Below are positions 1 to 45,351 of a stretch of DNA of 45,351 nucleotides, piece after piece. A program made the position numbers and the translations under genes. Every line of letters starts with the position of its first letter. Position 1 is the first letter of the stretch. The notes under the pieces are model-generated. The model made no database searches and was not told the DNA's origin. It saw only the letters and a program-made list of their open reading frames with translations. Where the stretch lies: contig JANXTL010000328.1 in the NCBI GenBank assembly GCA_025352375.1, positions 1 to 45,351 of the forward strand, read 5' to 3'. This DNA is from Acetobacteraceae bacterium. GTDB taxonomy: Bacteria; Pseudomonadota; Alphaproteobacteria; Acetobacterales; Acetobacteraceae.

Positions 1-805
1 CGTCAACGGCCGCGGCCTCGAATTGCGTTTTCGTCTCCCCAACGGGTGGGAGGCGCTGGAGCCCGCCTTCAAGGACCTCGCCGCCAAATCCCTCAAGCGA
101 GGCAACGTCACCGCCAACCTCAACATCAAGCGCGACACAGAAACGAAACTGGCGCTCGACCCCGCCGTCCTCGATCAGGTTCTCGCTCTCGCAATGGACC
201 TGCACGCGCGCATCCCAGGTTCCCCCCCGCCACGGGCGGAGGCGCTGCTGGCACTGCCCGGCGTCATGCGTCAGGCCACCGCCGACCCGACCGAGGAACG
301 CGCCGCCGCCAATGCCCCGGTGCAGGCCGGGTTCACCCAGGCGCTGGCCGAACTGCTGGTCTCCCGCCAGGCCGAGGGCGCCCGCCTCGCCGAGACCCTG
401 CGCGCCCAGTTGTCGGAAATCGCGGCGCTGCGGGATCTGGCCGCCCAGCAGGCCGCCGATCAGCCGGCTGCGCACCAAGCCCGGGTGATGGAAAACCTGA
501 CCAACCTGCTGCGCGAGTCGCCGTCGCTGCCGGAAGACCGCATCGCCCAGGAAGTCGCCCTGTTGGCATCCCGTTCGGATGTGCGTGAGGAACTGGATCG
601 CCTGTCCGCCCACCTCGCGGCCGCGCACGCGCTGCTGCATGATGGCACCAATATCGGCCGCCGCCTCGATTTCCTGGTGCAGGAGTTCAACCGCGAGGCC
701 AACACGCTGTGCAGCAAGTCCGCCTCCGTCGCGCTGACCGCCACCGGCCTGAAGATCAAGGCCACGATCGAGCAGCTGCGTGAGCAGGTGCAGAACATCG
801 AATGA
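1..805 (+). CDS. yicC: YicC family endoribonuclease, 5' end missing
   Basis: The reading frame is open from base 2 and runs to a stop at 803-805. The first residues (VNGRGLELRFRLP) are the conserved N-terminal YicC block, so the real start lies left of the window and only a few tens of residues are missing. The C-terminal half matches the family's DUF1732 region, with a helical stretch ending in a conserved block (DFLVQEFNREANTL) near residues 215-228 of the visible part. YicC proteins are implicated in RNA turnover; that role comes from family knowledge. The stop overlaps the gmk start in an ATGA, which indicates translational coupling. yicC-gmk is a common gene pair in proteobacteria. Confidence 0.93.
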   Translation, partial: VNGRGLELRFRLPNGWEALEPAFKDLAAKSLKRGNVTANLNIKRDTETKLALDPAVLDQVLALAMDLHARIPGSPPPRAEALLALPGVMRQATADPTEERAAANAPVQAGFTQALAELLVSRQAEGARLAETLRAQLSEIAALRDLAAQQAADQPAAHQARVMENLTNLLRESPSLPEDRIAQEVALLASRSDVREELDRLSAHLAAAHALLHDGTNIGRRLDFLVQEFNREANTLCSKSASVALTATGLKIKATIEQLREQVQNIE

Positions 806-1440
806 CCGAGATCGCCCGCCGCGGCCTATGCCTTGTACTGTCGGCCCCCTCCGGCGCCGGCAAAACCGTTATTTCCAATGCGCTGCTGGCATCCGAACCC
901 CGCTTGCGGCGGTCCGTCAGCGTCACCACGCGCGCCCCGAGGCCGGGGGAAACCGACGGCGTCAGCTACCATTTCATAAGCCAGGCGGCGTTCGACCGAG
1001 CAGAAAAGAACGGCGAATTACTGGAATGGGCACGGGTGCTGCAAGGTAAGCATTGTTACGGCACCCCCCGAGCGCCGGTCGAACAAGCGCTGGCCGCCGG
1101 CGACGACCTGATCTTCGACATCGACTGGCAGGGCCACCAACAGTTACGCGGCAGGCTCAAAGGCGACGTGCTAGGCGTCTTCATCCTGCCCCCCAACCTC
1201 GCCGCGCTCGAATCGCGCCTGAAGGGCCGGGGCGGCGATACCGACGCGGAAATCGCCCGCCGCATGCGCATCGCCCAGGACGAAATCGGCCACTGGCGCG
1301 AATTCGACCACGTGGTGGTGAACGACCACTTGCCGGACGCGGTGGACGCGGTGCGTGCGGCACTGCATGCTGCCCGCTCCGCCACCGCGCGCATGACCGG
1401 TCTCGCCGGTTTCATCGGCAGCTTCGGCGGACAATCATAA
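802..1440 (+). CDS. gmk: Guanylate kinase
   Basis: This 212-residue protein is of normal length for a bacterial guanylate kinase, which converts GMP and ATP to GDP and ADP in the cytoplasm. The P-loop lies at about residues 15-22 (APSGAGKT). The GMP-binding block VTTRAPRPGE...GVSYHF follows, and then the lid and base-contact region IARRMRIAQDEI. The start ATG at 802 overlaps the yicC stop, so the two genes are probably one operon. The next gene starts 14 bases after the stop, behind its own strong ribosome-binding site. Confidence 0.97.
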   Translation: MTEIARRGLCLVLSAPSGAGKTVISNALLASEPRLRRSVSVTTRAPRPGETDGVSYHFISQAAFDRAEKNGELLEWARVLQGKHCYGTPRAPVEQALAAGDDLIFDIDWQGHQQLRGRLKGDVLGVFILPPNLAALESRLKGRGGDTDAEIARRMRIAQDEIGHWREFDHVVVNDHLPDAVDAVRAALHAARSATARMTGLAGFIGSFGGQS

Positions 1441-1454
1441 ACGGAGGACACGAG

Positions 1455-2009
1455 ATGCCCACTTTCGGTCGGTACACCGAACTGACGCTCGCCGAAATGA
1501 ATGACGAGCAGAAAGCGGCTTACAGTTATTTAGTGGATGGGCCGCGCGGGCGGTTGCCAGGGCCATACAAGGTTTGGATCCACAACCCCAAGCTGGTGCA
1601 TGCCGCCGATCCCCTCGGCCGGCATTTCACCCCAGGCGGTTATTCCCTGACCGAACGGGAACGCGAAATCGCGGTGGTGGTAATCACCAACAAATGGCAA
1701 TCCGACTACCCCGCCACCGCGCACGAAAAGCGCGGGAAGGAAGTCGGGCTGACGGCCGCGCAGGTGGAAGCCATCGCCGCCGGACTGCCGACATCGTTCG
1801 AAGACCCACGCGAGCAGGCCGTTTACGAAGTGGCGCTGACACTGGCCAACAACCGCATCGTCACCGAGGGCCTCTACGCCCGCGCCGTCGATCTGCTGGG
1901 GCACCCCGGCGTGTCGGATGTCGTGTCGCTGATGGGGTATTACACGGCGGTGTCGCTCACGATGAATTTCTACGCCGTACCCGCCGGGACGCCGGGGCTA
2001 TCCCGGTAG
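1455..2009 (+). CDS. Carboxymuconolactone decarboxylase family protein
   Basis: This 184-residue cytoplasmic protein has the AhpD/CMD all-helical fold. It contains the family block LTEREREIAVVVITNKWQSDY followed by HEKRGKEVGLTAAQVEAI. The usual CxxC redox pair of AhpD is absent: the matching site reads SDYPATAHE, so an AhpD-like peroxidase role is unlikely. The ATG at 1455 is preceded by GGAGGA at the right spacing and fixes the start. It lies 14 bases after gmk in the same direction. The substrate cannot be told from sequence; it may act on a lactone or aromatic breakdown product. Confidence 0.85.
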   Translation: MPTFGRYTELTLAEMNDEQKAAYSYLVDGPRGRLPGPYKVWIHNPKLVHAADPLGRHFTPGGYSLTEREREIAVVVITNKWQSDYPATAHEKRGKEVGLTAAQVEAIAAGLPTSFEDPREQAVYEVALTLANNRIVTEGLYARAVDLLGHPGVSDVVSLMGYYTAVSLTMNFYAVPAGTPGLSR

Positions 2010-2019
2010 CATCCAGCCC

Positions 2020-3084
2020 ATGACAACAATGACGGCCGCGGCGGTCCTGCGTCATCTGGCGTTGGCCACGCTGCTTGCGCTGTGCTCCGCCGGTATCGTG
2101 CGCGCAATGATCGCCGTGCGGATGATGGACACGCCCGAGGTTCGCAAGGCGCACGACCGCCCCACCCCAAAAGGCGGCGGCGTCGGAATTGTGCTGACGT
2201 TTCTGATCGGTATCGCGATCTTGTACGGTTTCGGCGAATTCGCGCGGCTCGCCGATCCGTATTTTCGGGGCGTGATCGGGGCTTCGGTCGCCATCGCGCT
2301 CGTGGCATTTCTGGACGACCTTTACGACTGGCCGTTCACGGTCAAGCTCGGCGCCCAGGTGCTGGCGGCATGCGTGGCGTTAGGGACGGGGCTCTATATT
2401 CAGGACTATCGGCTGCCCTATTTCGGTGCGGTTCCGATCGGCTGGTTCGGTGTGCCGGTCACCGCGGTTTGGTTGCTTTTTGCCACCAACGCGATGAATT
2501 TCATCGACGGGTTGAATGGTTTGGCCAGCGGCGTCACGTTGATCGCGGCCTTGTTTCTGGGCAGCATCGCGGCGATGCATCAGGCGTGGTTCGTCTATGC
2601 CGCCTGCGGATTGCTGGCGGCGGGCATCGCGGGGTTTCTGCCGTTCAATTTCCCCAAGGCCCGGATCTTCATGGGCGATGTGGGCAGCCAGTTCTGCGGT
2701 TTTATCCTCGCGGTGCTGGCGGTCGTGGCGGGCCGGATCGAGGGGGTGCCGGTGTCCTTCATGCTGGTGCCGGTTTTGCTGTCAGGGGTGCTTTACGACG
2801 TCGCGTTCACCTTGGTGCGGCGCTGGAAAGACGGGGAAAACGTGACGCAACCCCACCGCGGACATTTGTATCAGGTCGCCCACCGCTCCGGCGTTCCGGC
2901 GCCGGTCGTTACGTCGATCCACTGGGGATTCGCGGTGTTCGGCGGGCTGTGCTGCCTGCTGTTCATCGCCGCACCCTGGTCGGTGAAACCCTTCGTCCTG
3001 CTGCTGCCGCTGCTGCCGCAGCTGGTCTGGACCTGGTACGTGGTCCGCCGGGCTCGAGCCGCTGGGTTGGGGCGCTGGGGCTAG
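2020..3084 (+). CDS. WecA/MraY-type undecaprenyl-phosphate sugar-1-phosphate transferase
   Basis: This 354-residue polytopic inner-membrane protein has about ten hydrophobic segments. It carries the family's catalytic motifs: an early KAHDRPTPKGGG loop, DDLYDW near residue 96, NAMNFIDGLNGLA, RIFMGDVGSQFCGF and the cytoplasmic PHRGHLYQ loop. Family members move a HexNAc-1-phosphate from a UDP-sugar to undecaprenyl phosphate, the first step of O-antigen, capsule or other glycan synthesis. It is closer to WecA-like than to MraY proteins by length and by the DGLNGLA motif. No other glycan genes are nearby, so the pathway is unknown. Its stop codon TAG is the first three bases of a 117-bp repeat element, so the C-terminus may have been set by that insertion. 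Confidence 0.88.
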   Translation: MTTMTAAAVLRHLALATLLALCSAGIVRAMIAVRMMDTPEVRKAHDRPTPKGGGVGIVLTFLIGIAILYGFGEFARLADPYFRGVIGASVAIALVAFLDDLYDWPFTVKLGAQVLAACVALGTGLYIQDYRLPYFGAVPIGWFGVPVTAVWLLFATNAMNFIDGLNGLASGVTLIAALFLGSIAAMHQAWFVYAACGLLAAGIAGFLPFNFPKARIFMGDVGSQFCGFILAVLAVVAGRIEGVPVSFMLVPVLLSGVLYDVAFTLVRRWKDGENVTQPHRGHLYQVAHRSGVPAPVVTSIHWGFAVFGGLCCLLFIAAPWSVKPFVLLLPLLPQLVWTWYVVRRARAAGLGRWG

Positions 3085-3198
3085 ACCATGATCGTTTGAG
3101 GTTGCATGCGATCTCGGCGTTGGATCATGGTCTAAGCCTTTGTTTGAGAGGGTGATTCACGCCCGAGGTTGAAGTCAACCTCAGGCGATCACGCTCTA
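3082..3198. repeat. 117-bp MITE/BIME-like palindromic element, copy 1
   Basis: The element begins TAGACCATGATC and ends with the complement of TAGAGCGTGATC. The two ends match as inverted repeats over about 23 bp with four mismatches. Inside are a 12-bp perfect stem (3082-3093 with 3123-3134) and an 8-bp palindrome (GAGGTTGA/TCAACCTC at 3165-3182). It is identical over its whole length to the copy at 45215-45331. The left TAG is the stop of the plus-strand transferase gene and the right TAG is the stop of the minus-strand gene at 3196-3864, so it exactly fills the convergent gap. Confidence 0.9.
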
Positions 3199-3864
3199 AG
3201 GCGCGAAGCCGGTCTTGGTGCGGGTATATTCCAGCCGATAGAGGCCTCGTTCATACGGTGCCATCGCGCCAGCGCCGGTCATTGCGCGATCCTGCATGAT
3301 TTGAGTCAGGGCCTCGGCGTCGGTTGCTTCGATCATAATGAAGCAATCCGGCGTGGCCTGGATGTCGGTCCGCCCCTGATATTCGGTCGTACGCACGGAA
3401 GACGCCGCAGCATCCCCCTGGCAGAAATGTGCGCCGGTGACACGGGCCGCTTGCCCTGCCGCGCGGACCAAGGCCCGCAGGCCAGGAATGTGTTGTGCGT
3501 CGCACCCGAACCGAATGGTCAGCAAGACCCCGCCGCTTCCCGGTCCGTGGCTGACCAGCACCCGCGACAGGGCGCGGAACGTGTTCTGGAAGCGCGACGT
3601 GACGTGGGCGGTCGCCGGAGTCGGATCGTTCAGCCGGTTCGCGTAATCCACGCCCTGGGCGACCTGAATGGTGTCGAGCTCGTACAGCGTAAAGAACTCG
3701 GGCTTCGTCACCGGGTCGATGGCGATATACCGCCGGCCCCGCCGGAATCCGGGGATGCCAACCCGCTCGGGCATGTGTTCGACAATGTGCCAGTCGTAAA
3801 ACTGCTCCCGCGTGTCGGCGGGAATGTCGTTCCAGATCGCGACCACGGCTTCTCCGGCTAGCAT
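3196..3864 (-). CDS. Hypothetical protein with dimeric alpha-beta barrel (DUF4286-like) features
   Basis: This 222-residue protein is probably cytoplasmic. The ATG at 3864 is preceded by AAGGGA at a good spacing; an in-frame upstream extension has no such site and reads like non-coding sequence. The motif AIWNDIPADTREQFYDWHIVEHMPERVGIPGFRRGRRYIA and a second half with CFIMIEATDAEALTQIM suggest two ferredoxin-like Dabb/EthD-type halves. Enzymes of this fold include monooxygenases and dehalogenating enzymes, but no catalytic assignment is possible here. The TAG stop lies inside the 117-bp repeat. It sits 19 bases downstream of the antitoxin gene in the same direction. Confidence 0.7.
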   Translation of the reverse strand: MLAGEAVVAIWNDIPADTREQFYDWHIVEHMPERVGIPGFRRGRRYIAIDPVTKPEFFTLYELDTIQVAQGVDYANRLNDPTPATAHVTSRFQNTFRALSRVLVSHGPGSGGVLLTIRFGCDAQHIPGLRALVRAAGQAARVTGAHFCQGDAAASSVRTTEYQGRTDIQATPDCFIMIEATDAEALTQIMQDRAMTGAGAMAPYERGLYRLEYTRTKTGFAP

Positions 3865-3883
3865 GGCGGGTTCCCTTGGGGGA

Positions 3884-4300
3884 TTACGGTGAGGTCTGTT
3901 TGTCGGCCGACCGACCACGGGATGCAACCTGTTGGGCGGGCGGGTCTTGATATCCCTTGGGCGACATCGCATCTTGAGTTGCATCTGCCACCGCCCGCAG
4001 AAAAGTCGGAAAATCGGCGAATTTTATCACCAACGCAATATCCAGCTTTTCGGCGATATCCAGCAACGTTTGCAGCGTCAACTTCCCGTAATCTTCATTC
4101 TCCAGCCGTGACACTACGCTTTGCGGCTTGCCAATCAACCGCCCGAACTCCCGCTGCGAGCGGTTGCCACGCAGCGCCCGGATTTGGTCCGCCAGATAGG
4201 CCCGCAGCCCGTGCGCCATGTACGACGCGCGGAATTCGCGGTTGTCCAACGCGTTAGTGGACGGTGTACCCGCCCCAGAGATGGGTGCGTCGCTGGTCAT
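3884..4300 (-). CDS. HigA-type antitoxin, XRE helix-turn-helix protein
   Basis: This 138-residue protein has an XRE helix-turn-helix in the middle (QREFGRLIGKPQSVVSRLENEDYGKLTLQTLLDIAEKLDIAL) and a hydrophilic, proline-rich tail. As a HigA-like antitoxin it would bind and neutralise the toxin encoded just upstream and repress their shared promoter. The ATG at 4300 is chosen because GGAG sits about eight bases before it. The gene therefore overlaps the 3' end of the toxin gene by 47 bases in another frame, which fits coupled translation. An ATG further in, at MAHGLRAYL, would give a shorter protein and cannot be excluded. Confidence 0.82.
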   Translation of the reverse strand: MTSDAPISGAGTPSTNALDNREFRASYMAHGLRAYLADQIRALRGNRSQREFGRLIGKPQSVVSRLENEDYGKLTLQTLLDIAEKLDIALVIKFADFPTFLRAVADATQDAMSPKGYQDPPAQQVASRGRSADKQTSP

Positions 4301-4679
4301 GTTCGATCTCCATCCGCCGAAGCCGGGCCTGAGGGCACGCCAGCGGATAACTGGGGTCCACGTCCTTCTTGAAGGGGTAGACCATGGTGAAAACCGTCTC
4401 CAAGGGTCCGAAATAACCCAGGATACGGTAGTGCCCGCCCTTCGGGTGTTCCTCCCGGATTTCGCCGATCCCCAGACAGGATGGGCCATGCAGCGAGGCG
4501 TACGGTTTGCGCCGCCACCAATGCGCTGGGCGGCGGCGCAACGCGTCGATCGCCGCCGCGATCGCGCCTTGCACCCCAGGGGTTTGCTGTTCGAACCATC
4601 GTCGTATCTCGTCCTGTCCATCCACCCCTACATAGCAGCGGAAGGTCACAACCTCAATCGCAGAATAGCTATCAAACAT
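4254..4679 (-). CDS. HigB/Gp49-like toxin of the RelE superfamily
   Basis: This 141-residue protein matches the phage Gp49-like/HigB family (DUF891). It has IRRWFEQQTPGVQGAIAAAIDALRR, then a small-basic core (WWRRKPYASLHG), a G-I-GEIR strand and a YRILGYFGP strand. These toxins are usually ribosome-dependent mRNA endonucleases. The C-terminal third (residues 110-141) is longer than in typical HigB. The toxin-first order is characteristic of higBA. The start has only a weak AGGA site. Upstream bases 4680-4873 probably hold the promoter and autoregulatory site, but no clear operator palindrome was recognised. Confidence 0.82.
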   Translation of the reverse strand: MFDSYSAIEVVTFRCYVGVDGQDEIRRWFEQQTPGVQGAIAAAIDALRRRPAHWWRRKPYASLHGPSCLGIGEIREEHPKGGHYRILGYFGPLETVFTMVYPFKKDVDPSYPLACPQARLRRMEIEHDQRRTHLWGGYTVH

Positions 4680-4873
4680 CGTCCTGGCACCCTTTCACCC
4701 AAACCGGACATCCTCAATGCCAGCAATTCCTTAACAATCGGTGAACGCCGGCCGAAAATCGGCCGTCCGGTCCCCCTCTCGACCGCGCGCCCCTTATCGC
4801 CTAACGTCCTCCTCAGCCGTGCCCGGACAACCCGGGACCGGAAGCGTGAGCATGAACTAACTCGGGAGCGACG

Positions 4874-5761
4874 ATGACAAGTCTCAGCTATGCCGCACCC
4901 ACTTCGGTGGACGCAGCGGTAAAACTACTGGCCGGCGCATCGGGCCTGGCCAAGGTTCTTTCAGGGGGCACCGATCTTCTGATCCAGATGCGGGCCGGCC
5001 GGTTCAAGCCGGAACTGATCGTCGACACCAAGAAGATCCCCGGCGTCATCGGCATCCGCGAAGAAAACGGCGCCTTTGTTGTCGGCGGCGGCACCCCCGG
5101 CGCGGTGGTCGAAGCCCATGCCGGGATGACCAAAGCATGGCCCGGCGTTGTCGAAGCGCTCGACCTGATCGGCTCCACTCAGGTGCAGGGCCGTTGCTCG
5201 CTCGCGGGCAACCTTTGCAACGCGTCTCCGGCCGCCGATAGCGTGCCGGCGCTGTATGCCGCCGGCGCCATCGCCGTTGTGGTCGGCAGCAACGGCCGCC
5301 GCGAAGTGCCGGTCGAGAGCATTCCGACCGGTCCCGGCCGCACCTCGCTCGCCAAGGACGAATTCATTCTCGAATTCAAGTTCCCGGCGCGTCCGGCGCG
5401 TTCGTCCGACGCCTACCTGCGTTTCATTCCGCGCACGGAAATGGACATCGCGGTCGTCGGCTGCGGCATCAGCGTAACGCTGGATGCCAACGGGGTTTGC
5501 ACCGCCGCCCGTTGCTCCCTCGGCGCCGTCGCGCCGACCGTGCTGCTGGTGAAGGAAATGGCCGACGTGCTGATCGGGCATAAGCTCGACGCCGATACGT
5601 TGGCGAAGCTGGACGCCGCGGCGCAGGCTGCTGCCAAACCAATCTCCGACAAGCGCGGCACCGCCGAGTACCGCAAGAAAATCTCCGGCGTTCTGGCCCG
5701 CCGCGTGGCGCAGATCGCTTTCGACCGCGCCTCTGGCAAAGCGACAGGGAAGACCCACTAA
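4874..5761 (+). CDS. Molybdenum hydroxylase FAD-binding subunit (CoxM-like)
   Basis: This 295-residue subunit of a xanthine dehydrogenase-family enzyme passes electrons from the 2Fe-2S clusters to an acceptor through FAD. It shows the two FAD motifs of the family: LSGGTDLLIQMRAGR near residue 32 and AGNLCNASPAADSVPAL near residue 113. The CO dehydrogenase flavoprotein C-terminal domain follows (TAEYRKKISGVLARRV). CGGGAGCGACG ahead of the ATG provides the ribosome-binding site. It is the first gene of a tight run: the 2Fe-2S subunit begins one base after its stop. Confidence 0.95.
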   Translation: MTSLSYAAPTSVDAAVKLLAGASGLAKVLSGGTDLLIQMRAGRFKPELIVDTKKIPGVIGIREENGAFVVGGGTPGAVVEAHAGMTKAWPGVVEALDLIGSTQVQGRCSLAGNLCNASPAADSVPALYAAGAIAVVVGSNGRREVPVESIPTGPGRTSLAKDEFILEFKFPARPARSSDAYLRFIPRTEMDIAVVGCGISVTLDANGVCTAARCSLGAVAPTVLLVKEMADVLIGHKLDADTLAKLDAAAQAAAKPISDKRGTAEYRKKISGVLARRVAQIAFDRASGKATGKTH

Positions 5762-5762
5762 C

Positions 5763-6245
5763 ATGAGCAAGACACACGTAACCGCCACCATCAATGGCGA
5801 AGCCGCCGAGTTCCTGTGCGAAACCCAGCAGACAATGCTGGACGTGCTGCGCGACGTCGTCGGGCTGACCGGTTCCAAGGAAGGCTGCGCGTCCGGCGAC
5901 TGTGGCGCCTGCTCCATCCTCGTGGACGGCACCCTGGTATGCTCCTGCCTGATGCTGGGCGTGGAAGCCGAGGGCACGTCGATCACCACGATCGAAGGCA
6001 TCGCCCAGGGTGACCATCTGCACCCGATCCAGCAGAAATTCCTGGAGCATGCCGCGCTGCAATGCGGGTTCTGCACCCCGGGCCTGATCGTCGCCACCAA
6101 GGCGCTGCTCGATGAGAACCCAAATCCGACCGAAACCGAAGCCCGCTATTGGCTGGCCGGCAATCTTTGCCGCTGCACGGGCTACGACAAAGTCATCCGC
6201 GCCGTCATGGATGCAGCCGCCGTTATGCGAGGGGAGACCGTCTAA
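5763..6245 (+). CDS. Molybdenum hydroxylase 2Fe-2S subunit (CoxS-like)
   Basis: This 160-residue protein is of full length for the family. The N-terminal plant-type ferredoxin cluster uses Cys42, Cys47, Cys50 and Cys62. The second, all-helical cluster domain uses C101GFC104 and C136RC138. It carries electrons from the molybdenum site to the FAD subunit. The Mo subunit ATG follows its stop immediately at 6246, so FAD, Fe-S and Mo subunits are surely co-translated and form one heterotrimer. No twin-arginine signal is present, so the enzyme is cytoplasmic. Confidence 0.96.
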   Translation: MSKTHVTATINGEAAEFLCETQQTMLDVLRDVVGLTGSKEGCASGDCGACSILVDGTLVCSCLMLGVEAEGTSITTIEGIAQGDHLHPIQQKFLEHAALQCGFCTPGLIVATKALLDENPNPTETEARYWLAGNLCRCTGYDKVIRAVMDAAAVMRGETV

Positions 6246-8513
6246 ATGAATTATTTATCAGGCGACCTGAAGGTCGTTGGCACCCGGCCCATTCGTCCGG
6301 ATGGGGTGGAGAAGGTCACCGGGCGGGCGCTCTATTCCGCCGATACCCGCGTCGGCGGGATGTTGTGGGGCAAGATCTTGCGCTCCCCGCACGCGCATGC
6401 GCGCATCGTGTCGATCGACACGTCCAAGGCCGAGGCGCTCAAGGGCGTGCAGGCGGTCGTGACGTCGAAAGACTTCCCCGAGATCACCTCGGAAGTAGCA
6501 TTCGTCGGTGAAGGCCCGATGAACTTCCGCGATTTGTCCGACAACGTCATGGCGCGCAACAAGGCCCTCTATGAAGGCCACGCCATCGCCGCCGTCGCTG
6601 CCACCACCGCGGAAATCGCGGATGCGGCGCTGGCACTGATCGACGTGCAATACGAAGTGCTGCCGCATGTCATCGATGTCGACGAAGCGATGCAGCCCGG
6701 CGCCCCGGTGTTGCATGCCGACATGTTCACTGCCGGCGTCAATCCGAAGCCGGCCACCGCGTCCAACATCGCGAAGGTCGTGACCTTCAAGAAAGGCGAC
6801 ATCGATGCGGGCTTCGCGGAAGCCGAGGTCATCGTCGAAGGCAGCTACACCACCAAGCCGGTGCATCAGGGCTATATCGAGCCGCATGCCTGCCTCGCGA
6901 CCTATAACCCCGATGGCCAAATCTCCATCCACGCTTCGTCGCAGGGTCATTTCATGGTCCGCGCCTACACGGCGAAGCTGCTGGGTCTGGACATGGCCGA
7001 CATCCGTGTGAACCCCGCCGAAATCGGCGGCGGCTTCGGCGGCAAGACTCTTATTTATCTAGAACCCGTCGCTGTTGCGCTTTCCCGGAAGTCTGGGAAA
7101 TCCGTGAAGATGCAGATGACGCGGGAAGAAGTGTTCCGCGGCTCTGGCCCGACCTCGGGCGCGTCCGTCACCGTCAAGCTTGGTGCGAAAAAAGACGGCA
7201 CCATCGTCGCCGCCCAACAGGTGCTGAAATTCCAGGCCGGTGCCTATGCCGGGTCCCCGATCGGGCCGGGCTGCATGTGCGGCTTCGCGATGTACGACAT
7301 CCCGCACATCGACGTGCTGGGTTACGACGTCGTGTCCAACCGTCCGAAGGTCGCGGCCTACCGCGCCCCCGGCGCGCCGATCAGCTCCTTCGCGGTGGAA
7401 TGCGCCGTGGACGATCTGGCGGCGAAATTGGGCATGGACCCGCTGACACTGCGTGAGAAGAACCACGCGGTGAACGGCACCAAAACCCATTACGGCCCGA
7501 CCCATACCAACATCGGCTTCACCGAGGTGCTGCAAGCCACGCGCGCGCATCCCCATTGGAAAGCACCGATCGCGGAAGGTCATGGCCGCGGTCTGGCGGT
7601 TGGCTTCTGGTTCAACATCGGCGGCGAATCCTCCGCGACCGTGCACATCAACGAAGATGGCACCGTCATGGTGGCCACCGGCAGCCCGGACATCGGCGGC
7701 TCGCGTGCCTCCATGGGCATGATGGCGGCGGAAGTGCTGGGCGTGCCCGTGTCCAAGGTGAAGGCCATCGTGGCCGACACTGCCTCCATCGGCTTTACCT
7801 TCCTGACCGGCGGGTCGCGCGTGACCTTCGCTACCGGCATGGCGGTGACGCAGGCGACCGAGAAGGTCGTGGAGCAGCTGAAGGCGCGCGCCGCGCAGAC
7901 CTGGGACATCCCGGTCGAGGCGGTGGAGTGGAAAGACGGCCAGGCGTTCCCGGCTGGCACCAATGCGGGCGCTTTCCCGCCGTTGGACCTTGCGGCCATC
8001 GCCCTGAAGCAAGGCCGGACCGGCGGTCCGATCAACGCGGAAGTATCCGTCAACGCCCAGGGTGCCGGTGCGGGCTTCGGTGCCCACATCTGCGACGTGA
8101 AGGTCGACAAAGAGACCGGCCACGTCGAAATCATCCGCTACACCGCGATCCAGGACGTGGGTAAGGCCATCCATCCCAGCTATGTGGAAGGCCAGATCCA
8201 AGGCGGTGCCGCCCAAGGCATCGGCTGGGCTCTCAGCGAAGAGTACATCTACAACGACAAGGGCCAGATGGAGAATCCAGGCTTCCTCGACTACCGCTGC
8301 CCGGTGGCCTCCGACCTGCCGATGATCGAAGCCGTGCTGGTCGAAGTGCCGAACCCCCGCCATCCCTTCGGGGCGCGCGGCGTGGGGGAGGTTCCCATCA
8401 TCCCGCCGATGGCCGCGATTTCCAACGCCATCAAGTCTGCCATCGGTATCCGGATGGAGCATCTGCCGATGTCGCCGCCGAAGATCCGCGCCGCTATCGA
8501 CGCCGCCGGCTAA
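6246..8513 (+). CDS. Molybdenum hydroxylase large subunit (XdhA/CoxL family)
   Basis: This 755-residue protein binds the molybdopterin cytosine dinucleotide cofactor. Key blocks are RVDGVEKVTGRA-like sequence near residue 18, the pterin-binding GGGFGGKT near 263, the substrate-pocket loop AYRAPGAP near 371 and the catalytic Glu loop GARGVGEVP near 715. The active-site loop is not the AYRCSFR of true CO dehydrogenase, so this is a form II or aromatic/purine-type hydroxylase. The real substrate is unknown. A MoaD-like gene follows directly, which is unusual. No XdhC-type maturation gene is visible nearby. Confidence 0.94.
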   Translation: MNYLSGDLKVVGTRPIRPDGVEKVTGRALYSADTRVGGMLWGKILRSPHAHARIVSIDTSKAEALKGVQAVVTSKDFPEITSEVAFVGEGPMNFRDLSDNVMARNKALYEGHAIAAVAATTAEIADAALALIDVQYEVLPHVIDVDEAMQPGAPVLHADMFTAGVNPKPATASNIAKVVTFKKGDIDAGFAEAEVIVEGSYTTKPVHQGYIEPHACLATYNPDGQISIHASSQGHFMVRAYTAKLLGLDMADIRVNPAEIGGGFGGKTLIYLEPVAVALSRKSGKSVKMQMTREEVFRGSGPTSGASVTVKLGAKKDGTIVAAQQVLKFQAGAYAGSPIGPGCMCGFAMYDIPHIDVLGYDVVSNRPKVAAYRAPGAPISSFAVECAVDDLAAKLGMDPLTLREKNHAVNGTKTHYGPTHTNIGFTEVLQATRAHPHWKAPIAEGHGRGLAVGFWFNIGGESSATVHINEDGTVMVATGSPDIGGSRASMGMMAAEVLGVPVSKVKAIVADTASIGFTFLTGGSRVTFATGMAVTQATEKVVEQLKARAAQTWDIPVEAVEWKDGQAFPAGTNAGAFPPLDLAAIALKQGRTGGPINAEVSVNAQGAGAGFGAHICDVKVDKETGHVEIIRYTAIQDVGKAIHPSYVEGQIQGGAAQGIGWALSEEYIYNDKGQMENPGFLDYRCPVASDLPMIEAVLVEVPNPRHPFGARGVGEVPIIPPMAAISNAIKSAIGIRMEHLPMSPPKIRAAIDAAG

Positions 8514-8518
8514 GTTGA

Positions 8519-8770
8519 GTGCCTAAGGTTGTCCTCTCCTCGGGCTCTGCTTCCCTTGAATTGACAGGGGGAATCACGGAGTTCGAGGTGGAGGCAACCA
8601 GCTTCCGCCGCCTGATCCTGGAACTGGAAAAGCGCTTTCCAGGTCTGGGAACCCAGGTGGAGGAAAGCATGGCCGTCGCGATCGACGGCGAGATTTATCA
8701 AGACGCCTATGCGGCCGAGCTGCGACCCGGCAGCGAAATTGTGCTGATCCCAAAGATTGGCGGCGGTTAA
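8519..8770 (+). CDS. MoaD/ThiS-like ubiquitin-fold small protein
   Basis: This 83-residue protein starts at a GTG six bases after the Mo-hydroxylase stop. It has the beta-grasp pattern and ends in Gly-Gly-Gly after VLIPKI, the C-terminal tail that MoaD/ThiS proteins use as a thiocarboxylate sulfur carrier. The family makes the dithiolene of molybdopterin or donates sulfur in other pathways. In this operon it may supply cofactor sulfur to the neighbouring enzyme, or act in an unrelated sulfur transfer. No dedicated MoaE or adenylating partner is adjacent. The ribosome-binding site is weak, so translation may depend on coupling. Confidence 0.82.
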   Translation: MPKVVLSSGSASLELTGGITEFEVEATSFRRLILELEKRFPGLGTQVEESMAVAIDGEIYQDAYAAELRPGSEIVLIPKIGGG

Positions 8771-9094
8771 CGCGGATTGCTCGGCTCTGGGACCGGCACC
8801 GGTTGCCGCTATGTTAATGCTTCCTAAAACGAAACAACGCCTTCCATCTTCATCGCGTGGCAACCCGAACTCATGGTCGATATAGCAGAATCGATGCCAA
8901 TCTGAGCCGCCATCGCACTGGTTCCAGCGTTACTGGCGTGGGCGGTGTAAAAAATTAAACGGCTCACATAGTTTTGACCTGGTGGCCACCTTGTATTATG
9001 TCGTATCGGTTGCATTTCAGCGGCGGACAGATGAAATACGGTCACCCGTGGGCGCGACCCAAACAACATGCGGCTACGATTTGGTCTTTGAGGA
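8771..9094. other. 324-bp intergenic region, lower GC
   Basis: No convincing gene fills this stretch, which is clearly more AT-rich than its neighbours. On the minus strand a 47-codon frame (8824-8967, GTG start) reads like protein but has no recognised family and only a weak ribosome-binding site. The region probably holds the promoter for the gene at 9095, but no clear -35/-10 pair was identified. No terminator hairpin was seen after the MoaD-like gene. Confidence 0.4.
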
Positions 9095-10294
9095 ATGACG
9101 ATTGAGTTAGAGCATGCGATTGCATTCGGCATCGGAGGCAACAGCCAGGCCCATCTAGGCAAGGGCTGGTCGCAACCCGAGCCCAGGTTTACCTGGGCAA
9201 CCGGCACCGAGAGCCATTTGCAGGTCACGCGGAACTCGGATGCCAACGAGTATGTACTGATGCTCGACGTCGTGCCGTTCATCCATGCTCCCCAGCTTCC
9301 CGCGCAGCGCCTGATCGTCTCGGTCAACGGCGTCGTTGTCGGTTCCGCCGCCCTCGAGCGGCCGACATTGCTGGGGTATCGATTGCCGTCCAGCGTCGTG
9401 GGCCAAAAGGGCTCATTGGCGGTTAGGCTGCAACACCCGGACGCGGCACGGCCGTTGGATTTCAGCATCAGCGACGACCACCGGACGCTGTCGCTCTCGT
9501 TCAGCGAAGCCAGGTTCTACTGGGTCGTGCCCTCTGGACTCGGCACGCATCTGTTGCCAAGGGGGACCATGCTCAGCGGCCGTGAAGCGCAAGGCTTCGA
9601 GGTCCCGCCTCCCCGCGACCTCGATGCCTGGGTCCAGGATCGCACGGGCCTCGATTTGCAGCGACTGGCCCTGCAATTCGAGAGTGTCGGGGAAAACTGC
9701 GAATTCGGACTGGTCCAACGGGCCTGCGAGGCGGAACCACTCGGTCTATTCCGCTTTTCCAGCACATTCTTGCGCCCGCTGATCCACGGGCTCGACAACG
9801 GCTTCGAAGGTCTGGGCAAGCCCGAGAACGTGGATCCACGCCTCGAAGGCGAAGCCCCGCGGGAGTTCATGATCCACGAACGCGCCTATGGCCTTGTCTA
9901 TCACAGTTTCGTGTACGAAGGCGATCGCAGCGCCGATGTCATGCGCGAGCAGGAGGCCGTGCGCTTGAAGTTTCTTCGCGGCAAGTTCATGGAAGAGTTG
10001 CAACGCGCGGAGAAGATATTTGTCTATAAGCGCAATACCCCGATCCCAGAGGAAGAAATCCTGCCGCTTTACCTGGCCGTGCGGCGGCATGGAGATAACA
10101 CGCTGCTTTGGGTCGTGCCGGCGGAGCGCGACCGGCCGCCCGGCACGATGGAGGTCATGATGCCCGGCCTGCTCAAGGGCTACATCGATCGCTTCGCGCC
10201 GGAAGACAACGCTCACGACTTCTCGTTCGACGGCTGGATGCGGGTTTGCGCCAACGCTTTGGTGCTCGCTCGGCTGTTGAAGGGCGCCGCATGA
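9095..10294 (+). CDS. Uncharacterised two-domain protein with NCEFGLVQR motif
   Basis: This 399-residue protein has no signal peptide. Residues 1-150 look beta-rich, like a carbohydrate- or Ig-like sandwich. Residues 190-395 contain LQFESVGENCEFGLVQRACEAEPLGLFRFSSTFLRPLIHGL, which resembles the start of DUF1796-type putative papain-like cysteine peptidases, where a Cys follows SxGxN. Later blocks include FVYKRNTPIPEEEILPLYLAVRRHGDNTLLWVVP. The family resemblance is from memory of the motif shape and the function is unknown. The stop overlaps the next start in ATGA, so it is coupled to the HAD phosphatase. GAGG lies almost against the ATG, an unusually short spacing. Confidence 0.7.
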   Translation: MTIELEHAIAFGIGGNSQAHLGKGWSQPEPRFTWATGTESHLQVTRNSDANEYVLMLDVVPFIHAPQLPAQRLIVSVNGVVVGSAALERPTLLGYRLPSSVVGQKGSLAVRLQHPDAARPLDFSISDDHRTLSLSFSEARFYWVVPSGLGTHLLPRGTMLSGREAQGFEVPPPRDLDAWVQDRTGLDLQRLALQFESVGENCEFGLVQRACEAEPLGLFRFSSTFLRPLIHGLDNGFEGLGKPENVDPRLEGEAPREFMIHERAYGLVYHSFVYEGDRSADVMREQEAVRLKFLRGKFMEELQRAEKIFVYKRNTPIPEEEILPLYLAVRRHGDNTLLWVVPAERDRPPGTMEVMMPGLLKGYIDRFAPEDNAHDFSFDGWMRVCANALVLARLLKGAA

Positions 10295-10965
10295 CGGTTG
10301 TAGGCGTCAGACCGTCGTTGCTGCTCTACGACTGGGACAATACTCTGGTGGACGGCTGGGCCGGCATCGCCGGGGCACTGAACGCCGCGTTTGCCGCATT
10401 CGGTAAGCCGTTATGGACCGTGCAGGACACAAAAAACCGCGTTCGCGTCTCGTTGAAAGAAAGTTTCCCCCCGATGTTCGGCCATCGCTGGGAGGAGGCT
10501 CGGGATATTTTCTACCGTGCTTTCAACGAGAAACATTTGGACTATGTGCAGCCGATGCCCGGCGCGGCCGACGCGCTGATGGCCGCTGCGGCATGGCCAC
10601 AGGGCGTGGTGTCGAATAAGGCCGGTGCGTTTCTGCGCAAGGAAGTCGCGCACCTCGGCTGGGAGCCCCATTTTGGGGCGGTGATCGGCGCGGGCGACGC
10701 GTCCGACGACAAGCCCAGCCCGGCACCGATCTTCATGGCGTTGGAGCAAATGGGGCGAAAGCCCGACCCGACGGTTTGGTACTTGGGCGACACGGCGCTG
10801 GACATGGTGGCCGCCAAAGCGGCGGGGGTCACCGCGGTGCTGGTCGGCGATGCTTCGCACGACGGGGGTGTTGAACATGCGGCCCCCGATATCCATTTCC
10901 TCAGTGCATACCACCTGGCCACTGAACTACGCTTGCTTGCCGTAGGGGGTGTGGGATTAAAGTGA
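10291..10965 (+). CDS. HAD family hydrolase, phosphoglycolate phosphatase-like
   Basis: This 224-residue cytoplasmic phosphatase has all four HAD motifs: DWDNT near residue 14 (nucleophile and acid Asp), VVSNKAG near 103, the Lys of DDKPSPAP near 137 and LGDTALDM near 162. The helical cap between motifs I and II places it with Gph-like class I enzymes. Family members remove phosphate from small metabolites such as 2-phosphoglycolate; the true substrate is not determined. The ATG at 10291 overlaps the previous stop. hfq follows 69 bases after its stop in the same direction. Confidence 0.88.
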   Translation: MTVVGVRPSLLLYDWDNTLVDGWAGIAGALNAAFAAFGKPLWTVQDTKNRVRVSLKESFPPMFGHRWEEARDIFYRAFNEKHLDYVQPMPGAADALMAAAAWPQGVVSNKAGAFLRKEVAHLGWEPHFGAVIGAGDASDDKPSPAPIFMALEQMGRKPDPTVWYLGDTALDMVAAKAAGVTAVLVGDASHDGGVEHAAPDIHFLSAYHLATELRLLAVGGVGLK

Positions 10966-11034
10966 CCCGTGCGGTGGCCGAGCCACGAGCCGCCGCGAGA
11001 CCGCCAGAACCGGCTAACGAGAAGGACATCGCAA

Positions 11035-11325
11035 GTGGCCAACGAAAAGGCGCAAAATGTTCAGGATGTATTCCTGAATCATGTGCGGAAAAGCAAAACA
11101 CCGGTGACGGTGTTCCTGGTGAACGGGGTCAAGCTACAGGGTATCATTACCTGGTTCGACAATTTTTCCGTTCTTCTCCGTCGCGACGGGCACACGCAGC
11201 TCGTTTACAAACACGCGATTAGCACGGTGATGCCAGGCGCACCGATTATGTTGTTCGATCCCGCCAGTGCCCCGGTTCCGGCCGGTGCGACCAGGGAGAT
11301 GAGCACTGCCGCCACTGACGACTGA
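11035..11325 (+). CDS. hfq: RNA chaperone Hfq
   Basis: This 96-residue protein forms the hexameric RNA chaperone that pairs small RNAs with mRNAs. The Sm1 motif ([26 protein letters not shown]) and Sm2 motif ([12 protein letters not shown]) are intact. The start is the GTG at 11035, because AAGGA lies eight bases before it and the protein then begins [15 protein letters not shown] as in other alphaproteobacteria. An upstream in-frame ATG would add unrelated residues. The C-terminal tail after MLFDP is short and disordered. hflX follows and may overlap its 3' end. Confidence 0.96.
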
Positions 11326-11401
11326 CCCATCGGACGAACAGGACGAGGACGGGCTCGAGGAACGCTGGGCCGCCGACGATGCAGGACCGACCCGCGCGGC
11401 G

Positions 11402-12688
11402 GTGATCCTGCCGTGGAGCCGGCTCGGCCAAGAACTGCCTCAGCAGATCCTTGGCACGCAGGACAGCGGCGTCCCCGACCGTCCGCGTGCCGCCCAGGCC
11501 CGTCTGGCGGAGGCTGTGGGCCTTTGCGCGTCCATCGGTCTGGTGGTGGTGCATGACGCGATCCTGCCGTTGCGCATCCGCCGTCCCTCGACCTTGCTGG
11601 GCGAGGGGCAGGTGGCAACGCAAGGGCGGGCGTTGTCACGTCTTCACGTCACTGTAGTGGTGGTGGACGCGATGCTATCGCCGGTGCAGCAGCGCAACCT
11701 CGAACGCGCCTGGGGCTGTAAGGTTATAGACCGTACCGGGTTGATTCTGGACATCTTCGGCGAACGCGCTGCGACCAAGGAAGGCACGCTACAAGTTGAG
11801 TTGGCGCATCTGGAGTATCAGCGATCCCGTCTTGTGCGGTCCTGGACCCATTTGGAACGCCAGCGCGGCGGGTTTGGCTTCCTCGGCGGCCCCGGCGAAA
11901 CCCAGATCGAGGCCGACAGACGGTTGATCGACGAACGCCTTGTGCGCCTGAAGAAGGATTTGGAGCAGGTGCGGCGCACCCGCGGCCTGCACCGTTCGGC
12001 GCGCAAACGCGTGCCGTTCCCGGTGGTAGCGCTGGTCGGTTACACCAACGCGGGCAAATCCACCTTGTTCAATGCCCTGACCGGGGCCGAGGTTGTGGTC
12101 AAGGACCAGTTGTTCGCGACCCTCGATCCTACCATGCGCGGTTTGCGCCTGCCGTCCGGCCGGCGCGCGATCCTGTCCGACACCGTGGGCTTTATCAGCG
12201 AGCTGCCGCACGAATTGGTGGAAGCGTTCCGCGCCACTTTGGAAGAAGTCTCTCAGGCCGACGTCATCTTGCATGTGCGCGACGCCGCTCACCCCGATAC
12301 CGCGGCTCAGCGGGCCGACGTGATGAAAGTGCTGGACGAGATGGTAGCCGATGGCGCGTTGGAGGCGTCCTGGCCATCCCGCACCATCGAGGTGCTGAAC
12401 AAGGCCGATCTGATGGGCGGGGTCGAAGGCGTCACCGTGCGGGCCGGTGCGGTCGCGGTGTCCGCCATCACCGGCGATGGTCTGCGCGCGTTGGCAGAAG
12501 CGATCGATGCCCGCATCGCCGAGGGCATGGAGATCGCCAGCTATGAAATCGCGCCCGAGGACGGCGCCCGAATCGCCTGGCTTTACCAGCATGGGGCGGT
12601 CGTGACCCGTTCGGACGACGACACCGCCGTACGCGTCACCGTCCGCCTTCTGCCGGCCGATCGGGCGCGTTTCGAACGTCTGGCGTGA
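11402..12688 (+). CDS. hflX: GTPase HflX, ribosome-associated
   Basis: HflX splits stalled or heat-damaged 70S ribosomes. From the GTG used here it has 428 residues: the N-terminal HflX domain, the family signature GGPGETQIEADRR, then the G domain with GYTNAGKST (G1), DTVGFI (G3) and NKAD (G4). The frame is open upstream to 11303 and its acidic sequence reads as coding, but it holds no ATG, GTG or TTG before 11402, and that GTG lacks a ribosome-binding site. A CTG at 11306 has GGGAG about seven bases before it inside the hfq end, so the true start may be this CTG. Confidence 0.94.
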   Translation: MILPWSRLGQELPQQILGTQDSGVPDRPRAAQARLAEAVGLCASIGLVVVHDAILPLRIRRPSTLLGEGQVATQGRALSRLHVTVVVVDAMLSPVQQRNLERAWGCKVIDRTGLILDIFGERAATKEGTLQVELAHLEYQRSRLVRSWTHLERQRGGFGFLGGPGETQIEADRRLIDERLVRLKKDLEQVRRTRGLHRSARKRVPFPVVALVGYTNAGKSTLFNALTGAEVVVKDQLFATLDPTMRGLRLPSGRRAILSDTVGFISELPHELVEAFRATLEEVSQADVILHVRDAAHPDTAAQRADVMKVLDEMVADGALEASWPSRTIEVLNKADLMGGVEGVTVRAGAVAVSAITGDGLRALAEAIDARIAEGMEIASYEIAPEDGARIAWLYQHGAVVTRSDDDTAVRVTVRLLPADRARFERLA

Positions 12689-12812
12689 AATTTTCAGCGC
12701 GTCAGCGCGAGCCGATCGCCAGCGTTAACCACGACCTGATCGGCGACGATGCGGCTGCCAAATTTGGTCTGCGGGAGGTAGAAGGGACAGGCGTTCGTTC
12801 ACGGAGGAAACA

Positions 12813-14448
12813 ATGACCGGAAACCCCGCTTATCTGCATGGCCTCGACAAGAATCAGGCCAACTTCTCCCCATTGACCCCGCTGACCTTCATCGAACGGG
12901 CGGCGTATGTGTACCCCGACAAGCCGTCGGTCGTGCATGGCGCCGAGCGATATACGTGGTCGCAGACCTATGCACGATGCCGGCGGCTGGCATCCGCGCT
13001 GGCGCGGCGCGGTGTCGGCAAAAACGATACCGTCGCGGTCATGCTGCCCAATACGCCCCCAATGTATGAAGCGCATTTCGGCGTGCCGATGTGCGGCGCG
13101 GTACTGAATACGCTGAACACCCGCCTGGAGGCCGAGACCATCGCATTCATGTTGAAGCATGGTGGCGCCAGGGTGTTGATCACCGACCGGGAGTTCTCCG
13201 CGGTTGTCGGCCCGGCGTTGGCGATGTTGGACGAAAAGCCGCTGGTGATCGATGTTGACGACCCCTCGTGGCCGCACGGCGATCTGGTGGGTTCGGTGAC
13301 CTATGAAACCTTCCTGGCCGAGGGCGATCCCTCGTACGACTGGCAAAACCCCGCCGACGAGTGGGACGCCATTGCCCTGAACTACACCTCCGGCACTACC
13401 GGTGACCCCAAGGGCGTTGTTTACCACCACCGCGGTGCGCATCTGAACGCGGTTAGCAACATCCTGAACTGGGGAATGCCGCAGCACGCGATCTACCTCT
13501 GGACGCTGCCGATGTTCCATTGCAACGGCTGGACCTTCCCCTGGACGATCGCCGAACGCGCTGGGGTGAATGTATGCCTCCGGCGGGTGGAGGCGAAGGC
13601 CGCCTGGGATGCCATTCGCGATGAGGGCGTTACCCACATGTGCGGCGCGCCTATCGTCTACTCGCTGCTGTTCCACTGCGACCCGGCACTGCGCTCCGGT
13701 GTGAACCATCGCATCGCCGGTCAGGTCGCCGGCGCTGCTCCCCCCGCCGCGATCATCGAGGGCGCCGAGCTGGCCGGCATCGACCTAACCCATGTCTACG
13801 GGCTGACCGAGGTCTACGGCCCCGTCTCCGTCTGTGCCAAGCACGCGGCGTGGGAGGAACTTCCCATCGACCAACGCGCCGAGCGCAACGGCCGTCAGGG
13901 CGTGCGGACACCGTTGCAGGAGGCGATGACGGTGCTCGATCCAAAAACGATGCAGCCGGTGCCTTGGAATGGAGAAACCATGGGCGAGATCATGCTGCGC
14001 GGCAACATTACAATGAAAGGGTATTTGTCGAACCCACACACCACCGAGAAAGCCTTCGAAGGCGGCTGGTTCCACACCGGCGACCTCGCGGTGATGCAGC
14101 CCGATGGCTATGTAAAAATCCGTGACCGTTCCAAGGACATTATCATCAGCGGCGGCGAGAATATTTCGTCCATCGAAGTAGAGGAAGCGTTGTACCGCCA
14201 CCCTTCGGTCCTCAGTGCCGCAGTGGTCGCGCAGCCTGACGAAAAATGGGGGGAGACCCCTTGCGCGTTCGTCGAACTTAAACCGGGTTCGGCTGTGACG
14301 GCCGAGGAACTGCGCGCGTTCTGCCGCTTTAGCGGGGTTCAAAGTGCCTCGGGCCTACGTCTTCGGAGATTTGCCAAAGACCTCCACTGGTAAAATCCAG
14401 AAATTCGCCCTGCGCGAACGCGCGAAATCCGCCAGCGCGATTGGGTAA
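12813..14448 (+). pseudogene. Acyl-CoA synthetase (AMP-binding, DmdB-like), C-terminal frameshift
   Basis: The gene starts at an ATG behind GGAGGAAAC. It encodes the ANL adenylation core: YTSGTTGDPKGV near residue 190, the GLTEVYGP block, and HTGDLA and KDIIISGGENIS near 430-450. The frame breaks close to 14328. After LRAFCR the original frame reads into unrelated residues and stops at 14393, whereas the +1 frame gives the expected LAGFKVPR...PKTSTGKIQKFALRER and stops at 14448. The lost segment includes the A10 motif, whose lysine contacts the adenylate. Either a real mutation or a sequencing error could explain this. The neighbour is a DmdC-type dehydrogenase, so a thioether or short acyl substrate is possible. 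Confidence 0.88.
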
Positions 14449-14458
14449 GGACACAGCC

Positions 14459-16261
14459 ATGACCGAATACACTGCCCCCCTCCGCGATATGCGTTTCGTG
14501 TTGAACGACCTCGTCGGCATGGACGCCATCGCGGCTCTTCCGGGCTACGATCATGCTGAACCTGACCTGATCGATGCGATCCTGGAGGAAGCGGCCAAAT
14601 TCGCCGGCAACGTCCTGTCGCCGCTGAACCATTCCGGGGACAAGGAAGGCGCCCGCCTGGACTCGGACGGTGCCCACGTCGCGGCCGGATTCGCCGACGC
14701 CTACAGACAATTCGTCCATGGCGGCTGGAATGCGCTCGGTTGCGATCCCGAATATGGCGGGCAAGGCCTCCCGGCCGTGTTGGGTACCGCCGTCAAGGAA
14801 ATGTGGAACGCGTCCAACATGGCATTCTCTCTCTGTCCGCTGCTGACCACCGGCGCGATCGAGGCGCTGCATTTGGTTGGTTCCGACGCGCAAAAGAAAA
14901 TGTATCTGCCGAAAATGGTTGAGGGCAGCTGGACCGGAACGATGAACCTCACCGAATCGCAGGCCGGGTCCGACCTCGCCGCCGTGCGCAGCCGAGCGGT
15001 TCCGGAGGGCGATCGTTTCCGTATTTACGGCCAGAAGATATTCATCACCTATGGCGATCACGACATGACGGAGAACATTGTTCACCTCGTGCTCGCCCGC
15101 TTGCCTGACGCGCCGGAGGGGGTGCGCGGCATTTCCTTGTTCGTGGTGCCGAAATATCTCGTCAATCCCGACGGATCGCTGGGTGCCCGCAACGACGTGC
15201 ATTGTGTGTCGCTGGAACACAAGCTGGGTATTCACGCCAGCCCCACTGCCATCATGGCTTACGGCGACAAAGAAGGTGCGATCGGGACTTTGGTGGGTGA
15301 GCCCAACCGAGGCCTCGAATATATGTTCATCATGATGAACCGAGCACGTTTCGATGTGGGGTTGCAGGGTATAGCGATATCGGAACGAGCATTTCAGCAC
15401 GCGCTGGATTATGCGCGAAACCGCGTGCAGGGCACCGAAACCGGTGTGCGCGGGGGCGGGCGCGTTGCCATAATCAAGCATCCCGACGTGCGCCGGATGC
15501 TGATGTCGATGAAATCTCGTATCGAGGCAATGCGCGCTTTGGCCTATGTCGTCGCTGCCGCGATCGACAAAGCCCAACGCGACCCGGATGCAACCGAACG
15601 GGCCCGTCACCAGGCGATGGTGGATCTGCTGATCCCTGTCGTGAAGGGCTGGAGTACGGAATCGGCCATCGACATCGCCTCCACCGGCGTGCAAATCCAC
15701 GGCGGCATGGGCTTCATCGAGGAAACCGGGGCGGCACAATTCCTTCGCGACGCCCGCATTCTGGCGATTTATGAGGGCACGACCGGCATCCAGGCCAACG
15801 ACCTGGTCGGACGCAAAATCCTGCGCGACCAGGGGGCTGCCGCGCGCGCCGCGGTCGCTGAAATGTGCCAGGTGCTGGCATTGCTGGAAACGGCGGACGG
15901 AGACGATTTCATGGCGATCCGGAACGGCCTGCGCGACGCCATCACGCTGCTGGAACAGACCATCGCCTGGGTGCTTGCGACCTACCCGACCGACCCGCGC
16001 GCGGTGCTCGCTGGGGCGGTGCCCCTGCTGCATTTATTCGGCATTGTCGCGGGCGGTTGGCAGTCCGCGCGTGGGGCCTTGGCAGCGGCCAAGCACCTCG
16101 CCGCCGGGGATAATGAGGAACCTGGCTTCTATCGGGCGAAGATCGGAACCGTTCGCTTTTACGCGGATCACGTCTTGTCGCAGGCGGGTGGTTTGGCACA
16201 TGCCGTCATGCACGGTTCCGCCGGCGTGCTGGCGCTGGACGACGATTTGTTCGCTTCTTAG
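14459..16261 (+). CDS. Acyl-CoA dehydrogenase, DmdC-like long form
   Basis: This 600-residue flavoenzyme is longer than ordinary acyl-CoA dehydrogenases. It has the extra C-terminal domain seen in 3-methylmercaptopropionyl-CoA dehydrogenases and their relatives. Visible blocks are GNEYGGQGLP-like sequence at 95-105, NLTESQAGSDL near 160, the FMIMMNRARFDVGLQG stretch, and GGMGFIEETGAAQFLRDARILAIYEGTTGIQANDLVGRK near 415-450, where the catalytic Glu of YEGTTGIQ lies. AAGGA precedes the ATG at 14459. It follows the ligase by 10 bases, so the two form an operon. Its TAG stop is the first codon of repeat copy 2. Confidence 0.92.
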   Translation: MTEYTAPLRDMRFVLNDLVGMDAIAALPGYDHAEPDLIDAILEEAAKFAGNVLSPLNHSGDKEGARLDSDGAHVAAGFADAYRQFVHGGWNALGCDPEYGGQGLPAVLGTAVKEMWNASNMAFSLCPLLTTGAIEALHLVGSDAQKKMYLPKMVEGSWTGTMNLTESQAGSDLAAVRSRAVPEGDRFRIYGQKIFITYGDHDMTENIVHLVLARLPDAPEGVRGISLFVVPKYLVNPDGSLGARNDVHCVSLEHKLGIHASPTAIMAYGDKEGAIGTLVGEPNRGLEYMFIMMNRARFDVGLQGIAISERAFQHALDYARNRVQGTETGVRGGGRVAIIKHPDVRRMLMSMKSRIEAMRALAYVVAAAIDKAQRDPDATERARHQAMVDLLIPVVKGWSTESAIDIASTGVQIHGGMGFIEETGAAQFLRDARILAIYEGTTGIQANDLVGRKILRDQGAAARAAVAEMCQVLALLETADGDDFMAIRNGLRDAITLLEQTIAWVLATYPTDPRAVLAGAVPLLHLFGIVAGGWQSARGALAAAKHLAAGDNEEPGFYRAKIGTVRFYADHVLSQAGGLAHAVMHGSAGVLALDDDLFAS

Positions 16262-16375
16262 AGCGTGATCGCCTGAGGTTGACTTCAACCTCGGGCGTGA
16301 ATCACCCTCTTAAACAAAGGCTTAGACCATGATCGAACGCCGCGATCGCGTGCAACCTCAAACGATCATGGTATA
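16259..16375. repeat. 117-bp MITE/BIME-like palindromic element, copy 2 (inverted)
   Basis: This copy lies in the opposite orientation to copies 1 and 3 and has the same length. It starts TAGAGCGTGATC at the acyl-CoA dehydrogenase stop codon and ends ATCATGGTATA. It differs from the other copies at a small number of positions, mainly in the loop of the long stem and at the right terminus (TATA instead of TCTA), so it is an older or diverged copy. Confidence 0.88.
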
Positions 16376-16457
16376 AGGCACGCGATCGTAGGTGCGCCGG
16401 TCCGATCCGCCGCGGTGGTCGACCGATTCGCGCGACCATTACAACGGGTGATACCGA

Positions 16458-17846
16458 TCACGGGAGGGCCACGCCCTCCCACCCCGACAGCACTTCGACG
16501 GCGCGCCCAACGCGGAACACCGTTGCCTCATCGAAGGCGCGGCCGACGATCTGTACCCCGACCGGCAGACCATCCGAACCCAGGCCGACCGGCACGCTCA
16601 TGGCCGGATGTCCGGTGACATTGAACGGGATGGTCTGCATCGGCGCAGCGCTGGACAAAGCATCGACCGGCGCATCGAACCCGGGCGCGGTGCTGAGCGC
16701 GGACAGACACAGCAGCGCGTCGTAGTGCCGCAGCGCCTCATTCACCGCGTCGGTCAATTCCCGCCGCACCCGCAAGGCCGCCAGGTAATCCACCGCGCGG
16801 ACTGTTGCGCCCAGAACGAACCGGTTCGCGGTGATCTCGCCATAATCCAGCAGGCGGGTCTGCATGTCCGCTTCGTGGATGGCATAAGCCTCGGCCATCA
16901 TGATCACCCGGCCGGCGGCGCCGAACAGGGCATAATCCGGCAATTTGACGTCTTCCACGACCGCGCCGGCTTCCCGTAATTGGGCAGCGGTGCGATCGAT
17001 CCCGGCCAGCACGTCGTGTGTGGTGGCCGAGGCGCCGACGAAGAAATCGCGCGGAATACCGATCCGCAGCCCCTTAACGCCCTTGTTCAGACCGGCGCTG
17101 TAATCGGGTACTGGCACATCCGCGCTGGCGGCGTCATGGCGGTCGTGCCCAGCCAGCAGTTGGAGGGTGAGGACAGAATCTTCGACCGACCTTGACAGCG
17201 GCCCGCAGTGATCCAGCGCCCAGGACAGCGGAAACACACCTCGCCGGGAGACGCGTCCATAGGTGGGTTTGATGCCCACCAGCCCGCACCACGCGGCCGG
17301 CCCGCGGATGGATCCACCGGTGTCCGAACCCATGGCCATGCGCACCATCCGCGACGCAATCGCGGTGGCGGATCCCGACGACGAGCCGCCCGTTACATGA
17401 TCGGTATTCCAGGGGTTGCGCGCAGGAGGGAACGGCAAATCGAAGCTCGGGCCGCCCAGCGCGAACTCGTGGGTGGCCAGCTTGCCCAGCAGAACCGCGC
17501 CCGCGGAATCGAACTTGCCGGCGACGATGCTGTTATGGGCGGGCACGTTGTCCAACCGCAGCTTCGAATGGCAGGTCGTGCGGATGCCGGCGGTGTCGTA
17601 GATGTCCTTCAGCGCGTAGGGGATGCCGTGAAACGCGCCCCGGTCGCGGCCGGCTTTTAGCTCCGCATCGGCCCGCCCCGCCTGTGCCAGCGCGAGGTCC
17701 TCGGTCAGCAACACGAAGGCGTGCAGTTTATCGTCTTGGGCCTGCACCCGCTCAAGCGCGTCCTGGGTCAATTTCATCGATGTGACGGCACCCGAACGGA
17801 GGGCCTTGCCCATCTCGGCGATTGAAAGATCGCGCGTGTCCATCAT
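16458..17846 (-). CDS. Amidase signature enzyme (AtzE/GatA-like)
   Basis: This 462-residue cytoplasmic hydrolase has the Ser-cisSer-Lys triad: Lys in YALKDIYDT near residue 79, cis-Ser in GGSSSGSATAIAS near 154 and nucleophile Ser in GSDTGGSIRGPA near 178. It hydrolyses an amide or carbamate; the substrate is not known. The start ATGATG contains the stop of the small AtzG-like gene, so the two are translationally coupled. This fits the AtzE-AtzG pairs in which the small protein stabilises the amidase. ATG at 17843 would shorten it by one residue. Confidence 0.93.
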   Translation of the reverse strand: MMDTRDLSIAEMGKALRSGAVTSMKLTQDALERVQAQDDKLHAFVLLTEDLALAQAGRADAELKAGRDRGAFHGIPYALKDIYDTAGIRTTCHSKLRLDNVPAHNSIVAGKFDSAGAVLLGKLATHEFALGGPSFDLPFPPARNPWNTDHVTGGSSSGSATAIASRMVRMAMGSDTGGSIRGPAAWCGLVGIKPTYGRVSRRGVFPLSWALDHCGPLSRSVEDSVLTLQLLAGHDRHDAASADVPVPDYSAGLNKGVKGLRIGIPRDFFVGASATTHDVLAGIDRTAAQLREAGAVVEDVKLPDYALFGAAGRVIMMAEAYAIHEADMQTRLLDYGEITANRFVLGATVRAVDYLAALRVRRELTDAVNEALRHYDALLCLSALSTAPGFDAPVDALSSAAPMQTIPFNVTGHPAMSVPVGLGSDGLPVGVQIVGRAFDEATVFRVGRAVEVLSGWEGVALP

Positions 17847-18049
17847 GCATCTCCCCGCGGCGGCAGCGCGAAGATGTGTGCCGGTTCCCCGGTGTGGTCC
17901 TGCCGCCCGTGCAGCAAATCGATCTGCGCACGGAAATCGGCATAGGATGCCAGCACCGTTGCCCTTCGTCCCGGCGGCACCGTCAACCCCGCTCGGGTCA
18001 TTGAACTATCGAACTCGCGCGCCAATTCGTCGGGAGAGAGAATGATCAT
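17843..18049 (-). CDS. AtzG-like small amidase partner (DUF4089)
   Basis: This 68-residue protein begins MIILSPDELAREFDSSM and carries the family pattern GLTVPPGRRATVLASYADFRAQIDLL, two helices of the AtzG-like fold. In the cyanuric-acid pathway AtzG binds and stabilises the amidase AtzE, and the role here is inferred from the adjacent amidase. GGGAG-type sequence is not obvious upstream, and the leader is only 82 bases shared with the divergent pobA. Its TGA stop sits inside the amidase ATGATG start. Confidence 0.85.
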   Translation of the reverse strand: MIILSPDELAREFDSSMTRAGLTVPPGRRATVLASYADFRAQIDLLHGRQDHTGEPAHIFALPPRGDA

Positions 18050-18131
18050 GGTGGCTCCTGAGCTGCGGTACAACATTATGCACGCGGATGGGACAGGCGC
18101 TACAGTACCGTTCGCGAGCAGGGAGAGGATA

Positions 18132-19304
18132 ATGCGGACGCAGGTGGGAATCGTGGGTGCGGGACCGGCCGGTTTGCTGTTGTCGCATCTGCTGCACCTC
18201 AATGGCATCGAGTCCGTCGTGCTGGAGGCGCGTTCCCGCGGGTATGTCGAGGCGCGCATCCGAGCGGGCGTTCTGGAACAGCCGGTGGAGAAGCTGTTGA
18301 ACGACAGCGGCGTCGGCGCCCGCATGCGCGAACTCGGGCTGCCGCATGAGGGGGTTAACCTGCGCACCGGGGGGCGGGATCACCGCATCGACCTCAAGGC
18401 CCTGACTGGCAAGGGCACCATGGTCTACTCGCAGCATCTGATCGTGCAGGACCTGATCGCGGCGCGGTTGGCGGCTGGGGGCGACGTACGGTTCGAAGCG
18501 TCGGGCATCGGCCTGCGCGACGTGCGGACCGATGCGCCGTACATTGTCTACGAGCAGGACGGCAAACAGCACCGGCTGGATTGCGCCGTCATCGCCGGCT
18601 GCGACGGGTTCCATGGCATCAGCCGCGACACCATTCCGGCTTCGGTTCGCCAGTCGTTCGACCGCGAGTATCCCTTCGGCTGGCTGGGCATCCTGGCGGA
18701 TGTCGCGCCGTCGTCGCACGAAGTGGTCTATGCCAGTCACGACCGGGGTTTCGCGTTATTGTCGATGCGCTCCCCCAGTGTCAGCCGGTTATACCTCCAG
18801 TGCGAGCCGGACGAGGACATTTCGAAATGGTCCGACGACCGGATTTGGGAAGAACTGTCGACACGGCTGGCCCGTGACGGCTTTACGTTACAGGCTGGGC
18901 CGATCACGCAGAAGGGCGTGACGCAAATGCGAAGCTTCGTGGTGGAGCCCATGCAGTACGGGAAACTTTTTCTCGTGGGCGACGCCGCCCATATTGTGCC
19001 TCCCACCGGGGCGAAAGGGTTGAATTTGGCGGCGGCCGATGTCGCGGTGCTGACCCGCGCACTGACTGCGTGGTTTCGGACAGGTGCGACGGACCTTCTC
19101 GAATCCTATGGCGAAACTTGCCTGCGCCGGGTGTGGAAAGCGCAACGCTTTTCCTGGTGGATGACCAGCCTGCTGCACCGGTTTTCGTCTCACACCCCGT
19201 TCGAGCGGCGGGTGCAACAGGCGGAGCTGGATGGCCTGTTCGGATCGGTCGCCGCGTCCACCGCGCTGGCCGAGAATTATGTTGGTTTGCCGCTGATCCT
19301 GTAG
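18132..19304 (+). CDS. pobA: 4-hydroxybenzoate 3-monooxygenase
   Basis: This 390-residue FAD hydroxylase converts 4-hydroxybenzoate to protocatechuate with NADPH and oxygen. It has the N-terminal GAGPAG dinucleotide fold near residue 9, RIRAGVLEQ near 43, FGWLGILADVAPSSHEVVYASH around 180-200, and GDAAHIVPPTGAKGLNLAAADV near 285. The C-terminal RRVWKAQRFSWWMTSLLHRF and ENYVGLPL are highly typical of PobA. GGGAGAGGATA directly before the ATG at 18132 sets the start. It diverges from the AtzG-amidase operon across 82 bases. No pobR regulator and no protocatechuate pathway genes are in view. Confidence 0.94.
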   Translation: MRTQVGIVGAGPAGLLLSHLLHLNGIESVVLEARSRGYVEARIRAGVLEQPVEKLLNDSGVGARMRELGLPHEGVNLRTGGRDHRIDLKALTGKGTMVYSQHLIVQDLIAARLAAGGDVRFEASGIGLRDVRTDAPYIVYEQDGKQHRLDCAVIAGCDGFHGISRDTIPASVRQSFDREYPFGWLGILADVAPSSHEVVYASHDRGFALLSMRSPSVSRLYLQCEPDEDISKWSDDRIWEELSTRLARDGFTLQAGPITQKGVTQMRSFVVEPMQYGKLFLVGDAAHIVPPTGAKGLNLAAADVAVLTRALTAWFRTGATDLLESYGETCLRRVWKAQRFSWWMTSLLHRFSSHTPFERRVQQAELDGLFGSVAASTALAENYVGLPLIL

Positions 19305-19374
19305 CGCGAAGGGACTTGCATGCGGGCGGAAAGTGCGGCACGTTCAGTTGTCCAGCGAAATATCGGGGTGGGAT

Positions 19375-21120
19375 ATGAAAAGGTTCTTGCTGATCGCGGC
19401 GCTCACGCTGTCCCAGTTTGGCTGTGGATTTCAGCCTGCCGAGCAACCGGCCGTTCCGGAAGCGCTCCTGAAAACCGGTGTGGATCAGGGTAACCAATGG
19501 TTCCGCAACACCCGGGCAAAATTCTATAGCCAGGATCAAGGGTCCCGGCTGATGCCGCTGCGCTGGTTCGCCGCGCTGAAGCAGGAGAATGGGCTGCCGT
19601 TCATGGCGGACAACCTTAGCCGTTACGGCTACCTCAGGAACAACGAAAACGCGGCTTCCAGCCTGCCGGTCGGCTTCACGACCAATGGCCCGCTGGGCAA
19701 CGAAGGGGTCGGCATGAACTGCGCTGCCTGCCACACGCGCGAGATCGTGGTTGGCACCAACACCTATCGCATCGATGGCGGCCCGGCGATCGCCGACTTC
19801 CAGAGCTTCCTGGCCGACCTGGACAAGGCCATCGTCCGGGTTGTGAAGACCCCGCAGGCATTCAAGGAATTCACCGCGGCGGTGCTGGAGCGCGATCCGT
19901 CGCCGGCGGACATCGCGCTGCTGAAGAAGGATGTGAAGACCTGGTACCTGCCGTTCCACACGATCGTCGACCGTTCGTTGCCGAATCCGGCATGGGGCCC
20001 TTCGCGGCTCGATGCGGTGTCGATGATCTTCAACCGCCTCACCGGCCTCGATATCGGTCCTGCCTCGCGGTTGCATATTATCCCGAGCAACATCAAGCGG
20101 GCCGATGCGCCGACGCGCTATCCCTTCTTGTGGAACGCCTCGATCCAGGACCACACTCAGTGGCCCGGTTTCGCGGCGAATGGCAATAACCTGTTGGGTC
20201 TGGCCCGCAACACGGGCGAAGTGATCGGGGTCTTCGCCGCATTCACCCCGATCGTCGATCCGAACCAGGCTTTGGGGATCGACTATTCGTCCAATAATTC
20301 TTCCAACACGGAAGGACTTTGGGCGCTCGAGGACCTGATCAAGAAAATCGGGCCGCCGAAGTTCCAATGGCCGGTGGATGCGAACCTCGTGAAGCAGGGT
20401 GCGGAGATCTTCGCCTGGCCGGCCGCGCAGGGCGGTTGCGTCGAATGCCACGGTATCAAAACCGGCAAAGACGGCCTGTCCGGCAACATTGTCTGGGCGA
20501 CCCCGCTCCAGGATGTCGGCACCGATTCGCGGGAATACCGGGTGCTGACCTCGGTCGTGAACACCGGCCTGCTGGCTGGGCGCGGCATTCCGGGGCTTAC
20601 CCCGAAGCTGAAACAATACGACCTGGCGTTCTCCGTACTCGGCCTGACCGTGGAGGGCACCATTCTCCAGCGTCTGGGCACGATCGCGAAGCTTGGCATG
20701 GCCGCGGACGACGGTTCGCACCCGGCGGCGCTGGCGACATCCCGTTCGCATACGACGGCGGACTCGCTGGCGACCGCCTTCCAGACGCCATCCACCGCAG
20801 GCAATACCGTGCGGTATGAGGCGCGGGTCATGCAGGGCATCTGGGCTGCCGCCCCGTACCTGCATAATGGGTCCGTGCCGACGCTCGCCGATCTGCTGGA
20901 ACCGGTCGGTAACCGCCCGACGTCTTTCCAGATCGGGCCGAACTACGATCCCACCGGCAAGGTGGGGCTGGCAGTGGACCAAACCAAGTTCCCCGGCTTC
21001 ACGCTGCGCACCGGTTGTCAGGACCGCGACTCCGGCAACAGCAACTGCGGCCATGAATTCGGCACCATGCTGACCCAAGACCAGAAGAAGGCGCTGCTGG
21101 AGTACTTGAAGACCCTCTGA
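19375..21120 (+). CDS. Exported dihaem c-type cytochrome, RoxA-like/dihaem oxidoreductase family
   Basis: This 581-residue protein has a signal peptide (KRFLLIAALTLSQFGCG) and two haem c sites, C116AACH and C355VECH. It is therefore periplasmic or exported and depends on cytochrome c maturation. The block RVMQGIWAAAPYLHNGSVPTLADLL near residue 485 is shared by dihaem peroxidase-like proteins and by the rubber oxygenases RoxA/RoxB. Length and architecture fit the RoxA-like group, but oxygenase activity is inference. The Cys at 17 is not in a canonical lipobox. A strong terminator follows at 21145-21179, and no neighbour gives a pathway clue. Confidence 0.85.
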   Translation: MKRFLLIAALTLSQFGCGFQPAEQPAVPEALLKTGVDQGNQWFRNTRAKFYSQDQGSRLMPLRWFAALKQENGLPFMADNLSRYGYLRNNENAASSLPVGFTTNGPLGNEGVGMNCAACHTREIVVGTNTYRIDGGPAIADFQSFLADLDKAIVRVVKTPQAFKEFTAAVLERDPSPADIALLKKDVKTWYLPFHTIVDRSLPNPAWGPSRLDAVSMIFNRLTGLDIGPASRLHIIPSNIKRADAPTRYPFLWNASIQDHTQWPGFAANGNNLLGLARNTGEVIGVFAAFTPIVDPNQALGIDYSSNNSSNTEGLWALEDLIKKIGPPKFQWPVDANLVKQGAEIFAWPAAQGGCVECHGIKTGKDGLSGNIVWATPLQDVGTDSREYRVLTSVVNTGLLAGRGIPGLTPKLKQYDLAFSVLGLTVEGTILQRLGTIAKLGMAADDGSHPAALATSRSHTTADSLATAFQTPSTAGNTVRYEARVMQGIWAAAPYLHNGSVPTLADLLEPVGNRPTSFQIGPNYDPTGKVGLAVDQTKFPGFTLRTGCQDRDSGNSNCGHEFGTMLTQDQKKALLEYLKTL

Positions 21121-21144
21121 CTGCCTCTCTGTTCCCGTTGACGG

Positions 21145-21179
21145 GGGCCGCACCCACCGGCAGGTAGGTGCGGCCCTTT
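21145..21179 (+). terminator. Rho-independent terminator after the dihaem cytochrome gene
   Basis: A perfect 10-bp stem, GGGCCGCACC at 21145-21154 with GGTGCGGCCC at 21167-21176, encloses a 12-base loop and is followed by TTT. It lies 25 bases after the cytochrome stop and about 50 bases before recQ, so it probably insulates recQ. Confidence 0.8.
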
Positions 21180-21225
21180 GCCGTTGGAGAGACTCGACCA
21201 TGCGCCGCCCCGCCGGGTCAGCCTG

Positions 21226-23073
21226 ATGCTGCAAACCCGGATACAGGAAGATCCAGCCGCCGCTCTGCGCCGCGTTTTCGGCTTCCCCGGCTTTCGCGGC
21301 CAGCAGGAGGACGTGGTGCGCCACGTCATCGCCGGCGGCGACGCGTTGGTCTTGATGCCGACCGGCGGCGGCAAGAGCATTTGTTACCAGGTTCCCGCGC
21401 TTTGCCGGCCCGGCACGGCCGTTATCGTGTCCCCTCTGATCGCGTTGATGGACGACCAGGTCGCGGCGCTGCGTCAGGTCGGCGTCAACGCCGGCGCGCT
21501 GCACTCCGAACTCGATCCGGCAGAGGCTCGTTCCGTGTATCGCGGCATGGTGGAGGGCACGCTCGACCTCCTTTACGTGTCGCCCGAACGGCTGCTGAGC
21601 AATGGCACGATCGACCGCTTGTCGCGGATACCGGTTTCTCTCTTTGCCATCGACGAGGCGCACTGCGTGTCGCAATGGGGGCACGAGTTCCGCCCGGAAT
21701 ATCGCGGCCTGGCGCTGTTGCCGGAGCGCTTTCCGGGCGTGCCCCGCATCGCGCTGACCGCGACTGCCGACACCCGCACCCGCACCGATATTCTGAAAGC
21801 CCTCGGGATGGAGGGTGCCGAGGTGTTTCTCGACAGCTTCCATCGCGCGAATCTGCATCTCGCGGCGGAAGCCAAGGTCGGGGAGACGGCGCAGCTGCTA
21901 GCCTTTCTCGCACGCCACAAGGGCCAGTGCGGCATCGTCTACTGCGGCAGCCGGGCCAAGACAGAGCGGATGGCGGCGAAACTGGGGGAAAAAGGGTTCC
22001 CGGCGATCGCCTTCCATGCCGGTCTGGACCCACAGCACAAGCGCGCATCGCTGACCCGGTTCCGGTCGGGGGAACCGGTGGTGATCGTCGCCACCATCGC
22101 CTTCGGCATGGGCATCGATCGCCCGGATGTGCGTTTTGTCGCGCATCTGGATATGCCGGACTCGCCGGAGGCCTATTACCAGCAGATCGGCCGGGCAGGG
22201 CGGGATGGCGATCCCTCCAGCACCCTTTTGCTGTACGGCGGCCAGGACATCGCGCAGGCGCGGCATTGGCTGGCGCAGTCCTCGGCCCCCGAGACCCAGA
22301 AGCGCGTCATGCGCACCAAGCTGGAAGAAATGGTCGCGCTGACCGAGGCCGTGACCTGCCGGACCCGCACCTTGCTGGCATGTTTCGGGGAGTCCCTGCC
22401 GGCGGATTGCGGCCATTGCGACAATTGCGACGCGCCGCCGGTGACGGCGGATGCGACGGTCGAGGCGCAGAAGGTGCTGTCCGCGGTTTACCGCACCGAC
22501 CAGATTTTCGGGGCGCTGCATATCATTTCGGTGCTGCGGGGCGAGAAGACCGAGATGGTGCTGCGGCATGGGCACGACCGCCTGCCGACGTTCGGGCTGG
22601 GAGCGGATCGTTCCGTGCAATATTGGCGCGGGCTGATCCGTCAGTTGGTGGCAATCCGCGCGCTGGACGTGGATACGGCCGGGCATGGCGGGCTTTTTCT
22701 GGTACAGGAGGAAGCGCGGCCGATCTTGCGCGGGGAGGTGCGGGTGATGCTGCGGCAGGAGGCACAACGCCGCGCGGCGATTAAACCGGACCGCCGCCGG
22801 GTCATTCCGGATGCGCCGCCGACCGGACCCGAGGCCGCGGGGCTGTTCGAGGCTTTGCGCGTTTGGCGCGCGGCCGAGGCGAAATCCCAGTCGGTGCCGC
22901 CTTACGTCATTTTCCACGACACGGTGCTGCGCGATATCGCGGCGGTGCGGCCGGAAGGGGTGGACGAGCTCGGGCAGATCAAGGGCGTGGGGGCTTCGAA
23001 GCTGGATCGTTACGGGAAATCGGTGCTGGATGTCGTGCGACGGGAGGTGGGGTCGCAATTCGAACCGGTATAA
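21226..23073 (+). CDS. recQ: ATP-dependent DNA helicase RecQ
   Basis: This 615-residue 3'-5' DNA helicase acts in recombination and repair. It shows Walker A (MPTGGGKSICYQ near residue 43), DEAH box (AIDEAHCVSQWGHEFRPEY near 143), helicase motifs V/VI (VATIAFGMGIDRPDVRFVAH and QQIGRAGRDG), the zinc-binding Cys cluster C-x-x-C (CGHCDNC near 398) and a C-terminal HRDC domain (PPYVIFHDTVLRDIAAVRP). The ATG at 21226 gives the usual N-terminus; an earlier TTG frame has no family support. No LexA box was seen in front of it. Confidence 0.96.
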   Translation: MLQTRIQEDPAAALRRVFGFPGFRGQQEDVVRHVIAGGDALVLMPTGGGKSICYQVPALCRPGTAVIVSPLIALMDDQVAALRQVGVNAGALHSELDPAEARSVYRGMVEGTLDLLYVSPERLLSNGTIDRLSRIPVSLFAIDEAHCVSQWGHEFRPEYRGLALLPERFPGVPRIALTATADTRTRTDILKALGMEGAEVFLDSFHRANLHLAAEAKVGETAQLLAFLARHKGQCGIVYCGSRAKTERMAAKLGEKGFPAIAFHAGLDPQHKRASLTRFRSGEPVVIVATIAFGMGIDRPDVRFVAHLDMPDSPEAYYQQIGRAGRDGDPSSTLLLYGGQDIAQARHWLAQSSAPETQKRVMRTKLEEMVALTEAVTCRTRTLLACFGESLPADCGHCDNCDAPPVTADATVEAQKVLSAVYRTDQIFGALHIISVLRGEKTEMVLRHGHDRLPTFGLGADRSVQYWRGLIRQLVAIRALDVDTAGHGGLFLVQEEARPILRGEVRVMLRQEAQRRAAIKPDRRRVIPDAPPTGPEAAGLFEALRVWRAAEAKSQSVPPYVIFHDTVLRDIAAVRPEGVDELGQIKGVGASKLDRYGKSVLDVVRREVGSQFEPV

Positions 23074-23134
23074 CGGCTGGCGTACCAGCGTTCGCAGGCA
23101 TGAACCGGCGAAGGGGGCCCGATCGGCCTCCGGC

Positions 23135-24391
23135 TTACCGAAACCGCACCGCTGAATACGGTACCAAATTGACCCGAGGCGTCCGTCCGGCAACAATATC
23201 CGCCACGACCAACCCCGTCGTTGCCCCGGCCGTCAGCCCGACATGCCCGTGTCCAAACGCATACACAACATCCGAACATCCTGACGCCAGCCCCAAACAC
23301 GGCAAACCATCGGGCATCGACGGACGATGTCCCATCCAAACCTTGACGTTGTCCAAAGACAGCCCCTCCGGAATCCCCGGATAAACCTTGCGTGCGAACT
23401 TCAGCAGCACATCGGCGCGTTTCCAGTTCGGATCGGCCTCCAGCCCCGCCAGCTCCACCTGGCCCCCCAACCGCAACCCCTGCGGCGTCATCGCGCACCC
23501 CATCTTCCCGTCGCTCGGCATCACCGGGTAGCGCGGCTCGATGCCGGGGTCGCGGATGACGATGTGGTAGCCGCGTTCGGTTTCCAGCGGCACATTATCG
23601 CCGGCCTGACGCGCGAGCACTTTAGACCAGGCGCCGGCAGCGATGACAGCGCGGTCGCAGGGGATTTCGTCGCCGTCGGTCGTGACGGAGCGTAAATGCC
23701 GGGCCTCGATTCGGAAGCCCGTCGCGCGGGCGCGGCGCAGCACCGCGCCTTGATCCACCGCGTGCCGGATCAAAGCCGCCACGTAGGCCCCGGGATCGCG
23801 GCATTGGCCGTTTTCCTCGACCAGCAACGCGAATTTGTAGTGCCGGTCGAGCGAAGGTTCGCGCTGGCGGAGTTCGTCCTCATCCAGTTCCAGCCATTTC
23901 ACCCCGTTATCGGCGCGCACTTTCCAGGACAATGCCTCGGCCTCGAAAGCCGCCCGGTCGGGGAAGGCGAACAACACGCCTTGCTTGGCGATCAGGTCGC
24001 CGACACCCGCTTCCTCGGCCAGTTTGCGGTGGCGTTCGGGGGCCTCGAACAGCAGCGGGCGCAACGCCTTGGCGATGGCGCCGATCTTTTCGGGGGTAGA
24101 TCCAGCCGACAGAAACCGCCGCAGCCAGGGCAGGACCCGAGGCAAATACGACCAGCGGATCGCCAGCGGCCCGAGCGGGTCGGACAAATAGGACGGCACT
24201 TTCTTCCAAATGCCGGGGGAGGACATCGGGATCACCGAACTCGGGTTCAGCAACGTGCCGTTTCCGTAGCTGGCGGCCTGCTCGCCGCCGGGCTCGCCGG
24301 GTTCGACGATGGTGATCTTGTGTCCATCGCGGAGAAGTTCCAACGCGCAGGCGGCGCCGACAATGCCGGCGCCGATGACGACAACGTGCAT
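23135..24391 (-). CDS. FAD-dependent D-amino acid dehydrogenase-like oxidoreductase (DadA family)
   Basis: This 418-residue flavoprotein begins with a GAGIVGAACALELLRDGH dinucleotide fold. It continues with the DAO fold blocks EQAASYGNGTLLNPS, VIAAGAWSKVLA and the C-terminal VYAFGHGHVGLTAGATTG. DadA-type enzymes oxidise D-amino acids to keto acids and ammonia and pass electrons to quinones. The exact substrate is unknown. It starts one base after the stop of the substrate-binding protein gene, so the two are co-transcribed, which suggests uptake and oxidation of an amino compound or peptide-derived compound. Confidence 0.9.
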   Translation of the reverse strand: MHVVVIGAGIVGAACALELLRDGHKITIVEPGEPGGEQAASYGNGTLLNPSSVIPMSSPGIWKKVPSYLSDPLGPLAIRWSYLPRVLPWLRRFLSAGSTPEKIGAIAKALRPLLFEAPERHRKLAEEAGVGDLIAKQGVLFAFPDRAAFEAEALSWKVRADNGVKWLELDEDELRQREPSLDRHYKFALLVEENGQCRDPGAYVAALIRHAVDQGAVLRRARATGFRIEARHLRSVTTDGDEIPCDRAVIAAGAWSKVLARQAGDNVPLETERGYHIVIRDPGIEPRYPVMPSDGKMGCAMTPQGLRLGGQVELAGLEADPNWKRADVLLKFARKVYPGIPEGLSLDNVKVWMGHRPSMPDGLPCLGLASGCSDVVYAFGHGHVGLTAGATTGLVVADIVAGRTPRVNLVPYSAVRFR

Positions 24392-24392
24392 G

Positions 24393-25979
24393 CTAGATGT
24401 TCTTCTTCAACCCATAGAACTGCGGCCAGCCGTCCCGAACATCGCTGAGGTAGGTGTGGTAGGCGGTCGGCTGGTCGAACATGCCCATCGGCGCATAGGG
24501 TGGATCCTGCCAGAACACCGCCTGCATGTCGTCGACGATCTTGCGCTGGGATGCCAGGTCCGGGGCCTCGAACCAGGAATCGTACAGCGCCTCCATTTTC
24601 GGGTTGGTCGGCCAGCCGAACCAGGTCGCGGCGCCATTGCCGCGGATGGCGATGTTCGGGGCCGGCGAAACGTTGCCGAAGCCGCCCAGATACGTATAGA
24701 AAATGTTCCACCCGCCCTTGTCGTTGGGTTCCTTGCTGGCGCGGCGTTGCACCACGCTGCCCCATTCCAGCGCCTGGAAGTCCACGTTGAAGCCGATGCG
24801 CTTCAACACGTCCGCCGAGACCTGCGCTTCGGCCCAGATGATAGGAATGGTGGTCGCGGCGAGCACAACGATTTTCTCGCCCTTATAACCCGCGGCGATC
24901 AGGTCCTTTTTCAGCTTCTCGTAGTCCTTGGGACCGCGCGTCTGCTCGACACCCACCTTGCTGGCCAGGGGCGTGTCGGGGACGAAGATGCCGACATCGA
25001 TTTTGATCAGGGACGGTTCGGCGCCGGCCACCACTTGCATGATTTCCTGCTGATCCATCGCTGCCAGCACGATGCGGCGGATCGCCGGATTGTCGAACGG
25101 CGGGTGCAGATGGTTGAAGCGCAGGCAGGCGATCTCCCCGGTGCGGTCCTTCACGCCGATCCACAATTTGTTGTTTTTCTTCATTTGCGGGATCAGGTCG
25201 ATGGTGGGATTTTCCCACCAATCGACCTCCCCCTGCTGCAACGCGGCGGAGATCGTGCCGGGGTCGGGAATGAAGTTCCAGATCACACGGTCCACATTCA
25301 CGACCTTCGGCCCGGCGTTGAAGCTGGGCACGCCGCCCGTGCGGGGCACGTAGGCCTCATTGCGGGCGAACACGACGCGGGAGCCGGGAATGCGCTCGTC
25401 TTTGAGGAATTTGAACGGGCCGCTGCCGATCGCCTCCGGGATTTGCTGCGTGAAGGGGTCGAGCGCCGCGAGGCGTTCCGGCATCATCGCGCAATAGACC
25501 TGCGCCAGGGCGTTGCGCAGCAGGGGGAACGGCTTGTTCAAACGAATGCGGATCGTCGTGTCGGACGTCGCGGCGATCTCGTCTACCCGCTTCATCAGGG
25601 CCTGGCCGAACGGGTCACGCTTGACGAAGCGCTTGATGGTGGCGACGCAGTCCTTGGCCAGGACCTTTTCCCCGTCGTGAAATTTCAACCCTTCGCGCAG
25701 CGTGAGCTCCCAGGTCTTGCCGTCATTCTCGACCTTGTCGCCGGCCAGCATTTGCGGCTGGACGTTGAACTGCGCATCGTAGCCATAGAGCGTGTCGAAT
25801 ATCGCGAGCGAGTAGTTGCGCGTCACATCGGCGGTGGTCCACATCGGATCGAGCGATGCCAGATCGGCGTGCGGCACGAAGTTGATCAGTTTGGCGGCAC
25901 TTTGCGCGCCGACCACGCGCGGTGCGGCCAAAGCGGCGGTGCCTGCGAGCGCGGATTTCAGAACGGTGCGGCGTTTCAT
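24393..25979 (-). CDS. ABC transporter substrate-binding protein, family 5 (peptide/opine type), orphan
   Basis: This 528-residue periplasmic protein has an N-terminal KRRTVLKSALAGTAALAAPRVVGAQ signal with twin-arginine character, and then the SBP_bac_5 fold (LREGLKFHDGEKVLAKDC near residue 95, YAPMGMFDQPTAYHTY near the C-terminus). It would bind an oligopeptide, opine or similar cationic ligand. No permease or ATPase genes are adjacent, so it must share transporter components from elsewhere. AGGGAAGG precedes the ATG. It lies 31 bases after the alpha/beta hydrolase gene and abuts the DadA-like gene. Confidence 0.93.
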   Translation of the reverse strand: MKRRTVLKSALAGTAALAAPRVVGAQSAAKLINFVPHADLASLDPMWTTADVTRNYSLAIFDTLYGYDAQFNVQPQMLAGDKVENDGKTWELTLREGLKFHDGEKVLAKDCVATIKRFVKRDPFGQALMKRVDEIAATSDTTIRIRLNKPFPLLRNALAQVYCAMMPERLAALDPFTQQIPEAIGSGPFKFLKDERIPGSRVVFARNEAYVPRTGGVPSFNAGPKVVNVDRVIWNFIPDPGTISAALQQGEVDWWENPTIDLIPQMKKNNKLWIGVKDRTGEIACLRFNHLHPPFDNPAIRRIVLAAMDQQEIMQVVAGAEPSLIKIDVGIFVPDTPLASKVGVEQTRGPKDYEKLKKDLIAAGYKGEKIVVLAATTIPIIWAEAQVSADVLKRIGFNVDFQALEWGSVVQRRASKEPNDKGGWNIFYTYLGGFGNVSPAPNIAIRGNGAATWFGWPTNPKMEALYDSWFEAPDLASQRKIVDDMQAVFWQDPPYAPMGMFDQPTAYHTYLSDVRDGWPQFYGLKKNI

Positions 25980-26010
25980 GATTTGGTGCCTTCCCTGCGA
26001 TGGGGGGAGC

Positions 26011-26880
26011 CTAATCCCGCGCGTGTCCCGTCAGCAACGGTTCAGATGCGTGCAACCGCGCTGCCACGACCGGTGCGGCGGCCGCGGACATGGCTTTGCC
26101 GCTGTGGCCCACGTTCGGCACGTCGATCACGGTCCAGCCGCAGGTGGTGCCAAGCTCGGCGGCGACCCTTTGACCCATGCGGACATAATTATGGGCTCGC
26201 TCGTAGCGATGGGCGCCCTGCCGGAGCGACCGGGGTCCCTTGGGGAAGAATTTCCCGGTGGTTTTGGTGTCTTCGGTACCGGCCATCACGGTGATCGGGA
26301 ACGCCAGCACCGGTTTCAGCGTTTCCAGGGTCAGCTCGGTTTCCCCCAGACCGAAGGGCCAGGGAATCTCCAGATCCGGCATCGCGTAGGTGCCGGCATT
26401 GGCACTGACCGCGACGGCGACCCGGTCCCGATAGCCGAACGACAGCATGCGATGCACATACTGCCCACCGGCCGAGTGTCCGAACACGCCGTAGCGCTGG
26501 CGTCGGGTGATGCTTTGGGCTTGCAACACGTTGAACAACCGGTCGTCGATGCCGAAGGTCCATTGCTCGCGCGGGTTGGGTGTGCCGGCCTTGGTGTGTA
26601 AATTACCGAAATTATACCAGAGGTACTCGGGGAAGGTTTCCTCGGGGAATTCGATGGAAATCGCCAGAATGCCGGCCTCGTCGACGTGCTCCAGCCAGTA
26701 GTCGCGATAGGCTTTGCCGTTGCGGGCGACGCCGTGGTGGACGAACAGGACGGGAGTGGCGGGATCGTAATGGCGCGGGCGGGCGCCATGGAGAATAAGC
26801 CGCCGGTCGGGGAAGGCGGGGTCGAAGTAAGGGATCGCATTCGCGCCAGGGTAGGCGACCAGAGGGGCAAGGTCGATCAT
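26011..26880 (-). CDS. Alpha/beta hydrolase, dienelactone/esterase-like
   Basis: This 289-residue protein has no evident signal peptide. The nucleophile elbow is GHSAGGQ near residue 143, an acid Asp probably lies in MAGTEDTKT near 206, and the catalytic His is likely in VPNVGHSGK near 262. An oxyanion block reads FVHHGVARNGKAY. It resembles polyhydroxybutyrate depolymerase- or feruloyl-esterase-like hydrolases, but the substrate is not clear. It heads a minus-strand run with the substrate-binding protein and DadA-like genes and is divergent from the type III polyketide synthase across 142 bases. Confidence 0.85.
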   Translation of the reverse strand: MIDLAPLVAYPGANAIPYFDPAFPDRRLILHGARPRHYDPATPVLFVHHGVARNGKAYRDYWLEHVDEAGILAISIEFPEETFPEYLWYNFGNLHTKAGTPNPREQWTFGIDDRLFNVLQAQSITRRQRYGVFGHSAGGQYVHRMLSFGYRDRVAVAVSANAGTYAMPDLEIPWPFGLGETELTLETLKPVLAFPITVMAGTEDTKTTGKFFPKGPRSLRQGAHRYERAHNYVRMGQRVAAELGTTCGWTVIDVPNVGHSGKAMSAAAAPVVAARLHASEPLLTGHARD

Positions 26881-27022
26881 TGCCCATCGTATTCCAGCCT
26901 CGCGTTACGGACAACATAGGTAGTTTCCGGCGGTGTCGCGATAATGCGATCCAGGAGACCATCTAGATTATTGGATGGCGTCATGCGTCAATGAGTCGCC
27001 AACACGCTAAAGGACAGCCCCC

Positions 27023-28066
27023 ATGAGCCCGCAAGCCCGGCTTCTCTCGCTGGCGACCGCTGTGCCGCCCTACGTGTTCCTGCAGTCGGAGGTGCGCGGC
27101 CGGATCGATCGCCTGTTCGATCGGAGCGCGGGGATCGACCGCATGCTGCCCGTGTTCGACAATGCGGGCATCGAGCGCCGGCATTCCTGCGTCCCCATGG
27201 AGTGGTACGAACAGCCGCATGGCTGGACCGAGCGTAACGCGCTGTACGTGCAAAATGCGCTGGATTTGATGGAGAGGGTGACGCTGGATAGCGTTGCCAA
27301 AGCAGGTCTGGCGCTGGACGACATCGACGCTTTGATCGTGGTTTCGACGACGGGAATCGCGACGCCGAGCCTGGACGCGCTGCTGATCGAACGGATGCAT
27401 TTGCGCCGCGATATCCGCCGGCATGCCATTTTCGGATTAGGCTGCGGCGGTGGCGTCACCGGCCTCGCCCGCGCCGCCGAAGCCGCTCGGGCTGTTCCCG
27501 GCTGCAATGTGCTGCTTTTGGTGGTGGAGCTGTGCGGGCTTACGTTCCGCAAGAACGATGTTTCCAAGGGCAATATCGTCGGCACGGCTTTATTTAGCGA
27601 CGGCGCGGCCGGCGCGATCGTTTCATGCGAGGGCGACGGCCCCACCTTCGGTGCGTCGGGCGAATATACGTGGCCCGATACCCTGGACATCATGGGTTGG
27701 GATATCGAAGAGGACGGCCTGAAGGTCCGGTTCTCCCGCAATATTCCCGCCTTCGTTGAGGAGAATTTGCGCGCTCCGGCGGATGGTTTTCTGGCAAGCG
27801 CCGGGCTTTCGCTGCGCGATATCGACGGGTTTGTGTTTCACCCAGGCGGCACCAAGGTGCTGACCGCCATCGAGACGGCCTTGCAACTGGAGCCGGATGC
27901 GCTGGATATAAGCCGAGCGGTGCTGCGCGATTATGGGAACATGTCGGCGGCGACGGTCTTGTTCGTGCTGGATGCGACGCTGCGCGGATTTACCGGCAAG
28001 CAACTGCTGTTGAGCGGTGTGGGACCGGGCTTCACCGCCAGTTTCCTGGCGATGGAGACCGTATGA
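27023..28066 (+). CDS. Type III polyketide synthase (chalcone/stilbene synthase fold)
   Basis: This 347-residue homodimeric synthase condenses malonyl-CoA onto an acyl starter. The catalytic Cys is in FGLGCGGGVTGLARA near residue 138, the His in FVFHPGGTKVL near 274 and the Asn in DYGNMSAATVLFVLD near 306, so all three catalytic residues are present. AAAGGACAG precedes the ATG. It overlaps the methyltransferase-like gene by ATGA, a pairing known from bacterial alkylpyrone and phenolic-lipid clusters. The starter chain length cannot be read from sequence. Confidence 0.95.
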   Translation: MSPQARLLSLATAVPPYVFLQSEVRGRIDRLFDRSAGIDRMLPVFDNAGIERRHSCVPMEWYEQPHGWTERNALYVQNALDLMERVTLDSVAKAGLALDDIDALIVVSTTGIATPSLDALLIERMHLRRDIRRHAIFGLGCGGGVTGLARAAEAARAVPGCNVLLLVVELCGLTFRKNDVSKGNIVGTALFSDGAAGAIVSCEGDGPTFGASGEYTWPDTLDIMGWDIEEDGLKVRFSRNIPAFVEENLRAPADGFLASAGLSLRDIDGFVFHPGGTKVLTAIETALQLEPDALDISRAVLRDYGNMSAATVLFVLDATLRGFTGKQLLLSGVGPGFTASFLAMETV

Positions 28067-28575
28067 GCGCGGCTGCGATCGCCGTCTTTCTGGTGGCGCT
28101 GGAGCGTCTGGCCGAGGTGGCGTGGTCCGCCCGAAACACCAAGGCGCTGCTGGCGCGGGGCGGGCATGAAGTTGGCAGAGCGCATTATCCGCTGTTCTTC
28201 GCACTACACGCCGGTTGGCTGCTGGCGATCCTGCTGGCCGCGCCGGCCGGCGGGGTTGTCAATGGGTTGGCTTTGGCAATTTTTATCGCGGTGCAGCCGT
28301 TGCGCCTTTGGGTGCTGATGACGTTGGGCCCGCGTTGGACGACGGGGATACTGGTACTCCCGGGGGCACCTTTGGTGCGGGCCGGCCCCTATAAATATGT
28401 GCGTCACCCGAATTATATGGTCGTGATTTGCGAGATCGCGACCCTGCCCATCGCATTCGGCGAATGGTGGGTGTCCTTTATTTTCACGGTCCTGAACGCC
28501 ATACTGCTCGCATGGCGCATCAAAATGGAAGAGGGCGCTCTCGCGCCGTCGCGCGGCCTTGCCCGCCCGTCGTAG
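28063..28575 (+). CDS. Isoprenylcysteine carboxyl methyltransferase-like membrane enzyme
   Basis: This 170-residue membrane protein has four or five hydrophobic segments. It carries the ICMT-type S-adenosylmethionine motif GPYKYVRHPNYMVVICEIATLPIAFGEWW near residue 107, followed by AWRIKMEEGAL. In bacteria such proteins next to type III polyketide synthases O-methylate the pyrone or resorcinol product. The start overlaps the synthase stop in ATGA, so their amounts are coupled. The exporter gene starts 10 bases after its stop. Confidence 0.9.
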   Translation: MSAAAIAVFLVALERLAEVAWSARNTKALLARGGHEVGRAHYPLFFALHAGWLLAILLAAPAGGVVNGLALAIFIAVQPLRLWVLMTLGPRWTTGILVLPGAPLVRAGPYKYVRHPNYMVVICEIATLPIAFGEWWVSFIFTVLNAILLAWRIKMEEGALAPSRGLARPS

Positions 28576-28585
28576 GTCGTCGGTA

Positions 28586-30085
28586 ATGCGGACGTGGATT
28601 GGTTATCTGGCCATGTGCCTCGGCATGTTCATGGCTATTCTCGACATCCAGATCGTGGCCAGTTCGTTACCGGATATTCAGATTGCGCTTCGCATTCCGC
28701 AAGACCAACTAAGCTGGCTGCAAACGTCGTACCTGATCGCCGAGGTCATCGCGATCCCGTTGACGGGCTGGCTTTCGCGCCTGTTGTCGGTGCGTGGGCT
28801 GTTCGTCGCGGCGGATATCGGGTTCACGCTCGCCAGCCTGGGGTGCGCGTCGAGCTTCGGTTTGGCGCCGTTGTTGTTATTCCGGGTCATCCAGGGATTT
28901 TGCGGAGGCGCGCTCATTCCCTTGGTCTTTACTTCGGTCTTTACGATGTTTCCCGAACGGTCGCGTCTGTTGGCCACAACGGTGGGCGGGGTTTTCGCAA
29001 TGCTGGCACCGACCGTCGGGCCGGTCATTGGCGGCTATATTACCGAGACATATTCCTGGCATTGGCTGTTCCTGATTAACCTCGGTCCCGGCATCGCCGT
29101 CGCGATCGTTGCATTCAGCTTCGTTGCCGCGGAACCGCCGGATTGGTCTTTATGGAAGCGGCTCGATTATGTGTCGCTGTTCCTGATCTCGGTTTGCCTT
29201 GCCAGCCTGGAATTGGGTTTGAAGGAGGGTCCAACCCAGCACTGGATGGGGTGGCGCGTTCTTGGGCTTCTGGCAACGTCGCTGGTGACAGGGTTCGTCG
29301 TAATTCGCCGCTGCGCGACGCATCGCGACGCGATCATCGACTTGCGCTGCTTCGCCGACCGCCGCTTCCGGATCGGTTGCTTCTACAGTTTCATTCTGGG
29401 AATGGGGCTGTATGGCGCGGTTTATATGCTGCCGCTGTATCTGGCATTTGTGCGGCAGCACACGCCGCTCGAAATTGGGACGATCATGATCGTCATGGGG
29501 GCCGCGCAACTGGTCAGCGCGCCGTTCGCCGCTTTAGCCGAAAAGCGGCTGAACCGGGTGTGGCTGACCGGGTTCGGTTTCGCGTTGTTCGCCGCCGGGC
29601 TGATCGCCAACGGCTTCATGACCCACGACACCGATGCGCCGGGCCTGTTCTGGCCGCAAATCCTGCGTGGAGCAGCATTGCTTTTTTGCCTGCTGCCGAC
29701 GACGACCATCGCGCTGGAACGCCAGCCGCCGGAGCTGGTGGCGAGTGCCAGCGGGTTGTTCAACGTGCAGCGCAATCTCGGTGGGGCGATCGGTATCGCG
29801 CTGATCGACACAATTTTGGAGCAGCGCGTGCCGTCCCATATCGCGGCGTTGGTGGAACGGTTGCAGGCCGGGGATCCCGATGCCGCTCGGGTCGTCGGTC
29901 TGCCGCTGGAACGTTTTCACAACCTGCCGCTCGGGCCGATCGACGAGGCGACCAAGGCGCAGGTCGCGCCACTGGTGGAGCAGGCGGCGCTGGTGCTGTC
30001 GTTTAACGAGGCCTGGCTGGTGGTGGGCGGGTTGTTCGCAGTGTCGCTGCTGGCTTTGCCGCTGCTGCGGCGGGTGGGGACGTGA
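28586..30085 (+). CDS. MFS transporter, DHA2 (EmrB/QacA) family
   Basis: This 499-residue inner-membrane exporter has about 14 membrane segments. The DHA2 signature LDIQIVASSLPDIQIAL is at residues 20-36. Further family blocks are TSYLIAEVIAIPLTGWLS, FRVIQGFCGGALIPL and GPVIGGYITE. The ATG at 28586 gives the usual EmrB-like start (WIGYLAMCLGMFMAILDIQ). It follows the polyketide synthase and methyltransferase genes closely, so it may export their product or give resistance to it. No EmrA-like adaptor gene is in view. Confidence 0.9.
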   Translation: MRTWIGYLAMCLGMFMAILDIQIVASSLPDIQIALRIPQDQLSWLQTSYLIAEVIAIPLTGWLSRLLSVRGLFVAADIGFTLASLGCASSFGLAPLLLFRVIQGFCGGALIPLVFTSVFTMFPERSRLLATTVGGVFAMLAPTVGPVIGGYITETYSWHWLFLINLGPGIAVAIVAFSFVAAEPPDWSLWKRLDYVSLFLISVCLASLELGLKEGPTQHWMGWRVLGLLATSLVTGFVVIRRCATHRDAIIDLRCFADRRFRIGCFYSFILGMGLYGAVYMLPLYLAFVRQHTPLEIGTIMIVMGAAQLVSAPFAALAEKRLNRVWLTGFGFALFAAGLIANGFMTHDTDAPGLFWPQILRGAALLFCLLPTTTIALERQPPELVASASGLFNVQRNLGGAIGIALIDTILEQRVPSHIAALVERLQAGDPDAARVVGLPLERFHNLPLGPIDEATKAQVAPLVEQAALVLSFNEAWLVVGGLFAVSLLALPLLRRVGT

Positions 30086-30091
30086 TTCCTG

Positions 30092-30271
30092 TCACCCCTC
30101 TATGTCGGGTGGAAATCGATCTCGGGCATCGTGGCCGATATGCAGGATGGTGACGATTTTTGCATTGACCGTGCGGACCATGCGCCGGCGGGTTTGCTTC
30201 AGGTGACGCATGAATTCCGCGGATCGATGGCGGAAGGCTGTCATGGGCTGGATGTCTTTGGTGATGTCCAA
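30092..30271 (-). pseudogene. Toxin-antitoxin remnant: Phd/YefM-like antitoxin start joined to ParE/RelE-like tail
   Basis: A 59-codon frame starts at a TTG with GAGG seven bases upstream. Its first half (MDITKDIQPMTAFRHR, then SAEFMRHLKQTRRRMVRTVNAK) looks like the N-terminus of a Phd/YefM antitoxin. The remainder (IVTILHIGHDARDRFPPDIEG) looks like the last strand and tail of a ParE/RelE toxin. A deletion between an antitoxin gene and the following toxin gene would produce this. The family calls are from motif recognition and the fused product is probably inactive. Confidence 0.6.
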
Positions 30272-30362
30272 GGCGTGGCCTCAATCGTGGATACCGAATG
30301 AGGTAATCTACGTTATCGTGCGGTGCCAACCATGTGTTTGTCGGATCGCTGAACCGTCAAAC

Positions 30363-31637
30363 TCAGGGAATGGATTGACCGGTCGCCTTCATTTCGGTGC
30401 GGATGATCTCGGGTACCCAACCTGTCAGGGCTGCCAAGGTCTCGGCCTCTTTCGCGAAACGGGCCGGGAGGGTCCGCTTGTAGGTTTCTCCGGCGGGGCA
30501 GGTCGCGGGGCCGGCGAAGGGGCGCTGCATCACGTAGCGGGCCTGGAACGACTGCTGGTCGGCGGTTTCGTGCAGCACCAAATCCTCGGGGAAATGGGCG
30601 TTGTCGTAGCGCACGTGCAGGCGGGTCACGAAGGATTGCTGCGAGCCGCCGTCCTCAATCCAGATGGCGCCCAAGGCTTTCAATTCGACATTGTCCATCG
30701 GCGGGGCGGAGCACGGGTCGCAGGCGCCCATATTCCAAGCATATTCCAGAAAGGTGGAGGCGCCGCTGCGCTCTACCTGCTTGTCGAAGACGGCGTCGTA
30801 GAATTGGCCAAAGCGCGATTCGACATACATCGGAATATTCTGGCCGGTGGGCACTTTCACGGTCGGATAATTGACCGTTTCCACTCGGCCTTTTTTCGTC
30901 AGCGCCAGCACGATCATGTCCTGCGGCCCGTCGGCGTTGACCATGCCCAGGCGGATCGGCAGCATGAATTTCGGCGATTCATAGGCGACCTGGATCGGCC
31001 GCAGGAATCCGGTGGTGTTTTCCTTCATCCGCGCCATGTTCACCTTGGCGAGGAAGAAGTGCATGCCCTGGCGAAGGTAGCTGCCGACAGTCTCGGTGGC
31101 GCCGTTCGGAACCTTGTAGCCGTTGCTGTTCAGGTACGTTACCAGATCGGCTGGTTTGGTGGCGGTCAGTACGACGATGTCGTATTCGCCAACGGAATAT
31201 TGCTCCTCGATCCGCACGGTCGATTTGCGCAATGCCCCGCCCATGGGGGCCGCGGCGGTCGGCGCGGGCATCGGAATGGCCATGGTCATCGGATAGACCG
31301 GCGCGCATGGATCGGAGTCGAAATACTGCACCAGCCTCGGTTTGGTATAATCGGCCAGATGCTGCACCAGCGCCGGGTTCAGGATTTTCACCTGCTCCTT
31401 CTTGATGACCGTAGGAACTGGAATGACCAGGCCGAACTGCTTGGGGTCGCCATGCACGTCGCTGGCCATCGTCACGCGGGTGGTGGATCCGTCATAGGCC
31501 AGCACCACGCGGGACGCTTTGTTGATCAGCGGTGTATCGCCGCTCGCCACATAGAAACCGCAGAACGCGCCGGCGGTCTGGCTGAACGCCAGCGATGCCG
31601 CGACGGTGCAGGATAAAAGCCTGAGGACGGGGCGCAT
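30363..31637 (-). CDS. Exported DUF2330 domain protein
   Basis: This 424-residue protein has a clear signal peptide (RPVLRLLSCTVAASLAFSQTAGA), then CGFYVASGDTPLINKASRVVLAYDGSTTRVTMASDV, the typical start of DUF2330 proteins. Later blocks are FGLVIPVPTVIKKEQV, EQYSVGEYDIVVLTA and HFFLAKVNMARM. Its function is not established for the family. A strong GGAGG inside the end of the RnfD-like gene precedes the ATG at 31637, five bases after that gene's stop. It is last of a five-gene minus-strand run with a molybdenum hydroxylase, which suggests a role outside the cytoplasm linked to the membrane protein. Confidence 0.9.
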   Translation of the reverse strand: MRPVLRLLSCTVAASLAFSQTAGAFCGFYVASGDTPLINKASRVVLAYDGSTTRVTMASDVHGDPKQFGLVIPVPTVIKKEQVKILNPALVQHLADYTKPRLVQYFDSDPCAPVYPMTMAIPMPAPTAAAPMGGALRKSTVRIEEQYSVGEYDIVVLTATKPADLVTYLNSNGYKVPNGATETVGSYLRQGMHFFLAKVNMARMKENTTGFLRPIQVAYESPKFMLPIRLGMVNADGPQDMIVLALTKKGRVETVNYPTVKVPTGQNIPMYVESRFGQFYDAVFDKQVERSGASTFLEYAWNMGACDPCSAPPMDNVELKALGAIWIEDGGSQQSFVTRLHVRYDNAHFPEDLVLHETADQQSFQARYVMQRPFAGPATCPAGETYKRTLPARFAKEAETLAALTGWVPEIIRTEMKATGQSIP

Positions 31638-31642
31638 GACGG

Positions 31643-32446
31643 TTAGCCTCCTGATGTTCCCGGCCAAGCGAACCGCGGCCCAGGCCAGACGCGGTCGATG
31701 ATGGGCGTGCAGCAGGATACCAGCAACAGGGCGTAGAACACACCCTCCCGCACCTGCCAGCGGAACAAAAACGCGTGTGCCAGAACGGCGATCGCGGCGG
31801 CGAACAGCATACGCCCCGTGCGGCTGTCGGGGGTGGAGCGAGGGTCGGTGATCATGAACATCGAAAAAATCAGCAGTCCGCCTGACTGGATTTGGTGCAG
31901 CGGAATCGTCAGGGGATCGCCGAGATACCAGGCCCTGAACAAGAGCAGCCCGAAATACGTCGCAAGAAACGTCGCCGCGAGGTCCAGACGTGCGACGCGG
32001 GTCAGCACCAGCCCGCCGAATGTTGTCGCCAGTGCGGTCAGCCAGATTGTCGTGCCCCATTGCCCCGGGGCGACCCAGACTTGGTCGGTGCTCAACAGTA
32101 GTGCCACGATGGCAAAGGCTGAGGGGTTGAACAGATGTTTTCCCGTGTAGCGGATCGAATATTTCGACCCGATCGCCAGCATGGCGGCCGCGATCCACAG
32201 GAGCGGTGCCGCGGTACGAAGCAGCAGGCTGAGCGAAAGCGCGGCCGATAGCGCGCTTTTCCAGTTGATGGAAACACGCACGATCCTGGCGTGCGCGCAT
32301 TCCATCGCCAATGCCGTTACGATGAATGTGGCGGCTTGCGGCAATGACGGCCCGAAATCGAGCCAGACGGTTTCCAGCACGAGAAACGTGGTCTGAGCTG
32401 CGATTTGGATGGTCCGGGGGTCGCGGACGACGCCCCGGATCCACAT
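31643..32446 (-). CDS. RnfD/NqrB-like integral membrane protein
   Basis: This 267-residue protein has about eight to ten hydrophobic segments and resembles the RnfD/NqrB flavin-carrying subunit of ion-pumping redox complexes. Visible family blocks are KYSIRYTGKHLFNPSAFAIVALLL and LLIFSMFMITDPRSTPDSRTGRMLFAA. The usual covalent-FMN site (a Thr in an SGAT-type loop) is not evident: the loop reads HQIQSGGLLIFS. It may therefore bind flavin differently or not at all. No other Rnf or Nqr subunits are nearby. It starts seven bases after the FAD-subunit stop, so electron exchange with the Mo hydroxylase is an attractive but untested idea. Confidence 0.8.
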   Translation of the reverse strand: MWIRGVVRDPRTIQIAAQTTFLVLETVWLDFGPSLPQAATFIVTALAMECAHARIVRVSINWKSALSAALSLSLLLRTAAPLLWIAAAMLAIGSKYSIRYTGKHLFNPSAFAIVALLLSTDQVWVAPGQWGTTIWLTALATTFGGLVLTRVARLDLAATFLATYFGLLLFRAWYLGDPLTIPLHQIQSGGLLIFSMFMITDPRSTPDSRTGRMLFAAAIAVLAHAFLFRWQVREGVFYALLLVSCCTPIIDRVWPGPRFAWPGTSGG

Positions 32447-32453
32447 CGTCAGT

Positions 32454-33245
32454 CTACGCTTTCGCGACGGCCCGTTTCGTAATCACCCCCACAAGATGCG
32501 CGCGATACTCGGCGCTGGCGTGGATGTCGCCGTTCATGTCGTCGGCAGGCGTCGTAACGCCCTTCGTCGCGTCGGGGGAGAAGTTGGCGGACAGCGCCTT
32601 TTCCATGCCCTCATGCCGGAATACGCCGCTTTGGCTGGCGCCGGTCACGGCCACGCGGGCGCCGTTTGCGAATTTGGCCACGAACACGCCGACGATCGCG
32701 TAGCGCGAGGCGGGGTTCTTGAACTTTTCGTAGGCGGCCTTTTCCGGCACGGGGAATTCCACCTCGGTGATGATCTCCCCGTGCTCCAACGCCGTTGTGA
32801 ACATGCCCTGGAAAAAATCATCGGCCGCGATCGACCGCTTATTGGTGGTGATCGTCGCACCCAGCGCCAGCACGGCCGAGGGATAGCACGCCGCCGGGTC
32901 GTTGTTGGCGAGCGACCCGCCGATGGTGCCGCGATGGCGCACGGCTTCATCGCCGATGCCGCTGGCCAGGGCGGCCAGGCCCGGAATTGCCGCCTTGAGG
33001 CCAGCGTGTTTGGCTACCGTATCGTGCGTGGTCATGGCGCCGATTTTGACTTTGCCACCGACGATGATGATCCCGGACATGCCAAGGCCCGAGAGGTCCA
33101 CCACGGCGGAAGGCTTCGCCAGCCGCTGCTTGAGCACGGGGATGTAGGTCATGCCGCCGGCCAGCGGCTTGGCTTCGGCGTCCTTGGACAGCGCGGCCAC
33201 CGCATCGCCGAGGCTGGCCGGTTTCGAATAGGTAAAATCGTACAT
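32454..33245 (-). CDS. Molybdenum hydroxylase FAD-binding subunit (CoxM-like), second system
   Basis: This 263-residue flavoprotein subunit begins MYDFTYSKPASLGDAVAAL. It has the FAD motifs LAGGMTYIPVLKQRL near residue 32 and TIGGSLANNDPAACYPS near 105, followed by a CO dehydrogenase flavoprotein C-terminal domain ending DINASAEYRAHLVGVITKRAV-like. It is shorter than the homologue at 4874 and not its close copy. It lies 13 bases after the large subunit and just before the RnfD-like gene, giving the order S-L-M. Confidence 0.94.
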   Translation of the reverse strand: MYDFTYSKPASLGDAVAALSKDAEAKPLAGGMTYIPVLKQRLAKPSAVVDLSGLGMSGIIIVGGKVKIGAMTTHDTVAKHAGLKAAIPGLAALASGIGDEAVRHRGTIGGSLANNDPAACYPSAVLALGATITTNKRSIAADDFFQGMFTTALEHGEIITEVEFPVPEKAAYEKFKNPASRYAIVGVFVAKFANGARVAVTGASQSGVFRHEGMEKALSANFSPDATKGVTTPADDMNGDIHASAEYRAHLVGVITKRAVAKA

Positions 33246-33258
33246 CGTTCCGACTCCT

Positions 33259-35640
33259 TTATTCCGCCGCCATTTTGGTCTGGCCAGCCTGTATGATCGA
33301 CCACAGCTTCGGGCCGGTCGCGGGCATATCGATGTGACGCACGCCGTACTCTTTCAGCGCGTCGATCACCGCGTTCATGATCGCGGGCGGGGAGCCGATG
33401 GCTCCCACCTCGCCGCAGCCCTTCGACCCCAGGGGGTTGTGGGTACACATGGTGTTCTCGGTGGAGACATTGAAGTTGGGCAAATTGTCCGCCCGCGGCA
33501 TCGTGTAGTCCATCATGGACCCGCTCAGAAGCTGGCCCGATTTGTCGTAGATCGCGGCTTCCAGCAGCGCCTGCCCGATGCCCTGGGCGACGCCGCCCTG
33601 AATTTGACCCTCCACGATCATCGGGTTCACGACGCGGCCGACGTCGTCCACGGCGGTGAAATTAATCACCTCGGTGACGCCGGTTTCGGGATCGATTTCC
33701 ACTTCCGCGATGTGGCAGCCGCCTGGGAAGGTGAAGTTTTTCGGGTCGTAGAACGCGGTCTCGTCGAGGCCGGGTTCGATTTCGTCGATTGGGTAGTTGT
33801 GCGGCACGTAGGCCGCCAACGAAATATCCGTCAGCGACTTAGTCTTGTCGGTGCCGGCAACCTTGAAGGTGTTATCGGCGAACTCGATGTCCTCGACCGA
33901 GGCTTCCATCAGATGGGCAGCGATTTTCTTGCCCTTGGCAATGATTTTATCCATCGCCTTGACCATCGCCGACCCGCCGACCGCGAGGGAGCGGCTGCCG
34001 TAGGTGCCCATGCCGAACGGGATTTTCGCCGTATCGCCATGCACCACATCGACTTGTGACAGGGGCACGCCGAGTTGGTCGCAGACGAGCTGGGCGAGGG
34101 TGGTTTCGTGGCCCTGGCCGTGGCTGTGGGTGCCGGTGAACACTGTCACGCTCCCGGTCGGATGCACCCGGATATTAGCCACTTCATACAGGCCGGCGCG
34201 GGCGCCGAGCGAACCGACGACCGCGGACGGCGCAATGCCACAGGCTTCCAGGTAGGTGGAAATACCGATGCCGCGCAGCTTGCCGCGCTTTATGGCCTCG
34301 GCGCGACGGGCTTCGAAGCCGTCCCAGTCGGCATTTTTCAACGCCACTTTCAACGTGGTCTGGTAATCGCCGCTGTCGTATTGCAGCGCCACCGGGGTCT
34401 GGTACGGGAAGGCGTTGGCCGGGATGAAATTGCGGCGCCGCAGTTCCACCCGGTCGATGCCAATGTCGTGCGCGATGCAGTCCACCAGCCGTTCCAGCAG
34501 GAAGGAGGCTTCCGGCCGGCCGGCGCCGCGATAAGCGTCCACCGGGACGGTGTTGGTGAACACCGCTTTTACTTCGCAGTAGATGACCGGGGTGGTGTAC
34601 ACGCCGGCCAGCAACGTGGCGTAGAGGTAGGTCGGCACCGCCGGGGCGAAGGTGGACAGGTAAGCGCCCATGTTCGCCAGGGTGTGAATGCGCAACCCCA
34701 GGAATTTTCCGTCCTTGTCCACCGCCATCTCGGCGGTCGATACATGGTCGCGGCCGTGCGCGTCGGACATGAAGCTTTCGGTGCGGTCCGCCGTCCATTT
34801 AATCGGGCGGCGCACTTTCGCCGATGCCCAGGTGACGATGGCTTCTTCCGCGTAGTGATAGATCTTCGACCCGAATCCGCCACCGACATCCGGTGCCACC
34901 ACGCGCAGCTTATTCTCGGGAATATGCAGCACGAAGGCGCCCATCAGCAGGCGGATCACATGCGGATTCTGGCTGGTGGTGTACAGCGTGTAGTCGCCGC
35001 TGGAGGTATCCCATTCGCCGATGGCCGCCCGGGGCTCCATCGCGTTCGGGACCAGCCGGTTGTTCACCAGATCGAGTCTCACCACGTGCGCGGCCCCGGC
35101 GAAGACTGCGTCGACCACGGCTTTGTCGCCGATGTGCCAGTCGTAGCAGAGGTTGCCTGCCACGCCGTCATGCACTTCCGGCGCGCCGGGGGCGATGGCG
35201 TCGACGGTAGAAGAAACCGACGGCAGGTCCTGGTAGTCGATTTCGATCAGTTCGGCCGCGTCGCGCGCCTGCTGTTTGGTTTCCGCGATCACCACCGCGA
35301 TGGGGTCGCCGACATGGCGCACTTTTCCCAGCGCCAGCACCGGGTGCGGCGGCTCCGCCATCGCGGAGCCGTCCTTGTTGTGGATCTGCCAGCCGCAGGG
35401 CAGGCCGCCGATTTCCTCCTTCGCCATGTCGGCGCCGGTGAAAATGGCCACCACGCCCGGGGCCTTCGACGCCGCGGCGGTGTCCAGGTTTTTGATCGTC
35501 GCGTGCGGCCGGTCGGCGCGGCGCATGACCGCGTAGGTCTGGCCGGGGCGGTTAATGTCGTCCGTGTAGTTGCCGTTGCCGCTGAGGAATCGAAGATCCT
35601 CCTTGCGGCGAACGGATGCACCGATGCCTTCGAAGGCCAT
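33259..35640 (-). CDS. Molybdenum hydroxylase large subunit (CoxL-like, form II), second system
   Basis: This 793-residue Mo-cofactor subunit begins [22 protein letters not shown] as in CoxL-type proteins. The pterin-binding [14 protein letters not shown] is near residue 246, the active-site loop [10 protein letters not shown] near 378 and the catalytic Glu loop [12 protein letters not shown] near 740. The loop lacks the AYRCSFR sequence of CO-oxidising form I enzymes, so CO oxidation is not supported. The substrate is unknown. The 2Fe-2S subunit precedes it by 25 bases. Confidence 0.94.
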
Positions 35641-35665
35641 GATCGTTCTCCCTATCGTCGCGTTC

Positions 35666-36142
35666 TTATTTGGCGTGCATCAGAGATTGGGCCGCGTCGA
35701 TCGCTTTGACGATGTTATGGTAGCCGGTGCAGCGGCAGAGGTTGCCCTCCAGCCCTTCCCGGATTTCCTTTTCGGTCATGCCCTGGGGGTGGCTGTTCAC
35801 CAGGTCGATGGCGCTGAGCACCATGCCGGGGGTGCAGAAGCCGCATTGCAGCGCGTGGTGCTCGCGAAACATCTCCTGCATCGGGTGCAAAGTGCCATCG
35901 GCGGCCGCGAGGCCTTCGATCGTCAGGACGCTGGTGCCCTCGGCCTGGACCGCGAGCATCGTGCAGGATTTTGCCGAAACACCGTCCACATGCACCACGC
36001 AGGCGCCGCACTGGCTGGTATCGCAGCCGACATGGGTGCCGGTGAGGCCCAGCTTCTCCCGCAGCAGTTCGACCAACAGGGTGCGGGCTTCCACCGCGAC
36101 CGTGTGCTGCTTGCCGTTCACCGTCAGTGTTACCTGAGGCAT
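35666..36142 (-). CDS. Molybdenum hydroxylase 2Fe-2S subunit (CoxS-like), second system
   Basis: This 158-residue protein holds the first cluster at Cys40, Cys45, Cys48 and Cys60 and the second at C100GFC103 and C136RC138, as expected. It relays electrons between the molybdenum centre and FAD. It is the first gene of the S-L-M-RnfD-DUF2330 run. Upstream it is separated by 97 bases from the six-repeat exported protein in the same direction, and these bases may hold its own promoter. It has no signal peptide. Confidence 0.95.
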
Positions 36143-36239
36143 CGCGCTTTCTCCCTTATCGCTGGCTCATTCGTCGGGGCGGAGAATGGTCGCTGGCGGG
36201 GGACGCGGTCAAGCGGGTTGGTTGTGAAGATGTGTCGGG

Positions 36240-37904
36240 TTATCGTACCTGGTTGGGTATGGCACCGATCTCCACTGTCCGGTCGGCCGATCCGGTGATG
36301 CTCTGGTTGTCGAGCCAAAGGTTTTTTCGGATCTCGCCGTCGGCGAACGTCACGCGGACATCGTAGTTGCCCGCGGGGATGCGGACGGTCCCGCCGGAGC
36401 GTGCCCATCCGACCGAACCGCCGGTGCGCTGACCGTGACGGTAGAAATGTGCTTCCCCCTTGGCGCCGGTGTCGGTGCCGCCAACGGTGACGACCATGCG
36501 GATTTCGGCGATCGGCAGGCCAACCTCCACCGTTTTTTTGACGGTCCCTACGAAGCGCTGGTTGTCGAGCCACATATCGCGCGTGTTCTCCCCGTCGGCG
36601 AAGACGATGCGCACGTCGTAGGCGCCTTCCGGCAACCATACGGTAACCCCCGAACGCGCGGAGTCGATGACCGGGCCTTCGTGGTGGCCGCCTGGGTAGA
36701 AACGGACCTCCCCTTTGTTGCCGGTATCGGTGCCGCCGTTGACGATCGCATATCGCACCTCGGCCACAGCGACGCCGACCTCGACCGTTTTCTCGACAGT
36801 TCCGGCCAGGGACTGGTTGGTCAGCCAGACGTCCTTATTGGCGGCGCCGTCGGCGAACCGTACCCGGATGTCGTAGGCGCCTGCCGGTATCCGAACCGTT
36901 TCCCCGGCGCTGCTCCAGGTGATGCCGTTGCCGTCGCGCTTCCCGGCGGGGTAGTAAACGACCTGCGCTTTGTCTTTGACTGCGGTGCCGCCATTGGTGA
37001 CCGTCGCGCGCACCTGGGCCAGTGCGATGCCAACCTCGATGGTTCGTTCCACCGACCCGGAGAAGGCCTGTTGGTCGAGCCAGATCACCTTCTTCGCGTC
37101 GCCGTCTTCGAACGTGATCCGCACATCGTAAGTGCCAGCCGGCAGGCGAAGGCTTTGCCCCGAGTTGGTCCAGCCGACATTGGGCGGGTTCGCGGTGGCG
37201 ATCGTCGCATGGGTACCGGCGGGATACACGTGGATGTCGCCCTTGTTGCCGGTATCGGCGCCGCCATTGGTAATGAGGTAGCGCACATCGGCCAGCGGCA
37301 AATCGACCTCGACCGTTTTTTCCACCGAACCGCCGAGCGTCTGGTTATCGAGCCAGATCGTTTTCTCGGCGCCGCTGTCCGAGAACGTCACCCGCACGTC
37401 GTAGGCGCCGGCTGCCAGCCGAATCGATTGCCCGGAATTGGCGAGGCCGACACTGGCGGTATTGCGTACCCCGTTCGCCGTATGGGTGCCGGTGGGATAG
37501 ACATGAACGCTGCCGCGGTTGCCGACATCGGCGCCGCCGTTGGTGACGGTGGTGCGGAGTTCGGCCATGGGCTGCGCCAGCTCGAAGGTTTTCGTGACCG
37601 ACCCGGCGAAATTTTGCTTGTCGAACCAGACGATTTTACGGGCATTGCCGTCTTCGAAGGTGATGCGGACATCGTATGCGCCCTCCGGCAGGCTGGTCTT
37701 CTGGCCCGACCCAGCCCACCCCTCACTCACATTGCTCAGCATCCCGCTCGGCGTATGAACGCCGGCCTTGTAGAAATGGATGGACGCCTTGTTGCCGACA
37801 TCGGTCCCGTTGTTGGTGACGACATACCGCACTTCGGCATCGGCCGCGCGGCCGGCGGTCGTGCCGCACAGCACCAGCAGCACGAGGCCTAGACCATGAT
37901 CCAT
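36240..37904 (-). CDS. Exported protein of six tandem beta-rich repeats, function unknown
   Basis: This 554-residue protein has a short signal peptide (MDHGLGLVLLVLCGTTAGRA) and is otherwise six repeats. Units 1-3 are 91 residues and units 4-6 are about 85-89, starting near residues 23, 114, 205, 296, 381 and 466. Each unit has the pattern VRY-V-NGGTDTGNKG, FYPAG, LPAGAYDVRITFEDG, W-DNQ and GSVEKTVEV, so it is probably a string of Ig- or PEGA-like beta domains outside the cytoplasm. No known family was recognised. The start is uncertain: residues 1-7 lie in sequence matching the 117-bp repeat, and the n-region lacks a basic residue. Confidence 0.78.
   Translation of the reverse strand: MDHGLGLVLLVLCGTTAGRAADAEVRYVVTNNGTDVGNKASIHFYKAGVHTPSGMLSNVSEGWAGSGQKTSLPEGAYDVRITFEDGNARKIVWFDKQNFAGSVTKTFELAQPMAELRTTVTNGGADVGNRGSVHVYPTGTHTANGVRNTASVGLANSGQSIRLAAGAYDVRVTFSDSGAEKTIWLDNQTLGGSVEKTVEVDLPLADVRYLITNGGADTGNKGDIHVYPAGTHATIATANPPNVGWTNSGQSLRLPAGTYDVRITFEDGDAKKVIWLDQQAFSGSVERTIEVGIALAQVRATVTNGGTAVKDKAQVVYYPAGKRDGNGITWSSAGETVRIPAGAYDIRVRFADGAANKDVWLTNQSLAGTVEKTVEVGVAVAEVRYAIVNGGTDTGNKGEVRFYPGGHHEGPVIDSARSGVTVWLPEGAYDVRIVFADGENTRDMWLDNQRFVGTVKKTVEVGLPIAEIRMVVTVGGTDTGAKGEAHFYRHGQRTGGSVGWARSGGTVRIPAGNYDVRVTFADGEIRKNLWLDNQSITGSADRTVEIGAIPNQVR
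36243..37838. repeat. Six in-frame tandem repeats inside a gene (about 255-273 bp each)
   Basis: Units run 37838-37566, 37565-37293, 37292-37020, 37019-36765, 36764-36510 and 36509-36243 on the minus strand. The first three are 273 bp and the next two 255 bp. The change in length falls in the variable loop between the FYPAG and GxTVRLPAG strands. The protein repeats are similar but not identical, which points to old duplication under selection, not recent slippage. Confidence 0.8.
37885..37903. repeat. 19-bp fragment matching the 117-bp element
   Basis: On the minus strand these bases read TGGATCATGGTCTA followed by GGCCT. They match the inner arm and following spacer of the 117-bp element at 18 of 19 positions. 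The stretch covers two bases of the start codon and the next five codons of the six-repeat gene. Confidence 0.6.
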
Positions 37905-38008
37905 GTCCGCATGAAGTTCCCTTTGCCGTTGCCGCCGGCGACGTAAATTAGGCGGGGGCTTCTTGTGGCACGATCGGCGGATCAGGGTGCGGCTGTCTTT
38001 TTGTCGCA

Positions 38009-38060
38009 CGAAAGGCTTTTTACGCAGATTTCAGGGGATGCACGCGAATGCACGCAGATG
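38009..38060. repeat. Left inverted repeat flanking the GxxExxY remnant
   Basis: This contains TTTTTACGCAGAT, then GGATGCACGCGAATGCACGCAGATG in pieces. It pairs as an imperfect inverted repeat with 38276-38328, including the outer AAAGG block. Such ACGCAGAT/ATGCACGC tracts commonly accompany GxxExxY genes. Confidence 0.75.
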
Positions 38061-38069
38061 GAGTCTGGA

Positions 38070-38288
38070 TTACAGCCTGTGCACCACGCGCTTAACCTCC
38101 AGGCGCGGATTGCCGAAGTTCAGGCCAAGCTGCTGCGCAGTCACCAGGCCCGCCTTGCGCAGTTCGTGTGCCAAAGCATTTTCATAAATTTTTTCGGGAA
38201 ACCCGGCACCGAGCGCATTCAGCACGGTAAACGAGCAACCGATGATTCGCCCGGACAGATCGTTCAGACTCGTTGCATCCGCGTGCAT
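38070..38288 (-). pseudogene. GxxExxY protein with internal in-frame deletion
   Basis: The 72-residue frame begins MHADATSLNDLSGRIIG and keeps the diagnostic G-F-x-E-K-x-Y block (GAGFPEKIYENALAHELRKAGL). After AVAQQ-like TAQQ it jumps directly to LNFGNPRLEVKRVVHRL, which is normally the extreme C-terminus. Roughly fifty residues are missing compared with the usual 120-130-residue family, including the core strands with the PD-(D/E)xK-type residues. It should be inactive as a nuclease-fold protein. The frame is still open, so the deletion was in frame. Confidence 0.78.
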
Positions 38289-38328
38289 TTGCGTGCATCC
38301 ACTTCCATCTGCGTAAAAAACCTTTGTC
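38276..38328. repeat. Right inverted repeat flanking the GxxExxY remnant
   Basis: This is the partner of 38009-38060 in the opposite orientation. Its inner part encodes the first residues (MHADAT) of the GxxExxY frame, so the repeat is partly coding. Confidence 0.75.
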
Positions 38329-38350
38329 GATGCAGGGTGACAGAGAATGG

Positions 38351-38366
38351 TTAATAAATCGTTAAC
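38351..38366. promoter_or_regulatory. CtrA-type box (TTAA-N7-TTAAC)
   Basis: The bases TTAATAAATCGTTAAC match the CtrA consensus exactly. The site lies 63 bases upstream of the GxxExxY remnant start and about 450 bases upstream of the six-repeat gene, just past the recA terminator region. Which gene it serves, if any, is unclear. Confidence 0.5.
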
Positions 38367-38393
38367 GCGGGCCATTTATTCGCACCGTCGGAC

Positions 38394-38426
38394 AATAAAA
38401 CAAGGCCGGAGCAAAACCCCGGCCTT
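38394..38426 (-). terminator. recA: Rho-independent terminator after recA
   Basis: Read on the minus strand, AAGGCCGG (38426-38419) and CCGGCCTT (38409-38402) form an 8-bp stem with a 9-base loop. It is followed by GTTTTATTG. It lies about 33 bases after the recA stop. Confidence 0.8.
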
Positions 38427-38458
38427 CCTTCTATCCAGCAATAAGCCAGCCGAAGCAT

Positions 38459-39499
38459 TTACTCCGCCGCTTCCGCCATCTCGCTATCGTCCGACGTGTC
38501 CAGCATCGTGTTCGTAATCACGCCCGACGACTCCCGGATCTTCACCTCGATCGCGTTCGCGACGTCCTTGTGATCGCGCAGGAACTGCTTGGCGTTCTCG
38601 CGGCCCTGGCCCAGGCGCTGGCTGTCGTAGCTGAACCAGGCGCCGGATTTCTCCACCGCGCCGGCCTTGACGCCGAGGTCGAGCAGCTCGCCCACCTTAC
38701 TCACGCCTTCGCCATACATGATATCGAATTCCACCTGCTTGAAGGGCGGCGCCAGCTTATTCTTGACCACTTTCACGCGGGTCTGGTTGCCGACGACTTC
38801 CTCGCGTTCCTTGATTTGGCCGATGCGGCGGATTTCCAGGCGGATGGAGGCGTAGAATTTCAGCGCGTTGCCGCCGGTGGTGGTTTCGGGGTTGCCGAAC
38901 ATCACGCCGATCTTCATGCGGATCTGGTTGAGGAAAATGAGCATGCAGTTGCTCTTGGCGACGCTGCCGGTGATTTTCCGCAGTGCCTGGCTCATTAACC
39001 GCGCGTGCAGCCCCATGTGGCTGTCGCCCATCTCGCCTTCCAGTTCGGCGCGCGGCACCAGGGCCGCGACGCTGTCGATCACCAGCACATCGACCGCGCC
39101 GGAGCGCACCAGCGTGTCGGTGATTTCAAGCGCCTGCTCACCGGCATCGGGCTGGCTGATTAGCAGATTGTCCACATCCACGCCGAGCTTGCGTGCGTAG
39201 CCGGGGTCGAGCGCGTGTTCGGCGTCGACGAAGGCGCAGGTGCCGCCCAGCTTTTGCGCCTCGGCGATGACGTGAAGCGCCAGCGTGGTCTTGCCCGAGC
39301 TTTCCGGGCCGTAAATCTCGATGATGCGCCCGCGCGGCATGCCGCCAATGCCCAGCGCGAGGTCCAGCCCGAGGGAACCGGAGGGAATAACCTCGTGCTG
39401 CTCATTTCCCGTACGCTGCCCCATCCGCATGATGGAGCCCTTCCCGAATGCCCGTTCGATCTGCGCCATGGCGGCGTCGAGGGCTTTGTTTTTATCCAT
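38459..39499 (-). CDS. recA: Recombinase RecA
   Basis: This 346-residue DNA strand-exchange protein and co-protease for LexA has Walker [10 protein letters not shown] near residue 66, a DNA-binding loop block ([38 protein letters not shown] near 170-210) and an acidic tail ([10 protein letters not shown]). The ATG at 39499 gives the usual [27 protein letters not shown] start. An earlier in-frame ATG ten codons upstream adds non-conserved residues. AAGGA lies upstream. Two alphaproteobacterial SOS boxes and a TTGCAA/TAATAT promoter precede it and a terminator follows. Confidence 0.98.
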
Positions 39500-39550
39500 C
39501 CGACCGATCCTTCGCTGTGCGTTATACAACTACCCGTTTAGCCATGCGCG

Positions 39551-39580
39551 ATATTACTCGCGCCATCAGGGCGATTGCAA
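39551..39580 (-). promoter_or_regulatory. Probable recA promoter
   Basis: On the minus strand TTGCAA (39580-39575) and TAATAT (39556-39551) are separated by 18 bases, about 50-80 bases before the recA start. This is a good sigma-70-like match. Confidence 0.55.
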
Positions 39581-39597
39581 CCCTTGCGTGTGAAAAA

Positions 39598-39612
39598 GAA
39601 CGATCCACGAAC
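39598..39612. promoter_or_regulatory. LexA SOS box 1 (GTTC-N7-GTTC on minus strand)
   Basis: The plus strand reads GAAC GATCCAC GAAC, an exact match to the alphaproteobacterial LexA operator. It lies about 18 bases upstream of the proposed -35 and about 100 bases from the recA start. Confidence 0.8.
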
Positions 39613-39639
39613 GCCGGCTGCATACCCCGTTAACCATTG

Positions 39640-39654
39640 GTTCCCTCTATGTTC
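39640..39654. promoter_or_regulatory. LexA SOS box 2 (GTTC-N7-GTTC on plus strand)
   Basis: The plus strand reads GTTC CCTCTAT GTTC. Its centre is 42 bases, four helical turns, from box 1 and it has the opposite orientation. The spacing would put both LexA dimers on one face of the DNA. Confidence 0.7.
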
Positions 39655-39677
39655 CAGATTCGCAAGACTCGCAAGAA

Positions 39678-40616
39678 CTAATCGCGAACTGCCGTCGCTA
39701 CCGCCGTTACCAAGCAGGCAAGCGTATAGGGCTTGGCCAGGAACACCGCTTTCTCATCGGTAAGATCGGCCTGTCGGGCCGAGTCGGCATAGCCCGAAAC
39801 CAGTACCGCCGGCAGTGTCGGCCAGCGAGCACGCAAAGCCGCGATTAGCGCGCGTCCATCCATCCCAGGCAGGGTCAGGTCTGCTACGACTGTGTCAGGC
39901 GTTAGTGTCTCGGCTGCCCCGAGCGCATCTTCGGCAGACCCCACTGCGACGACGTTCCATCCGGCTTGGCGCAGGGCACGCTCGGCGAGGTGCCGCGCGA
40001 CGGGTTCGTCTTCGACCAGGAGCACCGTCATGAAGGTAGGGAGAGGAATCCCCCCCTCCCTCAAGGGGAGGTGTTTTTTTTCATCTCTATCCGCCAACTG
40101 CCACCGCACCGTCACCGTCGTCCCGTGCCCGACCGCGCTTTCCACCGTCACGGTCCCACCCGCCGCCTTGACCACCTCCCGCACGATCGCCAACCCCAAG
40201 CCGTTACCGCCGGCTTTCCCACGCGTGGTGAAGCCCGGTTCGAAGCTGCGCGCTAGCACCTCGGGCGGCATTCCCGGTCCTGCGTCTTCGACCGCGACCG
40301 TGCCGTCCTGGCCGGCACGCAGCGTCACCGAACCTTCCGCCTGACGCGCATTGACCGTCAGGTTCATCAGCACCCGTCCCAATCCCGCGGGATCGGCGCG
40401 CACGAACACGTCGGGTGCTGCCAGTTCCACCCGAACGCCCGGCGCCCGCAGCAGCGCCATCGCCGCGTTCAACGACACTGCCGCCACCCGATGCTCCCCC
40501 AACAACCCCGTCATCTGTTCGGCTATGCCGCGCGCCAGACCCACATTGCCCGTGTCGAGCGCCCCAAGCAGCGCGGTCAGCCAGTGTCGAAGATCGTGTA
40601 TCAGCCGATCGTTCAT
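39678..40616 (-). CDS. Sensorless hybrid histidine kinase with C-terminal receiver
   Basis: This 312-residue protein has no sensor, PAS or membrane region. Residues 1-60 form a short dimerisation helix with a candidate phospho-acceptor in LIHDLRHWLTALLG. The ATPase domain shows NLTVNARQA (N box), DAGPGMP (G1), FEPGFTTR and GNGLGLAIV (G2). From residue 196 a receiver begins MTVLLVEDEPVARHLA, with the acceptor Asp in VVADLTLPGMDG and the Lys in LAKPYT. It overlaps the flhB stop by ATGA, so it belongs to the flagellar operon. The layout resembles the CckA C-terminal half and suggests a role in motility or the CtrA relay. The linker is encoded by palindromic DNA, so an ancestral kinase/regulator pair may have fused. 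Confidence 0.85.
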   Translation of the reverse strand: MNDRLIHDLRHWLTALLGALDTGNVGLARGIAEQMTGLLGEHRVAAVSLNAAMALLRAPGVRVELAAPDVFVRADPAGLGRVLMNLTVNARQAEGSVTLRAGQDGTVAVEDAGPGMPPEVLARSFEPGFTTRGKAGGNGLGLAIVREVVKAAGGTVTVESAVGHGTTVTVRWQLADRDEKKHLPLREGGIPLPTFMTVLLVEDEPVARHLAERALRQAGWNVVAVGSAEDALGAAETLTPDTVVADLTLPGMDGRALIAALRARWPTLPAVLVSGYADSARQADLTDEKAVFLAKPYTLACLVTAVATAVRD

Positions 40617-41671
40617 CGCCGGACGCTCCGGTTCAGGCGGAAGACGTAGGCGATGATCTCCGCCACGGCCTTGAAGTGTTCGGCAGGGATTTCCGTGTCC
40701 AGCTCCACCAAATGCAGCACCCGAGCGAGCGGCGGGTTGGCGACGAGGGGCACGCGGTTCGCGGTCGCTACCTCCCGGATGCGGGCTGCCATCGAGTCCA
40801 CTCCCTTCGCCACCACGCGGGGCGCGGCGTTTTTCGCACGATCGTAGGTCAGCGCGACAGCGTAATGGGTGGGGTTGGTGATCACCACCGTCGCTTTCGG
40901 TACCGCCGCCAGCATGCGCCGGCGTGCCCGAGCCTGGCGGATTTGGCGAATACGAGCCTTAATCTTGGGGTCGCCGTCGGCCTCCCGTTGTTCGTCCAAT
41001 ATATCTTGCCGGCTCATGCGCATTTGCCGGCTGAATTGAAGGCGGGACCATAGCACATCCAGCAGTGCCACCGCCGCCTGCACCGCCAGCACCACGAACA
41101 GCACGCGCGTGACCGGTCCGGCGGCGCGCTGTAACAGCTGCCGAGGGTCCTGGAATGGCAAAGCCGTCAGTGTCGGCAGCGCGCCGCCGATCACCAGCCA
41201 CACCGCCCAACCCATGACCGCCAGCTTGGCGATAGATTTGATGGCCTCGATGGCGCCCTCGGCGCCGAACAGCCGTTTCAGGCCGGCGGCGGGGCTTAGC
41301 CGCGAAAAATCGGGGTGCAACGCCGAGGGTCTCAGCAAAAAGGCGGTTTGCGCCAGGACCGATGCCACCCCGGCGACCAGGGCCGCCAGCGCGAAGGGGG
41401 CGATGCCGCGCAGCAGAGCCTCCCCGGCCAGGGACAGACCCGCTGGCCCCGCCAAGTTTGGCGTATCCAAATGCGACAGGAAAACGCTCAGGCTTCTCCC
41501 CAACCCGGCAACCGTCGCGGGGGCCATGTACACCACCGCGAGCGTCACGCCCGCGAGGCCCGCGAACCCCACGAGCTCCCGGGACACGGGGATGCGGCCT
41601 TCCTCCCGCGCTTTTTGCAGCCGTTTGGGGGTGGCGTCTTCCGTCCGGTCTTCCTTGGCACTGCCGGACAT
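40613..41671 (-). CDS. flhB: Flagellar export switch protein FlhB
   Basis: This 352-residue inner-membrane component of the flagellar type III export gate has four hydrophobic segments. A cytoplasmic C-terminal domain follows, with the NPTH autocleavage motif (VVITNPTHYAVALTYD near residue 265) that switches export from rod/hook to filament substrates. The N-terminus (EDRTEDATPKRLQKAREEGRIPVSREL) is typical. It starts three bases after fliR and overlaps the kinase gene downstream. Confidence 0.97.
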   Translation of the reverse strand: MSGSAKEDRTEDATPKRLQKAREEGRIPVSRELVGFAGLAGVTLAVVYMAPATVAGLGRSLSVFLSHLDTPNLAGPAGLSLAGEALLRGIAPFALAALVAGVASVLAQTAFLLRPSALHPDFSRLSPAAGLKRLFGAEGAIEAIKSIAKLAVMGWAVWLVIGGALPTLTALPFQDPRQLLQRAAGPVTRVLFVVLAVQAAVALLDVLWSRLQFSRQMRMSRQDILDEQREADGDPKIKARIRQIRQARARRRMLAAVPKATVVITNPTHYAVALTYDRAKNAAPRVVAKGVDSMAARIREVATANRVPLVANPPLARVLHLVELDTEIPAEHFKAVAEIIAYVFRLNRSVRR

Positions 41672-41674
41672 GGG

Positions 41675-42451
41675 CTAACCGGTGCCAGGAAGGACGGAAA
41701 GCCCGGTGCGCGTCGCCTCGAGCCACGCGGAAAGCAGCGCGCCGGACAGGCTGGCGAGCAGCAGGATACCGCCCAGAATTTGCCCGGGGACCGCCACGAA
41801 ATACACCTGCAAGCGCGGCAGGAAGCGCGCCATCAGTCCGATCCCGACGTGCCACACCAGGCTCGCCAGCACAAAAGGGGAGGCGAGGCGCAACGCCAAG
41901 GCAAAACTATCGGTCACCGCCCGCAGCACTGTCTGGCTGCTGTCCGCCGCCGGCAGCAATGTGCCGGCTGGGATCAGGCGATACAGCCCCTCCAGCGCCG
42001 CCAGCGGCAGGGTGTAAAGACCGGTCGCCAGGATGAGCACCGGCACCGCGGCATCGAACAAACGCGCGACCGCTGTCGTTTGCGGCCCCAGTTCGGCGTC
42101 CGACTGCAGCACGTTGGCGATGCCGATCGTATACGCCACAAACTGCCCCGCCATCGGCAGCGCCAGCACCAGCGCTCGGGCCAGCCAGCCAAACCAGACG
42201 CCGGTCACGACCTCCGCCGCCAGCATCAGCCCCATTTGCAGCCCGGCTTCCGGCGGCCGCGGCATCGCCGGCATCAGGCCCGGCAGCAGCAACAGCGCGA
42301 TGCACCCGGCAAGACCGGCCCGCAGCATGGATGGCGGGCCGGCTTCCCCAAGGCCCGGCAAGAGCATCGTCGCCGCGGCTACGCGGGCCAGCACCAGCAT
42401 GAACCCGAACGCCCAGTTGCCGAGGTCGGGGGGAAGGGCAAAATCCATCAA
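41675..42451 (-). CDS. fliR: Flagellar export gate protein FliR
   Basis: This 258-residue polytopic protein of the FliP-FliQ-FliR export gate shows the conserved blocks FMLVLARVAAATMLLPGLGEAGPPSMLRAGLA and GQFVAYTIGIANVLQSDAE. The usual family length is about 250-260 residues. Its ATG overlaps the fliQ stop in ATGA. Confidence 0.96.
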   Translation of the reverse strand: MMDFALPPDLGNWAFGFMLVLARVAAATMLLPGLGEAGPPSMLRAGLAGCIALLLLPGLMPAMPRPPEAGLQMGLMLAAEVVTGVWFGWLARALVLALPMAGQFVAYTIGIANVLQSDAELGPQTTAVARLFDAAVPVLILATGLYTLPLAALEGLYRLIPAGTLLPAADSSQTVLRAVTDSFALALRLASPFVLASLVWHVGIGLMARFLPRLQVYFVAVPGQILGGILLLASLSGALLSAWLEATRTGLSVLPGTG

Positions 42452-42720
42452 GATCCCCCCACCGCGATCATGCGATCGAACAACAGCCTTGTGTAGGCCG
42501 ACAGGGTGGAGAACATGAACGATCCCAGCAGCATCATCGTCACACCCAGCGCCAGCAGCTTGGGGATGAAGGCCAGCGTCGCCTCGTTGATCTGCGTGAC
42601 CGCCTGGAACAGGGCGACGATCACCCCGACGACCAAGGCCGCGAGCAACGGCGGGCCACCGAGTTTGACGATCGTCAGCATGGCCTCGGCCAGCAGAGCG
42701 CCCGTGTCGGCGGCGGTCAT
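42448..42720 (-). CDS. fliQ: Flagellar export gate protein FliQ
   Basis: This 90-residue protein has two transmembrane helices and the family core VVGVIVALFQAVTQINEATLAFIPKLLAL. It forms four copies per export gate with FliP and FliR. It lies 10 bases after fliE in the flgB operon. Confidence 0.96.
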   Translation of the reverse strand: MTAADTGALLAEAMLTIVKLGGPPLLAALVVGVIVALFQAVTQINEATLAFIPKLLALGVTMMLLGSFMFSTLSAYTRLLFDRMIAVGGS

Positions 42721-42730
42721 TGGAGAGAGG

Positions 42731-43033
42731 TCATATCGGCATGCGGGCGATATCCTGATATGCTTGCACCACGCGATCGCGGATCGCGGTCGCGGTTTGC
42801 AGTGTCAGTTCGGCGCGCGACAAGGCGGTGACGACATCGGTCAGATTGCCGCCGCCGGTCAGCGCCTGCGTGGCCTGCCGGTCGGCGTTGTGGCCGGTAT
42901 CGACCATGTTCTGCATCGCCTGTTGCAGGGACGCGCCGAACCCGCCGCCGCCCGCCTGGGTACGGGCGTAGGCACTTGCCGCGGTCGCAGCGGTGCCCGA
43001 GGGGGTAATCGTCATGGTGGGGATGCCGGTCAT
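42731..43033 (-). CDS. fliE: Flagellar hook-basal body protein FliE
   Basis: This 100-residue protein links the MS ring to the rod. It shows the family pattern GGGFGASLQQAMQNMVDTGHNADRQATQAL and a C-terminal LSRAELTLQTATAIRDRVVQAYQDIARMPI. Its start overlaps the flgC stop by ATGA. The order flgB-flgC-fliE is the common one. Confidence 0.95.
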   Translation of the reverse strand: MTGIPTMTITPSGTAATAASAYARTQAGGGGFGASLQQAMQNMVDTGHNADRQATQALTGGGNLTDVVTALSRAELTLQTATAIRDRVVQAYQDIARMPI

Positions 43034-43443
43034 TTCAGCAACTCGATCGTGCGGTTTAACATGGTGCGTGTGGCCTGCATGACCGCGACGTTGGCGTTGT
43101 AGGACCGCTGCGCCTCCCGCATATCCATCATCTCGGTGAAGCTGTTGACGTTGGGAAGCTTGACGTAGCCCTGCGCGTTGGCGGCGGGGTTGGATGGGTC
43201 GTAGCGCAACGGCAATTGCCCGTTGTCCTTGCCGATCCCCTTGACCCCCACTGTTTCGGTACCGGCGGCGGTGTCCAACCGGTTTTCGAAGGTGACAGTT
43301 TTGCGGCGGTAGGGATCGGCGCCGGGGCTGGATCCGGTGGTATCCTGATTGGCCAGATTCTCCGCGATGACCCGCAACCGCACGGTCTGCGCGTCCATGG
43401 CGCTGGCGGAAATGGTCAGTGTTTTCGTCAGGTCCGCATTCAT
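43030..43443 (-). CDS. flgC: Flagellar proximal rod protein FlgC
   Basis: This 137-residue rod protein has an N-terminal ISASAMDAQTVRLRVIAENLANQDTTG and a C-terminal YVKLPNVNSFTEMMDMREAQRSYNANVAVMQATRTMLNRTIELL, both classic for FlgC. The ATG at 43443 follows the flgB stop by four bases. An upstream in-frame ATG inside flgB adds unrelated residues. Confidence 0.96.
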   Translation of the reverse strand: MNADLTKTLTISASAMDAQTVRLRVIAENLANQDTTGSSPGADPYRRKTVTFENRLDTAAGTETVGVKGIGKDNGQLPLRYDPSNPAANAQGYVKLPNVNSFTEMMDMREAQRSYNANVAVMQATRTMLNRTIELLK

Positions 43444-43447
43444 GACG

Positions 43448-43837
43448 TCACGCTCCCTTGCCCAGTGCCATTCCAAACAACCCCATGTATTTCTTGTAGA
43501 TCGTAGTCGTCAGGGACAGGATGGTTTCCGTATCCGCGACCTTCGTCAGTTGCTGATCCAGCGCTACCGCGTTGCCGTCGAGGTTGTGGGTGCGCGGGCG
43601 TGCTGGGGCGAGGCCGGCCGTGTTAGGAGCGGTCCCTGCAAGGTGCCCCGGCTGGGTTTGCGCCGGGGTCACCCCGGACGTGGCTGCCAGGGTGCGGCCG
43701 AAATCCTGCACATCGGCCGGCTGGAAGCGCGGCGTGTTGGCGTTGGCGATGTTGCGCGCCAGCACCGCCTGGCGCCTCGCGGCCCAGTCCATGCGCTTCT
43801 GCGCCAGGTCGAAAATGCCAATGCGTGTCGGGTCCAT
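43448..43837 (-). CDS. flgB: Flagellar proximal rod protein FlgB
   Basis: This 129-residue rod protein begins MDPTRIGIFDLAQKRMDWAARRQ and carries VLARNIANANTPRF, the FlgB signature, and a C-terminal ETILSLTTTIYKKYMGLFGMALG. It is the first gene of the minus-strand flagellar operon. A perfect CtrA-type box ends 24 bases before its ATG, unusually close for an activator site. Confidence 0.95.
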   Translation of the reverse strand: MDPTRIGIFDLAQKRMDWAARRQAVLARNIANANTPRFQPADVQDFGRTLAATSGVTPAQTQPGHLAGTAPNTAGLAPARPRTHNLDGNAVALDQQLTKVADTETILSLTTTIYKKYMGLFGMALGKGA

Positions 43838-43858
43838 ACGGGGAGCATGACGCGGATT

Positions 43859-43880
43859 GGTTAAAAAAAGGTTAACGGCG
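43859..43880. promoter_or_regulatory. CtrA-type box beside flgB (left arm of 22-bp inverted repeat)
   Basis: TTAA at 43861-43864 and TTAAC at 43872-43876 are separated by seven bases (AAAAAGG), an exact CtrA consensus. The surrounding 22 bases are repeated perfectly in inverted orientation at 44127-44148. Confidence 0.75.
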
Positions 43881-43922
43881 GGGAAAAAAATTCAGGCGCG
43901 TGCGGGTTCTAATAGAAATTGT

Positions 43923-43959
43923 CCCGTGCGGGTGGTTCGTCGCGAACCATCCGCACGGG
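43923..43959. promoter_or_regulatory. Strong hairpin, 17-bp stem, in the flagellar control region
   Basis: CCCGTGCGGGTGGTTCG at 43923-43939 pairs with 43943-43959 with one G-T wobble and a TCG loop. No T-run follows on either strand, so it does not look like a simple terminator. It may be an operator, an insulator or an RNA structure. Confidence 0.65.
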
Positions 43960-44126
43960 CGAAAAACCGAACAGCGCATACAGACGTCTGCCTGGACGTG
44001 AAGCCTGCTTCCTGTGAAGGGCGCTATTGAGGCCGCGCCCTGTTATTACCGATGGCCTTTGGCTCACCTGGGAAAACGCATATCAGCCATGCAATTTAAA
44101 GTCCAGGGCATTTTTTCATAATTGGG

Positions 44127-44148
44127 CGCCGTTAACCTTTTTTTAACC
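44127..44148. promoter_or_regulatory. CtrA-type box beside fliO (right arm of 22-bp inverted repeat)
   Basis: GTTAA at 44131-44135 and TTAA at 44143-44146 form the exact reverse of the flgB-side box. The centre is about 57 bases before the fliO ATG, a fitting place for a CtrA site near the -35 region. Confidence 0.75.
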
Positions 44149-44194
44149 CTTTTGCTGTCTCCTGCCCGCATACCAACGTAACGGCGGTCCAGCG

Positions 44195-44461
44195 ATGCTT
44201 CCCAGCCTGAACACCATCCTCACCGCCGCCGCCGCGCTGGCCGCGGTGATCGGCTTTATTCTCGTGGCGGCCCGCTTCGCCCGGACCGGCGCGTTGCCCC
44301 GCCGAGGCGGCGGCAGCCTGGCCTCGCGGGAGGTTCTGGCGCTGGACGCCGGCCGGCGCCTGCATCTGGTGCGGTGCGAAGGCCGCGACGTGCTGCTGCT
44401 GACCGGCGGCCCCCAGGACGTCGTGGTCGGCTGGCTGCCGGAGCGGGAGCCCGCGCCGTGA
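44195..44461 (+). CDS. fliO: Flagellar biosynthesis protein FliO
   Basis: This 88-residue protein has one N-terminal transmembrane helix (ILTAAAALAAVIGFILVAARFA). It continues with the FliO cytoplasmic core SREVLALDAGRRLHLVRCEGRDVLLLTGGPQDVVVGWLP. FliO helps assemble the FliP ring. Its TGA overlaps the GTG of fliP, so the two are coupled. No fliM, fliN or fliL gene precedes it in this window. Confidence 0.9.
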   Translation: MLPSLNTILTAAAALAAVIGFILVAARFARTGALPRRGGGSLASREVLALDAGRRLHLVRCEGRDVLLLTGGPQDVVVGWLPEREPAP

Positions 44462-45177
44462 AGTACCTTTTGGTCTTCCTGTTCCTTCCGGCGGCCGGCC
44501 ACGCGCAATCGCTAAACATCGACCTCGGTGCGGCCGGCGGTGCCGGGGCGACCGGCCGGCTGGTGCAGATCACCGCGCTGGTCACGGTGTTGTCGCTGGC
44601 GCCGAGCCTGTTGGTGATGATGACGGCGTTCACGCGGATTGTGATTGTGATGTCGCTGTTGCGCAGCGCGCTGAGCACCCAGGGTACCCCGCCCAACGTT
44701 GTTTTGATCGGTCTTTCCCTGTTCCTGACCTATTTCGTGATGCAGCCGGTGCTGGATCAGGCCTGGACGGCCGGCATCCAGCCGATGATCGACGGCCGCA
44801 TCCAGGAGATGGAGGGGCTGCGCCTGACCGCCGAACCCTTCCGCCATTTCATGGTGTCCAATCTGCGGCCGGGCGATCTGGCGTTCTTCCAGGACCTCGC
44901 GCATTTGCCGCCCGAGGTGCCCGATAAGGCGTCTTGGCGGGCGGTGGTGCCGGCCTTCATGGTGGGGGAACTGCGCCGCGCCTTCGAGATGGGGTTTCTG
45001 CTGTTTCTCCCGTTCCTGGTGATCGACATGGTAGTTGCGAGCGTCCTCATGAGCCTCGGCATGATGATGCTGCCCCCCAACGTGGTGTCGTTGCCGTTCA
45101 AGCTGATTTTCTTCGTGCTGGTGGATGGGTGGCGGCTGGTGGCGGGGAGTTTGGTGCGGAGTTTCGTGGGGGGGTGA
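44458..45177 (+). CDS. fliP: Flagellar export gate protein FliP
   Basis: This 239-residue protein has a cleavable signal peptide (KYLLVFLFLPAAGHAQS) and then the family core LVTVLSLAPSLLVMMTAFTRIVIVMSLLRSALSTQGTPPNVVLIGLSLFLTYFVM. The C-terminal AFEMGFLLFLPFLVIDMVVASVLMSLGMMMLPPNVVSLPFKLIFFVLVDGW is highly conserved. The GTG at 44458 is chosen because it overlaps the fliO stop and opens the signal peptide. It forms the export gate with FliQ and FliR from the opposite operon. Confidence 0.96.
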   Translation: MKYLLVFLFLPAAGHAQSLNIDLGAAGGAGATGRLVQITALVTVLSLAPSLLVMMTAFTRIVIVMSLLRSALSTQGTPPNVVLIGLSLFLTYFVMQPVLDQAWTAGIQPMIDGRIQEMEGLRLTAEPFRHFMVSNLRPGDLAFFQDLAHLPPEVPDKASWRAVVPAFMVGELRRAFEMGFLLFLPFLVIDMVVASVLMSLGMMMLPPNVVSLPFKLIFFVLVDGWRLVAGSLVRSFVGG

Positions 45178-45214
45178 TCGTAACGGTAGGCGGATTTCGC
45201 ATGATTCGGAGCTT

Positions 45215-45331
45215 TAGACCATGATCGTTTGAGGTTGCATGCGATCTCGGCGTTGGATCATGGTCTAAGCCTTTGTTTGAGAGGGTGATTCACGCCCGAG
45301 GTTGAAGTCAACCTCAGGCGATCACGCTCTA
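45215..45331. repeat. 117-bp MITE/BIME-like palindromic element, copy 3
   Basis: This copy is identical at all 117 positions to copy 1, about 42 kb away, which indicates recent spread or conversion. It lies 37 bases after the fliP stop, so here it does not provide a stop codon. Confidence 0.92.
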
Positions 45332-45351
45332 AGCCTTTGTTTGAGAGGGTG
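45332..45351. repeat. Start of a further tandem unit of the 117-bp element
   Basis: Directly after copy 3 the 20 bases AGCCTTTGTTTGAGAGGGTG repeat the internal spacer of the element exactly. This suggests a tandem array that continues beyond the window. Confidence 0.75.

Follow-up and report, generated by a model that had tools for sequence, protein, structure and literature searches.

The 117-bp element at 3082-3198 of the window, which is the whole analysed stretch of 45,351 nt from an Acetobacteraceae bacterium, was best explained as a non-autonomous IS630-family MITE that would insert at YTAR, rebuild stop codons as TAG and be moved in trans, its distribution being shaped mainly by selection. 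The probability of this reading was put at about 0.88. An IS630-family (Tc1/mariner-like) transposase would act on the element in trans. Insertion would occur at the TA of YTAR and double the TA alone, which would give YTA-G...C-TAR. A TAR lying in frame is by itself a stop codon, either TAA or TAG. Because the element starts with G on both strands, either stop would be rebuilt as TAG and the protein would be unchanged. Where two convergent genes share a four-base overlap, a single YTAR would serve as both stops, and the insertion would part the two genes, each with its own TAG. Insertions within genes would be rare, presumably being removed by selection, for which reason the survivors would gather at stops and in noncoding DNA.

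Three copies of the element were located in the window. The features concerned are given below.

2020..3084, plus strand: glycosyl transferase family 4 gene; stop (3082-3084) from element copy 1
3082..3198, plus strand: element copy 1, made up of a linker between two palindromes, with an outer TA on either side
3082..3083: left TA of copy 1, one copy of the doubled target; with G3084 it makes up the TAG that ends the plus-strand gene
3082..3134: palindrome A, 53 nt; outer end agrees with the host IS630 end at 21 of 24 bases
3147..3197: palindrome B, about 51 nt; outer end agrees with the 11 compared IS630 ends at 17-21 of 24 bases
3197..3198: right TA of copy 1, second TA copy; with C3196 it forms, on the minus strand, the TAG stop of the minus-strand gene
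3196..3984, minus strand: convergent gene without Pfam or NCBIfam match; stop (3196-3198) from the element; C-terminus RTKTGFAP, then the stop, as in the relative G009
14441..16261, plus strand: acyl-CoA dehydrogenase; stop from element copy 2
16259..16375, minus strand: element copy 2, inverted; right end (16353-16375) mutated from TAGACC to TATACC
45215..45331, plus strand: element copy 3, about 40 bp downstream of the FliP stop; touches no stop
45320..45351, plus strand: onset only of a further tandem unit at a 64-bp step, interrupted by the contig end

Copy 1 is non-coding, and TAG starts both of its ends when read inward (TAGACCATGATC and TAGAGCGTGATC). The end motif had six matches in the window and none in 100 shuffles. 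An earlier note had described these TAG ends and had assigned them as the stops of both convergent genes, with copy 2 providing the stop of the acyl-CoA dehydrogenase; all of this was confirmed by the open reading frames (plus strand 2020-3084, minus strand 3196-3984, and a plus-strand frame ending at 16261). The change of TAGACC to TATACC at the right end of copy 2 means that no TAG is given there any more, and the amidase stop past this copy was about 83 bp from the element. The note's count of three of three gene ends holds for those that touch an element; of all five genes whose 3' end points toward one of the three copies, three take the element TAG as stop; the amidase and FliP stops lie apart. 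The window gave no Rfam match at the gathering score.

Other repeats were also observed in the window. A protein of degenerate repeats, with periods of 255 and 273 bp, is encoded on the minus strand at 36240-38009, where Pfam scores were scattered and no stretch passed. Inverted arms of 50 bp with a spacing of 215 bp were found at 38011-38325, and similar stretches occurred on four other contigs (C17, C139, C229 and C58); these arms are perhaps another repeat family. Inverted arms of 45 bp containing A and T runs, with a spacing of 246 bp, were present at 43836-44171 and had one weak relative (C73).

The site of copy 1 was compared with relatives that lack the element there. The empty site read TTAG in G009 and TTAA in G016, and in both it was a four-base overlap of the two convergent stops. 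The plus-strand protein ended in WG before its stop in 30 of 30 loci compared, the window's own included, and the minus-strand protein ended in RTKTGFA followed by P or S in the window, G009 and G016. Hence, neither gene at copy 1 was truncated: both proteins end at the same residue as in the element-free relatives, contrary to the truncation that the earlier note had considered, and the comparison of C-termini that it had proposed found both ends preserved without shortening. When the flanks of copy 1 were joined, the host site before insertion would have been CTAA. The acyl-CoA dehydrogenase of the nearest relative had equal length and a TGA stop. For a wider comparison, 33 stop-associated arrays of the first sample were considered, of which 30 had flanks long enough, and these were looked for in 5 of 32 relatives. 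In the loci fetched, at least 14 of the 30 stop sites could be aligned over the junction, and the remaining 16 could not. A stop in the same column was present in at least one relative at 12 of the 14 alignable sites, which makes truncation unlikely at most of them, and YTAR stood at the column in relatives for 8 and was absent for 6.

The insertion target was evaluated in three samples that together comprised 1.36 Mb of the host. The first sample (40 stretches and the window, 738,639 bp) was picked mainly for holding elements, whereas two unselected sets were picked irrespective of elements, one from 40 contigs (444,151 bp) and the other from 20 (181,984 bp), each contig contributing no more than its first 20 kb. 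Genes were called with a custom codon-model script, and arrays with both ends and sufficient flank were taken as usable (89 of 103). The target was YTAR in 85 of the 89 usable arrays, the reconstructed targets being CTAG in 27, TTAG in 26, CTAA in 20, TTAA in 12 and others in 4. As background, YTAR made up 1,182 of 13,513 TA sites in the first sample outside elements. Only the TA was doubled on insertion, and the empty sites in G009 and G016 held a single TA. Since the G that follows the left TA belongs to the element, the duplication is TA alone; an IS5-type MITE with a four-base YTAR duplication was ruled out on this ground. At 117 bp and without a transposase gene of its own, the element is short and non-autonomous, as expected of an IS630-family MITE.

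In the 5.12-Mb host genome, the end motif with up to two mismatches gave 312 + 320 = 632 matches, whereas the backwards pattern gave none; these end motifs correspond to roughly 300 elements. The motif was present in 17 of 59 genomes searched, host included, all 17 from one Acetobacteraceae genus (33 genomes), and several of them had few matches only. Among the matches listed, at least 15 stretches with the exact motif were named, every one an Acetobacteraceae MAG, and a search of viral contigs with one exact pattern gave no match. In the fetched 1.36 Mb, both outer ends were present in 94 arrays, of which 80 were exactly 117 bp; the other lengths were 50 bp (3), 114 bp (1), 180 bp (1), 181 bp (7) and 232 bp (2), and the tandem forms lengthened in 64-bp steps. 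Among the 80 copies of 117 bp, 68 had one to three differences from the consensus and 2 were identical to it. Several host contigs start or finish in element copies, indicating that the assembly was broken by these repeats. One copy was inserted at CTAG within an apparent IS3-family element (L104 1407-1523, on G003:C1), and an element-free version of this site, sought in seven genomes, was not found.

The reading frames that enter the element gave the clearest test of stop rebuilding and were consistent with it. The TAG frame was used by 49 of 53 coding frames running into an element, against 46 of 211 at element-free YTAR sites, a one-in-five sample (Fisher p 5e-22). By sample, the proportions were 39/42 in the first and 10/11 in the unselected sets. 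A further 18 arrays on contigs outside the sampled stretches (from loci L001-L060, repeats dropped) gave six strong coding entries, all six in the TAG frame. The four exceptions among the 53 entered in frame 2 (three) or frame 1 (one). At L068 2384, L069 11513 and L098 2639, the genes enter the element off-frame and stop at a TGA eight bases in, and their C-termini were therefore probably changed by the insertion, as judged from the predicted frames; L084 2234 was a weaker case of off-frame entry. A direct zero count of insertions in coding sequence carries little weight because an inserted element breaks the frame and hides the gene, and a joined-flank test was used instead. After the element was excised in script and the flanks were rejoined, 1 of 73 arrays lay within a coding frame (L062 11876-11992), compared with 687 of 2,042 element-free YTAR sites (p 1e-11). 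The off-frame entries and this one array indicate that insertion sometimes alters or breaks a gene, and the depletion would mainly reflect selection.

A transposase partner was sought among the IS630 elements of the genus, in which DDE_3 transposases occurred in 30 of 33 genomes. An IS630 element of 1,060 bp in G027 (L193:1396-2455, on G027:C115) had flanks TTA...TAA and ends TAGAGCGTGATCGTTTTAAGTTGAC and TAGAGCGTGATTGTCTGAAGTTGAC, which agreed with the MITE ends at 20 and 21 of 24 bases. Its transposase frame was split over two frames near an A run, a layout shared with elements for which programmed frameshifting has been proposed. A search with this transposase returned 30 loci, of which 10 had a MITE-like end; one motif match further off (L258) was left out of the count, and the rest, many of them more distant or cut by a contig end, gave none. 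The MITE-like ends were distributed over G003, G007, G010, G012, G015, G027 and the host itself (G000:C239), and in 9 of the 10 loci the end was located about 17-21 bp beyond the transposase match. The 11 IS ends from these 10 loci, host fragment included, matched the better of ends A and B at 18-21 of 24 bases, being similar but not identical. The host fragment matched at 21 of 24, and a search of the host for a complete transposase with these ends gave only this C-terminal piece at a contig edge. None of 1,730 TAGA 24-mers away from arrays reached 18 (best 16), a control that is partly circular because the regions it excluded had been located with the same motif; in the non-circular control with shuffled ends, 18 was reached in 21 of 371,400 comparisons. 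The scores of the IS ends are themselves partly selected because the ends were picked with a loose motif, but their distance beyond the gene is unaffected by this choice. The similarity of the ends suggests that an IS630 transposase of this kind may mobilise the element in trans.

The question of whether stops are favoured beyond YTAR was explored with the same samples. The earlier note had proposed targeting to gene ends and a tabulation of copies against stop codons. In the 1.36 Mb of host, 40 of the 89 usable arrays were on the stop of a called gene, so the association with stops is general; the target itself is YTAR, however, and the targeting pattern is largely a consequence of this rule. 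The pooled numbers of YTAR sites were as follows.

Both stops: 8 inserted, 10 empty
One stop: 32 inserted, 160 empty
Noncoding, up to 100 bp from a stop: 16 inserted, 176 empty
Further noncoding on the 3' side: 9 inserted, 304 empty
Between divergent genes: 10 inserted, 241 empty
Edge: 14 inserted, 146 empty

An active preference of the element for stops or gene ends, for example where transcripts end or collide, would explain the pooled comparison, in which 40 insertions at stops and 35 in noncoding DNA stood against 170 and 721 empty YTAR sites (odds ratio 4.8, p 3e-10), as well as the filling of 8 of the 18 YTAR sites common to two convergent stops. The odds ratio was 6.5 in the first sample alone, where absolute occupancy is inflated because the stretches were chosen for elements; stop-associated arrays were 33 of 62 in this element-centred sample and 4 of 20 in the first unselected set. 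On the unselected contigs together, 7 insertions were at stops and 12 in noncoding DNA, the empty sites numbering 79 and 307, respectively, and the extra preference was not significant (odds ratio 2.3, p 0.14). Taken by itself, the first of these sets gave an odds ratio of 1.6 (p 0.50), whereas the second had three stop and no noncoding insertions (p 0.04). A stricter gene threshold made little difference, the odds ratio being 5.1 in the pooled samples and 2.2 in the unselected ones (p 0.17). A stop excess over other noncoding YTAR is likely, although not established. Moreover, selection against harm in regulatory DNA yields a gradient toward stops of the same kind and predicts the same picture. 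An active preference was therefore considered unlikely. It was judged distinctly unlikely that the IS630 machinery of the genus finds stops, above all convergent four-base overlaps, beyond YTAR and selection, and so separates overlapping genes with their proteins unchanged.

A role at gene ends, in terminating transcription or in stabilising RNA as a hairpin, could also account for the maintenance of the element. On each strand, the predicted fold was more stable than 200 of 200 shuffles (z -7.1 and -6.1), and many copies sit between convergent genes. The bidirectional hairpin suggested in the earlier note was thus borne out by the fold prediction for either strand, but a search for terminator-like sites around copy 1 (2900-3400) found none. 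Furthermore, ten copies lay between divergent genes, and the stop was supplied by end B in 26 cases and by end A in 14, which was no significant bias (p 0.08); retention for such a function was accordingly rated improbable. Far less probable was an origin of the stop pattern in truncations tolerated thereafter. The off-frame coding entries and the single array within a coding frame would fit such truncations, but the 49 entries in the TAG frame, the C-termini at copy 1 and the 12 alignable sites with a stop in a relative argue against them. Equally hard to credit was a REP/BIME whose mobility would depend on a RAYT (Y1) transposase. In its paired palindromes, its high copy number and its tandem growth by 64 bp, the element resembles BIMEs, whose features are described in PMC2817692. 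Nevertheless, TA is doubled at insertion and the ends resemble IS630, and Y1_Tnp (PF01797) was detected in 0 of 4 genomes searched (of 33 in the genus), the host among them, against 5 of 14 in the control, by which a REP/RAYT origin was rejected. The IS630-family MITE inserting at YTAR was retained as the explanation.

Each part of this explanation has a precedent. The rhizobial RIME, compared by description only, resembles the element in its length of about 110 bp and its two palindromes. According to the sections of PMC3049150 on Streptococcus pneumoniae repeats, RUP is a 107-bp element related to IS630-Spn1, with IS630-like ends and over-representation between convergent genes. The two are alike in short length, ends and convergent-gene placement, whereas the host of RUP is unrelated, and the present element has tandem palindromes and a stop-coinciding YTAR target, as far as these descriptions allow comparison. 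The BOX repeat of S. pneumoniae, in the same account, encodes the stop in 36 genes, with truncation lacking strong evidence, and its ends were proposed to resemble ISSpn2. BOX thus provides gene stop codons as the present element does, but the TA/YTAR rule and paired stop regeneration belong to the latter, and the passages on BOX in PMC3049150 describe neither. IS630 of Shigella sonnei transposes preferentially to the TA in 5'-CTAG-3' (Tenzen and Ohtsubo 1991, as cited in PMC2170065); it is autonomous, and the present element uses all four YTAR forms. ISY100 of the Tc1/mariner/IS630 family, a cyanobacterial and autonomous element, inserts almost only at TA, as summarised in PMC2170065, and shares TA doubling with the present element. 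MITEPsy1 of Pseudomonas syringae, a 100-nt MITE with CTAG or YTAA as target, might derive from ISPsy2, which is listed as IS5 family, and doubles four bases in the description given in PMC3189936, whereas the present element doubles TA alone. Hence, TA doubling is found in the IS630 family, a preference for CTAG in IS630 itself, placement at convergent genes in RUP and encoded stops in BOX. Neither the YTAR-stop rule nor the parting of overlapping convergent stops was described in the literature searched, which covered few subscription papers.

By this simple rule, a mobile element would multiply into the hundreds with little harm to a genome that is GC-rich and densely packed with genes, given that the target holds the stop codon and the first base of the element restores it. 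Overlapping convergent genes can become separated in this way with neither protein changed. For annotation, the element serves as a warning that stop codons can sit inside repeats.
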